Made by a program: the position numbers and the translations under genes
In this document: one piece after another, positions 1 to 64,000 of the stretch
How positions within the stretch are numbered: the stretch's first letter is position 1
Layout: each line of letters starts with the position of its first letter
From: Rhizophagus irregularis
Lineage: Eukaryota > Glomeromycota > Glomeromycetes > Glomerales > Glomeraceae
Length of the DNA: 64,000 bases
NCBI RefSeq assembly: GCF_026210795.1
Contig: NC_089444.1
Location: forward strand, 1,106,501 to 1,170,500
Reading direction: 5' to 3'
Notes under the pieces: model-generated
Database searches by the model: none
What the model was told of the DNA's origin: nothing
What the model saw: only the letters and a program-made list of their open reading frames with translations

Positions 1-3000
1 TTTACGTCATGGCTGAAATCATATGATGAAATTTCTCAAGAATTCATATGATATTCTTTTTTTTATCGTTGGATTCTTATGCGAGATATTTTAGATTGGG
101 TTAGGTTATATGAATCGGGATTCGGGATCATTCAGATTATCTTAGAAGAATTTGATAGTAATATGTTCTCGTTTTTAATTTTGAAATGAAGGAGGAGGAG
201 ATGGGGATCTTTTCCGCCAAAGCGAGCAAAAAAAAATAAGCGAATTATTTGAATTTGAATATCAAATAACGACGAACGAATGTATATAGTTTTATGATAT
301 TTTTACTTTCTAGATATTAATTATAGGAGCAGAGTGGATTAGAATGATTAAAATCGTAACTTATAACGCACTTGATGCATTTGCTCATAATGAAACGAAT
401 AATCATAATTTCTGTATAGATTAAGAAAAATTCAATTGTAAAGAGTATATTTTAAGATGATGGGAATTTCTATTGAGGTGTTCGCTCCGTTATTTTAATT
501 GTTACGCTTTTATAATTAAATTAATTTATATTAAAAAATTATATTAAATGAAAGTAGTTTTTAATCTTAATTTCGTTATTTTATTCTTAGTATCTTCAAT
601 ATTTAACTTTCAGATCTAAATGTTTAAGTTCATGAGTTCATGGTTTCATGCCATATTCAAATTATAAATAAATATATGCGTGGATTTATTCATTATAATA
701 TTTTGGCGCAACAGCAGGACGTCAGGACACGACGAGATTATTTGAAATTTTTTTTTTTTTTAACGCGTTAAAATATAAATATTTATTTTTTATTTTTTAT
801 GCATAAATTAATTTTACATTATATCATAGTCATACTGTGGTAAGGTAATATCAACGAAAATTTTAATTTGTTCAAAAAAACAAATTAATCTATGAAAAAT
901 TTAAACTTTATGATAGTTTCAAATTGGGGACTATGAGTCTATGACCAAAAATTAAGTAATATTTCAGCAGGTTTTAGTAATATTTGCTTACGACATATGA
1001 ATTAGCTAATTATGCTATATGACCAAATTAGTTACGTCATATAAGTAACAATCTACCGTTTAATAAATTGCAAAAAAAAAAGATCCCTTTCGCATTTTAA
1101 GTAAACACGTAAAAAGAAAGTCATTACAGGGAGATACATATATATTAATATTGAAATAACCATTCACAAATGAACAAATTTTCAAAATTCACATACTACA
1201 AAGGGAATGAGATATGAAAGTAGTCATCGTTCGCGCTGTATCTATATGCATTATATAATAAATACTTGCATTGGAATAACATTTAAGGTTAAGTAGTATT
1301 ATTTTCATGAACAAGTTTAAAACCAATTATTTATTAAAGGAAAAATACGTTGCCGGTAAACCAATTCCATGTGAACTTGTGTTAAAACATCATCTTATTA
1401 TATTCTAACCATAATTTTATAAATACTTGCTATAATAATATTAATTATGTGAACGGCTACATAATGCATCATATACATTTCTTGAATCAAGTCCCGCTCA
1501 TTTTTAAAAGTAGTGGATTGGGTAGGGTGATGGAGGCGCGATATAGTTCTGTGTCACAGCCACTTGCTTTTAATAAGCTCTGAGTGCAATCTTTCGATAG
1601 GTTGATCGTGGAACGGTATGTGGGAACATTTAAAATCCAAAGACTTATAATGTGTTTATAATAGAAGAATATCCAAGTAATTTGTCAAAATTTTATATTG
1701 TCATAATTAATGTTACTTTGGAACAACTAAATCATCATTGCTTTATTAAAGCTTATTTAACATACAAGATTTATTTAAAATAAATTAAATATTCTATTAA
1801 ATTGCACATCTTGGTAATATAAATTCTTTTTTTATTAGGTAATTTAGTCAATAAAATTCTTCATAAGGCGAACGATAATTTAAAAATAAAAGGAGATCGT
1901 GTAATTAAGATAAATATTACAGTAAATTTTGAGCAGATTATTTATTCCTATTGCTACTTTTACACTTTTATTAATTTATAATTAACGAATGACTATAAAA
2001 AATTTTCTCATAGAATTTCACTTAATGTATGGAAAAGGTAATGAAAGTACATCGGATATTTCAAAATGATGCCGATTTAGTCAAGTCTTTTTTTTAAAAA
2101 AAAAATGCTGTCATCACCTGATCACCAACGTTGAGGTAGTAGTAACATAGATCAGGGGAAAGGACAAAGAGGAAGGAGGCGAAAGAAGGGTAAGTAACTG
2201 GTAAGTGGCAGGAGTGAGAAAGAGAGAATCACAAGGGGAGATAGAAGGTTGTAAAGGGGTTAATGGTTTCTGTACAAAAATTTTCTTGCGCGTGAATCAT
2301 TGAATCATGCCTACGACCCAACTTGATCCCAACGTACTATTGATCCAAAATCATATAAACAGCACAGCGTGATCTTCAATCTGCTGTCAATGAGTATCTA
2401 ATATTTTAATATAATAATATTTAAGTATCTCATAAGGCAAATTGAAAAAAAAATAGCCCTTTCTTTTCCCTTCTATTATATTTCGTCAAGTATGGTAAAG
2501 GTGAGGTACTCCACAGGGCATAAGTTATAAACATACTTGAATGTATATAAAAACTGAAGTTGAGAAACCTACTGTATACGAAGACTAATTTTAAATATGA
2601 AAATATGGCATTGTAATTTTTTTATAATTATGTTTATATTATAAAAAAGACGCTCTTTGAACCATTATTTTAACATAATTGTTATATTAACCCTTTAACT
2701 GTATTCTGGCTATATTACCTGGAATTTATTAATAATTTAGAAAAGTTACAGTTAGAGATGATCTAAATCAATATTCGTTTATAAATTTCCGATGGTAAAG
2801 GAAATTAAACGATAAATATTATTTAGGCTTTGAAAATTACAAAATTACAAAATTATCAAGTTTCTTTTTTCTATTGAATTTTAAAAGTTCATTATTTTTA
2901 TTTTCATTTTAGATTATCTTAGACACTAAAGACGAGCAGTCGTGACAACGATAGTAAAACTTTTTTTGACAAGAACTTTTATTGCTTTTTGAAAAATAAG

Positions 3001-3731
3001 ATTTATATTATGAAAACAAGAATATGAAAGACAATTAACTTAAATAAATTGAACGTAACAAAAAAACCTTAACTTATTTAAAAAATAAAACCAAATTCAT
3101 TAATAATCAAAAAAGAAGGTAAAAATCCTGTATCTGCTGATTCATCACAGCACGCCCACTTCAGTACCCTGTAATCGATTAAAACTATTGCAGTATTCTT
3201 TCATTGGATAATCTATAAAACTATAAAACTAGATGAATTACAATATCAGACGAACACCAAAATTTCGTTCCGTGATAAATGATCACGAAATGTTTACTAT
3301 ATGTTACATAACTCGTATCCTATAATATGAATATTTAATAAATGTTTTGCTACTAAAAACGTGTACTATTATAAAATATACCAGCTGATAAAAGATCTGT
3401 ATGTTCGTATCAAAGTTCTTTGGAACAATGAAAGGTGGTAAACCACAAATTTATGATAATTGCTTATAAACTGGTTCGCACAATCCTTTCATTCGCTCTT
3501 AGCTAATGTATTTCCTCTACGTAAATTTCCGTGAATAAGATCTAGTTAGTAATGTAATTTATTCGTATTATTTAATGTAAACATAGTTTGATAGGATTTA
3601 AATTTTAAACCCTAAAATTTCAAATGAGATCGCGCTACTTACTTTATTTCTACTGTATGTTTGGAATTGAAAATTTTGGCATCGTTAAATCCTACAGTTT
3701 TCTAGAATTAATAAAATAATAAGTTCATTAT
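1..3731. other. AT-rich gene-free region
   Basis: I see no convincing gene in this stretch. It is AT-rich with frequent in-frame stops in all frames. One local oddity is a strongly purine-biased block at about 2155-2265 (G/A-rich on the plus strand). A less AT-rich patch at about 1500-1620 could hold a non-coding RNA, but I cannot match it to any class. Confidence 0.6.
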
Positions 3732-6591
3732 TTATCTAATAGTAAAGTAAAGAAAAATGCAGTAATGTTTACCTAGGCTAGTATTTGGAATTGTTTCATT
3801 ATAATTATCTTCATTATTAATTGTAATTTTTGAACTTAAATCATTATCATCAATATACTTTGGAAGATCTTTTGTAAAGAGATTAAGCAATCTGGATGTA
3901 TAAAAAGCTTGAGGGTGAGCAGATAATTGACGCTTTTTATTTGCTTTTCTATAACTTTCCGCTTCTAAAAATTGCTTATAAATTTCACGATCTTTTTGGA
4001 GAGGTAAATTCAAATTATAAATAGACTTTTCTATTTCAGTAACATTTGGTCTATTATCTGGATTTGAATCCCAACACCTTTTCATTAGGTTAATATAACA
4101 TTTTGGTATTTCTAATTCGTTTATTTCAGGTCTAACACTTTTACATATGTCTAATGCTAAATTTTCATCATGTGCACGATCGTTAAAAGGTTGTATCTCA
4201 GTTGCTACAGAATACATAATCATACTAAAGCTATATACATCTGCTGCTTGAGTATAAGGATTTCCTCTTAACAATTCAGGGGCTATATAAGGCATAACTC
4301 CATAAATATTTTTTTTATCTATATTACCAATTTCTCCACATAATCCCATATCTGAAATGTAGTTAGAAGAAAAACAACTAATAGCTTCAAACAATATATT
4401 TCCTGTGTGAAAATCACAATGAATCATCTGTTTTTGATGGATTCCTTTAAGACCATTAATAATATTATTTAACACTTTCAATTTTCTTGTCCAACAAAAG
4501 TATTTATAATTCTTGTTTATCCAATGATTAAATTTCCGCCTTCTGCATATTGAAGAACCATGATGTAATCTTTTGTATTTGGATTTTGTGATATTCCATA
4601 TTCTGAGAATTTTATCAAAATTATTTATTGAATATGCTTTAACCTAAGGAAATAAAAAATAAATATTATAAAATCATATTTAAATTAAATTAAATTTATA
4701 ACAATCTTCTTACCTCATTTAGAAATTCATCACTAATATTTTGAGAATTATTCAAACATTTTAATGCAACTTTTTTGTTAGATTCTCTTATCCACTCATT
4801 TTTAATTTTATAATAACTTAATGGACCATCCTTCCATATTGCAGAATATACTACAGCAAAACCACCTTTGTCTATTTTTTTAATATCATTAAAGTGATTA
4901 TAAGGTATCCATTCAAATATTATATCATGTATATTATTGATTTTCAATTGCATTTCTTGAATGAAAGCATCAACTTTTTTATTTCCACTAGTCCATTCTG
5001 TAAAATTATTTGTTAAATTATTTCTTTGACATTGTTTACACCATTCATAATTTATACTTGTATATTTTTCATCGCATTTTATACAATATCCTTTAAAATA
5101 TTCAATATGCAAAACCATAATATAATTTTTTGTAACTGGATCTTGGGATATTCCATATATTTTAAGGATATTATTTTCCCAAATCATTGAATAATTTTAG
5201 CCTATTAAAAATATAATATTAAATTATAGTAAATCATAACCAAAGTTTTTATTTAAATTAAATTTACGAAAGTTAATTTCGTACCTGATTTAGAAATTCA
5301 TCAATAAAATTCTGAGAATAATTTAAATATTTTAAAATAACTTTTTTATCTGATTCTTTAATCCATTCCTTTTTAACTTTATAATAATGTAATGGACCAC
5401 TTTTCCATTTTGCTGAATATAATGTAGTGAAATTATGTTTGCATATTTCTTTAATATTACTAAACTGATTGTATGGTATCCATTCAAATACTATATAATC
5501 AAATTCATAGTATTGGTTTTTCTCAATAAATTCATCAACTTTTATTTGCATTTTCTGAATTAAACTATCAATATTTTCATTTTCATTAGTCCAACTGGTA
5601 AAAGATTCTTTCAAGTAATTTATTTTACATAATTTGCACCAATTGTAACTTGATTTTGCACATTTGCTGCAAAATTCATACCTTATTTAAAAATTCATTA
5701 ATTAATTTTTGTGAATTATACAAACATTTTAGAACAACTTTTTTATTTGTCATTCTTTTATATTTCTTTTCATATGATATAGTGGACCATCCTTCCATAC
5801 TGCTAAAAATATTATAGCAAAATCACCTTTGCCCATTTCTTCAATTTCATTAAATTGATCGTAAGGTATCCATTCGAATACTATATCATTATAGTTATTA
5901 ATTTTTAATTGCATTTCTTGAACAAGATCATCAACTTTTTGATTTCCACTAGTCCAATTTATATAATTTTTTGTTAAATTATTTCTTTGACACACCAAAT
6001 ATTATGCATTCTACAAGTATTACAATATTTTAAAAAATATTGTTCTTCAAGGACAATAACGAAATTTTTCGTAGTTGGATTTTGAGATATTCCACATGTA
6101 AACAATTTTCCAGGAACCTATTAAGATTTATTATATTTAGAAAAAGGATTTAAATTAAATTTACAAAATTAATTTCACAATACCTCAGTGTATAATTTAT
6201 AAAAGATATTTTGAGAGTTATTAAAAAACCTTAAAGTAACCTTTTTATCTGATTTTCTTATATATTTTTTTTCGTTGTAATCGTAAAATAATGGACCATC
6301 TTTCCATATTGCAGAATATACTATTGAAGAATATACTGTAGCAAAATTACCTTTTCCCATTACTTCAATATTATTAAATTGATTATATGGTATCCATTCA
6401 AATACTATATCATCATGATTTTTAATTTTTATTTGCATTTCTTGAACTAAATTATTGATTTTTTTCATTCTTACTGGTTGGATCTTTAAAACGCTTTCTA
6501 AATGACATGGTTTGCACCATTTGTTTGATACTACAGTAAATTTTTTACCGCATTTTTCACAGCACGTATTATTATCACTTTGTGATAACAT
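3732..6591 (-). pseudogene. Multi-N-lobe TKL-like protein kinase, decayed
   Basis: Kinase-family gene read on the minus strand from an ATG at 6591. The first module (6591-6184) has a Cys4 zinc-ribbon-like motif (CEKC...WCKPC), the FEWIPYNQF block, a glycine loop (GKGNFATVYS) and a GT donor. Further N-lobe modules follow at about 6117-5691, 5690-5286 and 5201-4714, then the C-lobe exon (4643-3732). Lesions are visible. Module 2 has lost part of the WCxxC region and is frameshifted, and shifts again near 5750. Modules 2 and 3 are fused without the usual intron. Module 4 meets a stop just after its acceptor. The C-lobe exon has two compensating indels over beta4-beta5. The HRD motif is HCD. The activation-segment SDMGLCGE and APE (IAPELLRG) motifs remain. 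The C-terminus diverges from the usual ECLDCAI end. A shorter gene starting at the ATG at 5187 is possible, but I favour a pseudogene. Confidence 0.75.
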
Positions 6592-6915
6592 TATATATAC
6601 ATGATTAACTTATTTTGTCAGACAACTTTTACAAAATTAGCATTCTAAGACTGCAGATCTAACCAAATAAATTCTGAAATAGTAGTCCTAAGATTTGACC
6701 GAAAAATGGATAACCAATCAGATTGTACTTACAATTAAGCGCAATTTTTGATCAATCAGATCATAAGATATGATTAACTTATATATATAAGTAGACATGT
6801 TGTCGTATCGTCGTGTCTTCTATTATAAAATCACAAATTTTTGTAGATCGGTATGACTGGCCGCTGACCGCATCAGCAACCAATTATCTAAGGTACAAAT
6901 TCGCGGTCAGATCTA

Positions 6916-7032
6916 GAATTGAACAGTATCGGACATCTATTTCGCCGAAAAATAATCTCTGGCCTGAGTTATTCATATGCTGCATAATGTTGGCCTTATT
7001 TTTTGGCGAAATGTTCCGTAACCGAATTGAAC
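6916..7032. repeat. Imperfect inverted repeat
   Basis: The arms at about 6939-6964 and 6992-7012 (atttcgccgaaaaataa...ggcc against ggcc...ttttttggcgaaat) pair imperfectly. The short direct repeat gaattgaacag lies outside them at 6916 and 7024. It may be a small MITE. An open frame over this region (6813-7040) looks incidental. Confidence 0.45.
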
Positions 7033-7245
7033 AGGGCTAGAACGATCAACTATCAAGTGATACGACTGATATATGAACTATAGAAAATGTAAACTTCCCA
7101 GCTATATATTATAATTTATTAATGTTAAAATTAACTGTTGTTTTGCTTATATTAATTGTGAATAATCACTGTTAATTAGTCAAAATTTTACGACATTATA
7201 TTAAGAAACTTTGAATTCTTTTAACGCAAGGTATGAATGATGTAA

Positions 7246-7344
7246 AACGTGTTAATTAAATTAAATAACCCAATTGATAACGTAATTGAATGGATATCAC
7301 ATGATCGATTTTATAATAAAGAAGTAATAGGTAAAGGTGAGTAT
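7246..7344 (+). pseudogene. Kinase N-lobe relic
   Basis: Plus-strand translation gives NNPIDNVIEWISHDRFY followed by NKEVIGKGEY. This matches the EWIPYNQF..IGKGGF start of the local kinase family (more divergent, with EWISHDRF). The frame is closed by a TAA at 7243 upstream and by stops downstream. No beta3 lysine, C-lobe or zinc ribbon follows within the next 2 kb. It lies head-to-head with the decayed kinase at 3732-6591. I read it as an orphan N-lobe exon fragment. Confidence 0.55.
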
Positions 7345-8179
7345 ATTCTAGTGCATTTCCTATGTGGTAGGCTATAATAGTGAATTAGTAATATTTCAAA
7401 TGCGATTAATAAATTTTCTGCTTATTAGTTATGCATAGATAACCAATTACAGTATCTTTATTTATATTAATTTTTTTTTTATGTTCAAAGGAAATGACCA
7501 AATCTTTTTCCAAGGATGCTAATATTCTGTCATTAGAAGAGGAGGAGATAATCAAAGGGCTAGACTACCCGGTTAGTCTATTTATGGATACTTCAAACGA
7601 AGTGATCAAACAGAAATATACAAATTCTTTAAGTAAATCATTTATGACGCATGAATCTATATTGATATCTGGAAGAGAGACGCTTTTATCAAAAAAATAC
7701 GATAAAGAAAGGTATTTGTATAAAAATAAAAATCCGATTTTTCACTACCTATATTTTGTTTATTAAAGGTTTGTTAAACATTTTTTATAAACACACATAA
7801 CAAATGGATAGGTTCGACAATAAGATAAGTAGAAAGAAAATATGGTACACGCTAAATATAAATGAATTGATTTTACTGGATGGGATAGATAATGCTGCCG
7901 ATCTTAGTCCATTGATGCCCATTATTAAATATACTTCAGGATCGCTTTTTTTCTCAACACGTGACATTTAACCAATCAAGTACGTTAGTTATTAGGAATC
8001 ATCCAATTAAATTTTTAGATTCTTCGCTATGGTTCTTATAACGAATTGAGTTGTATCGAGGGCCGATTGTATTGTCTCTAGATTTTAAAAATTTTAAACC
8101 GTTATTAAGTCCGAAGTGCCATTAGTGCCATTTAAAGTTTTGTTGTTGCACATAGTCACGTGCCAGAGAGTGATCGGAC

Positions 8180-8444
8180 CAGGGACGATGATTTTTTGCG
8201 GCGGTATAAAGTAAATTTTGTGTGTGATAAAAATAAATTTTGTGAAATTTTGTGATTTGGCCAGAATTATGCAAGGTTGGCCAACATTACTATTCGTAAA
8301 TTCTGGCCAAATTTAGTGTCTGCCGGAATTATAATGATTTCAAATCCTAAATCAGGCCAAAAACTTGAAAATTATCAACATTTTTATAACCAAATTTTGT
8401 GATTTTCTGTGAAATTCTGTGATCACAAAAAATCATCGTCCCTG
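8180..8444. mobile_element. hAT-type MITE, 265 bp
   Basis: Perfect 19-bp terminal inverted repeats begin CAGGGACGATGATTTTTTG. They are flanked by an identical 8-bp target duplication GATCGGAC (8172-8179 and 8445-8452). An 8-bp duplication and CAGGG-type ends are characteristic of hAT elements. There is no coding capacity. The interior carries several copies of a ctggccaaat/ggccagaatta motif that recurs in other MITEs of this window. Confidence 0.85.
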
Positions 8445-8452
8445 GATCGGAC

Positions 8453-11200
8453 AAGTCGTCATCAAGCGTATATAGAAAATGTATTACTATTTTGAAGAAC
8501 ATAGTTTTGATTATCAGATGATCAGGTTATCAGGTTGCAAGATCTCTTAATTTTTTCACATTCACGCTTACATTTTCATTTTATCTTTATTGAAACTTAT
8601 GTGTAATACTGGTTCTGGACTAAGAAATATTGTATAAACGTTCCAAGTGGTGCTTGTTGGACTCTCAGGTAGCCTTTCCTTTCCTTTTCTTTTAAATTTT
8701 ATTTGAATAAATTTGTTGGATGTTGGTGAATGTTACCTTGTAACCCTGTAGCTATGATACCACCAGTCTCGCAGTGAAAATATTTTTTTTCGGGGGCGAT
8801 ATAGTACTAGCGGGTTATCGTGAAACTTGGCGTTAGTGTCCATTATAATTTCATTTATTGACTATCATAGATTTCTTTAATTCTATTATTAGTTATATTT
8901 AAATCAAGGTACCGTAACTTTAATATATGAAAGTTCTCTGTTAAGCTGATGTAAAATTTCTATTGAAAATAGCATTGTTATTTGATATAATAGAAAAAGT
9001 AAAGTCCAAGATTCAATGTACCAAAATTAGAAATTTCAAGATGTTTGATAAATAAAAATATCGTTTGCGAAAGAAGGTATTACGAAACGAAAATTCTTTG
9101 CTTCTCACTCTTAAATTTCAAGCAAGGGAGAAACACAACGAACCTTATGGGCGGAGTATGGAGTATTTCCAAGAATCTCACGACAGATTGAGTCTGCGAT
9201 CATTTAAGGAAGATTCACGGAAATTCATAGATCTTATACATACTTAAGTAGAAGTTTGATATTAACTGAATACATTATTAATATAACTTGTAGTACGTAC
9301 GTTGTGACGGTGAAGAATAGCGGATTATTAGACAATTACTAGTATGAGGAAATCAAATTTCAAATTTAGTTGATGATTTAGATGATAATATATTCGGCGA
9401 ATTAGTTATGTATCTTCTTAACAGAGTTTATTACAGAACCTTTTAATGTTTTATTTCTAATTTTATTGTAATCAAAATAAGTCAAGGCTCGAAGACTATT
9501 AAACTGTAAATAAACTAATCCGAGATTCTCCCCAGGAATGCACTTTTACCACGTTATACATAGATCTGGCAGATAATTTAATATGTAAAAATTATAGATT
9601 TTCTCTTCTCTCGTTTTTTATTAAAATAAAAAGTAAACATATATGTTGGATATGCATTCAGTAGTGATTTTACAAAATGAATTGGCCATTGGGATTAAAC
9701 TTAGATTTGTCTTGGATATTGATTCGTTTAACCCCGGATTTATCCATATTTCTTGTTAAACTTCACTGGGTGATTATTCTACCGACCTACTAGTATAGAC
9801 CGGAATTTTTTGTCTATTTGTAATATATGAACAATTACTTTGACTTTAATGAATCGAATTATAAATAAATTTAATTAATAGTATAATGTATATTTTTTAT
9901 AAGCATAGCTAAAACTTTCATAATAAAATCTTTTACTAAGATATTAAGTGATTTAGAAGAGATTAGACTACAGATATTAAGATAAAATGATGCTACATTT
10001 GTATTATTGTCATTATCAAAACGATCAAGAAAATTGTAAATTTCATGCGATATTCTGATCTTTTTTTTTTTAATGATGTTAGCATATTTTATTTTTGGTT
10101 TTTTAATTCATCAAGATCAGGCTTAAAATTCTGGTTATGCCATATGTGATAATCTCACTGGTGGTTTAGGACGATCTGGGTAAAACATGAATCAGATCTG
10201 GAATAAAGTATGGATAAAACCAGAGAAATATATTAATCCTCTAATTTATTTGATTGGATAAATATCACGTGTTTGATATCTTTATCAAGGTTTAATCTCA
10301 GACTTTTGATCAGAACGGCGTCTCATAGAAACATAGTCCATGCGACTGTATAATAAAGCTCACGGGTTTCACTTTTAGTAACTTTTAGTGCAAATTCAAT
10401 ATTATTAATATAATAATCCGATGCGATAAGGATGATTGACAGACAATTTAATTGATCGACTAACTCCCTGATCTGCAAAACGCGTGATTAATTTACAATT
10501 TTGTACATCTATAAATGGGTGGCTTACTTTTGAATTATATTTTAAATATAAGGGGAACGAGTTTAATCATTAATACCAACAATTTGGTATTTGGGAATCT
10601 ATAAAGTCTGCATAGTCGCATGGCATTCAATCATCAGTATCATTATTTTTAATAATTACCGTATATTTTTTTTTATTATTTTTTCCTACGTATGTAAACA
10701 AAAAAAAAATTAGTGTAACTTTAGAATTGTTGTACAACAAAACACTTGAGACGTTAAATTTTGTCGATCAAATTTTAGTTTCGTTTTTAGTTTCGTACTT
10801 TTTAACTTACAAAGTTCCCGTCCCCAATTTTGTTGACGTATACTGAACTTTGTTAAGTCTTTACCCTTTATGTTAAGCAGGGTAACTTTAACATATTTGA
10901 GTATGTTATACAAAATTCTTTTATTAACCTCTTTCGTATTTTAAATTCCATTCGCATGCTAAAATATTGTTTCTTTAGATTTCTTTCAATTGTAGATTTG
11001 GAGTGCAGATTTGTAATTGTTAAAAGGTAAAGTAAATTATTTTCAATTATTAAGCGCTAATTTTAACGAATTATATATTAAATACTAATATAAACGATCA
11101 TTAATTTTTAAAATATTTTGTTTATATGAAAATTTTTTTATATATTTAAGTTTAATGTTGCTAACCGTTTTCACTTAACTTTATTAAGGCCACAGTTCAT
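8453..11200. other. AT-rich intergenic region
   Basis: No supported gene was found. The short open frames at 9065-9247 (+) and 10710-10913 (-) lack recognisable domains. The last several hundred bases before 11201 should hold the promoter and 5' UTR of the WAPL gene, but I cannot point to a specific element. Confidence 0.5.
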
Positions 11201-14200
11201 ATGACAAATTACACAACAATGTCTTTAAGACAGCATAAACCAAAGATAACGATAAATTACGATAGAAAAATTCGAGATTCTACATCAACGACAACTACTA
11301 CTGCCATTCAATCGATTCCATTTAACGATGAAGGATATAATAAACATCACCTTGTAAACCCTTCACAAAAGGTTGATACTACAAGTAATTGGATGAAATC
11401 TGCAGATGGTTTGGATCTAGATAACATTACATCAAGTAGATTGCGTAATAGAAAATCTTCTGTGAAAGGTTCGATGTCTGAAGGAAGTAGTAGTGGAAGA
11501 ACTTCATTACTTGGTAAAAGACCCCCTCCTAAATCATCATCTTCAACTGAGGATATAGCAGAATCATGTTCGCGACTTAGTGTTAATGATGAGTCTGATC
11601 TTCCGCCTCCTTCGAAGAGACGTGATGTTGGAGTTAAAGGAAAAGTTTCCGTTATTAAGAATCAAACGAATAATTTAGATGTTTTTGACTTTCCTGATGA
11701 TGATGATAGTAAGCCTATACGACGCTTTAGCAATAAAACGTACACAAAAACTCATGATAAATTTATACGTGGACTTAATAATAAGACGTCATCGAAAAAT
11801 AAAGATGACAAATCAACTCAAGGTTTCCTCAAAAAATCAGTCCAAACCGATAAATCGTTTTTGGAATTCAATACTAAAAATTTTGATGGTGTGAAAGGAA
11901 TGATGAAATTACCTGATAATAATTTAGGTGGTGACTTTAAGATGACTCATGGAATAAAAAAACATGAAAATCATAGTAATATAATTGTAACAAATAAAAT
12001 TTCTGAAAAGAAGATTGGTAACAATAACATCAAAGTGACTCACGGAATTGATAAGATATCTCAAAATAATTTAGGTGGTGATAGTGAAACAAATATGGTT
12101 TCATACAATAATTTAAATAATAATGTTAGTGCGACGTTAGGAAAAAACAAAACTAATAGTAAAAGTGATGATGTTAAAGTGACACGAGGAACAAATAAAA
12201 CGTCAAAAAATGACAATAAAAAAAACGTTTTTGATTTTCCTGAATTTGATGATGGGTTGGGTGAAGTTGTAAAAAATATTACGAAAAGGAAATCTTTTAC
12301 CATGTCTGACTCTACAAAAAAAATTTCAAAGAATTCTATAGATTCGTCTCGTGTTATTGATCAGAATTCATTTTCAAGTGTCAATATTTCATCCAAAGTT
12401 AATTCATCATCAACACGTATATCAAAATTTCTTACGACAAAAACGTCAAAATCTACCTCTTCAACAAATAATTGCTATTCAGATAATTGTAAAAACAATT
12501 CTTCTAGCGATATAAAACCTATGGATGTTGATGTTTTCGTTAAATTTTTCAGGGGAGAAACGAAAACAATACCAAGCTTACGAAGCCAACCAATGAGTGG
12601 ATCACACGAACCAATCACCGGTATTGTTAATGATAAAACGAATAACCTGTTAAGCAATGATAACATTCGGCCCGCAAAGAAAAATTCCCAAACAATTACT
12701 AAAAGTGCGACGATTTCAAAAGAAAGTTCTGTGAGTAAACCTCCAAAGAAACTACGAAGAAATCAAATGCTTATAGACATTCCACAAGCTCCAAGTCGAC
12801 CGATAACGGAAGTTGGTACACCAGTTTCTTTTTTGTCTTTTCAACAGAGAAAGAAACCAATTGAATCATCTGTATGGGAAGTTGTTGATGCAGTCACTTC
12901 TCCTGTGGATATATTACCTAGTCCACGCAAACAGAATCTCGTTGCAAAGATGTCTAAACCTGCTACTCCAGCGAAGCAAGATAAGCAAGATAAAAGCCAA
13001 TCATTTTCTACATCGAATTATTTGATTCAAAAGCAAAAAATAGTCGACATTAAAACAAATAATGATGAGATTGCTGATGAATTATTGGCATCTTCGGAAT
13101 CCGTTAACCTTCCAAGCTCCACTCCACCATCATACAATGTACCTAATGGAAATGGTTTTGGTGGTCAAAAGACTTATGGACGAGGTCGAACAATTTTAGG
13201 ACAAGATTTTGATTCAGATCCCATACCAGTAGACATGGAGATTGATGACAATGATGTTAATGAGGACAATTTGGTTAGTGAATTTCATTATTTATAATTT
13301 ATACTTGTTACGATAATTTTATTAATATATACTCATTTTAGACTCCTAAGAAATATGCATTGAAAAGTTCTCACGAGCTTCGTGAGACCGGTGACTATAC
13401 AAGATTCACGGATGAAATGGATGATATTTTTGATGGACTTGAAAGTCGATCGATAACTATTCGCATAAATAGGTGCATTTTTTATTACAGCTTACTGTAG
13501 ACCTTTTTTTAAAATTTATGATCTAATTTATTTATTTTTATTTCTTTTAGTGTTAAAGATCTATCGTTGAAACTATTGGATGGTGATTTTCTACTCAAAG
13601 TTCGCGCACATAATTATATTTCTAAAATTTACACCATATTAAATGGAAATCAGGATTTGGTATGAACTTTTTATATTTAAAAATTTATATATTTCATAAT
13701 AATTTTTTCGTGTTAATTTGTGTAAATCTTTATGTAGTTAATTCGATGCTATTTTTCGTTCATCATTTGCATGTTGATGGAAGACAAGCATAGTTCGGAG
13801 TCTTTGATTCAAGAACATGGTTTTATAGAGTTTGTTGTGAATTTGTTAAATACTTCAACCGATCCTTTGAACATTGATACCGATTCCTTGGAAAAAAACG
13901 ACAAAGTAATGATTTTATATATTTTTTTTCTTATATTATTTTCACTGCTTCCTCATTAATTTTTTACTTGTTTTTTTTTAGATTAATGAATTTAAGAATA
14001 TTATTCTCAAGTCATCAATTTTTACAAATCTATCTCAGGTGAAATGATATTTTATTAATAAATATTTTTAAATGAAAAAGCCCAAGTTTTATTAAATGTT
14101 ATTATTATTCTTTGTAATAGATTTCTCTTAAATCCATAGCTCTTCGTACATTATCATCTCTGTCTTCATTAAGAACTCGTCATGAAAGCACAATAAAAAA

Positions 14201-15678
14201 TATATTACGGCACTCGGGCGGTTTGTTATCAGTAATTAGTGTCCTAAAGCCTGAACTTGAATTAGTGGGCGGACTATTATCAGAAATTGAGAATGGTAAG
14301 GTGAGTTTATAAATTTTTACATTTATATTCAAAGGAAGTCCTTATTTCAACCTGTAAGTTTGTTTTTAATTAATATAAATTTGCCTTCACATAATTGTAG
14401 CTTCCAAGCTTACAAAATGCCACCTTAGATTTTACGTTAATTGAACAGTGTCTAAAAATCTTAGAGAATTCCACTCTTTTCTGTTCCGAAAATCAAAGAT
14501 GTATTGTAGAAGATAAAGATCTTTTGCACATGCTTTTAGAATTACTATTGTATTGTCAAGTAGAAGCCTGTGGAAAGAACGTAGAGGAAGCGTCCTTAGG
14601 TAAGAATTTTTTTATATTATATTTTATATTTTATATATGTGTACTAAATCTTATTTTTTGATATATTTAGCATTAGAATGTTTACTTGGTACTCTTAGAG
14701 TGTTGATTAACTTGACAAATGAAAATTTACCAGCTTGCCAGTATGTTGGATCACATTTAGGAATGTCGATTCTGATGAGATTAGCCACTGTCGGACAACT
14801 TCCTAGTAATGTTTCACTTAAAAATAGCACAGATCCTTTCATAGTTAATGCAACGAATTCAGAATCTGTAGATGCCGTCAAGTTTGATGTGTTATTACTT
14901 AGTATTGGTTTACTAATCAACTTGGTCGAAACTGATTCAAACATTCAAGATGAATTCCGGAAAGTTGGTTAGTTTATTTTATTTTATTTTATATTCACGA
15001 ATTAATTTTTTTATTTGTTGATTCGTTAAAACAACTTTAATTAACTATATTATTTAATTAGATCAAAATCCAACATGTCCTGGTTCTCGAATGTGTATGC
15101 GAACTTGCACGTGTCCGTCACGTGAATCTGCTGTATCATGCCTTGTTTCTTTGTACAACTATCAGCTTGAAAAAGATGATGATGAGGTTAATAATGTTTG
15201 TTATTTACCGCAACTTAATTTTCAATTTTAAATTAAATTTTTTTTTTTTATTATTATTACAGACTGATAGCAATATCGTAGCAGCATATATGGCTGTTTT
15301 GCTTGGCTTATTAATAAAAAATAATCAAGATAACCAACAATTGATAATTGATATCCTTCCCTTATATCTTGATATTAAAATCATATTTTATTCATTTATT
15401 ATAGATTTAATTTATTTCCTTAACTTGGAATTGTTCTTTTTTCCTTACAGCGATTGCCGGATCGATCGGTCAATTCTTTAATTAATCTCCTTCAGCAGTT
15501 TGTGCATTTCAATGAACTAGTTGGTGAAGAAGCTACAGCGAACGGTCACGCAAGTGGCCAAATGTTAATGAGTTCCTCTTCTTTAAATAATTACCAAACT
15601 AAATTAGAAAATCAAGGACGAACTATCGGTGATTCGTTTTTGGAAATTGTAGATATGTTGAAATCCTTGGAATCATAA
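11201..15678 (+). CDS. WAPL-type cohesin release factor
   Basis: Wings apart-like protein. In known systems WAPL binds Pds5 and the Scc1/SA subunits and opens the cohesin ring in the nucleus. Eleven exons give 1218 codons and a continuous frame: 11201-13273, 13342-13472, 13551-13659, 13738-13905, 13982-14038, 14121-14300, 14401-14599, 14671-14967, 15062-15186, 15263-15350, 15449-15678. Exon 1 (691 aa) is low-complexity and basic/Ser-Asn-rich, and ends with a KTYGRGRTILGQD motif near residue 657 of the kind seen in WAPL proteins. Exons 2-11 encode the helical WAPL domain, starting YALKSSHELRETGDYTRF and continuing FTDEMDDIFDGL. The length is close to animal WAPL (about 1200 aa). Ten introns are present. 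Nine are GT-AG, and the last appears to be AT-AC. The start is the first ATG of the frame; a second ATG lies six codons later. Confidence 0.88.
15351..15448 (+). other. Putative U12-type AT-AC intron of the WAPL gene
   Basis: No GT donor exists between 15320 and 15430 that could join exon 10 to the clear last coding segment (RLPDRSVNSLINLLQQF). The sequence at 15351 is ATATCCTT, the exact consensus 5' splice site of minor AT-AC introns. TTCCTTAAC at 15416-15424 is the exact U12 branch-site consensus. The only AC downstream is at 15447-15448. Joining 15350 to 15449 restores the frame as ..QQLIIERLPDRSVNSLI. The branch-to-acceptor distance (about 25 nt) is somewhat longer than typical. A retained intron would truncate the protein shortly after the exon. 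Confidence 0.8.
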
Positions 15679-17183
15679 AGACACCAATGACATCCAAGGT
15701 CAAAGTAAATATTAGGTATGAATATATTGAAAGGATTCAAACTCAAATTTGCTAAATCAGTTTTTTTGATTCTTATCCCTATCATATTTTACAACATATA
15801 AAATGAATTTGTAATTGTTGTAATTGTAAATTTACTTTTTTTTATCCTCACTATTAGTTCATTCGATTTTACTTCATATTGTTTATACTTCATTTCATTT
15901 CTTTTTTTTTTTTTTTATAAATGTTTAAAAATTCTTTACAATATATAGTACATAATATATAAACGACATTTTTTTGAAAAATTTTATTTTCTTTAGAATT
16001 CAAAAATTATTCTTTATTGAACAAATTTTAAATTTTTATGATGAAAAGGTAGTAGTACTAAAGAAATTGGCTAATATTCTTATTTAGCATCCTAAATCCT
16101 TCTTATCCTCATTTTATGATTCATCTGTATAGAATACATATTCTTTTTTTCCCTTTGTTATATTTATTTATTAAATATAATATTATTGGCATAATAATTT
16201 TCAAATAAAATATTTATCATTAATCTTTTTCGATTTTTCACAAACCGATGTTTCATTTTTTAAATATATCTAAAAGCATTCTCATCATTAGTTTGACAAT
16301 TAATCCCAGTGTATTTGATACTTTGATCACTTGTTCTTATAATTAGGTTTTTTTATCATCTCTATTTCGTAAAAATAATAAAATAACGTAACAACTTTTT
16401 TTAGATTGATCGATAAATCTATTGCATTAGTTTGAACTAATTAAAGATTACTTACTTTTAAGGACGGATTATCCCACGGCTCATCCCCTCGCGTCTCTTT
16501 ACAAACCTTCTTGACAATAATTATTTAAAACTATCAACTAATATCCAATCGCGAGAGCAAAGGATGAATGCATAAGTAAATCATTCATGAATATTAATAT
16601 AAATTTTTTTCTTCGTGATTCCACATTCAAATACCTTTTCCAATCTTAACCATAAAAGATAAAACTTTTTTATAAATACTTTTATCTTTCAAAAACGATT
16701 TAATAAATTTGATTCGTTAAAATAATATAAAATTCCTTTTCATTACTGATCGCAAAGTGTCCTTTGAAGAACATATTCTCGTCATTTTTTTTTAATGGAA
16801 GTGGCCAAATCTAGTAAAAAAGAAAATGTTAAACAATGAATTTTTAAGATTCAGAAGTAAAAAAGACCAAAATAGAAAAATCCCTAAAAAAAACTCGTGA
16901 TCACATATCCTCATATATATCACGGGATTAATTAAAATTACTGCGGATCACAATATTTTTTTTAATTTAAAAAATATGAAGCGTTTATTACATAACAATT
17001 TTACTCAAGGTAAACTAAATTCTTTAAATTTTCGCTCAAATGTTCAATTTTATGAATAAATATTTTGAAAATGTGAACCACACAGTATTATATTATAATA
17101 ATAAATCCAATAAAGTAATAAACTAAATATTATCAAAAATGATATATTCCAACATTTGAAGAATAATGAAGCTGGAAAAAAGA
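15679..17183. other. AT-rich spacer between converging genes
   Basis: This is the 3' flank shared by the WAPL gene (+) and the J-domain gene (-). It contains long T and A runs and no open frame worth reporting. Polyadenylation sites for both genes are expected here, but none can be fixed from sequence alone. Confidence 0.5.
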
Positions 17184-18498
17184 TTACAACTTGCTTACTT
17201 CCAGCCATACTTCGCCCATGAGACGCATAGATTTGGCAAGATGATAACTTTCAGCTTCGCTAAGATTCTCGTCATTAAGAACTTTTTCACAGGTTTCATG
17301 AGCGATGGAAGATATTTCTGACAGTGAAAGTTTCCAAGCTAATTTATTGATCTAAGTTTTTCAAGTGTTCAAGTGTATATTTAGTTGTAAAAAGTTTTAT
17401 TTGTATTCTTTTAAAAATTACATGACTTTCAAATTACCTCTTCCAGGTTAGGTTTATTCTTAGTTATTAACTCGAAGTATCCAAATAACAAGTCTACAAA
17501 AAACTCCACAACCTTAAGAATGCTAAAATAATCGTCGGTAGAAAATTTATTTAGATAGGTTCCTGCCTCAGAAATGTAGATTTCACCTAAAGAAAATAGA
17601 AGCTCTTTGCCATTAGGTTCATCGTAAAGTTTTCGAGCTTCCTCGTGGAGGCTTTTTAGAAATTGTGAATAATCTTCTTGTGATGAATTGTCTTGTTCTG
17701 GGAACCGAGATAGTTTAACTTGTAGATAACGAACAATGCTGGATACACGAAAGGTGTGACGGTGTTCTTTCGCCTGTTCAATCGAGACTAAATTTTCTAA
17801 TTCATTGTTGTCCATAAGTGAGAATAACCAAAGGCCAATTTCTAAGTTGCCAATGTAGGGTTGCCATAAGTCTCCTCCTACATATGAGTTGAATGAAGCT
17901 TTGCCTGCTAAGTATATAGAATTAAATAAAATTTTAAAATAAGATATGTAGGAAAAAATTATTAATAATTAAGATATTACAATTTCTTATTATTCCGTAG
18001 TTATCATATAGAGAACGGCTGTTATCGTCAGAAAGAATTTGGTATGCTTTTGCGAGTTTCCCCCACTGCATTAAGAACATTGAGTTAATACGCAAATAGT
18101 TAAGGGGAATCTGGTGATACATTGTGAAATACCTCTTCAATTTCAATACTGCCATCCTTATCCGGATGGTATTTCATCGCAAGTTTCCTATAGCTTGAAC
18201 TAATTTCAACTTTGGTTGCGTCGGGTTCTAACTGAAGGATCTCATATAAATCTGTTTTCTTTGGTTTATTGACTACTATCACATTATGAAAAATCAGCAA
18301 TTATACGTTACTGTTGTTAAATAATTTACTTTTATTATTTGGCTATTTACCACAGGTAGGTTCAATTTTCTTTGTTTTCATTGGCCCGTCTATCCATTCG
18401 TTTAGTAATGACTTATGACGTGTGTTATATTCGTTCTCATTGATTTTACCGTCTTTAAATTGACGTTCGTTCTCACCTAATTCTGTATGAAGATTCAT
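17184..18498 (-). CDS. J-domain co-chaperone with DnaJ-X-type region
   Basis: Hsp40-family co-chaperone; J-domains stimulate the ATPase of Hsp70. Five exons: 18498-18351, 18272-18133, 18065-17981, 17907-17438, 17351-17184, giving 337 codons in one frame. The J-domain is at about residues 55-125: DLYEILQLEPDATKVEISSS, then YRKLAMKYHPDKDG with the HPD triad at about 84-86, then AYQILSDDNSRSLYDNYG. It is followed by an FNSYVGGDLWQPYIGNLEIG segment and an all-helical region like the X-domain of Caj1/Djp1-type proteins. A 50-residue N-terminal extension (starting MNLHTELGENERQFKDGKIN) precedes the J-domain, unusual for Caj1/Djp1. There is no Gly/Phe linker or zinc-finger region. The exon 4 acceptor is a tandem tagcag (NAGNAG) site that would give a one-residue variant. 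The subfamily is less certain than the J-domain. Confidence 0.87.
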
Positions 18499-19911
18499 CG
18501 TCTAGTTTGTAGCTCCAAGATGTAGTGGTTTTTATATTGAAAATTATCATTTATGGATTTATATGGAGATATGAAAATGTTGAAAGTGATTCCAATGAAA
18601 AAACAATTTAACCAGATTTGGATATCTGGATAATCTTACGAAATTTGATCGGATATATGTTCCATTATTCAAACCTGTTATGTCCCAAACTTATCTAGAT
18701 TGGGCGTTGTATTTTGAGACAGTCTATCGATAAATAAATTTTCATCGATGTATAAAATATTAAATATATTGTATGAGATAGCCTGATAAGTAAATCTATT
18801 TGTTAATGGAAATCTATATATAGAGAAGTATAATTCTTTGTGATGGATTCAAGTCTCAACATATACTAACAGGCATACTCGGTCATAAGTAAAATAAACA
18901 ATACCACTTGAAAAACTAGTTTAGTCAGGCAGGATCATCAAATTACAGATTATATTGTACGATATTATTTACGTAGTAAGTTTTTTGTTTCAAGAAAAAA
19001 AACATTTCATTATTGCTTAATATATTATTATTTCTTGAGGAGTAAACATATTTGTATAATATGATGTTTTTGATTTATTGTTATTTAAGTTTAACTGCAT
19101 ATGGTAAAAAAATAATGAGATGTTGTATTAAATAAATTATGGAAATACAAATATATAATAAATATATAAATAAAAAATTTATCAAAGGTCTGCGTATTTT
19201 AATATCAGGCCTGCGTACTGCTAATAATAAAATGTTCAAAGGCCGCCTGATCCCTAAATATATACTGTATTTCTGAGTTCCGTTCGACCTAAAATCGGTC
19301 ACTAAATGCAGCAAAGATCTAGCCAATCAAAAACTCTAAGAACAACATAGCTTAATAGATTTTTAATTCTAAATGGAGCCAATTTAACGAATTAAAATTA
19401 TTTCACTTACTGTACATAAAATAATATTATCAGAGAAATATATTATGCAAGGTGCACAGATCTCACACCAGGCTCCGTACTTTTAAGATAATTTATGACG
19501 AGAGATTAATAACAAAGAATAAATATGATACAACTCATAAGAAGAATTAGATAATTGGTCCATATTCCTATTGCAAATTTTCAAACTTTTATCAAGCGTT
19601 GTGAACAATCTTAATTATATAGATCAGAAATTCTGAAGATTATAGGATAAAACATTTTAGCGGTGGTAGTATATTAAAAAGTACGATGAAATCCATTGGC
19701 TTAATGTTTATTAATAACCCTTGTGAGAGGGTTTATGTTGCTGGACATTTACTTTGAAAGACCTGGAAGAAATATTTATATTTGGAAACACGTCAAATTA
19801 TATATATCAATCAAAGACTGAATTTCATCATTAGAAAGATGTATTTTACCTTCAATATATGAAAGTCCACATTAGTTGTCGATTACACTGTTTTGTTATT
19901 CAATACATACT
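18499..19911. other. Intergenic region with repeat fragment
   Basis: No gene is supported here. The J-domain gene promoter should lie just above 18498. A stretch at about 19185-19282 (ctgcgtactgc...cgcctgatccctaaatatatactgtatttctgagttc) resembles the right end of the 555-bp element at 30908-31462, so it is probably a diverged fragment of the same repeat family. Confidence 0.45.
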
Positions 19912-20132
19912 TGTTATTCCATGGGTATCAATGAATAACTGAAATATTCACCGATGTCTTGGGGGCCCCCCCGAAGGGAGGGGAGCATCGGTGTATATGG
20001 AGTATTTATTAGATACCCATGGAATAACAGGTTTATCTCATTGTGTATGGCGTATACACCGATGGATTTTATACTTTTTTATACTTTTTTATACCGGTGG
20101 AATAATTTACAAAAAAATCCATCGGTGTATAC
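19912..20132. repeat. Two adjacent large hairpins (nested palindromes)
   Basis: Arms of 18 bp at 19912-19929 and 20012-20029 (tgttattccatgggtatc / gatacccatggaataaca) are perfectly complementary. Inside them, caccgatg (19949-19956) pairs with catcggtg (19986-19993), and the centre holds the GC-rich block gggggcccccc. A second hairpin follows immediately, with 19-bp perfect arms at 20052-20070 and 20114-20132 (gtatacaccgatggatttt). The accgatg motif is common to both. This is probably a MITE or compound of MITEs. No target duplication was found. Confidence 0.8.
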
Positions 20133-20309
20133 ATAATACCGATGGGATAAAAAAAAATTATTTTTTCGTTATTCAGTGAAATGATATACACTATACAAAA
20201 AAAAATTATAAATTAACCATATTCAATTCCTGGTTGAAAGAGTCCGGGGCATAAAAATTTAAATATATACATATTTAAGCTATTAATTAATCAGTTAAAA
20301 TACGTTATA

Positions 20310-20576
20310 CAGTCGACTCTGGTTATAAGTTATAAACTTTGTTATACCGAACCGGAATTTCCAGAACCGATTTATTATATAAAAACACTAAGTATCTATA
20401 ACTAATGGTCATGTGACTATATAGTAAATTTATAGTGCTGGCCAGAATTACTGGTAATTTTTTCGAAATTTAGGGCAGCATTACAAGTTTGCCCTAAATT
20501 ACCTAGAACAGAAAATTAGTTCTATACCGAACTAAACCCCCTGGAATAGAGGGTTCGTTATATCCAGAGTTGACTG
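20310..20576. mobile_element. pogo/Tc1-mariner-type MITE, 267 bp
   Basis: The terminal inverted repeats are CAGTCGACTCTGGTTATA at the left and, reverse-complemented, CAGTCAACTCTGGATATA at the right. TA flanks both ends (20308-20309 and 20577-20578). CAGT...TA ends are typical of pogo/Tigger elements. There is no transposase frame. The interior has a second inverted pair (taccgaacc... / ...gggttcgttata) and a tggccagaatta motif. Confidence 0.8.
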
Positions 20577-21512
20577 TAAAGATGTTGCGTAACAGAATTT
20601 TTTTTTTACGACTTTTGTCATTTCAAAAAATTGAAATTAGAAAGATTTATTAAATTATTTGCCCAATTAATATGGAGAAATGAATCCTATGTTTCTCGGT
20701 GATTTTATAATTATTTTAATTTTATATTGTATATGATATTCAAATAATATTTAATCAATTATTTTGTCAAAACATAATTTGTTTATAAAACCTCTTGATA
20801 ATATAATTTCTATTGTGCATTTCACGCTGATTGCATGTTGTACTTCGAAAGCCGGAACAATATTCATTATATCGGCTGATTGGAAAAATCAAGCCAATTA
20901 ATATTTAAGCTCAGTTGATGGGTTCATTATATAACTGATGGGTTACTTATTGTCATTAGCATATAAAATTATGGGAGGCTTTTCTGATCAGCCGATATGA
21001 ATATTTTAAAGGTTAATAGCTTTTGGATTCGCGTTACTGGAAGTATTGCAATACTTAAGCTAATACATAAATTTGTTTAAAAAACATTAAAATGTCTATT
21101 AACGAATTTATTGGAATTGATATTCAGGAGTTATACGACGGATTTTGTCTTTGTATTTGTCCAGTTGTTCAAGCAACAGATGTATATGATTGCATTCAAA
21201 ATAGAAAATATTTTGAAATTGATTTTTTTATACAAGGAATATAAAATTCGTTTAATTTTAATGTCTTAATATTGAGAATTTTATGTAATAATAGTTATTA
21301 TGAAATCTCTGTTTCACAGCTTTTTCTATCCTTACATTAGCGACATGCTTGGAAATAACAATGTTTTTCCAGGACTTATTATCTTAAAAGTTTTTGTTTA
21401 TTTTTTCATTTATAATTATAAATTTAGGTTACAGTTTATACTTTGTAACTCTTTATTTAGAAATCTTTCGTTCAGCTGGATATTTTTAATTTGATAATCT
21501 TCCTGGGCCAAG

Positions 21513-22347
21513 TAGTGCTTCGATCCGGATATTTTTTTTTTTTCGGATATCCGGATTTTGCGGTTTTCATCCGGATTGTAATCCGGATGAAAAATATTCG
21601 GTTTAAACCGGAATCCGGATGAATCTTTATTTATATTTTTTTTTTCATAGCACTGTAATTTTATATAATTAAGATTTACAAGAAATAAGTATATATATTT
21701 TTTCATTAAAGTACGACTATAGACAAAACTTTAAATATTGAAAAGTGAAAACACTGAAAACACTTGAATGACATGTTTGATCAACTGATTTTAAATGAAA
21801 AATTATTGCAAAAAATTGGGATATTATAAAATTTAAATAATTATAACAACTTTTTTTTAAAAATTAAAACCTTAGTGTTATATAATTGATTCAAATGATT
21901 CTTTAATTTTTGAAAGAAACAAATCTCATTTTAACATTTAAAAATTGCCTAACTAACTCAAAACATCTATCTATAGTAATCTTCAGCTGTATACAAAATA
22001 TCTTGTTTATCCAAAATTTCATAGTTAGTTAATTTACAAATAAATGTTAAACAATAGTCTGAATAATATGTAATTGGTTTAAAAAAAGTATTGAATAAAA
22101 TTGGAATATAATTGGCCAAATTTGTAATTCTGGCCGAAATTAATATCACGTGACACCGGAAAAATAGTTTAGCCACCGGGTAAAAAATTTTTTATTGGCT
22201 ACACGAAAAATTTTAATGTTAAACAAATTTGTAATTCTGGCCGGCGTTATGAATTCTGGCCAGAATTATTGCCGATCAGTTGTAAATCTAATCCGGATCC
22301 TTTTTTGTGTAACCCGGATGACGGTTTTCATCCGGATCGAAGCACTA
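21513..22347. mobile_element. hAT-type non-autonomous element, 835 bp
   Basis: Perfect 18-bp inverted ends TAGTGCTTCGATCCGGAT are flanked by an 8-bp direct duplication GGGCCAAG (21505-21512 and 22348-22355). Both features are diagnostic of hAT transposons. Subterminal copies of atccggat occur at both ends (several at 21530-21620 and 22292-22338), as expected for transposase binding sites. The open frames inside (21416-21706 and 21967-22176, minus) do not resemble a transposase. Confidence 0.88.
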
Positions 22348-22680
22348 GGGCCAAGTCTCTTTTTTTTTGTATAATTATATTAATAGATTAATAGACAAGT
22401 TTTAGATATAAACAAATAACAACTATATTTTAGAAAAAAAATAAGGACTTATAATAATAGCTATTATGTTTAATAGAAATTACTTAGATTGGCGTAATAT
22501 ACTTAATTTATCGTAATAATTACTATGAATCATAAGTAACTCCTATCATAAGATTATATTTTAGCAACTACTATAAGCATTGTTATAATTACCTTTGAAA
22601 TATAATTTTATTTGGTTTTTTCTATAAAATATTTCTTTAAATCATTTATTATATGTAATTTTCATATAAACATCATTATC

Positions 22681-23480
22681 ACCAAGGATTAATGTTTCGG
22701 GCGAAACTGTTTTGCGATTGGCGAGACGTTTCGTCCATTTTTAGTTTCGGTTTCGGCTATTCCGAAACTGCCAAACCTGGCGAAATGTCCGAAACCCTGG
22801 CGAAACTTCCGAAACTCAGCGAAACTAAAATTGTCTTGTAATTAGTTGTTAAATATGTTTCATATCTAAGATCCAGTTGTAGATTACGCGAATTATCATT
22901 AAATTTTTCAATTAATTTGGAATATACTATTCAACCCGTCAAAATCGTAGACCATACTGTGGCCCAAATTATAATTTATGCTAGGCCAAAATCTAATTCT
23001 GATCTGGCGCAAAATTCATTTTAAATTTTATAACTTCAACCAATGCTGGCCAAATACTAATACTATTGCAACCTAAAATATCGGTACATGTTACAATGAG
23101 ATTTTTTTATTAATTGTGAAATGGGACATGGAAATTTATCGGTTCGGCACATAGGTTTGACTGTAGTTAATTATTTACAGTACAATCACATTTCAACTAA
23201 TTGTTTATGAAGAAATTTTTTAAATGGAAGTTGACATTTGGTAGCAAGTGTCAAATGGGATTTGTACAAAATCCTACCTTACTTTTAAATACAAATGCTT
23301 GAATTTTAGAGAGTTAATGAAAAAGTAAAGAATTGCCAGAGAACTTGGAACCATATAATTTATACTTTATAGCCAATTAAAAATTTAACACGTGACTTAT
23401 TTAGTTTCGCCAGGTTTCGGAAGTTTCGCCAGATATTAAATTTCGATTTCGCTCGAAACACTAGTACGATACCAAGGATT
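22681..23480. mobile_element. Probable hAT-like MITE with tttcg-rich inverted ends
   Basis: The left end TAATGTTTCGGGCGAAA (from 22690) and the right end, reverse-complemented, TAGTGTTTCGAGCGAAA (to 23463) form imperfect terminal repeats. Longer subterminal repeats pair (ctggcgaaacttccgaaac near 22798 with gtttcggaagtttcgccag near 23415). The direct repeat accaaggatt lies at 22681-22690 and 23471-23480. The right flank has 8 extra bases between the end and this repeat, so the exact boundary is uncertain. No coding capacity. Confidence 0.65.
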
Positions 23481-23778
23481 GTAAGCAAGATGTACTCTAA
23501 GTAACGTTATATCCACATTCTATTGATTTTTATAATATTTAAGGAAATATAATCACAACAGTAAAATCAAATTGTTACAATTGCGACCAAAAAATCTCAA
23601 AATATTTTTTTACGCGAATTAATTACATTTTGTTAAATGATAAACGTGAATTTTATTTTAATATTTATAGAATATAGATATAGTTAGCAACTAACATATG
23701 ATAATGATTTAATTGGTTATAGAAGACTATCGCGATGAAATAATTTCACCTTAATTTATACTATACATATTCTAAAAT

Positions 23779-24336
23779 TTATATTGCACAGTCTAGACAT
23801 TCGGTGTTATTATCAACATATCTTAAATATTGAGTATTTTCATCAATGTATTCTGATAGATCTTTTGTATAAGGATTAAGTAATCGAGATGTATAAATAG
23901 CTTGAGGATGAATAGTTGATTTGCTATTATTATTTGTATTTCTATAATTTTCTGCCTCTTGAAATTGTCTTTTAATTTCATAATTATCTTGTGAACGATA
24001 TGAATTATAAAATGAAATAATAGTTGCTTCTATTTCAGCAGCATTCGGTCTATTGACAGGGTTTGAATTCCAACACTTTTCCATTAACTCAATATAACAT
24101 TTAGGTGCTTCCGGCTCATTTATTTCTGGTCTAATTCCTTTACATATATCTAATGCTAGATGATGATCATGTGCACAATTGGCGAAAGGTTGTCTCCCAG
24201 TTGCTACAAAATACATGATCATACTAAAACTATATACATCTGCTGCTGGAGTATAAGGATTACCTCTTAATACTTCAGGAGCTACATAAGGCATAGCTCC
24301 ATAAATGTTTGTTTCATCTATATCACCAATTTCTCG
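23779..24336 (-). pseudogene. 5'-truncated kinase C-lobe
   Basis: Minus-strand translation starts abruptly at the activation segment (EIGDIDETNIYG, then AMPYVAPEVLRGNPYT). It continues intact through the ADVYSFSMIMYF helix, CWNSNPVNRPN and the family C-terminal tail ending DNNTECLDCAI. Everything N-terminal of the SDMGLCGE motif is missing, with a sharp loss of similarity at about 24336 where the sequence reads into a non-kinase stretch with a stop. With no HRD, beta3 lysine or Gly loop it cannot be an active kinase. It marks the left end of the tandem array that extends to 44.8 kb. Confidence 0.85.
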
Positions 24337-24639
24337 ATCTTACTGCGCCTTATATGTATTACTTAGTGTAAACAAAATATACAAATCCGAAGACGCAAAT
24401 TTTGTGCATACTGGAATTATGCAATTCCGGCCCTGAAGAGTAAAAAGTTGCAAAATATAAATTAAGTGGTTACCTTAAAGGATATAACTGATAGAAATAT
24501 TAAATAATTCGCTTATTTCTTTTTATAATCTTTACGATTTAATAATTAATGCTATTTCACCTTAGAAATAAATTTCTTAAAATGCATTAAACTTGTAAAA
24601 GTGCGTCAGTATTAAATGAATAAACCATAGATATCATAA

Positions 24640-26806
24640 TAATTGATCGCTGACCGACACTTTATTATTTAATTCCGGTCGGTTGCATTTTTCAATCAAA
24701 TGCAAAAGAGACCATTCTATTTCTGAAACATGTTCTACCGAAAAAGCCCAAAATTTTATGGTCAAAAGGTCAGATATTTCATGTGTTACACAAAAAATCA
24801 GACAAATCAAATAAACCAACCCGACCGAAGAATACAACGACCGGAATCTACGAGGCTAATGATGCTGGAAAAGCGCTTAATATGAACAAAAGATTATACG
24901 TAAGAGTATCCAAAAAAAATTGTGCCATTTATTTAAATGCCTCGCCACTATCATAAAACCATGAATTGAAAATGAAACATTGTATCTGTAATCTTGCCTA
25001 TAATTAGGGATGATGGAAAAGTTAAGGTTGAGCGACTTGAGTTGGTTCGTTCCATTCGGTTTGGTACATTTGGTTTTAATAAATTTTGATATATACTAGT
25101 ACTGACTCGGATCTGGACCGAAGTGACAAGAACCGAACCGGTTTGACTCGGTTTTTTCAACAGTATCGGTTCGGAATCGAACCGAACCAAGCGAGTCGTC
25201 TCCCTACTACCTATAATGAAATAATTTCGAGTTAACATTAGAGAACTCTTCACACTTAAATGTCTTCAAAGTCATGTTTCGGAACGACTCACGCCCACTA
25301 TTACCAATATTTGCCAAGAAGACAATTAAATTAGCGGGAGTATTTGACACGGGTTTTGGAATTTGAACTTTTTGAGATAAAGCGTCGTTTTCATGCCCTG
25401 CTAACTTTGTAGGTTTCAATTATTACCGCGATTTTTCCCCTATTTTTCGCATACTTCCACAACAGCAGTAATTTTTTACAATGTTTGTTCAATTTATATA
25501 CTGATTTTATTTATGTAAAATAAAATTTAGATATATTCTATAATCTGTGTTAGACAAAAATGAATATGAATTTTCTCTATTAACATGATGATTATAAATA
25601 TAATTTCTAATTTCTAACAATAATTGGTACGGACTGTTTTTTGGTTTGTTTTAATTAAATTTAATTACAAAAATAATTATTACTGGCTCAATTAAAACAT
25701 TCAAACTTATCTGATTTACCTAAAAATTCTGGAACGAAGTTTTTCAAGATCTTTTGTAAACAACGGCTACTCTACTTCTTTGAATTGTTCTTCAATTCAC
25801 AATCATCGCTTTATTACAGTTGAATATTAACCAACTGCTGAATAACTGACAATAATTCAAACACTTTTCATAATTAATATAACTAACATTATTTCAGGTT
25901 AATTTCACTTAATGTTAGATGATACAAATATACTTTATAAAAAATTTTTAGAAAATTAATCACATGTCTGAGTTTTTCTGGAGTAAAAACTAGAAAAATG
26001 ATCATTAATCGGAGTTTTTCCAGAAAATTTTTTATAGGGATATAATCATTCCAAAGCTACTAGTATACAAAATACAGAGTTCAAGTACATAGTCTACCAT
26101 TTCCACGATAGGACAATTAGGCATCTCACAATATTGCCTTGTTATTTATAATCAAAAAGATTAAAACTGCAAAAATATTAATAATAGATAAAATAAAAAA
26201 AAATTGATGAAGGGAAAAAAGCCAAATGACCTAACCTTTGAAAAATATGTATTAGAATTTTCCGATGCTAATCTAAAGTTAATTTCGGATTATTATTAAA
26301 AAATGTTAATTCGGTAATAAGAAGGTGTTTGGTAATGCCTTGTTAAGGAATGGTAAATATGGAATATATGCATCCGGTTTATGGTTTGCAGTCTCTTATA
26401 GATGATTTATCGTTATGAAAATCACGAATAAGATAGAGCGGCTACCGGAGTTTTATAAGATTTATGAAATTTATAAAATTTATAAACATTGACTGGTATT
26501 GTGCAATCAATCTTTAACTGTAAAAAAAAGGATAAAAAATTTAGAAAATCATACACTTAAATTCAAAATAACAAGAAACAATTTTTTTTAATACTATACT
26601 TATTAAATCTTTTGGTATGAAACGATAAATAACAAGTTATTTAATGGTTTAAAGTGTTTGTTCAATTACAAACTAATTTTATTTTACTTTATCAGTGTTG
26701 AACAAAGAATAAATAAAAGAAAATAATATATAAATTTGTTATAACATATACTAGTACAAATATTTACTTTGAATATTCTTCTGATAATTGTAATACATAA
26801 ATAAAC
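24640..26806. repeat. Array spacer, copy 1
   Basis: Non-coding DNA with near-identical counterparts at about 35770-37620 and, more diverged, about 40320-41100. Shared landmarks are cactatcataaaaccatgaa (about 24949/35997), ggttgagcgacttgagt (about 25028/36075), ttcatgccctgctaactt (about 25390/36430) and the cggagtttttccagaaaatt segment (about 26012/36714). Within it, about 25007-25205 has inverted TAGGGA..CGACT ends and cggttcg repeats and may be an old MITE that predates the duplication. Short open frames here look incidental. Confidence 0.7.
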
Positions 26807-26958
26807 ACTAGGAAACGGGAACCGTTGTAAGTCCGGAGCGAAAAACTAAAATTTGCGATTTCATTGGGTGACGATCACGTGGCGGACAGAGAAATTCACG
26901 TTGATCAATTTTTTTTCATAGTGTGTAGACAATATTGTCCTTCGCTTCGCTCCGGACA
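26807..26958. mobile_element. 152-bp insertion with inverted gtccggagcgaa repeats
   Basis: Comparison with the paralogous spacer at 37611-37630 shows an extra 152 bp in this copy. The insert contains gtccggagcgaa (26831-26842) and its complement ttcgctccggac at its right end (26946-26957), so it is likely a MITE that arrived after the segmental duplication. It is noticeably GC-richer than its surroundings. Target duplication is not obvious. Confidence 0.6.
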
Positions 26959-26980
26959 ATAACTCATTCTGTTATATAAC

Positions 26981-29427
26981 TTATATTGCACAGTCTAAAC
27001 ATTCCGTACGATTGTTAATACATTGAGTATAATCATCAATATATTCAGGGAGATCCTTTGTAAAAGAGTTAAGTAGTCGAGATGTATAAATAGCTTGAGG
27101 ATGAAAGGTTGATTTGATGTTTCTGTTTGTACTTCTATATTTTTCTGCTTCTTTGAATTGTTCTTCAATTTGATCATTATCATCTCGTTTTATTTCATTT
27201 TTACAATATGAATTATGAAATAAAATAATGAATTTTTCTATTTCGGAAGCGTTCGGTCTATTAATAGGATTTGAATCCCAACATTTTTTCATTAAATCAA
27301 TATAACATTTAGGTGCTTCCAGCTCATTTATTTCAGGTCTAATTCCTTTACATATATCTATTACTAGAAGATGATCATGTGCACAATTGGAGAAAGGTTG
27401 CTTTTCAGTCGCTATAAAATACATGATCATACCAAAACTATATATATCTGCTGCTTGAGTATAGGTTTTTCCTCTTAATACTTCGGGAGCCACGTAAGGC
27501 ACAACTCCATAAATGTTTGTTTCATCTATATTACCAATTTCTCCACATAATCCCATATCGGAAATATAATTTGAAGTAAACAAATGTATCTCCTTAAATA
27601 ATATATTTCCTATATGAAAATCACGATGAACCATCTGTTTTTGATGAATTTCTTTGAGTCCACTAATAATGCTGCTTAACACTTTTAATTTAATTAACCA
27701 GTTAAAATATTTTGAATTATTATTCATCCAATAATTAAAATTTCTACCTTCTGCATACTGGAGAACCATAATGTAATTTTTTGTATCTGGATCTTGAGAT
27801 ATTCCATAAACTCTAAGAATTTTATCAGGATTATAAATTAAATATGCCTTAACCTAGAAAAAAAATTAATTTAATTATTTATAAATTATAAATAATTAAA
27901 TTATAAACTTTATACCTCATTTAAAAATCCATTGGTTATATTTTGTGAATTATTTAAACATTTTAAAGCAACTTTCTTATCTGAATCTCTTATCCACTCA
28001 TTTTTATCCTTATAATAACGAAATGGGCCATCCTTCCACATTGCTGAATATACTGTCGCAAAACCACCTTGATCTATTTTTTCAATATCACTAAACTGAT
28101 TATATGGTATCCATTCAAAAAATATATCCTTGTAAACATCAATTTTCAATAGCATTTCTCGAATAAAATTATCAATTTTTTCATTCCCACTAGTCCAGGT
28201 TATAAAATATTCTCTCTGATTATTTATTTTGCATAGTATATTTTCATCTGTATATTGTTCAACACAATTTACACAAAATTTTCTTAAATATTTGATATTG
28301 AGAATCAATATATAATCTTTTGTAACCGAATCTTGAGAAATTCCATATATCTTATTAATGCTGTATTCCTTTATTGAATATTTTATTAAAACCTATTAAA
28401 TGTAGGCAAAATGAGAAATATTATAAAGTATTTGAATAATTTTGTACAGAAATTTTATACCTCACTTAACACTCTCTTACTATAAAATTTTTCACCATCA
28501 AAATATTCTAAAACAACTATTTCATCCGAATTTCTTATATATTCTTTATTCTTACTATTCCAGTACAATGAGCCATTCTTCCATATTGCTGTAGCAAGAG
28601 TATCTTTTTTTATTTCTTTAATATAATTAATATCACTAAGCTGGTCGTATGGTATCCATTCAAGTATTTTATCCTCTGGTTCGTTAATTTTTAATTGCAT
28701 TGTGTAAATAAAATTATCAATTATTTCATTTACACTGGTCGAGTTTATATTATTATTCTCAAGATAATTTACTTTGCATGGTTTGCACCAATTCATATTT
28801 ATATCTGTATATTGTTCACCGCATTCTATGCAAAATTTTTTCAAATAATTATTATAGAGAATCAATAAATAATCTTTTGTAATTGGATCCTGAGAAATTC
28901 CATATATCTTACTAATTTTACTTTCTTTTATTGAATATTCATTTAAAACCTATTAAATATAAGCAAGTTGAGCAATATTAAAAGTGTTTTAATAATTTTG
29001 TATAAGAATTTCGTACCTTATTTAACAATCTTTCATTCTCAAATTCTTCACTATCAAAGTATTTTAAAGTAATTATTTCATCCGAATACCTTAAATATTC
29101 TTTATTCTTACTATTCCAATATAATGAGCCATCCTTCCATGTTGCTGTAGCAAGATTACCTTTTCTTATTTCTTTAATATCTTCAAATTGATTATAAGGT
29201 ATCCATTCAAATATTATGTCGGTCGGATGATCGATTTCTAATTGCATTTCGTGAATAAAATTATCAATTTTTTCATTCCCACTAGTCCAGTTTACTTTAA
29301 TTTTAAAACAATTTTTTCGACATAATTTACACCATTTATAGCGTGTACTTGGTTTATTTATATACATTACAGTAATTGCACCACATGTTATACATTTTTT
29401 AATCAATTTTTTAAACAAGCTTCGCAT
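26981..29427 (-). CDS. TKL-like kinase with three tandem N-lobe modules
   Basis: Predicted Ser/Thr or dual-specificity kinase. Four exons, all multiples of three and all introns phase 0 (62-68 nt): 29427-29017, 28949-28461, 28392-27916, 27853-26981; 749 aa. Module 1 (residues 1-137) and module 2 (138-300) each carry a Cys4 ribbon (CxxC...WCKxC) and an N-lobe whose glycine loop is eroded but whose beta3 lysine context (TLKYF in module 1) can still be aligned. Module 3 (301-459) has a loop DQGGFATVYSA, a VALKCL lysine and the FLNEV helix C. Residues 460-749 hold IYGISQDP-type beta4/beta5, HRDFHIGNIL (catalytic Asp/Asn), SDMGLCGE (DMG in place of DFG), VAPEVLRG, CWDSNPINRPN and the tail ECLDCAI. 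The start MRSLFKKL at 29427 is chosen because the paralogue at 40129 begins the same way; an upstream in-frame ATG exists at 29523. Substrate unknown. Confidence 0.85.
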
Positions 29428-29680
29428 TTTGACAGGCGGGTATATTGTAACAATTACTTTGTTATATTTTGCGGAGGATTTAAAAAAAGTTTTGAAAGAG
29501 GAACTATTTGTCATACCAAACAAAGATGCGACTTTCGTGCACGTAATGTTAAATACATAACCTTTCCTTTTTTGTTAATGTCATCCCCGGTAATTCCACC
29601 CAAGTTTCTATTAGACGTACGGTGACATATAAGAATATCCGTAGTAAAAAAAACTAAATTTGTACAATAACCTACCTAAA

Positions 29681-29732
29681 ATACCCTAATATAGCCCTAA
29701 TATCTAAACCCTAATCCTAACCATCCTAACTA
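29681..29732. repeat. Degenerate telomere-like CCCTAA tract
   Basis: About 50 bp with repeated ccctaa/cctaa steps (taccctaatatagccctaat, then aaaccctaatcctaac). It may be an interstitial telomere-type remnant or chance AT-rich sequence. It is not an exact tandem array. Confidence 0.4.
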
Positions 29733-29879
29733 AATCCATATATAAATAACGGTATCCAATCAAAAACTCGGAGTAAATTAGTAAATTCGATCTCGTTGAT
29801 TTAATTTTCTGGTTACTCTGGCTAACCAAAAAAAATCTGCCGATCGAAACAATTCTGATGCAAAATAGAAAAAAATAAA

Positions 29880-30544
29880 ATAAATGAAAGGAAATAAAAG
29901 AATGACAAAAATGACTTCATAAGCAAAAATAAAAATTCTTGCGTGGGTAAATTTGAAAATTATGTTTTTGAATTTCTCAAGTGCTAAAGTCTAGAAAAAA
30001 CAACTGAAAAATCTTATTACTGTAATTTCGGATCATCATCAAGAAAATAGCGTCGATAAAAGTACGTCAATGAAAAAATGTTCGTGAATATATGTATCCG
30101 GTTACGGTTATCCGATTGCAGCGGCACAAGCTTTATCTTGCTGAAGTTTACTAACTTCTTTTTGTGAATAATTATGGAAAAAATTGTAATTTGGAATCTT
30201 TTATTTTATTTTTCAGATAATTTGTCGTTCAGCATTGATGGTATTGTACAATCAATCGTTTCAATTCGAATCAGCAAGGACTAATTGTTATTTTGGCACT
30301 ACTGTATAAACTTAACCTTTTGATTCTGAAATATTAAACAACAAAAGTTATTTGCAATGTTTTTTCAATTACAAATTGATTTTATTTTACTTTGTTCAGT
30401 GTTGAACAATGACTAAATAAAGAAAATAATATAAATTTATTATAGCGTACTATTTACCATCAACCAGCACAAATATTTACTTAGCATATTGCCATATACT
30501 TCTGATAATTATAACGAATAAACATAATTTATTCTGTTATTGCA
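29880..30544. repeat. Array spacer, partial copy
   Basis: Non-coding DNA alignable with the spacer next to the intact kinases at about 26160-26980 and 36950-37640. Shared landmarks are gtacgtcaatgaaa, tgcatccggtt/tgtatccggtt, ttattttactttrttcagtgttgaac and ttctgataatt. It precedes the kinase relic at 30545, showing that this relic was once a full array unit. Confidence 0.6.
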
Positions 30545-30907
30545 CAATCTAAACTGAACATTCCGTACGATTATTAATACATTATTGAGTATAATCGTCA
30601 ATATAGTATCCTTTGTAAAGGAATTAAGTAGTCGAGATGTATAAGTAGCTTGAGGATGAATGGTTAATTTAATGTTTCTGTTTGTATTTCTATATCTTTC
30701 TGCTACTTGGAATTGTTTTTTAATTTGACATCATCTTGTATTACTTAGATGAATTATTAAAGGTAATTTTTTAATATTAAAACCTCTAACATTTAGTCGA
30801 ACAATTTGAACTATAAAATGAAATAATAAAATTTTCTATTTCGCTAGTGTTCAGTCTATTAATCGGATTTGAATCCCAACACTTTTTCATTAAGTCAAAC
30901 ACTGAGG

Positions 30908-31462
30908 TAGGACCCAGAAATATATATACAGGGGTAGGGTACACAGATGCGTCGCCATCATAGTGGAATTAGACGGAGTAAAGTTTTGATTTGTGTACAA
31001 TTTTAGAATTTTTCATCTATAGTTAGGTTATCAAGATTGGATTGCGTATTTTTATCAAAATTTTTATATGTAAAAAATTAGTTTGCGTATTTTTGGCCTA
31101 AATTTGGCTAATCTTATATATAAAATATTTTTATTGTACGTACTTATTTAATTAACCGCATTGTAATATTTAGTATTAATTGAAAGAAATTTCTAATGGT
31201 TAAAAGTGAAATTTTAGAAAAATATTATTGAAAAAATGGTAAATTCTATTTTTTCACATTAGTATTTGGTTTTATAAATAATAGAGAAGCCATGATAAAA
31301 TAATTAATAACTTAATGTCTGAAATTTTATTTGCGTATTTTTGCAGGATTTTTATATCAGGTGTCAATTATGCGTACTACTCATATAAAAATTCTCTGCG
31401 TACAGATCATAGTAAAAAAATTTTTCGCCACCTGACCCCTATATATATATTTCTGGGTCCTA
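30908..31462. mobile_element. 555-bp non-autonomous element in kinase relic
   Basis: Imperfect inverted ends begin TAGGACCCAGAAATATATA and run on into a shared agggg. The target duplication is ctgagg (30902-30907 and 31463-31468). Removing the element with one copy of the duplication rejoins the kinase C-lobe relic (…attaagtcaa / gtgtttccgactcattattt…). No transposase is encoded. A 6-bp duplication does not settle the superfamily. Confidence 0.75.
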
Positions 31463-33616
31463 CTGAGGTGTTTCCGACTCATTATTTCAGGTCTAGTTCC
31501 TTTACATACTATGTAATATATATATACTAGGTGATGTGCACAATTATAGAAAGGTTGCAGTTGCTACAAATACATAAGCATACTAAATCTGCTGCTTGGT
31601 TACTATAAAGCTTTTTTTTTTTTTTTTTACAATGACAAACGCATATTTATTGATTAAAGAGGGCCTATGTTAGTATGTCGCGCACTAGTACAAACATAGG
31701 CAGTAAAATAACCTCAATATACCCATTGAAATTGAGCAGTCTAAAACTACTCGCTCTCTCCATGTCAAGGCCACTACCGTCCCCGATCAACACCTTTAAC
31801 CCCTACACCAACCTATATACAAGCTATCTACATACATGGGTATATCTCGTTATTCTACACTAAAAAAAGAAACCTAAACTATTTTTTGTTTTGACCCTTT
31901 TTCTTCTTTTTACGGCCCATCCTGCTTCCAGGTTTCCCGGCCCAGGGTTTTTTTTCTTTTTTAACTTCTCTAAAGCCTTCTCCAGTCTCTTCGTATTCTG
32001 TGTCACTTCACGTTCCCTGTTTTTTCTTTATACGCTTCTTGTCTTCTTCATCGTCCGATGATGATGAAAAACCATTACCTGGACCTATTAAAAATGGGTT
32101 ACGGTTTGAACAAGTAAATGGATACTTGTTGTTTTGTGATGGTAATTGTTTAGTACAATCAGCGTTAACTTTCAGTTGTTGTATTCATGTAATTCTATCG
32201 GAGACACAGTTTTTTCTCCATTTGTAGAACGCTCTGACTTCTTCCCCTTTTTGTCGCCGACGCATTTTTCGAATAAAGAAATCCTAGCTTTACTCAGCAG
32301 GTGGTTTTCATCGTAGACTTTTATCTTGTTGTCGTCTTCAACTGGTAACGTCACTTTATCGTATTCGACCATTATCTCTTTTCGGTACTCCTCAATCACT
32401 TTAACCACGTTATCTGGAGAAGTATAATCTTTTAGCGGAGGCGATATTGTTTCTACTTGCTTTTCACTCAGCAGGTTTTTCCTAGTATATTTATTAACGG
32501 TATCGACTACCTCTTCCGTGGTTATATCTTTGATAATTGTTGGTGACGTTACGGTTGTTATTATCGGCTCTTCTTTTTTATTATTCGGGACCGTGCTGAT
32601 TAGCGCCCTCGGAAGAACCTCTTTTGTGGACTTCTTCGATGCACCATCTTGACGTTTTCTGTGAATAATCCAGGCTTGATCTGTGATTCCGCCGTCCAGA
32701 GTGATTGCATTGTTCAACTGATCTTCATCTTTAAAATACGCCAGAAAACTGTCTTATTTCCAAAGCGAGCAATTTTTCCATACTCAAAAGTATAATTTTT
32801 CCTCGCTATATCTTGGTAGTAATTCGTACATATTACTTTGTAAGCTTTCCACTTGCATTTTTCTTTTATGTCTTTAACAGTCCTATCTCCTTTGAACCAA
32901 TGAACGTCAATGACTTTTTTATTTTTATCATTGCTTCCTATTAGCACTTTCTCTTTCCATGCTCCATTTAAGAAGGATGTCTCATAATCTTCCAATAATG
33001 AAATGTCCGCTCTTACTGATTGGTATTTGTAGTGTTTTTTGATTCTAATTCTGTGTACCTTGCCTAATTGTTTTATGGCATTGACCACCTCTTCCTCACT
33101 ATATCTTGATGGTATGTCATAAAATAAAATATCACGTGATGTTGTACTCTGAGCCTGGTATTTTTTTGGATCGATATCTGATCGTCATTTGTTGGGAGCA
33201 CAATTTCCTTAACTGATTTTTTTTCACGTTTTTTATTTTTCAGCATTTTTCTTTGTTCTGAGATGTTTTTGATTGGTGTTTTTAACTCGCATTCTATTTC
33301 TTTATTTAGTTGTGTATCTTGTGTCGAAGTTTTTTGCTGCACCTGCCGCAGCCATGAACGAAGGCGAATATTCTGGTTTCCAATTCTTTTAACATCGTTA
33401 TCATAGTCTCTATATGCGAACCTCAGTATATTCCTGGCTATTATTTCTATAGTTTCACCTTTTATGCAGGTAATATTACTTATTTCCACTAGTAACCTAT
33501 GTGTTTTTAGCGTCCTGAAAAATATTTTGTCAAAAATATCCTCTATCTTGTCTTTATGCCTAGAGTTGGCTTTTGTAAAATTTTTTCCAACAAAGGACTT
33601 GACTTCTTTTAAGATA

Positions 33617-35027
33617 TCCCTATGAAAAAAGTCTGTGTGATTTTTGTTGAAAAATCATTCAATTAAATTCACTACGATTTCTGTATATTTGACCATACAA
33701 TAATTGTGCTAAAAATTGCAATAAATCACACAATTATTGCATGGTAATTCATTCAATAATTATCCTATTTTTGACCTGAATTTATACAATTATTGTGTGA
33801 TTTCTGAGCCAAATTTTAGGCCATATTTTAGGAATTATAGGTTAAATTTTACAGTAATAACAGGCAATTTATAAAGTGAAATTATGAATTTTTATTGACT
33901 TAAAATATAAAAAATATACACAATATTTCATAAATAAAATACTAAATTCGATATAATCATAAATATAAAAATTTGTAAGAAAATAAAATAAAATAAAGTA
34001 TGTTAATAACATGAAAGTAAATTAGTAGTATCAAAGAAGAAAGTAAATTATTAGTGTAAGTAAATTATTAGTATTAAATAAATAAAAAAAATATGAAGTT
34101 AGTGAAGAAAGCAAATTAGTAGTGTTAAAAAGTAAATTATTAGTGTTAGTAATAAAAAAGTATGAAGTTAGTGAAGAAAGCAAATTAGTGTGTTAAAAAG
34201 TAAATTATTAGTGTTAGTAATAAAAAAAAAGTATGAAGTTAGTGAAGAAAGCAAGCTAGTAACATTAAAATGTAAAAAGTTAGGAAAATAAAAAGATAAA
34301 GAACACAAGTTTTTCTTACCTGATATTTTAAAAGAAAGTTGAAGAAAAGTTAAAAGGTTAAAAAAAACATAAACAAAAACATTTCGCGTCATCATATTTA
34401 TTTTGACGATCAGATCACGTGATCAACATATATAATTTAAGAGTTAATTTTTACCGCATAATTCTGGCCAAATTATAATTCCAGTCAGAACTAATTGTAT
34501 AACCTAATAAAAAGTTTTTGACTTTTTTTTAGTTACAAGATGATACAAAAATTTCACCAATGGGTCCAAAAGATGCCCGTTTATAAGCAAATATGCAGTT
34601 GAAATTTGTGTAACCTTACTGCATAAATCACTTTACTTAGGAAAATCTATTTGTAATGGTCTATTTGACCCTAAAAGTGGTCAAATGTAACCATACAGGT
34701 AAGATGGAAAGTAGTATAGTAGGATTACTCAAAAATTGCTTTCTGTATCCTAAATTTAAGTCTATTTTCAAGTTGTACAATAATCACAATTTTTATTGTA
34801 CAAAAATTGAATGTTTTCTGTATCCTAAATTTAAGTTGTATAAAGATCACACAAAAATTGAACATTTTCTATATTCTAAATTTAAGTTGTACAAAAATTG
34901 CATACTTTTAATATGCTTTGAAAAACTTCATAGCTATTTTTATCCAAAAATCTGCAATAATTGTACAATTTCCACACGGACTTGAACAAATATCATACAA
35001 AAATTGGATGATTTTTTTTCATAGGGA
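33617..35027. mobile_element. Tc1/mariner-type MITE nested in the retroelement, 1411 bp
   Basis: The inverted ends are TCCCTATGAAAAAA (33617 on; complement to 35027), each flanked by TA (33615-33616 and 35028-35029). Excising the element with one TA exactly rejoins the reading frame of the retroelement ORF1, which confirms both boundaries. No transposase was recognised. The interior is built of tandem repeats: about 80-bp units at 34080-34260 (tatgaagttagtgaagaaag core) and about 60-bp units at 34735-34910 (ctgtatcctaaatttaagtt core). Confidence 0.85.
34080..34265. repeat. Tandem repeat, about 80-bp unit, three copies
   Basis: Three successive units contain gaagttagtgaagaaagcaa followed by gtgttaaaaagtaaattatt. 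They lie inside the 33617-35027 element. Confidence 0.75.
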
Positions 35028-35290
35028 TATGTTCCTCGAACTCCTCTTGCCCTCGGTATAACTCCATATTTATTAGTGTTTTAATAAGAAAAAATAAAAA
35101 ATTTTTATATTTTTGTAATTTTAGTTTTCCTCACTGCGGATTTCTAATAATTTTTAGTCCCGAGTTTTTTTTTTTTTTTCTACTATAAAGCTTTCCTCTT
35201 AATACTGGCTTCAGGAGCCACATAAGGCACAACACCATAAATGTTTTTTCTATATTACCAATTTCTCTACATAGTAATCCCATATCAGAA

Positions 35291-35487
35291 CTATGAAAAA
35301 TTTTTATCCGAATATTTCCATTATTTCTTCGTGTCTTCCGTAAAAATTCCGTGAAAATGATATATTCACGGATATCCGTGTTAGCGAGATGAAAATTTCC
35401 ATGATTTAAGGTTATTAATTCCATGAAAATGATACATTCACGGAAAAAACATGGAAAGATAAAACACGGATCAGATTTTTTACAGGG
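35291..35487. mobile_element. 197-bp insertion related to the 61.5-62.3 kb repeats
   Basis: Comparison with the intact kinases shows this block inserted between the DMGLC-encoding segment and the HRD-upstream segment of the relic. It contains inverted attcacgga / tccgtgaat motifs and aacacggatc...ttttttacaggg at the right end. This matches, in reverse, the cccgtaaaaaaaaacttgat / ccgtgttttatattcc sequence at 61900-62190. No coding content. Confidence 0.65.
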
Positions 35488-35769
35488 CGAAAAGTAGATA
35501 AAAGTATTTCCTTAAATAATATATTTCCTATATGAAATCAGATGAACCAACTGTTTTTGATGAATTGCTTTAAGACCATTATAATGTTACTTAACACTTT
35601 TAATTTAATTAACCAACTAAAATATTTAGAAGTATTATTCAACCAATAACTAAAATTTCGACCTTCCGCATACTATTGGAGAACCATAATGTAATTTTTG
35701 TATCCGGATCTTGAGACATTTCATAAACTCTAAGAATTTTATCAGGATCATTACAATTAAAAATTCCTA

Positions 35770-37642
35770 TAATTAACGCTACTATTTCATTTCATCCTAG
35801 AAATAATCATTCTATTGATGAAGCATGTTCGACCGAAATTTTATGGTCAAAAGGTCGGATATTTCATGTGTTACCCAATTCAGACAATTCAAAATAAAAT
35901 CAACTCGGCAACGACTGGAATTTACAAGACTAATAAAGCTGAATACGTAAGAGTAGTATCCAAAAAAAAATTGTGCCATTTATTTAATTGCCCCGCCACT
36001 ATCATAAAACCATGAATTGAAAATGAAAACATTGTATCTGTAATCTCGCCTATAATTAGAGATGGAAGAGTTAAGGTTGAGCGACTTGAGTCGGTTCGTT
36101 CCATTCGGTTTGGTACATTGGTTCCAAATCGGGTTTAATATACTGGCTCGGATCGGACCGGGGGTTTCAGTTTAACTCGGTTTTTTTCAATAGTATCGGT
36201 ACCGAACTGAGCGAGGCGTCCCCATACATCCTTACCTATAATGAAATAATTTCAAGTGATTCTTCACACAGATACTTTATTTCGTGATTTTAAATATCTT
36301 CAAAGCCATGTTTCGGAATGACTCACGTCCACCATTACCAATATTTGTTAAGAAGACAATTAAATTAGTGGGAGAAGTATTTGACACGGATTTTCAAATT
36401 TGAACTTTTTGAGATAAAGCGTCGTTTTCATGCCCTGCTAACTTCAGTTTGTGTAGGCTTCAATTATTACCGCAATTTTCCCCTGTTTTTTGCATACTTC
36501 CATAACAGCAGCAGTAATTTTTTACAATGTTTGTTCAATTTATAAACTGATTTTATTTATGTAAAATAAAATTTACATGTATTCTATAATCGGTATTAGA
36601 CAAAAATGATCTATTTATATATATACTATATATATACTTTATAAAAAATTTTTTATATTTGATCACATGTCTGAGTTTTTCTGGAGTAAACTAGAAAAAT
36701 GATCATTAATCGGAGTTTTTCCAAAAAATTTTCATAGGGTTCCAAAGCTAGTTTACAAAATACAGAATCCAAGTACACATAGTAGTTATGGTAAGTACTG
36801 ATTAGAAACCGCAGTAAAAAACAGCGTACATCCCTATACTCACTATCAACGTATCTTTTACCGGCGCCATTTCATCTACCATTTTCACGATAGGAAAATT
36901 AGGCATGAAACTTTCTTAACTGCCATCTCACAATCAAAAAGATGAAAACTGCAAAAATATTAATAATAAATAAAATAAAATAAAATAAATTGAAAACTAG
37001 AAAAAGTCAAATGACTTCTAAACCTTTGAAAAATATGTATTAGAATTTAGAATTTTCCGATGCTAATCTAAAGTTAATTTCTGATTATAATCAAAAAATG
37101 GTAATTCAGTAAGAAGGATGTTTGGTAATGCCTTGTTAAGGAATGGTAAATAGCGTCGGTAAAAAGTACGTCAATGAAAGTTGGAATATATGCATCCGGT
37201 TTATGATTTGCAGTCTATAGATGATTTATTGTTATGAAAATTGAAAAGAATTCACGAGTAAGAGCAGCTACCGGAGTTTTATAAAAATTTATAAAATTTA
37301 TAAATTTATAAACATTGACTGGTATTGTGCGATCAATCTTTAACTAACAAAAAGGATAAAAAATTTAGATAATACTATTAAATTCAAAATAACAAGAAAC
37401 AATTTTTTTTAATAAAATCTTTTGATATGAAATGATAAATAACGAAAGTTATTTAATGGTTTAAAGTGTTTGTTCAATTACAAACCGATTTTATTTACAT
37501 TATCAGTGTTGAACAAAGAATGAATAAAAGAAAATAATATATAAATTTGTTATAACATATTTATAATCAATTAGTACAAATATTTGAATATTCTTCTGAT
37601 AATTGTGAACATAAATAAACATAACTCATTCTGTTATATAAC
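35770..37642. repeat. Array spacer, copy 2
   Basis: Counterpart of 24640-26980, with the same order of landmarks but lacking the 152-bp insertion at 26807-26958 and carrying its own small indels (for example an extra block around 36780-36880). No gene is supported. Confidence 0.7.
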
Positions 37643-40129
37643 TTATATTGCACAGTCTAAACATTCCGTACGATTGTTAATACATTGAGTATAATCATCA
37701 ATATATTCAGGAAGATCCTTTGTAAAGGAGTTGAGTAGTCGAGATGTATAAATAGCTTGAGGATGAAAGGTTGATTTGATGATTCTGTTTGTATTTCTAT
37801 ATTTTTCTGCTTCTTTGAATTGTTCTTCAATTTCATCATTATCATCTCGTTTTTTTCTACAATATGAATTATGAAATGAAATAATGAATTTTTCTATTTC
37901 AGAAGCGTTCGGTCTATTAACAGGATTTGAATCCCAACATTTTTTCATTAAATCAATATAACATTTAGGTGCTTCCAGCTCATTTATTTCAGGTCTAATT
38001 CCTTTACATATATCTATTACTAGAAGATGATCATGTGCACAATGGGAGAAAGGTTGCTTTTCAGTCGCTACAAAATACATGATCATACCAAAACTATATA
38101 TATCTGCTGCTTGAGTATAAGGTTTTCCTCTTAATATTTCAGGAGCCACGTAAGGCATAACTCCATAAATGTTTGTTTCATCTATATTACCAATTTCTCC
38201 ACATAATCCCATATCAGAAATATAATTTGAAGTAAACAAATGTATCTCCTTAAATAATATATTTCCTATATGAAAATCACGATGAACCATCTGTTTTTGA
38301 TGAATTTCTTTGAGTCCACTAATAATGCTGCTTAACACTTTTAATTTAATTAACCAGTTAAAATATTTTGAATTATGATTCATCCAATAATTAAAATTTC
38401 TACCTTCTGCATACTGGAGAACCATAATGTAATTTTTTGTATCCGGATCTTGAGATATTCCATAAACTCTAAGAATTTTATCAGGATTATAAATTAAATA
38501 TGCCGTAACCTAAAAAAAAAATTAATTTAATTATTTATAAATTATAAATAAATTAAATTACAAATTTCATACCTCATTTAAAAATTCATTGGTTATATTT
38601 TGTGAATTATTTAAACATTTTAAAGCAACTTTTTTATCTGAATCTCTTGTCCAACAACTCATATAACGTAATGGGCCATCCTTCCATATTGCTGAATATA
38701 CTGTAGCAAAACCGCCTTGATCTATTTTTTCAATATCACTAAACTGATTGTATGATATCCATTCAAATAATATATCCTTGTAAACATCAATTTTCAATAG
38801 CACTTCTCGAATAAAATTATCAATTTTTCCATTCCCACTAATCCAGTTTATAAAATATTTTTTCTGATGTTTTATTTTGCATAGCATAGTTTTACCTGTA
38901 CATTGTTCAACACAATTTACACAATATTTTCTCAAATATTTATTATTGAGAACCAATAAATAATCTTTTGTAATTGGATTTTGAGAAATCCCATATATCT
39001 TTTTATTGTCATATGATGTTTTTATTGAATATTCTTCTAAAACCTATTAATCATTAGCAAAATGAGCAATATTAAAAATATTTGAATAATTTTGTATAGA
39101 AATTCATACCTTAATTAATGCAAGTTCTTTAGAATCAAAATATTCTAAAACGACTACTTCATCAGAATTTTTTACGTATTCTTTATACACACTATTCCAA
39201 TATAATGGGCCATCCTTCCATATTGCTGTAGCAAGAGTACCTTTTCCTATTTCTTTAATATAATTAAACCGGTTGTAAGGTATCCATTCAAATATTATAT
39301 CAGCCGGATGATCGATTTTTAATTGCATTTCGTGAATAATATTATTGATTTTATCATCTTCACTGGACGAGTTTATATGATTATTCTTAAGATAATTTAT
39401 GTGACATGGTTTGCACCATTCATCATATTTGTTTGTATATCTTTCACCGCATTCTATACAAATTGTCGTCAAATAATCATCGAGAACTAATAAATAATCT
39501 TTTGTAATTGGATCTTGAGAAACCCCATAGTATATCATTCTAATGCTATATTCCTTTATTGTATATTCTTTTAATACCTATTAAACATAAACAAATGATT
39601 AAAAAAGTATTAAATAATTAAATAATTCTGTATAGAAATTTCGTACCTTATTTAAAAATTTATTACTAAATTCTTTACTATCAAATTCTTCACTATCAAA
39701 TTCTTTACTATCGAATACTTCACTATCAAATACTTCATTATCAAGACATTTTAAAACAACTATTCTTTTGTTCCAATATCGATCTCTTTTATATTTTTTA
39801 TACACACTATCCCAATATAATGGGCCATCCTTCCATTTTGCTGTAGAAAAATTACCTTTTCTTATTATTTTAATATTATCAAACTGATTATAAGGTATCA
39901 ATTCAAATATTTCATCAGTCCGATACTTAATTTTTAATTGCATTGCGTGAATTAAATTATCAATTTTATCATTTCCACTAGTCCAGTCTATTTTATTTTT
40001 AAAACATTTTTTTCGACATGATTTACACCATTTATAGTAGCGTGTACTTGGTTTATTTATATACATTGCAGTAATTGCACCACATGTTATACATTTTTTT
40101 ATATTCAGTTTTTTAAACAAGCTTCGCAT
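37643..40129 (-). CDS. TKL-like kinase with three tandem N-lobe modules (paralogue)
   Basis: Close paralogue of the gene at 26981-29427 with identical architecture. Four exons: 40129-39647, 39577-39110, 39043-38573, 38509-37643; all phase 0; 762 aa. Module 1 (1-161) has CITCG...WCKSC, a degenerate loop (RKGNFSTAKW) and an expanded acidic DSKEF/DSEEF repeat before helix C. Module 2 (162-317) has CIECG...WCKPC, loop GKGTLATA and VVLEYF, so the beta3 lysine is lost. Module 3 (318-474) has DQGGFATVYSA and VALKCL, but its second zinc-ribbon Cys pair is lost. The catalytic half (475-762) carries HRDFHIGNIL, SDMGLCGE, VAPEILRG, CWDSNPVNRPN and tail ECLDCAI. The reading frame is intact, so the gene is likely functional or very recently duplicated. 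Confidence 0.85.
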
Positions 40130-40239
40130 TTTGACGAGTGGTTAATACTATAATTACTTTATTATATTTCGCAGCGGATTTAAATGATTTTTAAAATTTT
40201 GAAAGAAGAACTAGTATTTTTGTCATACCATGTAGTTAA

Positions 40240-41085
40240 ATATTAAATTAATTACGTACTTTCCTTATCCTTTTTTGTTAATGACAACCGGAGTTTTTAT
40301 AAATAATAGTTATTTGGTAGGGGTTGACGTCCAAGATCACCATCCTGCATATTCGACTGAAAAACCCAAAATTTTATGGTTAAATAAACTTGGCAACGAT
40401 CGAGGCGAATAATGCCGGAACGCTTAATATGAACAAAAGATTATACGTAAAAACATCCAAAAAGATTGTGCATTTATTTATTTGCCCCGCCAACTATCAT
40501 AAAATCATAAATTGAAAACATTGTATCTGTAATCTCACCTATGATGAAATAATTTTGAGTTCACATGAGAATTAAATTCGTCCTCTTGCACATACACTGG
40601 CTTCAAAGTCAAGATTCGAAACGACTCACGTCCACCATTACCAGCATTTGCTAAAAAGACAATTAAATTAACAGGAGGAGCATTTGACACGGGTTTTGAA
40701 ATTTGAGCTTTTTGAGGTAAAGCGTCGTTTTTATGCGCCGCTAACTTTAATAATTAACTTTATGTAGACTTCAATTACTATTATCACAAAATTTTCCCTA
40801 TTTATTGTATACTTCCACCAAAACTATAACACCATTAATTTTTTTTTTACAATGTTTGTTCAATTACAAACTGATTTTATTTATGTAAAATAAAATTTAC
40901 ATATATATACTCTATAATCAGTGTTGAACAAAAAAATAATCTACCTATAATACCTATACAAAAAATACTATAAATTTATACAAAATATATACTATATAAA
41001 TATAAAAAATTTTTTTCACTATTAACATGATTAATAAAAATTATATGATATTTTCTAAAAAAAAAAGAAAAAAATAATTTAAATG

Positions 41086-41115
<30 letters not shown>
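40240..41115. repeat. Array spacer, copy 3 (short, diverged)
   Basis: It shares accctatcataaaa..attgaaaacattgtatctgtaatc, gactcacgtccaccattacc and aaagcgtcgttttt..atgc blocks with the spacers at about 24950-25440 and 36000-36470. The distal half of those spacers is missing. No gene is supported. Confidence 0.65.
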
Positions 41116-41118
<3 letters not shown>

Positions 41119-44100
41119 TTGTCTATATATTTCACAGTCAAAACATTCCGATTTAACAGATTTATCTAAACATTGAATATTATCATCTAAAAATTCTGAA
41201 AGATTTTCAAGATTTTCAAGATTTTTTGTAAAAGGATTAATTAAACGAGATGTAAAAACTGCTTCAATATGTTCAATATGAATAGTTGGATTATTATTTT
41301 TATTAGAATTTCTATATTTTTCCGCTTCTTTGAATTGTTCTTCAATTTTATCATTATCATCTCGTTTTATTTCATTTCTACAATATGAATTATAAAATGA
41401 TATAATTAATTTTTCTATTTCAGAAGCGTTCGGTCTATTAATAGGATTTGAATCCCAACATTTTTTCATTAAATCAATATAACATTTAGGTGCTTCCGGC
41501 TCATCTATTTCAGGTCTATTTCCTCTGCATATATCTAATACTAGAAGATGATCATGTGCACAATGGGAGAAAGGTTGTTTTTCAGTCGCTATAAAATACA
41601 TGATCATACCAAAACTATATATATCTGCTGCTTGAGTATAAGGTTTTCCTCTTAATACTTCAGGAGCCATATAAGGCATAACTCCATAAATACATGCTTC
41701 ATCTATATTATCAATTTCACCACATAATCCCATATCAGAAATATAATTTGAAGTGAATAAATGTAAGTCCTTAAATAATATATTTCCTATATGAAAATCA
41801 CGATGGACCATCTGTTTTTTATGAATTTCTTTAAGACCATTAATAATATTACTTAAAACTTTTAATTTAATTAACCAATTAAAATATTTTGAATTATGAT
41901 TCATCCAATAAGTAAAATTTCTACCTTCCGCATATTGAAGGACCATAATATAATCTTTTGTAAATGGATTTTGAGATATTCCAAATATTTTAAGAATTTT
42001 ATCAAAACTATTAATTGAATATGCTTTAACCTAAAGGTAAAAAAAAATGGTTAAGTATTTTTTTTTTTTAAAAAAAAAATTGAATTTATGTTTTCATACC
42101 TCATTTAAAAATTCGTCGGTTATATTTTGTGAATTATCTAAACATTTTAAAGCAACTTTTTTATTTGAATCTCTTATCCATTCATTTTTATCTTTATAAT
42201 AATTTAATGGACCATCCTTCCATATAGCTGAATGTACTGTAGCAAAACCACCTCTACCAATTTTTTCAATATTATTAAATTGATCAAATGGTATCCATTC
42301 AAATATTATATCAGATGGATCATGAATTTTTAATTGCATTTCTTGAATTAAATTATCAACTTTTTCATTTCCACTTGTCCAATTTATAAAATTATTTTTA
42401 AAATAATCTATTTGACATGGTCTACACCATCTATATGATATATCAGTATAAATTTTTTCACATTTTATACAATATATTTCAAAATATTTTTTATCTAGGA
42501 TCATAATATAATCTTTTGTGATAGGATTTTTAGATACTCCATATATATTAAGTTTTAATCCTTTTAACGAATATTCTTTTAAAATCTAATAATAAAAATA
42601 CGATCAAAAATTAGTAAACGTAAACGCGTATACGCGTATACGCGTATTATAAAATAAGATCAAATCACATATGTATAATAAAATAAACACACATACCTCA
42701 TTTAGATTATCGATAATATTTTGTGAATTACCAAGATATTTTAAAGCGACTTTTTCATTTGAATTTCTTGCAAAATCTTGATTCTTAAAATTATGATATA
42801 AAGGACCATTCTTCCATATAGCTGAATATAATTTATTAGAACCATATTTTCCTAATTCTTCAATATAATCAAATTGACTGTATGGTACCCATTCAAATAA
42901 ATTATTAATTTTTAATTGTATTTCTTGAATGAAATAATCAATCTTTTCATTTCCACTAGTCCAACTTATAAAATTTTTTTTAAAACAATTGATATGACAT
43001 GGTTTACACCATTTATAAATTATATTTGTATATAATTTATCACATATTGCACAATATTTTACAAAATATTTATCATTAAGAACCATAATATAATCTTTTG
43101 TAATTGGATTTTGAGATATTCCATATATATTAAGATTAAATCTCTTTATTGAATATTCTTTTAAGATCTAAAAAAAAAAGAATTTTATTGGTTAATGTAT
43201 TTAATATTTAATAGAACAGCCAATAAAAAAAAATTTTATGTTCATTACCTTATTTAAACATTTTTTGGAGACATTTCGTGAATTATTTAAATATTTCAAA
43301 GTAACAGATTTATCAGATTCTCTTATATACCTCTTTTTATTATAATGTAAAGGACCATCCTTCCATATTGCAGTATTAAGATAACCTTTTCTTATTTCAA
43401 TAATATTATTAAATTGATCATATGGTATCCATTCAAATATTATATCCTGTGGATCATTAATTTTCAATTGCATTTTTTGAACCAAATCATCAATTCTTTC
43501 GTCCCCATTATTTGTAAAATATTTTTTTAAATCATTTAATTGACATGGTTTACACCATTCATAATATGTATTTGTATACATTTTATCACATTTCACGCAA
43601 TATTTTACAAAATATTCACCATCAAGAACCATAAAATAATCTTTTGTAATGGGATTCTGAGTTAATCCATATAATAAAACATTATTTTCAAGTCTCTTTA
43701 TCGAAAAATCCTTTAAAACCTAATAAATCACGAAACAAAAAATTATTATATTATAAAAAGAGTTTTAACTTTTAAATAGAATATGTAGAATTTGATATAA
43801 AAAACAACTTTTGTTATATTAGTCCAAGAAAAATTCATACCTTATCCAAGTAATCATGAGAAATATTTTGTGAATTACTTATATATTTTAAAGCGACTTT
43901 CTTATATGAATCCCTTACATATAATTCACCCATTTCTTTAATTTCTTTATCAATCATCTCATCGTTAAGATTATAATATAAAGGACCATCATTCCATATT
44001 GCTGAATATGTTTTAATAAAATTACTTTGATTAATATCTTTAAATTGATTATATGGTATCCATTCAAATAATATATGAAGTGAACTATCAACTTTTAATT

Positions 44101-44813
44101 GCATATTTTGTATAAAATTATCAATTATTTCGTTACCACTAGTCCAATCTATAAAATAATCTATTTGACATGTGTTACACCATTCATGTAAAATATTTGT
44201 ATATATTTCTCCACATTTCTCACAATATTTATTTTCAATTACAATAATATATTCTTTTGTGTTTGGATCTTGAGATATTCCATATACTTTAATTTTATCG
44301 CTAAATTTCCTTATTGAAAATTCTTTTAAAGCCTATTAAATAAATATATAAAGTTATAAAGAAACTTTTTTTTTAAAAAAAAATTAATAAAAAAAATATA
44401 TATATTAAAAAATTTACCTTTTTTAAAAAATTTTCATTACCAAGATATTTTAAAGCAACCAATTCATTAGAATTTCTTAAAAATTCTTTATACTTATTAT
44501 TCCAATATAAAGGACCATCCAACCAAATAGCCGAATATAAATGATTTTCATTATTACTATTTATTTTTTCAATATTATTAAATTGATTAAAATTTATCCA
44601 TTCAAATATTATATCATCTTTTAAATTAAGTATTTTTAATTGCATTTTTTTTATTAAATTATCAATTATTTCATTTTCATTTTCACTTTTATAATTTGTA
44701 AAATTTTTATAATAATTTATTTGACATGATTTACACCATTTTTTATATGTATTTGTATGTATTACATTACAAATTACACATCTGTTTGTTAATATTTTAA
44801 AAAAATTTCTCAT
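41116..44813 (-). CDS. TKL-like kinase with five tandem N-lobe/zinc-ribbon modules
   Basis: Six exons with an uninterrupted frame of 1076 aa, every exon a multiple of three and every intron phase 0: 44813-44418, 44332-43841, 43719-43249, 43167-42697, 42585-42100, 42030-41116. Five successive modules (residues 1-132, 133-296, 297-453, 454-610, 611-772) each have a Cys4 ribbon (for example CEKCG...WCNTC, CVKCD...WCKPC), the FEWIPYNQF block and an N-lobe. Glycine loops of modules 1-4 are degenerate (INSNNENHLYSA, INQSNFIKTYSA, IRKGYLNTA, LGKYGSNKLYSA), and module 5 is canonical (IGRGGFATVHSA). The beta3 lysine (VALK/VTLK) is present in all five. The single catalytic half (773-1076) has HRDFHIGNIL, SDMGLCGE, MAPEVLRG and CWDSNPINRPN. 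The tail differs from its neighbours (ending SECFDCEIYRQ). A multi-N-lobe kinase is the best description; the role of the extra modules is unknown. Confidence 0.88.
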
Positions 44814-44819
44814 TTGAGA

Positions 44820-45130
44820 AATAATTTATTATTATACTTTATTAGTTAAAAAGAGATTTTTTTTTGTGTAAAGAATATTATAAAAGAGATTTTGTTTTTT
44901 TTGTGTAAATAGATTTGCGTAAAAGAATTTGTGTAAAAGAGATTTTCGTGTAAAATAGTGTAGAGTTTTGAGTTATCGTGCGTGTTGCGATTTTGCAGAT
45001 TTTTGCTTTTTTTTTATGTAAAGAATATTTTTGTGTAAAAAGAATGTTTTGTGTTAAAAGATTTACAAGATTTTCGTGTAAAGAATGATTTTTTGTGTAA
45101 AGAGATTTTCGTATAAAAAATTTCTTTTTT
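44820..45130. repeat. Degenerate gtgtaaaagatttt repeats
   Basis: Loose tandem repeats of a 15-25 bp unit (tttgtgtaaagaatatt, gattttcgtgtaaa) lie just upstream of the five-module kinase. They would fall in its promoter or 5' UTR. Confidence 0.6.
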
Positions 45131-45384
45131 TTTTCACGTTTTATAAAAAAAATTCACCTTTTTTTTAAAAAAAAAATTTCAAATTTTCTCAACCTTTTTA
45201 AAAAAAAAATCTTACCGTTTAGAAAATAATGGAAATGGTAAAAAACTTACCGATGTTAAATTAAATCATCTTGTGAAACAAGATAAACAAAGATGCGGGT
45301 TGAAATTAACAATCATTGGAATTCATTTATTAGTTCATCATTATAAATCACATTAATCACATTAAAAAAAATTCATTATTAATC

Positions 45385-45942
45385 AAATAAAGATATTTGA
45401 TAATTTATAAAGATAATTTATAAAGATAATTTGATAATTAGTAATTATTTTAATTATTTATTATTTATTTTTTATTATTATTATTATTTGATCTTCGTTT
45501 TATTTTTAATATTTTTTTTAATATAAATTATTTTGATTTTCTTTTTTTTTTAAAAAAAAAAGAAGAATTAAAAATTCCGGTTTTCAATCAAAAAATTTTT
45601 TTTTAAATCCTGCAATTTGATGATCAAATTCTTTTAAAAAGACATTCGTAAAAATAAAGATATTTGATAATTTATAAAGATAATTTATAAAGATAATTTG
45701 ATAATTAGTAATTATTTTAATTATTTATTATTTATTTTTTTTTATTTTTATTTTTATTTTTATTTTTTTTTTGATCTTCGTTTTATTTTTAATCCTTTTT
45801 TTAATATAAATTATTTCGATTTTCTTTTTTTTTAAAAAAAAAGAATTAAAAAAAGAATTAAAAATTCCGGTTTTCAATCAAAAACATTTTTTTTTAAATC
45901 CTGCAATTTGATGATCAAATTTCTTTTAAAAAGACATTCGTA
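45385..45942. repeat. Direct tandem duplication, unit about 270 bp
   Basis: Copy 1 (45385-45651) and copy 2 (45652-45942) share aaataaagatatttgataat at the start, then gatcttcgttttatttttaa and aaaattccggttttcaatca, and end in gacattcgtaa. They differ mainly in A/T run lengths. Non-coding. Confidence 0.85.
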
Positions 45943-46442
45943 ATAAGATTAATAGCATTGATAGCATAATAAAAATTAACAATGGAAATGACCCTAATAA
46001 GTTAATTTCTTTTTTTTTTAAAAAAAAAAAGATGCATAGACGTGAGGAGTTCAAACCTTCACAAGTTCCAAAAATGGGAATGAAAAACATGAATTTTCTC
46101 AAGGTGAATTAGAAGCAAAAAAAAATTTTTTTTGTAACACGTCCCACTGCAATTATGGGCCGGGTTCAGGACTTTAGGAGTTAAAAATAACTTTATTATT
46201 ATTTTATAGGTCCTTGGATCTGCTCCGGATCGGCGCATGATCGAGTATCGGAACTAACTACATTTACCATCTCTAGTAATCATTATATTATTTTTCTACC
46301 AATTATCATTTATTATTATCGTCATAATCATTGTAGCAACGAATTGTTTCATCGTATTTATAAATACAATTTTTTTAAGTTTAGGTAGTTTCGATATAGG
46401 GTTATATGTTATACCGAACAGATAATAGTACTACCGAAACCG

Positions 46443-46900
46443 CCTATTAAATATATATTGATACATTGATACGCTATTAAAACACTGACAACTATTAAAT
46501 ACATACCGGTACGCTATTAAAATGATACGCAGCCATTCCCTACCGATACGCTATTAAATATATACTGATACGCTATTAAATACTGATACGCTATTAAATA
46601 CTGATACGCTATTAAATACTGATACGCTATTAAATACTGTTATGCTATTAAATACTGATACGCTATTAAATACTGATACGCTATTAAATACTGATACGCT
46701 ATTAAATACTGTTATGCTATTAAATACTGATACGCTATTAAATACTGATACGCTATTAAATACTGATACGCTATTAAATACTGATACGCTATTCAATATA
46801 TACCGGTGCGCTATTAAACACCATTAAACGCTATTAAATGCTGATACGCTATTCACTATTCAATGTCGATACGCTTACCTCTTAATTACCGATACTTACT
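46443..46900. repeat. 18-bp minisatellite (gatacgctattaaatact)
   Basis: About twelve near-perfect copies of gatacgctattaaatact occupy 46567-46795, with diverged copies on both sides. A variant unit (gttatgctattaaatact) recurs exactly four units apart, indicating a 72-bp higher-order period. Because 18 is divisible by three and the unit has no stop in some frames, both strands show repetitive open frames (NSVSVF and LLNTDT). I do not regard these as genes. Confidence 0.92.
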
Positions 46901-47284
46901 ATATACGAGAATAATACTAATAATTTTACAAATTTTTAATTCTAGCGAATTATATCACACACTGGTATTATACAGTATATGACGAAAAGGGTAGTAACAA
47001 TTTATTTATTTAAAAATAAAAGGAGAATTGTACAATACATGATATTTACGTAATGGAAAACGAACCGGGAGAGAGAGATTAAAAGAAAAAGAACTTTTTT
47101 TTTTTTTAAAAAAAACCAAATATTTTCTAAGTATTTTTTTTTTTTTTTGATTAATTAAACAGTCTATTTATTCCTTTCTATTAAAGATATTATCTTCCTA
47201 TATAATAAAACCAACTGAAGATATCATCTTATATACAATAAAGTCATCTAATTATATATAAAGCCAAGATATTATTATTGCTTA

Positions 47285-47590
47285 CAATGCCAAGACATTA
47301 TCCCCTTAAAAAGCCAAGAAATTATTCCCTTACAAAGACGTGACATTATCACCTTACAAAGTTTGACATTATCCCCTTACAAAAGCCTTACAAAGCCAAG
47401 GTAACAAAGCCAAGGTAACAAAGCAGCCAAGGTATTATCCCCAATGTATTACCACAATGCATTATCCCCAATGCATTATCCCCCAATGTATTGTTCCCAA
47501 TGTATGTATTATCCCCTATGTACCTAGGTTATTATCCCCAACGTATTATCTCCAATGTATTATCTCCAAAATTCCAACGTAATATCTCCC
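47285..47590. repeat. Degenerate attatccccaatgt repeats
   Basis: Repeated attatccccaatgta / cattatccccttacaaag units of about 14-22 bp lie immediately downstream of the receptor stop codon (47612), so probably in or beyond its 3' UTR. Confidence 0.7.
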
Positions 47591-47611
47591 AATTGTATTA
47601 TTCCAAACTTA

Positions 47612-48967
47612 TTATAATAAAGCCAAAATATATTCTTCATCTTTTGATAATCTAATAATGTTATCGTTTGAATAATCGTTTGAATCGTTTGAATCGTTTG
47701 AATCAACATTAACATGAACATTATCATCATCATCATTATTATTATTTTCATTATTGATATCATAATTAATATCATCATCATTATCTGATACAATTGTTGT
47801 ATTGGTAAAACTAGTATTAACTGCTGTTACAGTTTGAGTCTTCTTTTCATCATCATCATTACTATTATTATTACTATCATCATTATTATTATTATTACTT
47901 TCATCATCATTATTATTATTCTTCTTGATATCAATTTTTTTTTCATCATTATTATTTAAAAATAATTTAACTCTATTAAGACCATTAATCCAAATTTTTT
48001 TCATAGCAGGATCAAAACAAAATGCTAATGCATTAAATATACCTTGAGAACTTGTACCAATATTAGCCAACATTTGAAAAGTGAAATGATTCTGTTTTGT
48101 AGAAAAAAATAATAAATTTGAAGCAATATTAAAAAGAAAAGTTATTATAGGTACTATAGGATAAACTACTATACGTTTTACAGCTCTATTAACCATTAAT
48201 TGACGTTTACAATTATTATTCTTAATAAAATTATTATTAGAATTTGTATTATTCATTTCTTTCATAAATTTAGTTGCTTTATGTAAACGATTAATTATAG
48301 TAAAAACAGCATAAGTACAATATAATACTGATAATATTATCCAACCATGTAAAGTAGTCCATTGCCATATAACGGATTGTGTAGTATTTCCACGTTTATA
48401 CCAACAACTAACTTCTTCTTTATCATAACCAAGAGCATCAAATAAAACCGGTACAATACTTAAAGTAAAAGCTAAAATTATAGGAACTATAATATAAAAT
48501 TTTTCAAAATGTCTTGTACTTAGATAATTATAAACAAAAATTATTTGAAGATTAAAAGCGATAGCGACGGAATAAAAGCAACCTAATAAAGCAGTAAATA
48601 CAAATCCCCAAGGTGATACATGACACACCCAATTACCAGGAGGATTTGAATTAACTGTCATAATCTTTAAAAGAGAAAAAAAGGGGAACATTAATGTAAT
48701 GTAATTTGCTTAAGAAAGCGATTATATAACAACATAACGCGTCTTTACCTGAAAAGCTGCAAAGAACATATCAACAGTGGAAACGTAAGATTGTAAACGT
48801 AATGAAACACGGTTTGATACTTTTTTATGTTTTTTTCGCAAATATATAACCATACAAACAACAAGGAATGCGGAAAACATTGATATAGAATTCAAAATTT
48901 CGCTTGTATTTTTGAATACTAAGCCTTCGTAAGCAGCTTTAGATTCTGTGAATTGATCTTTAACCAT
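47612..48967 (-). CDS. Seven-helix receptor of the cAMP-receptor/Git3-like GPCR class
   Basis: Two exons, 48967-48749 and 48664-47612, joined in frame at the FFAAFQ/IMTVNS junction; 423 aa. Hydrophobic segments in order are ILNSISMFSAFLVVCMVIYL, SYVSTVDMFFAAFQ, WGFVFTALLGCFYSVAIAF, FYIIVPIILAFTLSIVPVLF, LHGWIILSVLYCTYAVFTII, IVVYPIVPIITFLFNIASNL and SSQGIFNALAFCFDPAMKKI. One cysteine sits at the top of helix 3 (WVCHVSPWG) and one in extracellular loop 2 (EVSCWYKRG), as in the conserved disulfide. The C-terminal tail of about 110 aa is extremely Asn/Asp-rich. This layout fits plasma-membrane receptors of the Dictyostelium cAR / fungal Git3-like group. Ligand and G protein are unknown. The first ATG at 48967 gives a short extracellular N-terminus without an obvious signal peptide. 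Confidence 0.85.
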
Positions 48968-51296
48968 TTTGAAAAGTGAAAAGCGAAAATGACCAAAATA
49001 AAAGTGGAAATGAAATTTAATTTTTATAAAGGAAAAAAAAAAGAAAAAAAAATAATTTTTTTTTTTTTTTCAATGAAAACTCGAAAGAGGAATATTTTTT
49101 TTTAATTTATGCACAAAATCCTTGAAAAAAAAAAAGAATTTTGATCTGCATGAAGATCATTCTTTTACAACCAACAATCTTTTACTTAATGAACTCAGAA
49201 CCGAAAACCCCCCTTAAAAAATTCTTTAAAAAGTTTGAATCCCGAATATCTTTTTTAAAAGAAGTCGGACCGAACTTTTTCCTGTTTCTTTTTTTATCAT
49301 AAATTAAGGAATAATTAAAAAGTTAATTAAATCCTCAAAAATGCAAGATTTTGCAGGTTCTTGCAGTAAAGTTTATTAATATGTAAAATATGTAACCTTT
49401 AATTTAGGTAATAAATAATTATAAATAATATTTATAGGTTTATATTCGATCAAATTTATTTAAACTCTTCGTTAAAGAATTTTTTTTATAATTTCTTTTT
49501 CAAAACAAATAACATTTATTATTAAATATTGTCACGTTCATTACATTCATTGGTTTATTTGAAACCTTCCAAATTAAATATGATTAACGAATGATTAACG
49601 AACCGATTAACCAAAGATTAACATCATGAACCATTAAAATATTAATAATATTAATGAACAATTAATTTATCATGGTACTAAAAAATGTATATAATATATA
49701 TAATATATATAATATATAATATATATTATATATTATATATTGTATATATATTGTGTATATTATTCTTTTTTTTTCTTTTTCTTTTTACAAAGAAATTAAA
49801 AAGAAATACACATGATTGTACATATTTTGCATGAATCATAATTTTTGACATTTTTTTTTTTTATGACACTAACATAAATGATAATTATTTATAGTTTAAG
49901 TTTTTTTATTCTTTGTTTTTTTTTTTCGTTTCAGAAATTATTTTAATTTTTTTTGGCTTTAACCCTTTTTTTTTTTGATTTTTTTTTTTAATTTTAAATT
50001 TTAAATATTTTTAAATATTTTTATTTTTATTTTATTACTTTTTTGTTTTGTTTTTGTTTTTTAATAAATTAAAAATTATTTTGGTTCAAATAAATTATTT
50101 TTATAAAAAACTATTATTAAACTTATTGTTGTTTGTGTTGTTGGCTGTTCGCTGTCGGTTGTCGGTTATTGCTGTTAATAGTGTTTACTAATATTGTTGT
50201 GTTATTGTGTTTCATTGTTTTATCAGAAAATGGAAATTACTATTAACGGGAATAGAAATATTTGACCATGTTTTACTGCGTTTAAATTGTGTTTAAAATG
50301 GATTAAAACTAGTTAAATAACTGGATAATTAGTGTATAACCTGGTATATAACTGGTGTATTACTGATGTATGGCTGGTGTTTAACTGGTGTTAACCGTAA
50401 TTTTCAATAATTTTCAATGTTTCAATTATTATGTTTCAGTTAATTGACATATCAAGAAATTAGATTACGGAATTATTTAATTAAACAAAAAAAGTATTTT
50501 TATATAGAAAAAAAATCTCAAACTTCAAACTCTAACTCAACCTCCTTTTTCTAAACAATGGTGTCAATGGGTTACAACGTTAGATTTACGGATAATCTCT
50601 GTATGACCATTATTATTATTATTATGCACTGTATATGTGCGTACTTAATTAAATGTGGTAATGTAATAATAATAATATTATTATTATTTATATCTAATAA
50701 TATATAAAATATTTGCATTTTTTGTATAAATCGTTTATAATTTTTTTTAAAAAAAGTTATTTATAATTTCATATAAGTCATCATATCAATATTCGTGATA
50801 TTCTGGATATTCTTGTAAAATGAAAGATATAATATAATGTCATTTAAATTGTCATTTCAAATCTGCGTATCAAAATAAGTAAATCAAAAATGGTCAATTC
50901 ACTGGTTTCTTTTTATATTTTGAAACAATATTAGTTAATCTGATCATCGAATCGGATATTAATGTTTATATTGTATTGGCTATTCCGGAAAATCCATTAT
51001 AAAATAAAATTTTGGTAAATTTGGTAAATTTGGTTAAAATTTATTAAAAAATTTCCTATGTTTAGTATAAGTTTTTTCTTTAAAGAAAAGTAAATGCAGT
51101 CGAATTATGAGGTGAAAATAATATAGTGGAATACGAAATATGGTGTAGACTCAAACTCATTCACCTTTGCCAAGAAAAAATTGATCTGACTTTCAAAGTT
51201 TATCATGTTGATTGTGTGTGCACTTTTATTATCATGCTGATTACATTTCGTAAGTTTATCACACTCATTAGTACAAGTTTATCACACATTAATTAG

Positions 51297-51530
51297 TGGT
51301 TTTAAGTTTAGTAGTTGAACTATTACTATGCCTAAAAAATAGTTGAACTAGCGCAAATAGATTACTATGCATTACTATGCCCAAAAAATTGAACTAGTGT
51401 AATGCCTATAAAATTGTTGAACTAGCGTAATTGATTACTATATAAAATTGTTGAACTAGCGTTAATTGATTACTATGCCTATAAAATTGTTGAACTAGCG
51501 TTAATTGATTACTATGCTTAAAAAATGCTA
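51297..51530. repeat. Tandem repeat, about 45-bp unit
   Basis: Four to five units of gttgaactagcgttaattga followed by ttactatgcctataaaatt, with internal deletions in some units. Confidence 0.85.
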
Positions 51531-53074
51531 GTTCACTAAGTGTACACTACTTCGACCAAAAGTTTGAAATTGTAGGTAAATTTAGGCAAACTAGAAAAAA
51601 TAAAAAAATTGATTTTTGATGATTTGATAACGTAAGACCAGAATGAAACATTACGTATTTTTTTTATCATAATTTCCCATTATAATAGATTATAATAGAT
51701 CCATTTTTGTTATTAATCACGTGAATATGGTTTTACCCAAAAATTCTTTTTTTTTGGCCGTGTCACAAGAGACACAGGAGAGAACACAAAAAAAGAAACA
51801 TTGGAAAAAAAATTCCGATATATTTTATTTGTCATCAATTTAATATATCACGTGAGGTGAAGCTTCATCACCCGATTAGAAGAAAAAGAAGAATGAATTT
51901 TTGAGAATGAATTTTTTTTTTTAAAAAAAAGAAACCCATTTTTTTTTTTATAAAATATTATGAAAACAATTTTTCAACTTTTAAAAGAAAACAATTTTTT
52001 TTTTCAATTTTTTAACTCTTAAAAAGAAATTTTTTTTTTTATTCAATTTTTCAATTTTTCAAACTTTTCAACTTTTTATAATTTTTTTATTCAATTTTTC
52101 AACTCTATAAAAAAAAGAAAACAATTTTTTTAAGAAAACATCACCTTTAAAAAAAGAAAATAATTTTTTTGAAAACTAATTTTTTTTTTTTCAATTCTTC
52201 AACATTTAAAAAAAAATTGTAACCAAAAAATTGTATATTGTATATACACCGTGTAAACACCAAAAAAAGTTATGTATACTATACACCCAAAAGTGTATAT
52301 ATATTCAAAATTTTTATAAGCCTCAATTCGGATTATACAAAAAAAAAAAAAAAAATTATGACGGAGGATAAAAAATAATAATGATAAATAAATAATAATA
52401 AGAATTTTTTTTTTTATTTATTTTTATTTATTTATTTATTTTAAAAATCTATTTATTTATTTTATCCTTTTTTTTTTATTTTATTTTATTTTATCTTTTT
52501 TATTTTATTTTATTTTTGTATTTTTTTATTTTTATTTTATTTTATTTTAATTTTAATTTTTTCCTTTTTTTCTTTTTTTTTGTAACATTTCATTTCCTTA
52601 ATTTCTTCATTAATTCCTTCATTCCCTTTATCATTTTCCCCCTTCAATTTTTCCTTTTTTTATAAAAAAAAGAAAAAAAAAAATGATTATTTTTTTTTTT
52701 TTTTTTCATTTAACCGTATAAAGTATATAAACTTTAATTCAGGTAATCATACAAGAAATAATTTTTGTACAGTTTATACGAATAAAGTAATAGGTTTTGT
52801 TATGTATGACATAATAAACTATCAAGTTGTACAATATAAAAACATTTATTTTATAAATTTATTTTATTATCTGTTATTTAATTTATATAATTTATATACT
52901 TTCATTATTTATAATAACTTTTTTTAAAAGTGATGAGTGATGATATATAACTTTTTCATATTTATAATATTTATATTACTTTTTATTTACGTTTTACTTA
53001 AAAACTTTTTTTGTTAACAAATCAAAATTAAATTAAAAAAAAACAAATTAAAAAAAAAAATTTTTTTTTTTTTT

Positions 53075-53195
53075 TTTTGAAAATCGAAAAAAAAACATTT
53101 AAAGTATTTATCCCTCTCATTCTTTTTTTTTTTTTTGAAAATCGAAAAAAAAACATTTAAAGTAATTTATCCCTCTCATTCTTTTTTTTTTTTCG
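53075..53195. repeat. 58-bp direct duplication in poly(T) context
   Basis: The block tgaaaatcgaaaaaaaaaca followed by tttaaagta..tttatccctctcattc and a T run occurs twice in immediate succession. Confidence 0.85.
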
Positions 53196-54641
53196 TTAAA
53201 AAATTTCCTTTTTATAAACAAAATTAGAAAAATGAATGAAATATATTGGTGCATTTTTTAATTCAAATCAATTTATGTTAAATTTATGTTAAATGTTAAT
53301 CAATTAGAAATGTACGATAAATAATGATGATGATGCATTCATTATTTGATGAAAATCCATAAATTTATTTATATTATCTGTTATATATTTTGTTAATCAT
53401 CACATTCGTGTTATGAATCTTAAAAAAAAAAAAGACGAAATTCTCGGAGGAAAAAAAAAATTTTCATGAGTAAAATGTAAATCATAAAATCGAATACTAT
53501 ATAATACTTATAATCAAAAAAAAAAAAAAAAAAGATCAAAACTGATTTCAAATTAATCAAAATCAAATCAAATTAAATTCCGCTTTATTTTAATTTTAAT
53601 TTAAAAAAAAAAAAAAAAATGCGTGTGACGTGTGTGACAAAGTAAGATGGATCGATTTTTTTTTTTCGCGTTTAAAAATGTTTAAAATTCGATGCAAATC
53701 AGATATCAAAATAAAATAAAAAAGGCAAAAAAAATTTATATACCTTAGAATAAAGTTAAAAATAAAAAACCTTATTTTAAAGTATTTTAAAGTATTTTAA
53801 AAAAAGTATTTTATAAAAGTATTTTATAAAAAAGTATTTATAAAGTATTTATAATAATTTATAGTATTTTTTTTTTTATATATATATATTTTATTGTATT
53901 TTTATAGTAATTCGGGGTTTTTAAATTCGGATTTTAATTCGGATTTTAAAATCTTTTTTTAATTCGTTTTTAATTCGTTTTAGTTAATTTGAAACGGTTG
54001 TATAACTTTTTAAGATTTTCGTTTAAAACTTTATTTTTTTTATCTTATAAAAATGACTATTTTTTACCTTAATTAAAATGAACATATATTAAATCAAAAA
54101 AAGGAAAAAAAAAAAATTTTTTTACAAATATTATGAAAAGAAGACAATGAAAAAATAATGTGGCACATGGCGCAGTAATTGCGATTACGAATAAAGCGAG
54201 TACTCTCTTACTCTCTTACTCTCTTAGCGAAAAAAAAATCCAGTAATGAATTAATTATAAAATCTATTAATTAAAACTATATATGTAAAAAAAAAATTTC
54301 AATATAATTATAACTTTGCAAAAAAAGGAAGAAAAAAGGAAAAAAAATTTGAAAAAAAAATTGAATATAATTGTCAATTTAGTTTATAAGATTATTAGGT
54401 ATATATGTATTAATTTATATATATATATATATATATTGAAAAGAAAAGCTTGCATCATAGTATCTTAAAAGTTTTATAGAAATAATTGTTCATCTTTTGT
54501 TTATAAGATTTATTCTATAATTTCTAATTAAAATGCAAAAAAAAAAAATTAAAAAAAAAATTTTCTCAAAAAAAAAGGAAAAATGCAAGCAGTAATATTC
54601 TCTCCACCCCCCCTTTCTCTATTAAAATCCTATCTATAAAC

Positions 54642-55545
54642 TTATTCTCTTTGATCACCGTCGTCGTCGTTCTCATCATGGTCATCATGGTCATCATCAA
54701 TATCAACATCATCATCATCTACGACTTTTCTTTTTCTAGAATTGGTATGTTCAGAAGTTACAGAAACATTTGAAGAATCAGTCTCTGGTGCGAGAGGTCT
54801 ATCCTCAGATAAATCCATTGTCTTATGTTTAACATATCTTCCAAGCCTTGACCAAGGACAATGTTTCAACACGTTCGATTGTCTTTGATCCCTATCCATA
54901 TAACTCCCCCAATGTAATACATAACGACGTCTTTTTCCTTTTGGTGCCCTCCAATAAAGATCAAATTCACACAACAAACATCTAATGGCAATAATACGTT
55001 TTAATACTAATGGAGGGCATCTACCCGGATATAATGATGCATATTCGGTGAATTCCTTCTTTTTTGCCGTAGATTTTACATTTTTTTCAAAATCTAGTGC
55101 ATCTTTCTTATTAAAGAATCCTGTGATGGCGATTACCGGCAACCAAGAGTCAATTTCATCTTCAACGGTAGAAGGTGATGCTGATGATGGACGATTATGT
55201 TTTTTAATTCGGTCCTAAAGAAAAATGATAAAAATTGTGTATGTAACAATTTTATTTAAAGTATAGATACTAATATTATTATATAAATGATAAGAAAAAA
55301 AACTTTTTCTTTTCAAAAAAAAAGAATATATATACACATATATATATACAAAGTATATTCATATATATAATTTTTTTTATTTTTAAGGGGCCTCGCTCTT
55401 TTTTTTTTCTTTTTCTTTTCGTTACCTTAAAGTCTCGAGTGGTTCCAACATAAACTTTTGACCTATCAGGATTATAAACAACATAAACACACCAAGTACC
55501 AGTAACAGATTCTATTCTTGATTGATGATTATGCGATGACCTCAT
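54642..55545 (-). CDS. GIY-YIG nuclease-like protein (SLX1-like fold)
   Basis: Two exons, 55545-55426 and 55214-54642, phase 0; 230 aa. The N-terminal half fits the GIY-YIG nuclease core: WCVYVVYNPDRSKVYVGTTR (GIY and YIG equivalents, Tyr21 and Tyr32), then DRIKKHN with Arg42, and a second part VIAITGFFNKKDALDFEKN with the candidate metal-binding Glu83. This spacing is like SLX1, the structure-specific nuclease that resolves branched DNA with SLX4. There is no C-terminal RING/PHD-type zinc domain as in SLX1. Instead there is an ALVLKRII-like stretch, a WRAPKGKRRR basic patch, a KRK nuclear-localisation-like motif and an Asp-rich tail. It could be a stand-alone GIY-YIG protein, possibly from a mobile or viral source. 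The fold is likely, the function open. Confidence 0.7.
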
Positions 55546-58500
55546 ATTATTATAAAAAAAAGGGGAAATTAATATCTGTAATAATAAGAAGAATGTTTAG
55601 AAATAAAATGAAAAAAAAAATGAAAAAAAAAATGAAAAGATGATAAGAAAAAAAAAAAAAATTTTTTTTTATGAAAAAAAAATAAAAAAAAAATAAAATT
55701 TTTGGGAAGAAAGAAGTTTGTAGTTATATATATAAAAAAAAAGGGAAGGGTTGTAATGAAATACAATAGAAAAGGCTAGGTTTGGGTCAATTTATTTTAT
55801 ATCAGTTTATCATTATGCAATAAGGCTTGCTAATGTGACGTTATTGTTTCATGGGAATTGTGCCACATGCTTAGGCCCCATGTTAACATGCAAAGATCTG
55901 AACACCGATGACCTGATATGGAGAAAATATGGTGAGCGAGAGTAAAAGTGAAAAAAGAAAAAAAAAAAGTTTGATTGAGATAATATTTCAACATGATAAT
56001 ATTAAAAACATATACTTTTTTTAGTTCATTAAAATAATTATTTTTAAAATTTTAATAAAAATTTTTTATAAGGAATTCATAATATTTGATTATAAAATAA
56101 AAAAATATTTAAAATTTTTTATATTATTTAATTGGTAAATAACGAAATTGGGCGAAGGGAACATTTGAATGGTAAACCTGATTAGTAGATCCCCAAAAAA
56201 AAATCAAAGATGTTAAAAAGGAAACAAGGAATCAAAAAAAAGCGTGTAGATCACGAGCAATTTAAGTTTTATACAAAACTTCTTCATATTCTTTCGTTTT
56301 GGTTTCACTAGGTTCATTTTAATTTGGTTGGATTTTTCTAGAACTTTTTTTTCATAAAAATAAAGTTGTTTTTTTTAAAGAAAATTAAAATATTTTTCAA
56401 TATTTTAATTTTTTTTTTATTTATTAAAATAATAATATTTAAGGGATAAGAAAATTATTTTATCAAATTTCGTGAATTTTCCAATTTTTTTGTTGCTGCG
56501 CCACTTCAAGGGGTTCTATCTAAATAATTTTCACAAATAAAGATGGAAGGAAAAATCCGGTGAAAGAATTTAAATTAATAATTTTTTTTTTTTCAATCAT
56601 TCAATCATAATTATGATTACATTATCAAAAAATTATAAATGTTCATATTAAATTATATTCCTAATAAAGTAGATAAAGAAAAAAAAAGTGTTTTAGTTTT
56701 TTTTTTTTTTTCTTTAATTGAAGTTAAAGTAACAAGAAGATGCGAGGGGCTAATAATCATCGTGGTAGAAAATTTATGTAGTCACTGCATCAAAGAAAAT
56801 TTTATTGACGATCAATTCTGTAATCCAAATTTGGTTTTTGGCGAATTAAATGTGATCATTTAAATAATACAATCAGTAAATCTTTTTTTTTTTTTTTTTT
56901 TTTCCCTGAGAAAGTTTATTTTAAGTGGGGGAGACGGAACTTAATTATATATATCCCGATATTATTATATCCCCAATATTATTATAACCCCGATATTAAT
57001 TATATCACGATATTATCAAGTTTATTAACTAAATGTCAAAAAAAAAAAAAAAAAAAACTCATTATTATTAAACATTTCTAATATTTTGGTTAGTATTAAA
57101 AAAAATTTTCTTAACCAATAATTTATCAACTTTCTTTTAAAAAAAAATGATCAAAATGAAAACCTTATCATGGAAATAAAATAATTTTTTCAAAATTTTT
57201 ATTTTATAATTAAAAAACATATACTTAAAAAAGAATAATTTCAAAAAAAACTTTTTTAAACCATTTTTTTTTCATGAAATTTCTCTCTCTATTCTCTCTC
57301 TTTTTTCTCAAAATCTAAGATAATCAAACCATTTCCCATATTTAAATAAATTGCATTATTAGGAAAGCAAATTCTGTAACCATCGGACAACATATTTTCC
57401 CAAAAAAAAATTTTTTTTTCCTTTAAAAAAAAAAAAAAATTTAATCTATCCAATTAATTCAAATATTTCATGTAATAATCACATGACAAACAACCCGAAT
57501 TGGAGATTCATATGTAAGTATTGGTGTAACAAGTGCTTCACCTATATTATTGATAATAAATAAAATAAACAAACAACAATCTCCATAAAAAGATGAAAAC
57601 GAGTTGCTTTGTACCTCTAAATGCGGTTTGTTGATGAATTCTGTTTCAGTTATAATTCTAACTATTTATGTTTTGTATTTTATTTTAAATCCAAATTGAT
57701 GCACATTGTGAATGCATTTAAATAAGTGCACTATTATTTGTTATTAAATTTTTTATGCGGGTGTAGTTTGTTGTAATGAGCGTGTGATGCATCATACTAT
57801 ATTAGGTATAGTACATTGTGTTTATTATAAAAAAAAAAAATCCGTTAAAAAATTAATTTGTCTTTTTCGATTTTTTTCTTCGATTAAAAGATTCCTTTTT
57901 TGTTTATTTAAAAAATTAAATCTGTCAATGTTTTACTTTTAATTCTTTAATATAAGTTGAACAAATTATAAAACACGCGAAATTAACAAATGATTGATGA
58001 ATCATATTTGAAAAATTCTTTCAAATTAAAAAGAATTAAAAAAAAAAAGAAAAAAGTTTCATGAAAAGAAATGTATCAATAAAGAATTTTTAAAATTGTT
58101 TTTTTAATAATTCTCTTAATGTTTGAATAAAATAAAGATTTAGAAAAAAAATCGATTTTTTTAATAATCATTATTTCATTCAATTTCATTTTTTTTATAT
58201 TTTTAAAAGATTATGCCGATAAAAAGCAATAAAGGGATTAATTGATGAAATGATTACTGTATAATGTAAGGATCTTGTTGTTTTATGTTACGAAATATTT
58301 TGTAATATGTATTATAAGCGTATTATATTTTGATAATTCCTATAAAATAATTAAACAATACAATATTTATAACAAGTTTCTTTCAAATTTCAAATTCCTT
58401 TTAGATTATTTAGATTATCTTTAAAAAAACATCTCCCAAACTCTAACATTAATCTCTGAAACATGAATTAAAGTAGGAATGAATGAATTGAAAGAATTAC

Positions 58501-61499
58501 ATGACTAGAATCACGTGATCTCAAGAAATTCAAATGTAATGAACGTAATAAATGTAATCGTACGATTTTAAACAGATACATGATGTACTAGCTGCAACGT
58601 AAATTTTTTTTATATAAAAGATATACAATGAATGAAATACCGTAATACTACATTGTAAGTTACAATCGTCAATCGTTTGCAATCGTTTCAATCATTTCAA
58701 TAGTTGAATATTGCACTTCAATTAATAGTCTAATAACAGAAGGAAATATTCCAAATTTTTTCAATGCGAATAAAATGCGAGGATATAAAATTGTGTAAAT
58801 TATTAAAATACATTAAATACATTAATTTTTATTATCATTATTATATATATATATATATAACCAATTATCTTTGAAATATATTCAATTATCTTTAAAATAT
58901 ATTCAATTATCTTTTATAAAATCTTTGTTCAGCAAATTAAAATGATTTTTAATTGAATGAAATAAATAATTTGTAAAACCTTTTACTTAAATTTCCAAAA
59001 ACTTCCAAAAACTTTTATAAATTTTCCTTTTTTTTTATTTTCCTTAATGAAATAAATTCGTATTAATGATTCAATTATTATATCATAGAAAGAATAAAAA
59101 GATCCCTCCAAAAAGAAAAATCTTTTTTTAATAAATTTATTTTAACCTTTAAAAGGTAAGGCCTATTATAAGAAATTTTTTTATTCGACATATAATTATC
59201 TTTTTTAAAAATAATAATAATAATAATATAATTATAAATAAATAAATAAATAAATAAAAAATAACAAACAAATTAAAATTTATTCCTAAATTATTTAATT
59301 AATTTTTACTTTTTTTATTTTTTTTTATTTTATTATTTTCTTTTTTTTTTCTTTTTTCTTTTTCTTTTTTTTAAAAAAAAACCCCCAATTTTTTTAAAAC
59401 GGAAAACACGTGATCAGACCCTTGTTTAAGGGGCAAACATTATTTAATTTATTATGTGTTACAAAAAGATTTTCTTGAGAAAATTTCTAATAATGAAAAA
59501 GGATAACGAATGAACTATAAAAAAAAAAAAAAAAATTATTTATGTTAGAATGAATTATTAATAAAGTTAATAAAGTAAAAGAAATTATTATTTTTCTAAT
59601 GAGAATCTTTTATCGTTGAACAAAACTTATTCTACGACATGAAAAATATATTTTTTCGTTTCATAAATTTACTTTGTTTAAAACATTAAAAATTTATAAT
59701 CAAAGTATAATTTAATTGGTCAAACATTAAATTTTTTTTTTTTTTTTCTTTATAATATTAATAATAAAAAAAAAATTAATGAAAAGAAAAAAAAAAACGA
59801 ATGATAACCAAAATTTCACTTTGATTGATAAAAAATGGAAACGATCCACTTAAAGGGACTGTCGTACGATTTATGCCGTGTTACAGCTTAGTGATTTAAC
59901 AAATGAACTGTTCGGGTTGTTATCTTAATTAAGTTAAAAAATCGGATTTATTTTTTTATTATACAGAATATTTTATTATATCTATATATAGGAAGATCTC
60001 GGCCGGATCATTATCTCATATATTTATAGGTTTGAATTTCTAATAATAATGTTTAAAAAACCTGTTTTGTTTAAGATTTATATACCAAATGTGTTCAAAA
60101 AACAAGCCAAAAAAAAAATTTTCAGCCCTTTCTTCTTTATATTTATATCAAAAAGTTTCTTTATTCAATTTTAATGCATGTATCATGAGTAAAATAATAA
60201 ATTTTTTTTTTTTTTTTTTTTGATTTCGGAGATTTATTATACCATTTGGAATTATACCATTTGGAATTAGAATAAACCCATTGGATCGGGGTTTAAATAA
60301 TATAAGGAAAGTTTTTACTAATAATAATCCAAATTCTAGTTAAAAGTGATTAATATGTTAAAAAATGATATTCATTATTAATCCTTCAATGGGTTACAAT
60401 TAAAAATTTTTAAACCGGAAAAAAATGAGTTTCAAATATAGTAAATAGGGTCATAGTGAATATATCGTATAATATCGTATACAATAAGAATCGGTAATAT
60501 GTATACTTATATACCGTATAAGTGTATCTTAATATAATTCGGATAATGGAATCTTCTCCTCCGATTAACAAGATTTGAGATTTGTAACAATAAAAAATCG
60601 GTTTATCGAAATTTAATGTATCATACATAATATAATAATTATGATTCGTTTTTCAATCCTTGTAAATAAAAGAAATCATTCTTTTGAAATTACCTCCGAA
60701 AATGGTATAATTCGGTTTGATAGTTTGATAGTTTGACAGTTTGATTGGTGAATTTCGTTATATTGAATCAATTCTGACTATAGACTTATTATTCTATTTA
60801 GAATTTTAATAATCAAAAGATCGTCATTTATATGATAAATAATATTTTTTTTTTCTGTAAGACCAACAAAATTCAACCCTGCTGACACGCTAAAATATGT
60901 TAAATTTAATACTTTTATCATAATATCGCAATTATTGGATTGAATTTTATCCAATAATTCAGATTATGTGTCATCAATTTTACCGGATTTAAAAAAAAAA
61001 TTTGTATATATCTGATATACTGATTACTAATCAAAAAGTTCATGAATTCACGTGACTTCTTAAAAAAAAAAACTTATAACGAATTTAGTATGCATATAAC
61101 AAATTTGGTATGGATAAAAAGATTAGTAAGATTTTCATTTTGTTTATTTACAACTTTATCGTTGATTATTGCAAATTTTCAACATTACTAATTTTAGTAA
61201 GAATTTAAAATTTATTTGGTTTAAATTAATCAACTAAACTTGGCCTAAATTAAGATCTGAAATTCTTCGTTATACTAGAAAAAAAAAATAATATGTCGTC
61301 TTACTTTACGAGATGTTTCTTTTACACGTGCCAATAATCTTGTATCACACTGACGATCAAATCCAATATCGTTGAAATAACTATTAATAAATAACATTTT
61401 ATAAAATTTATCGAGTCATAAAATTTATCTAAACATAAAGTTTTAATAGAGTTTCCTTGTCAAGATTTAAATTCTTGAAATTCTTGAAGGATTGCAAAA
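55546..61499. other. Long AT-rich region without genes
   Basis: I see no convincing gene in about 6 kb. Homopolymer A/T runs dominate. Small open frames at 56639-56863 (+) and 60410-60628 (-) have no recognisable domains and low-complexity composition. Confidence 0.6.
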
Positions 61500-62340
61500 T
61501 GTAGTCTATATCAGATATTGTGCGCATATACATGCTTTGTATTCCATGTTTATTCTCCATAAACGTAACATATTCACGGAATTGTGGGATCTTGTTCGGA
61601 TAATGTAGCGAATTTCACGGACAATAAAGAAATTGTTCAAATTATACAAAAAGAATCAACGCTAACTCTCAACCCGTCATATTCGTGGGACAATGTAATG
61701 AATTCATGGATAATAAAGGAACAATTTAAATAAATTTAATACAACGAATCAACGCTAACTAATATACATCCCGTCATATTCACAAAATTTATAACCTCAA
61801 AATCGTGGGTCTTGTTCAGACGATGTAACGAATTCATGGATAATAAAGAAAATTGTTTAAATACAAGGAATCAACGCTAACCACTCAATATATATTCTGT
61901 AAAAAAAAAACTTGATCCGTGTTTTATATTCCATGTTTTTTCTCCGTAAACGTAACATATTCACGGAATTAATTAATAACCTCAAATCGTGGGATCATGT
62001 GGACAATAAAAAAAGTGTTTAAATCAACGCCAATTCTCAATATACGTCCCATCATATTCACGGAATTTATAAATTCATGGATAATAAAGTTGTCAAAATA
62101 CAAAGAATCAACGCTAACTTCTCAATATACATCCCGTAAAAAAAAACTTGATCCGCGTTTTATATTCCATGTTTTTGCTCCGTAAACGTAACATATTCAC
62201 GGAATTAATTAATAACCTCAAATCGTGGGATCATATGGACAATAAAGAAAGTGTTTAAACCAACGCCAACTCTCAATATACGTCCCATCATATTCACGGA
62301 ATTTATAACCTCAAATCGTGGGGTCTCTTCCTTAACCTAA
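61500..62340. repeat. Tandem repeat array next to kinase 3' end
   Basis: Repeated blocks contain atattcacggaattaattaa, aacctcaaatcgtgggatc, aatcaacgctaac, ctcaatatacgtcccatcat and cttgatccgtgttttatatt. Two long copies start near 61900 and 62120 (period about 220 bp), and shorter partial copies lie at 61560-61890. A relative of this sequence is inserted in the kinase relic at 35291-35487. Confidence 0.8.
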
Positions 62341-62363
62341 CTAGCTACGTACTTATTGTTTTA

Positions 62364-64000
62364 TTATATTTTACAGTCTAAACATTCTGCTGTATTATTA
62401 TCAAGATCCTCTGTAAAAGGATTAAGTAGTCGAGATGTATATATGGCTTGGGGATGAATAGGTGGTTTTCCGTTCTTATTAATACTTCTATATTTTTCTG
62501 ATTCTTGAAATTGCTTTTTAATTTCATTATCATCTTGTGAACGATATGAATTATAAAATGAAATAATAGTTTCTTCTATTTCAGCAACATTCGGTCTATT
62601 GACCGGATTTGAATCCCAACACTTTTTCATCAAATCAATATAAAATCCAGGTGCTTCTTTCTCATTTATTTCAGGTCTAATTCCTTTACATATATCTAAT
62701 ACTAAAAGAGAATCATGTACAAAATCGGAGAAAGGTTGTCTTTCAATCGCTGTAAAATACATGATCATACCAAAACTATATATATCTGCTGCTTGAGTAT
62801 AAGGTTTTCCTCTTAATATTTCGGGAGCTAAATAAGGCATAACTCCATAAATATTTGTTTCGTCTATATTACCAATTTCTCCACACAATCCCATATCTGA
62901 AATATAATTTGAAGTGAATAAATGTATTTCTTTAAATAATATATTTCCTATATGAAAATCACGATGAACCATCTGTTTTTGATGAATTTCTTTAAGGCCA
63001 TTAATAATATTACTTAACACTTTTAATTTAATTAACCAGCTAAAATATTTAGAATTATTATTCATCCAATAATTAAAATTTCTACCTTCCGCATATTGAA
63101 GAACCATAATATAATCTTTTGTGAGTGGATTTTGAGATATTCCGTATACTCCTATAATCTGACTATCAAAATTATTAACTGAATATGCTTTAACCTAAAA
63201 TATATATACTGTATATATAAATATTATTACATATCATAAATGTTTTGATGATTAAATTGAATAAATTACCTCATTTAAAAATTCATTGTTGATATTTTGT
63301 GAATTATTTAAACACTTTAACGCAACTTTCTTATCTGAACTTCTTATCCACTCATTTTTATCCTTATAATAACGTAATGGGCCATTCTTCCATGTTGCAG
63401 AATATACTGTAGCAAAACCACCTTGCCCGATTTTTTCAATATCAATAAACTGATTATATGGTATCCATTCAAATAAAATATCTCCGTAAAGATTAATTTT
63501 TGATTGCATTTCTTGAATTAAGTTGTCAATTTTTTCATTCCCACTGATCCAGTTTGTAAAAATTTTTCTATATCCAACAATTTCACCATATTTTACATAA
63601 CACTCTTTAAAATATTCTTGAGAATATTCATTATATAGAATTAGAATATAATCTTCTGTATTTGGTTTTCGAGATATCCCATATATTTTATCTTTAGACA
63701 AAATATCTTTTTTTATTGAATAATTTTTAGCCTATCGATGAAAAAAAAAATAAATCTAATTATAATTAAAAAAGAAGAATTTATATTTATAAAGAAATTT
63801 CATACCTCATTTAAAAATTCATTAATCACATTTTGTGAGCAATTAAAATATTTCAGAGTAATCGCCTTATCTGATTCTCTTAAATATTTCTTTTCTTTCG
63901 AATTATAACATAATGGACCATCCTTCCATATTGCTGAGTATACGGTGGCGAACCAACCTTTACATATTTCCTCAATATCGCAAAATTGATTATATGGGAT
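62364..64000 (-). CDS. TKL-like kinase, 3' part (5' end beyond the window)
   Basis: Three exons are visible, all phase 0: 64000-63806 (partial), 63731-63270 and 63194-62364. The partial module ends an N-lobe (CKGWFATVYSAIWKDGPL, ITLKYF, INEFLNE). The next module (63731-63270) has lost the zinc-ribbon cysteine pairs but keeps a canonical loop (IGQGGFATVYSA), VALKCL and NEFLNEV. The catalytic half has HRDFHIGNIL, SDMGLCGE, LAPEILRG, CWDSNPVNRPN and a tail ending AECLDCKI that is shorter than in the array genes. So this gene has at least two N-lobe modules; further modules may lie to the right. The reading frame is intact throughout. Confidence 0.85.

Follow-up and report, generated by a model that had tools for sequence, protein, structure and literature searches.

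The five-N-lobe kinase gene and its neighbours

The stretch of Rhizophagus irregularis DNA analysed here (the window; 64,000 nucleotides, 26.2% GC) carries on its minus strand a kinase gene that runs from 44813 to 41116 and whose six exons encode a product of 1076 aa, with the stop codon ending at 41116. Enumeration of GT donors and AG acceptors around the five frame breaks reproduced exactly the coordinates, the number of exons and the product length given in a preliminary description of this DNA, to which we add the strand. The agreement of splice sites and frames that had been claimed there is also borne out, as all five introns (44417-44333, 43840-43720, 43248-43168, 42696-42586 and 42099-42031, thus within 42031..44417) are of the GT..AG type and in phase 0. 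The sole longer combination enumerated uses an alternative donor in the fourth intron and yields 1078 aa. Exon 1 (44418..44813) provides the start codon together with the Zn ribbon and beta1-beta3 of module 1, in which the loop is degenerate and the Lys is retained. Each of the next four exons joins alphaC-beta4-beta5 of one module to the Zn ribbon and beta1-beta3 of the following one, namely modules 1 and 2 in exon 2 (43841..44332), modules 2 and 3 in exon 3 (43249..43719), modules 3 and 4 in exon 4 (42697..43167) and modules 4 and 5 in exon 5 (42100..42585). Exon 6 (41116..42030) contains alphaC-beta4-beta5 of module 5, the sole C-lobe, a C-terminal tail and the stop; all six exons lie on the minus strand. 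The inner exons are permuted units, and every N-lobe of the gene is split by an intron. The exons are open over 132-304 codons, a length for which chance is excluded, since one stop per about 12 codons is expected at this GC content. We rejected the possibility that the upstream modules are separate short genes, which the preliminary description had named as the observation that would overturn its reading, because each of the four inner junctions falls within an open exon that encodes both the beta5 strand of one module and the Zn ribbon of its successor.

Two Zn-ribbon Cys pairs and an N-lobe segment can be aligned across all five modules, and the modules differ in the catalytic residues that they retain. 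Modules 1-3 are without the Gly-rich loop and have no aligned alphaC Glu; module 4 has lost the loop and retains both the alphaC Glu and the Lys. Module 5 has an intact GRGGF loop, the VALK Lys and the alphaC Glu (LNE), and the C-lobe motifs are likewise intact (HRDFHIGN, SDMG and APE, here APEV), so that the catalytic set of Gly loop, VAIK Lys, alphaC Glu, HRD, D-x-G and APE is complete in module 5 plus the C-lobe. A Pfam scan of the product places the kinase family PF07714 (PK_Tyr_Ser-Thr) solely at residues 716-979, which correspond to module 5 and the C-lobe (E 6e-36), and the best PDB sequence match is RIPK1 (E 1.2e-20), followed by roco4 and TAK1. Judged by these matches, the product is a eukaryotic protein kinase of TKL/RIPK-like type with all usual catalytic residues, and module 5 together with the C-lobe is its predicted active unit. 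In addition, the NOB1-type Zn ribbon PF08772 is matched by two stretches of the whole product at 29.5 bits (cut-off 24.9) and by module 4 alone at 13.3 bits, which is below the cut-off.

Five genes of this module-array build, one of them broken, were identified in or overlapping the window from the ORF list and tblastn with parts of the gene, and all the further ones lie on the same strand as the five-N-lobe gene. Paralogue D (37643..40129, minus strand), its neighbour, and paralogue C (26981..29427, minus strand) each consist of three modules and a C-lobe. They are 95% identical in the C-lobe and 62-81% identical in the modules and differ between these parts in dS as well; this difference suggests that gene conversion took place or that the C-lobe exon was exchanged. 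Paralogue A (3732..6591, minus strand) has four modules and a C-lobe in which HCD replaces HRD; its frames are broken by frameshifts, and it is a probable pseudogene and a sign of birth and death in this family of kinase arrays. Paralogue F (62364..64000, minus strand), with four modules and a C-lobe, runs beyond the end of the window and comprises 879 aa overall. The search with the gene's parts also located C-lobe pieces with no modules nearby at 23782-24333, 30611-31587 and 35493-35696, which are probable remnants of further family members. Directly outside the window lies array 5, which has nine modules, a joined frame that is open over 1611 aa and HHD in place of HRD. Apart from these genes, a 359-aa ORF at 47612-48691 (minus strand) matches GPR_Gpa2_C with 21.0 bits, a borderline score that just equals the cut-off, and is a possible candidate for a fungal glucose-receptor-like GPCR.

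A gene family across the genome

The five-N-lobe architecture is that of a gene family and not of one gene. Three junction-peptide queries against the genome (146,748,485 bases in 32 contigs) revealed at least 306 separate tandem junctions, which form at least 134 clusters distributed over 24 of the 32 contigs. Junction starts no more than 250 bp apart were merged before counting, and a few of the matches contain a stop. The first query, a 67-residue peptide that spans the junction of modules 3 and 4, yielded 85 clusters from the best 150 of 1929 candidate places, and for two further queries, derived from an array on contig 7 and one on contig 6, the best 150 of 2745 and the best 150 of 2761 candidates were scored, respectively. 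The preliminary description had considered an assembly artefact of one exon unlikely, and arrays of the same build on many contigs show that the architecture is no artefact of one locus.

From the 85 clusters of the first query, we took the 20 regions that come first by contig number, on contigs 1 to 7, and examined them with HMMs built from the window genes. In all 20, module arrays of 3-11 modules are followed on their own strand by C-lobe sequence, of which region L031 (array 25) contains only a fragment. Twelve modules are in view in a further region, L033, and the C-lobe HMM found no C-lobe between modules in the arrays examined. Regions L034 and L035, whose C-lobes lie away from junction matches, were considered as single-module controls and rejected, as each has at least three modules; the modules seen whole in these two regions are without a Zn ribbon, and the N-lobe linker follows closely behind the preceding hinge. 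In region L024 (array 17, contig 3), modules 5-7 share an identical loop sequence, a sign of recent duplication within the array.

The splice pattern of the five-N-lobe gene recurs across the family. A phase-0 GT-AG pair is present at 136 of 147 module boundaries, a count that accepts any such pair within the search range and comes with no shuffled control; 94 of these 136 donors read GGTATG or GGTATA, and eight further modules had no following piece. Eleven of 28 arrays had a pattern simple enough to be joined automatically, and ten of the 11 are open, the longest over 2010 aa and 11 modules in a region that cuts its 5' end. Array 9 has three stops in the joined frame.

Several relatives on contig 1 depart from the intact catalytic unit. 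Arrays 7, 8 and 10 have lost the loop of the last module, and their C-lobes have DMK, NMG and NME, respectively, at the D-x-G motif; as these loci are related, we count them as one case of joint loss. Array 9, which lies beside them, has lost the Asp of D-x-G (SME) with its loop intact, and in array 17 on contig 3 the loop is likewise retained and the Asp of HRD lost (HHN), so that an intact last loop and an intact C-lobe are not strictly coupled. In arrays 7 and 8 (regions L013 and L014), the open frame of the C-lobe runs on to encode MLKL_N and a second kinase, and Sel1 repeats are matched in a further frame behind array 7. Genome-wide, MLKL_N (PF22215) is present at 71 places, and the Pfam scan of the five-N-lobe gene in the window gave no MLKL_N match.

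Last and upstream modules

The residue counts rest on 28 arrays with at least two module pieces, of which 26 have C-lobe sequence and supply 25 full last and 115 full upstream modules; these counts exclude partial modules as well as the two arrays that have no C-lobe, and include array 25, whose true last module may be missing. The Gly-rich loop, xGG[FY], is present in 21 of the 25 last modules and in 3 of the 115 upstream ones (Fisher 5e-18), and 20,000 permutations within arrays gave at most 13 loops in last position compared with the 21 observed. Since this motif was chosen after inspection of the alignment, three later loci were used as a check, in which loops listed by hand were found in 3/3 last and 0/15 upstream modules; the last module of L033 was matched in three pieces only, and the 5' sides of L034 and L035 are truncated. 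An alphaC Glu is aligned in 23/25 last versus 59/115 upstream modules, with gaps scored as absent, and the corresponding counts are 24/25 versus 98/115 for the beta3 Lys and 25/25 versus 109/115 for the beta2 Trp. Taken together, these alignments suggest that the catalytic parts are mostly retained by the last copy alone. The four Zn cysteines, in contrast, are complete in 18/25 last versus 106/115 upstream modules (Fisher 0.01), and this better retention upstream would be consistent with a ribbon that functions in the array and not in catalysis, notwithstanding the modules of L034 and L035 that have no ribbon.

We further compared N-lobe segments of both kinds by profile methods. The terminal set comprised 19 segments of about 100 residues each from 23 that were spliced (three failed trimming and one was dropped, its array having no C-lobe in view), and the upstream set comprised 30 segments, at most two per array, out of 89 eligible among 102 spliced. 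All 19 terminal segments match PK_Tyr_Ser-Thr on their own, with positions 5-79 of the profile covered in the example displayed; for the 30 upstream segments, there was no kinase model among the 25 Pfam families listed out of 27. Against the PDB, the profile of the terminal segments matched kinases weakly (best E 0.008), and that of the upstream segments gave 11 matches, none of them a kinase. The two profiles nevertheless align with each other over 97 columns (hhalign, E 1.9e-63), which together with the missing kinase-profile match indicates that the upstream modules derive from N-lobes and lie outside the kinase consensus. Modules 1-4 of the window gene are therefore to be regarded as N-lobes by their sequence homology to module 5 and like modules, and not by Pfam. 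The earlier reading of five successive N-lobes before one C-lobe is supported, as the sequence contains five N-lobe-derived modules and a single C-lobe; it is refined in that modules 1-4 are degenerate pseudo-N-lobes, which have lost the loop in 4/4 cases, and not the equals of module 5.

Modules are inherited by position. When the loop and alphaC columns are removed before tree building, 12 changes account for the label 'last' (mean of 200 shuffles 23.3, minimum 19) and 11 for the label 'first' (mean 21.5, minimum 19), and with the same columns removed the nearest neighbour of 22 of the 25 last modules is the last module of another array. Some pairs of arrays correspond one-to-one in module order, as seen for 19/23 modules between contigs 4 and 6, for 14/15 between two arrays on contig 2 and for 7/9 in a further pair, and arrays 13, 21 and 22 have similar last modules and different array lengths. 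These relationships suggest that module roles were fixed before much of the family spread.

Pooled dN/dS (NG86) amounts to 0.42 in upstream modules (49 pairs), 0.52 in last modules (9 pairs) and 0.55 in C-lobes (11 pairs). The 11 array pairs behind these values were picked by hand and are not independent, and within them modules were paired by highest identity. The ratio of third to second position differences is 1.56, 1.57 and 1.35 for the three classes (27, 10 and 10 pairs). Aligned introns differ by 0.09 per site (24 pairs), which is less than the exons do and perhaps reflects gapped alignment of A/T-rich introns, and the modules of genes C and D gave dN/dS values of 1.36, 0.75 and 1.17, two of the three above 1. 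Weighing the pooled values and position ratios against the low intron divergence and the C/D values, we consider that constraint on the upstream modules is present but modest and appears no more relaxed than on the catalytic part; strong constraint would find no support in the introns.

Possible roles of the array

We think that the five-N-lobe gene probably encodes one RIPK/TKL-like kinase, formed by module 5 and the C-lobe, together with a tandem array of four repurposed, loop-less pseudo-N-lobes that are not alternative catalytic halves. Each upstream module would combine a Zn ribbon and a linker with a segment that derives from an N-lobe and has lost the Gly-rich ATP loop, and the last module and the C-lobe would make up the catalytic unit. 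The array may grow and shrink via unequal exchange of the symmetric phase-0 exon unit and probably serves recognition or regulation. It could act as a platform for recognition or oligomerisation that controls the kinase, perhaps through docking of the array on the kinase or through contact between N-lobes.

The phase-0 introns, 5/5 in this gene and with a GT-AG pair at 136 of 147 module boundaries across arrays, also accord with a different use of the exons, in which they are skipped or shuffled during splicing and give rise to kinases with varied module number or chimaeric N-lobes, down to a single module. The frame would survive such skipping because the introns are in phase 0, and each skip would fuse beta1-3 of one module with alphaC-beta5 of another. 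However, duplication of a unit also yields phase symmetry, a mere cassette has no need of the conserved module order seen in the array pairs (19/23, 14/15), and the boundary count has the permissive search range mentioned above; we regard this explanation as rather unlikely. Somewhat less likely still, the upstream modules could be unselected leftovers of unequal crossing-over that are tolerated while they stay in frame. The frameshifts of paralogue A, the loss of upstream catalytic residues, the low intron divergence between paired arrays and the C/D values would all agree with such debris, but the upstream modules retain the Zn cysteines, the beta2 Trp and the beta3 Lys in the great majority of cases (106, 109 and 98 of 115), ten of 11 joined arrays are open up to 2010 aa despite the low GC content, and neither the pooled upstream dN/dS of 0.42 nor the position ratio, which is equal upstream and in last modules, points to absent selection.

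Competition of several N-lobes for the single C-lobe, which would produce kinase states that differ in activity, is in our opinion improbable. Homology between upstream and terminal modules does span the whole N-lobe, including the hinge side at beta4-beta5, and module 4 keeps both Lys and Glu; with the loop in just 3/115 upstream modules, however, the exchanged states would be mostly dead, which leaves inhibitory docking only. We give hardly any credence to an artefact of assembly or gene models. Low GC content and repeats do make gene models hard, and array 17 has three modules with an identical loop, but many contigs carry the architecture, the modules diverge widely, and the junctions of the five-N-lobe gene lie inside open exons. 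Moreover, PMC10234402 describes the R. irregularis assembly that this genome resembles as based on nanopore and Hi-C data with uniform coverage.

Beyond the preferred reading of one kinase with a repurposed array, we tentatively propose that half a kinase domain serves in this family as a repeat unit. Arrays of 3 to 12 loop-less Zn ribbon/pseudo-N-lobe modules, made by in-frame exchange of exon units and each coupled to one kinase or to a pseudokinase-MLKL_N-kinase chain, might constitute a fast-diversifying, receptor-like repertoire that senses partners, parasites or non-self. This broader proposal is the less secure of the two, and the LRR and TPR arrays of immune receptors would be its analogue. 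If the arrays recognise something, this land-plant symbiont would possess in them a candidate system for sensing.

R. irregularis has expanded kinase families, with 2,533 members according to PMC10234402, and a high-copy kinase class is reported in PMC8647823; the N-lobe array family presumably belongs to this expansion. In the portions considered here, the two papers treat the expanded kinases by copy number, methylation and gene age and not as module arrays, and the arrays would give an anatomy to a part of the expansion so far reported there as copy number. The preliminary description knew of no described architecture with five N-lobes, and our literature search, most of which lay outside subscription journals, accords with it in having found no paper on tandem or repeated kinase N-lobes.

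Protein kinases are regarded as a two-lobe fold in which both halves occur together. At scores of places in this genome, one half is multiplied and the other is single in the arrays examined, with the extra halves mostly loop-less, so that these arrays represent a natural test of what an N-lobe is capable of without catalysis. Similar to kinases of the RIPK/TKL type (PF07714), module 5 and the C-lobe span a whole kinase domain with Lys, HRD, D-x-G and APE; unlike them, the window gene has four extra N-lobe-derived modules before the C-lobe and D-M-G in place of D-F-G. Two contig 1 relatives (arrays 7 and 8) share with MLKL the MLKL_N domain, which is followed by a second kinase, and their own array C-lobe has an altered D-x-G. 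In plant TKPs and in the JH2-JH1 pair of JAK, a working kinase and a degenerate kinase-derived neighbour are combined in one chain as paired whole kinase domains. The five-N-lobe gene has the same combination of a working kinase with degenerate kinase-derived neighbours; it has one C-lobe rather than two or more whole kinase domains per chain, a second kinase being present in arrays 7 and 8, and here it is the N-lobe alone that has been multiplied.
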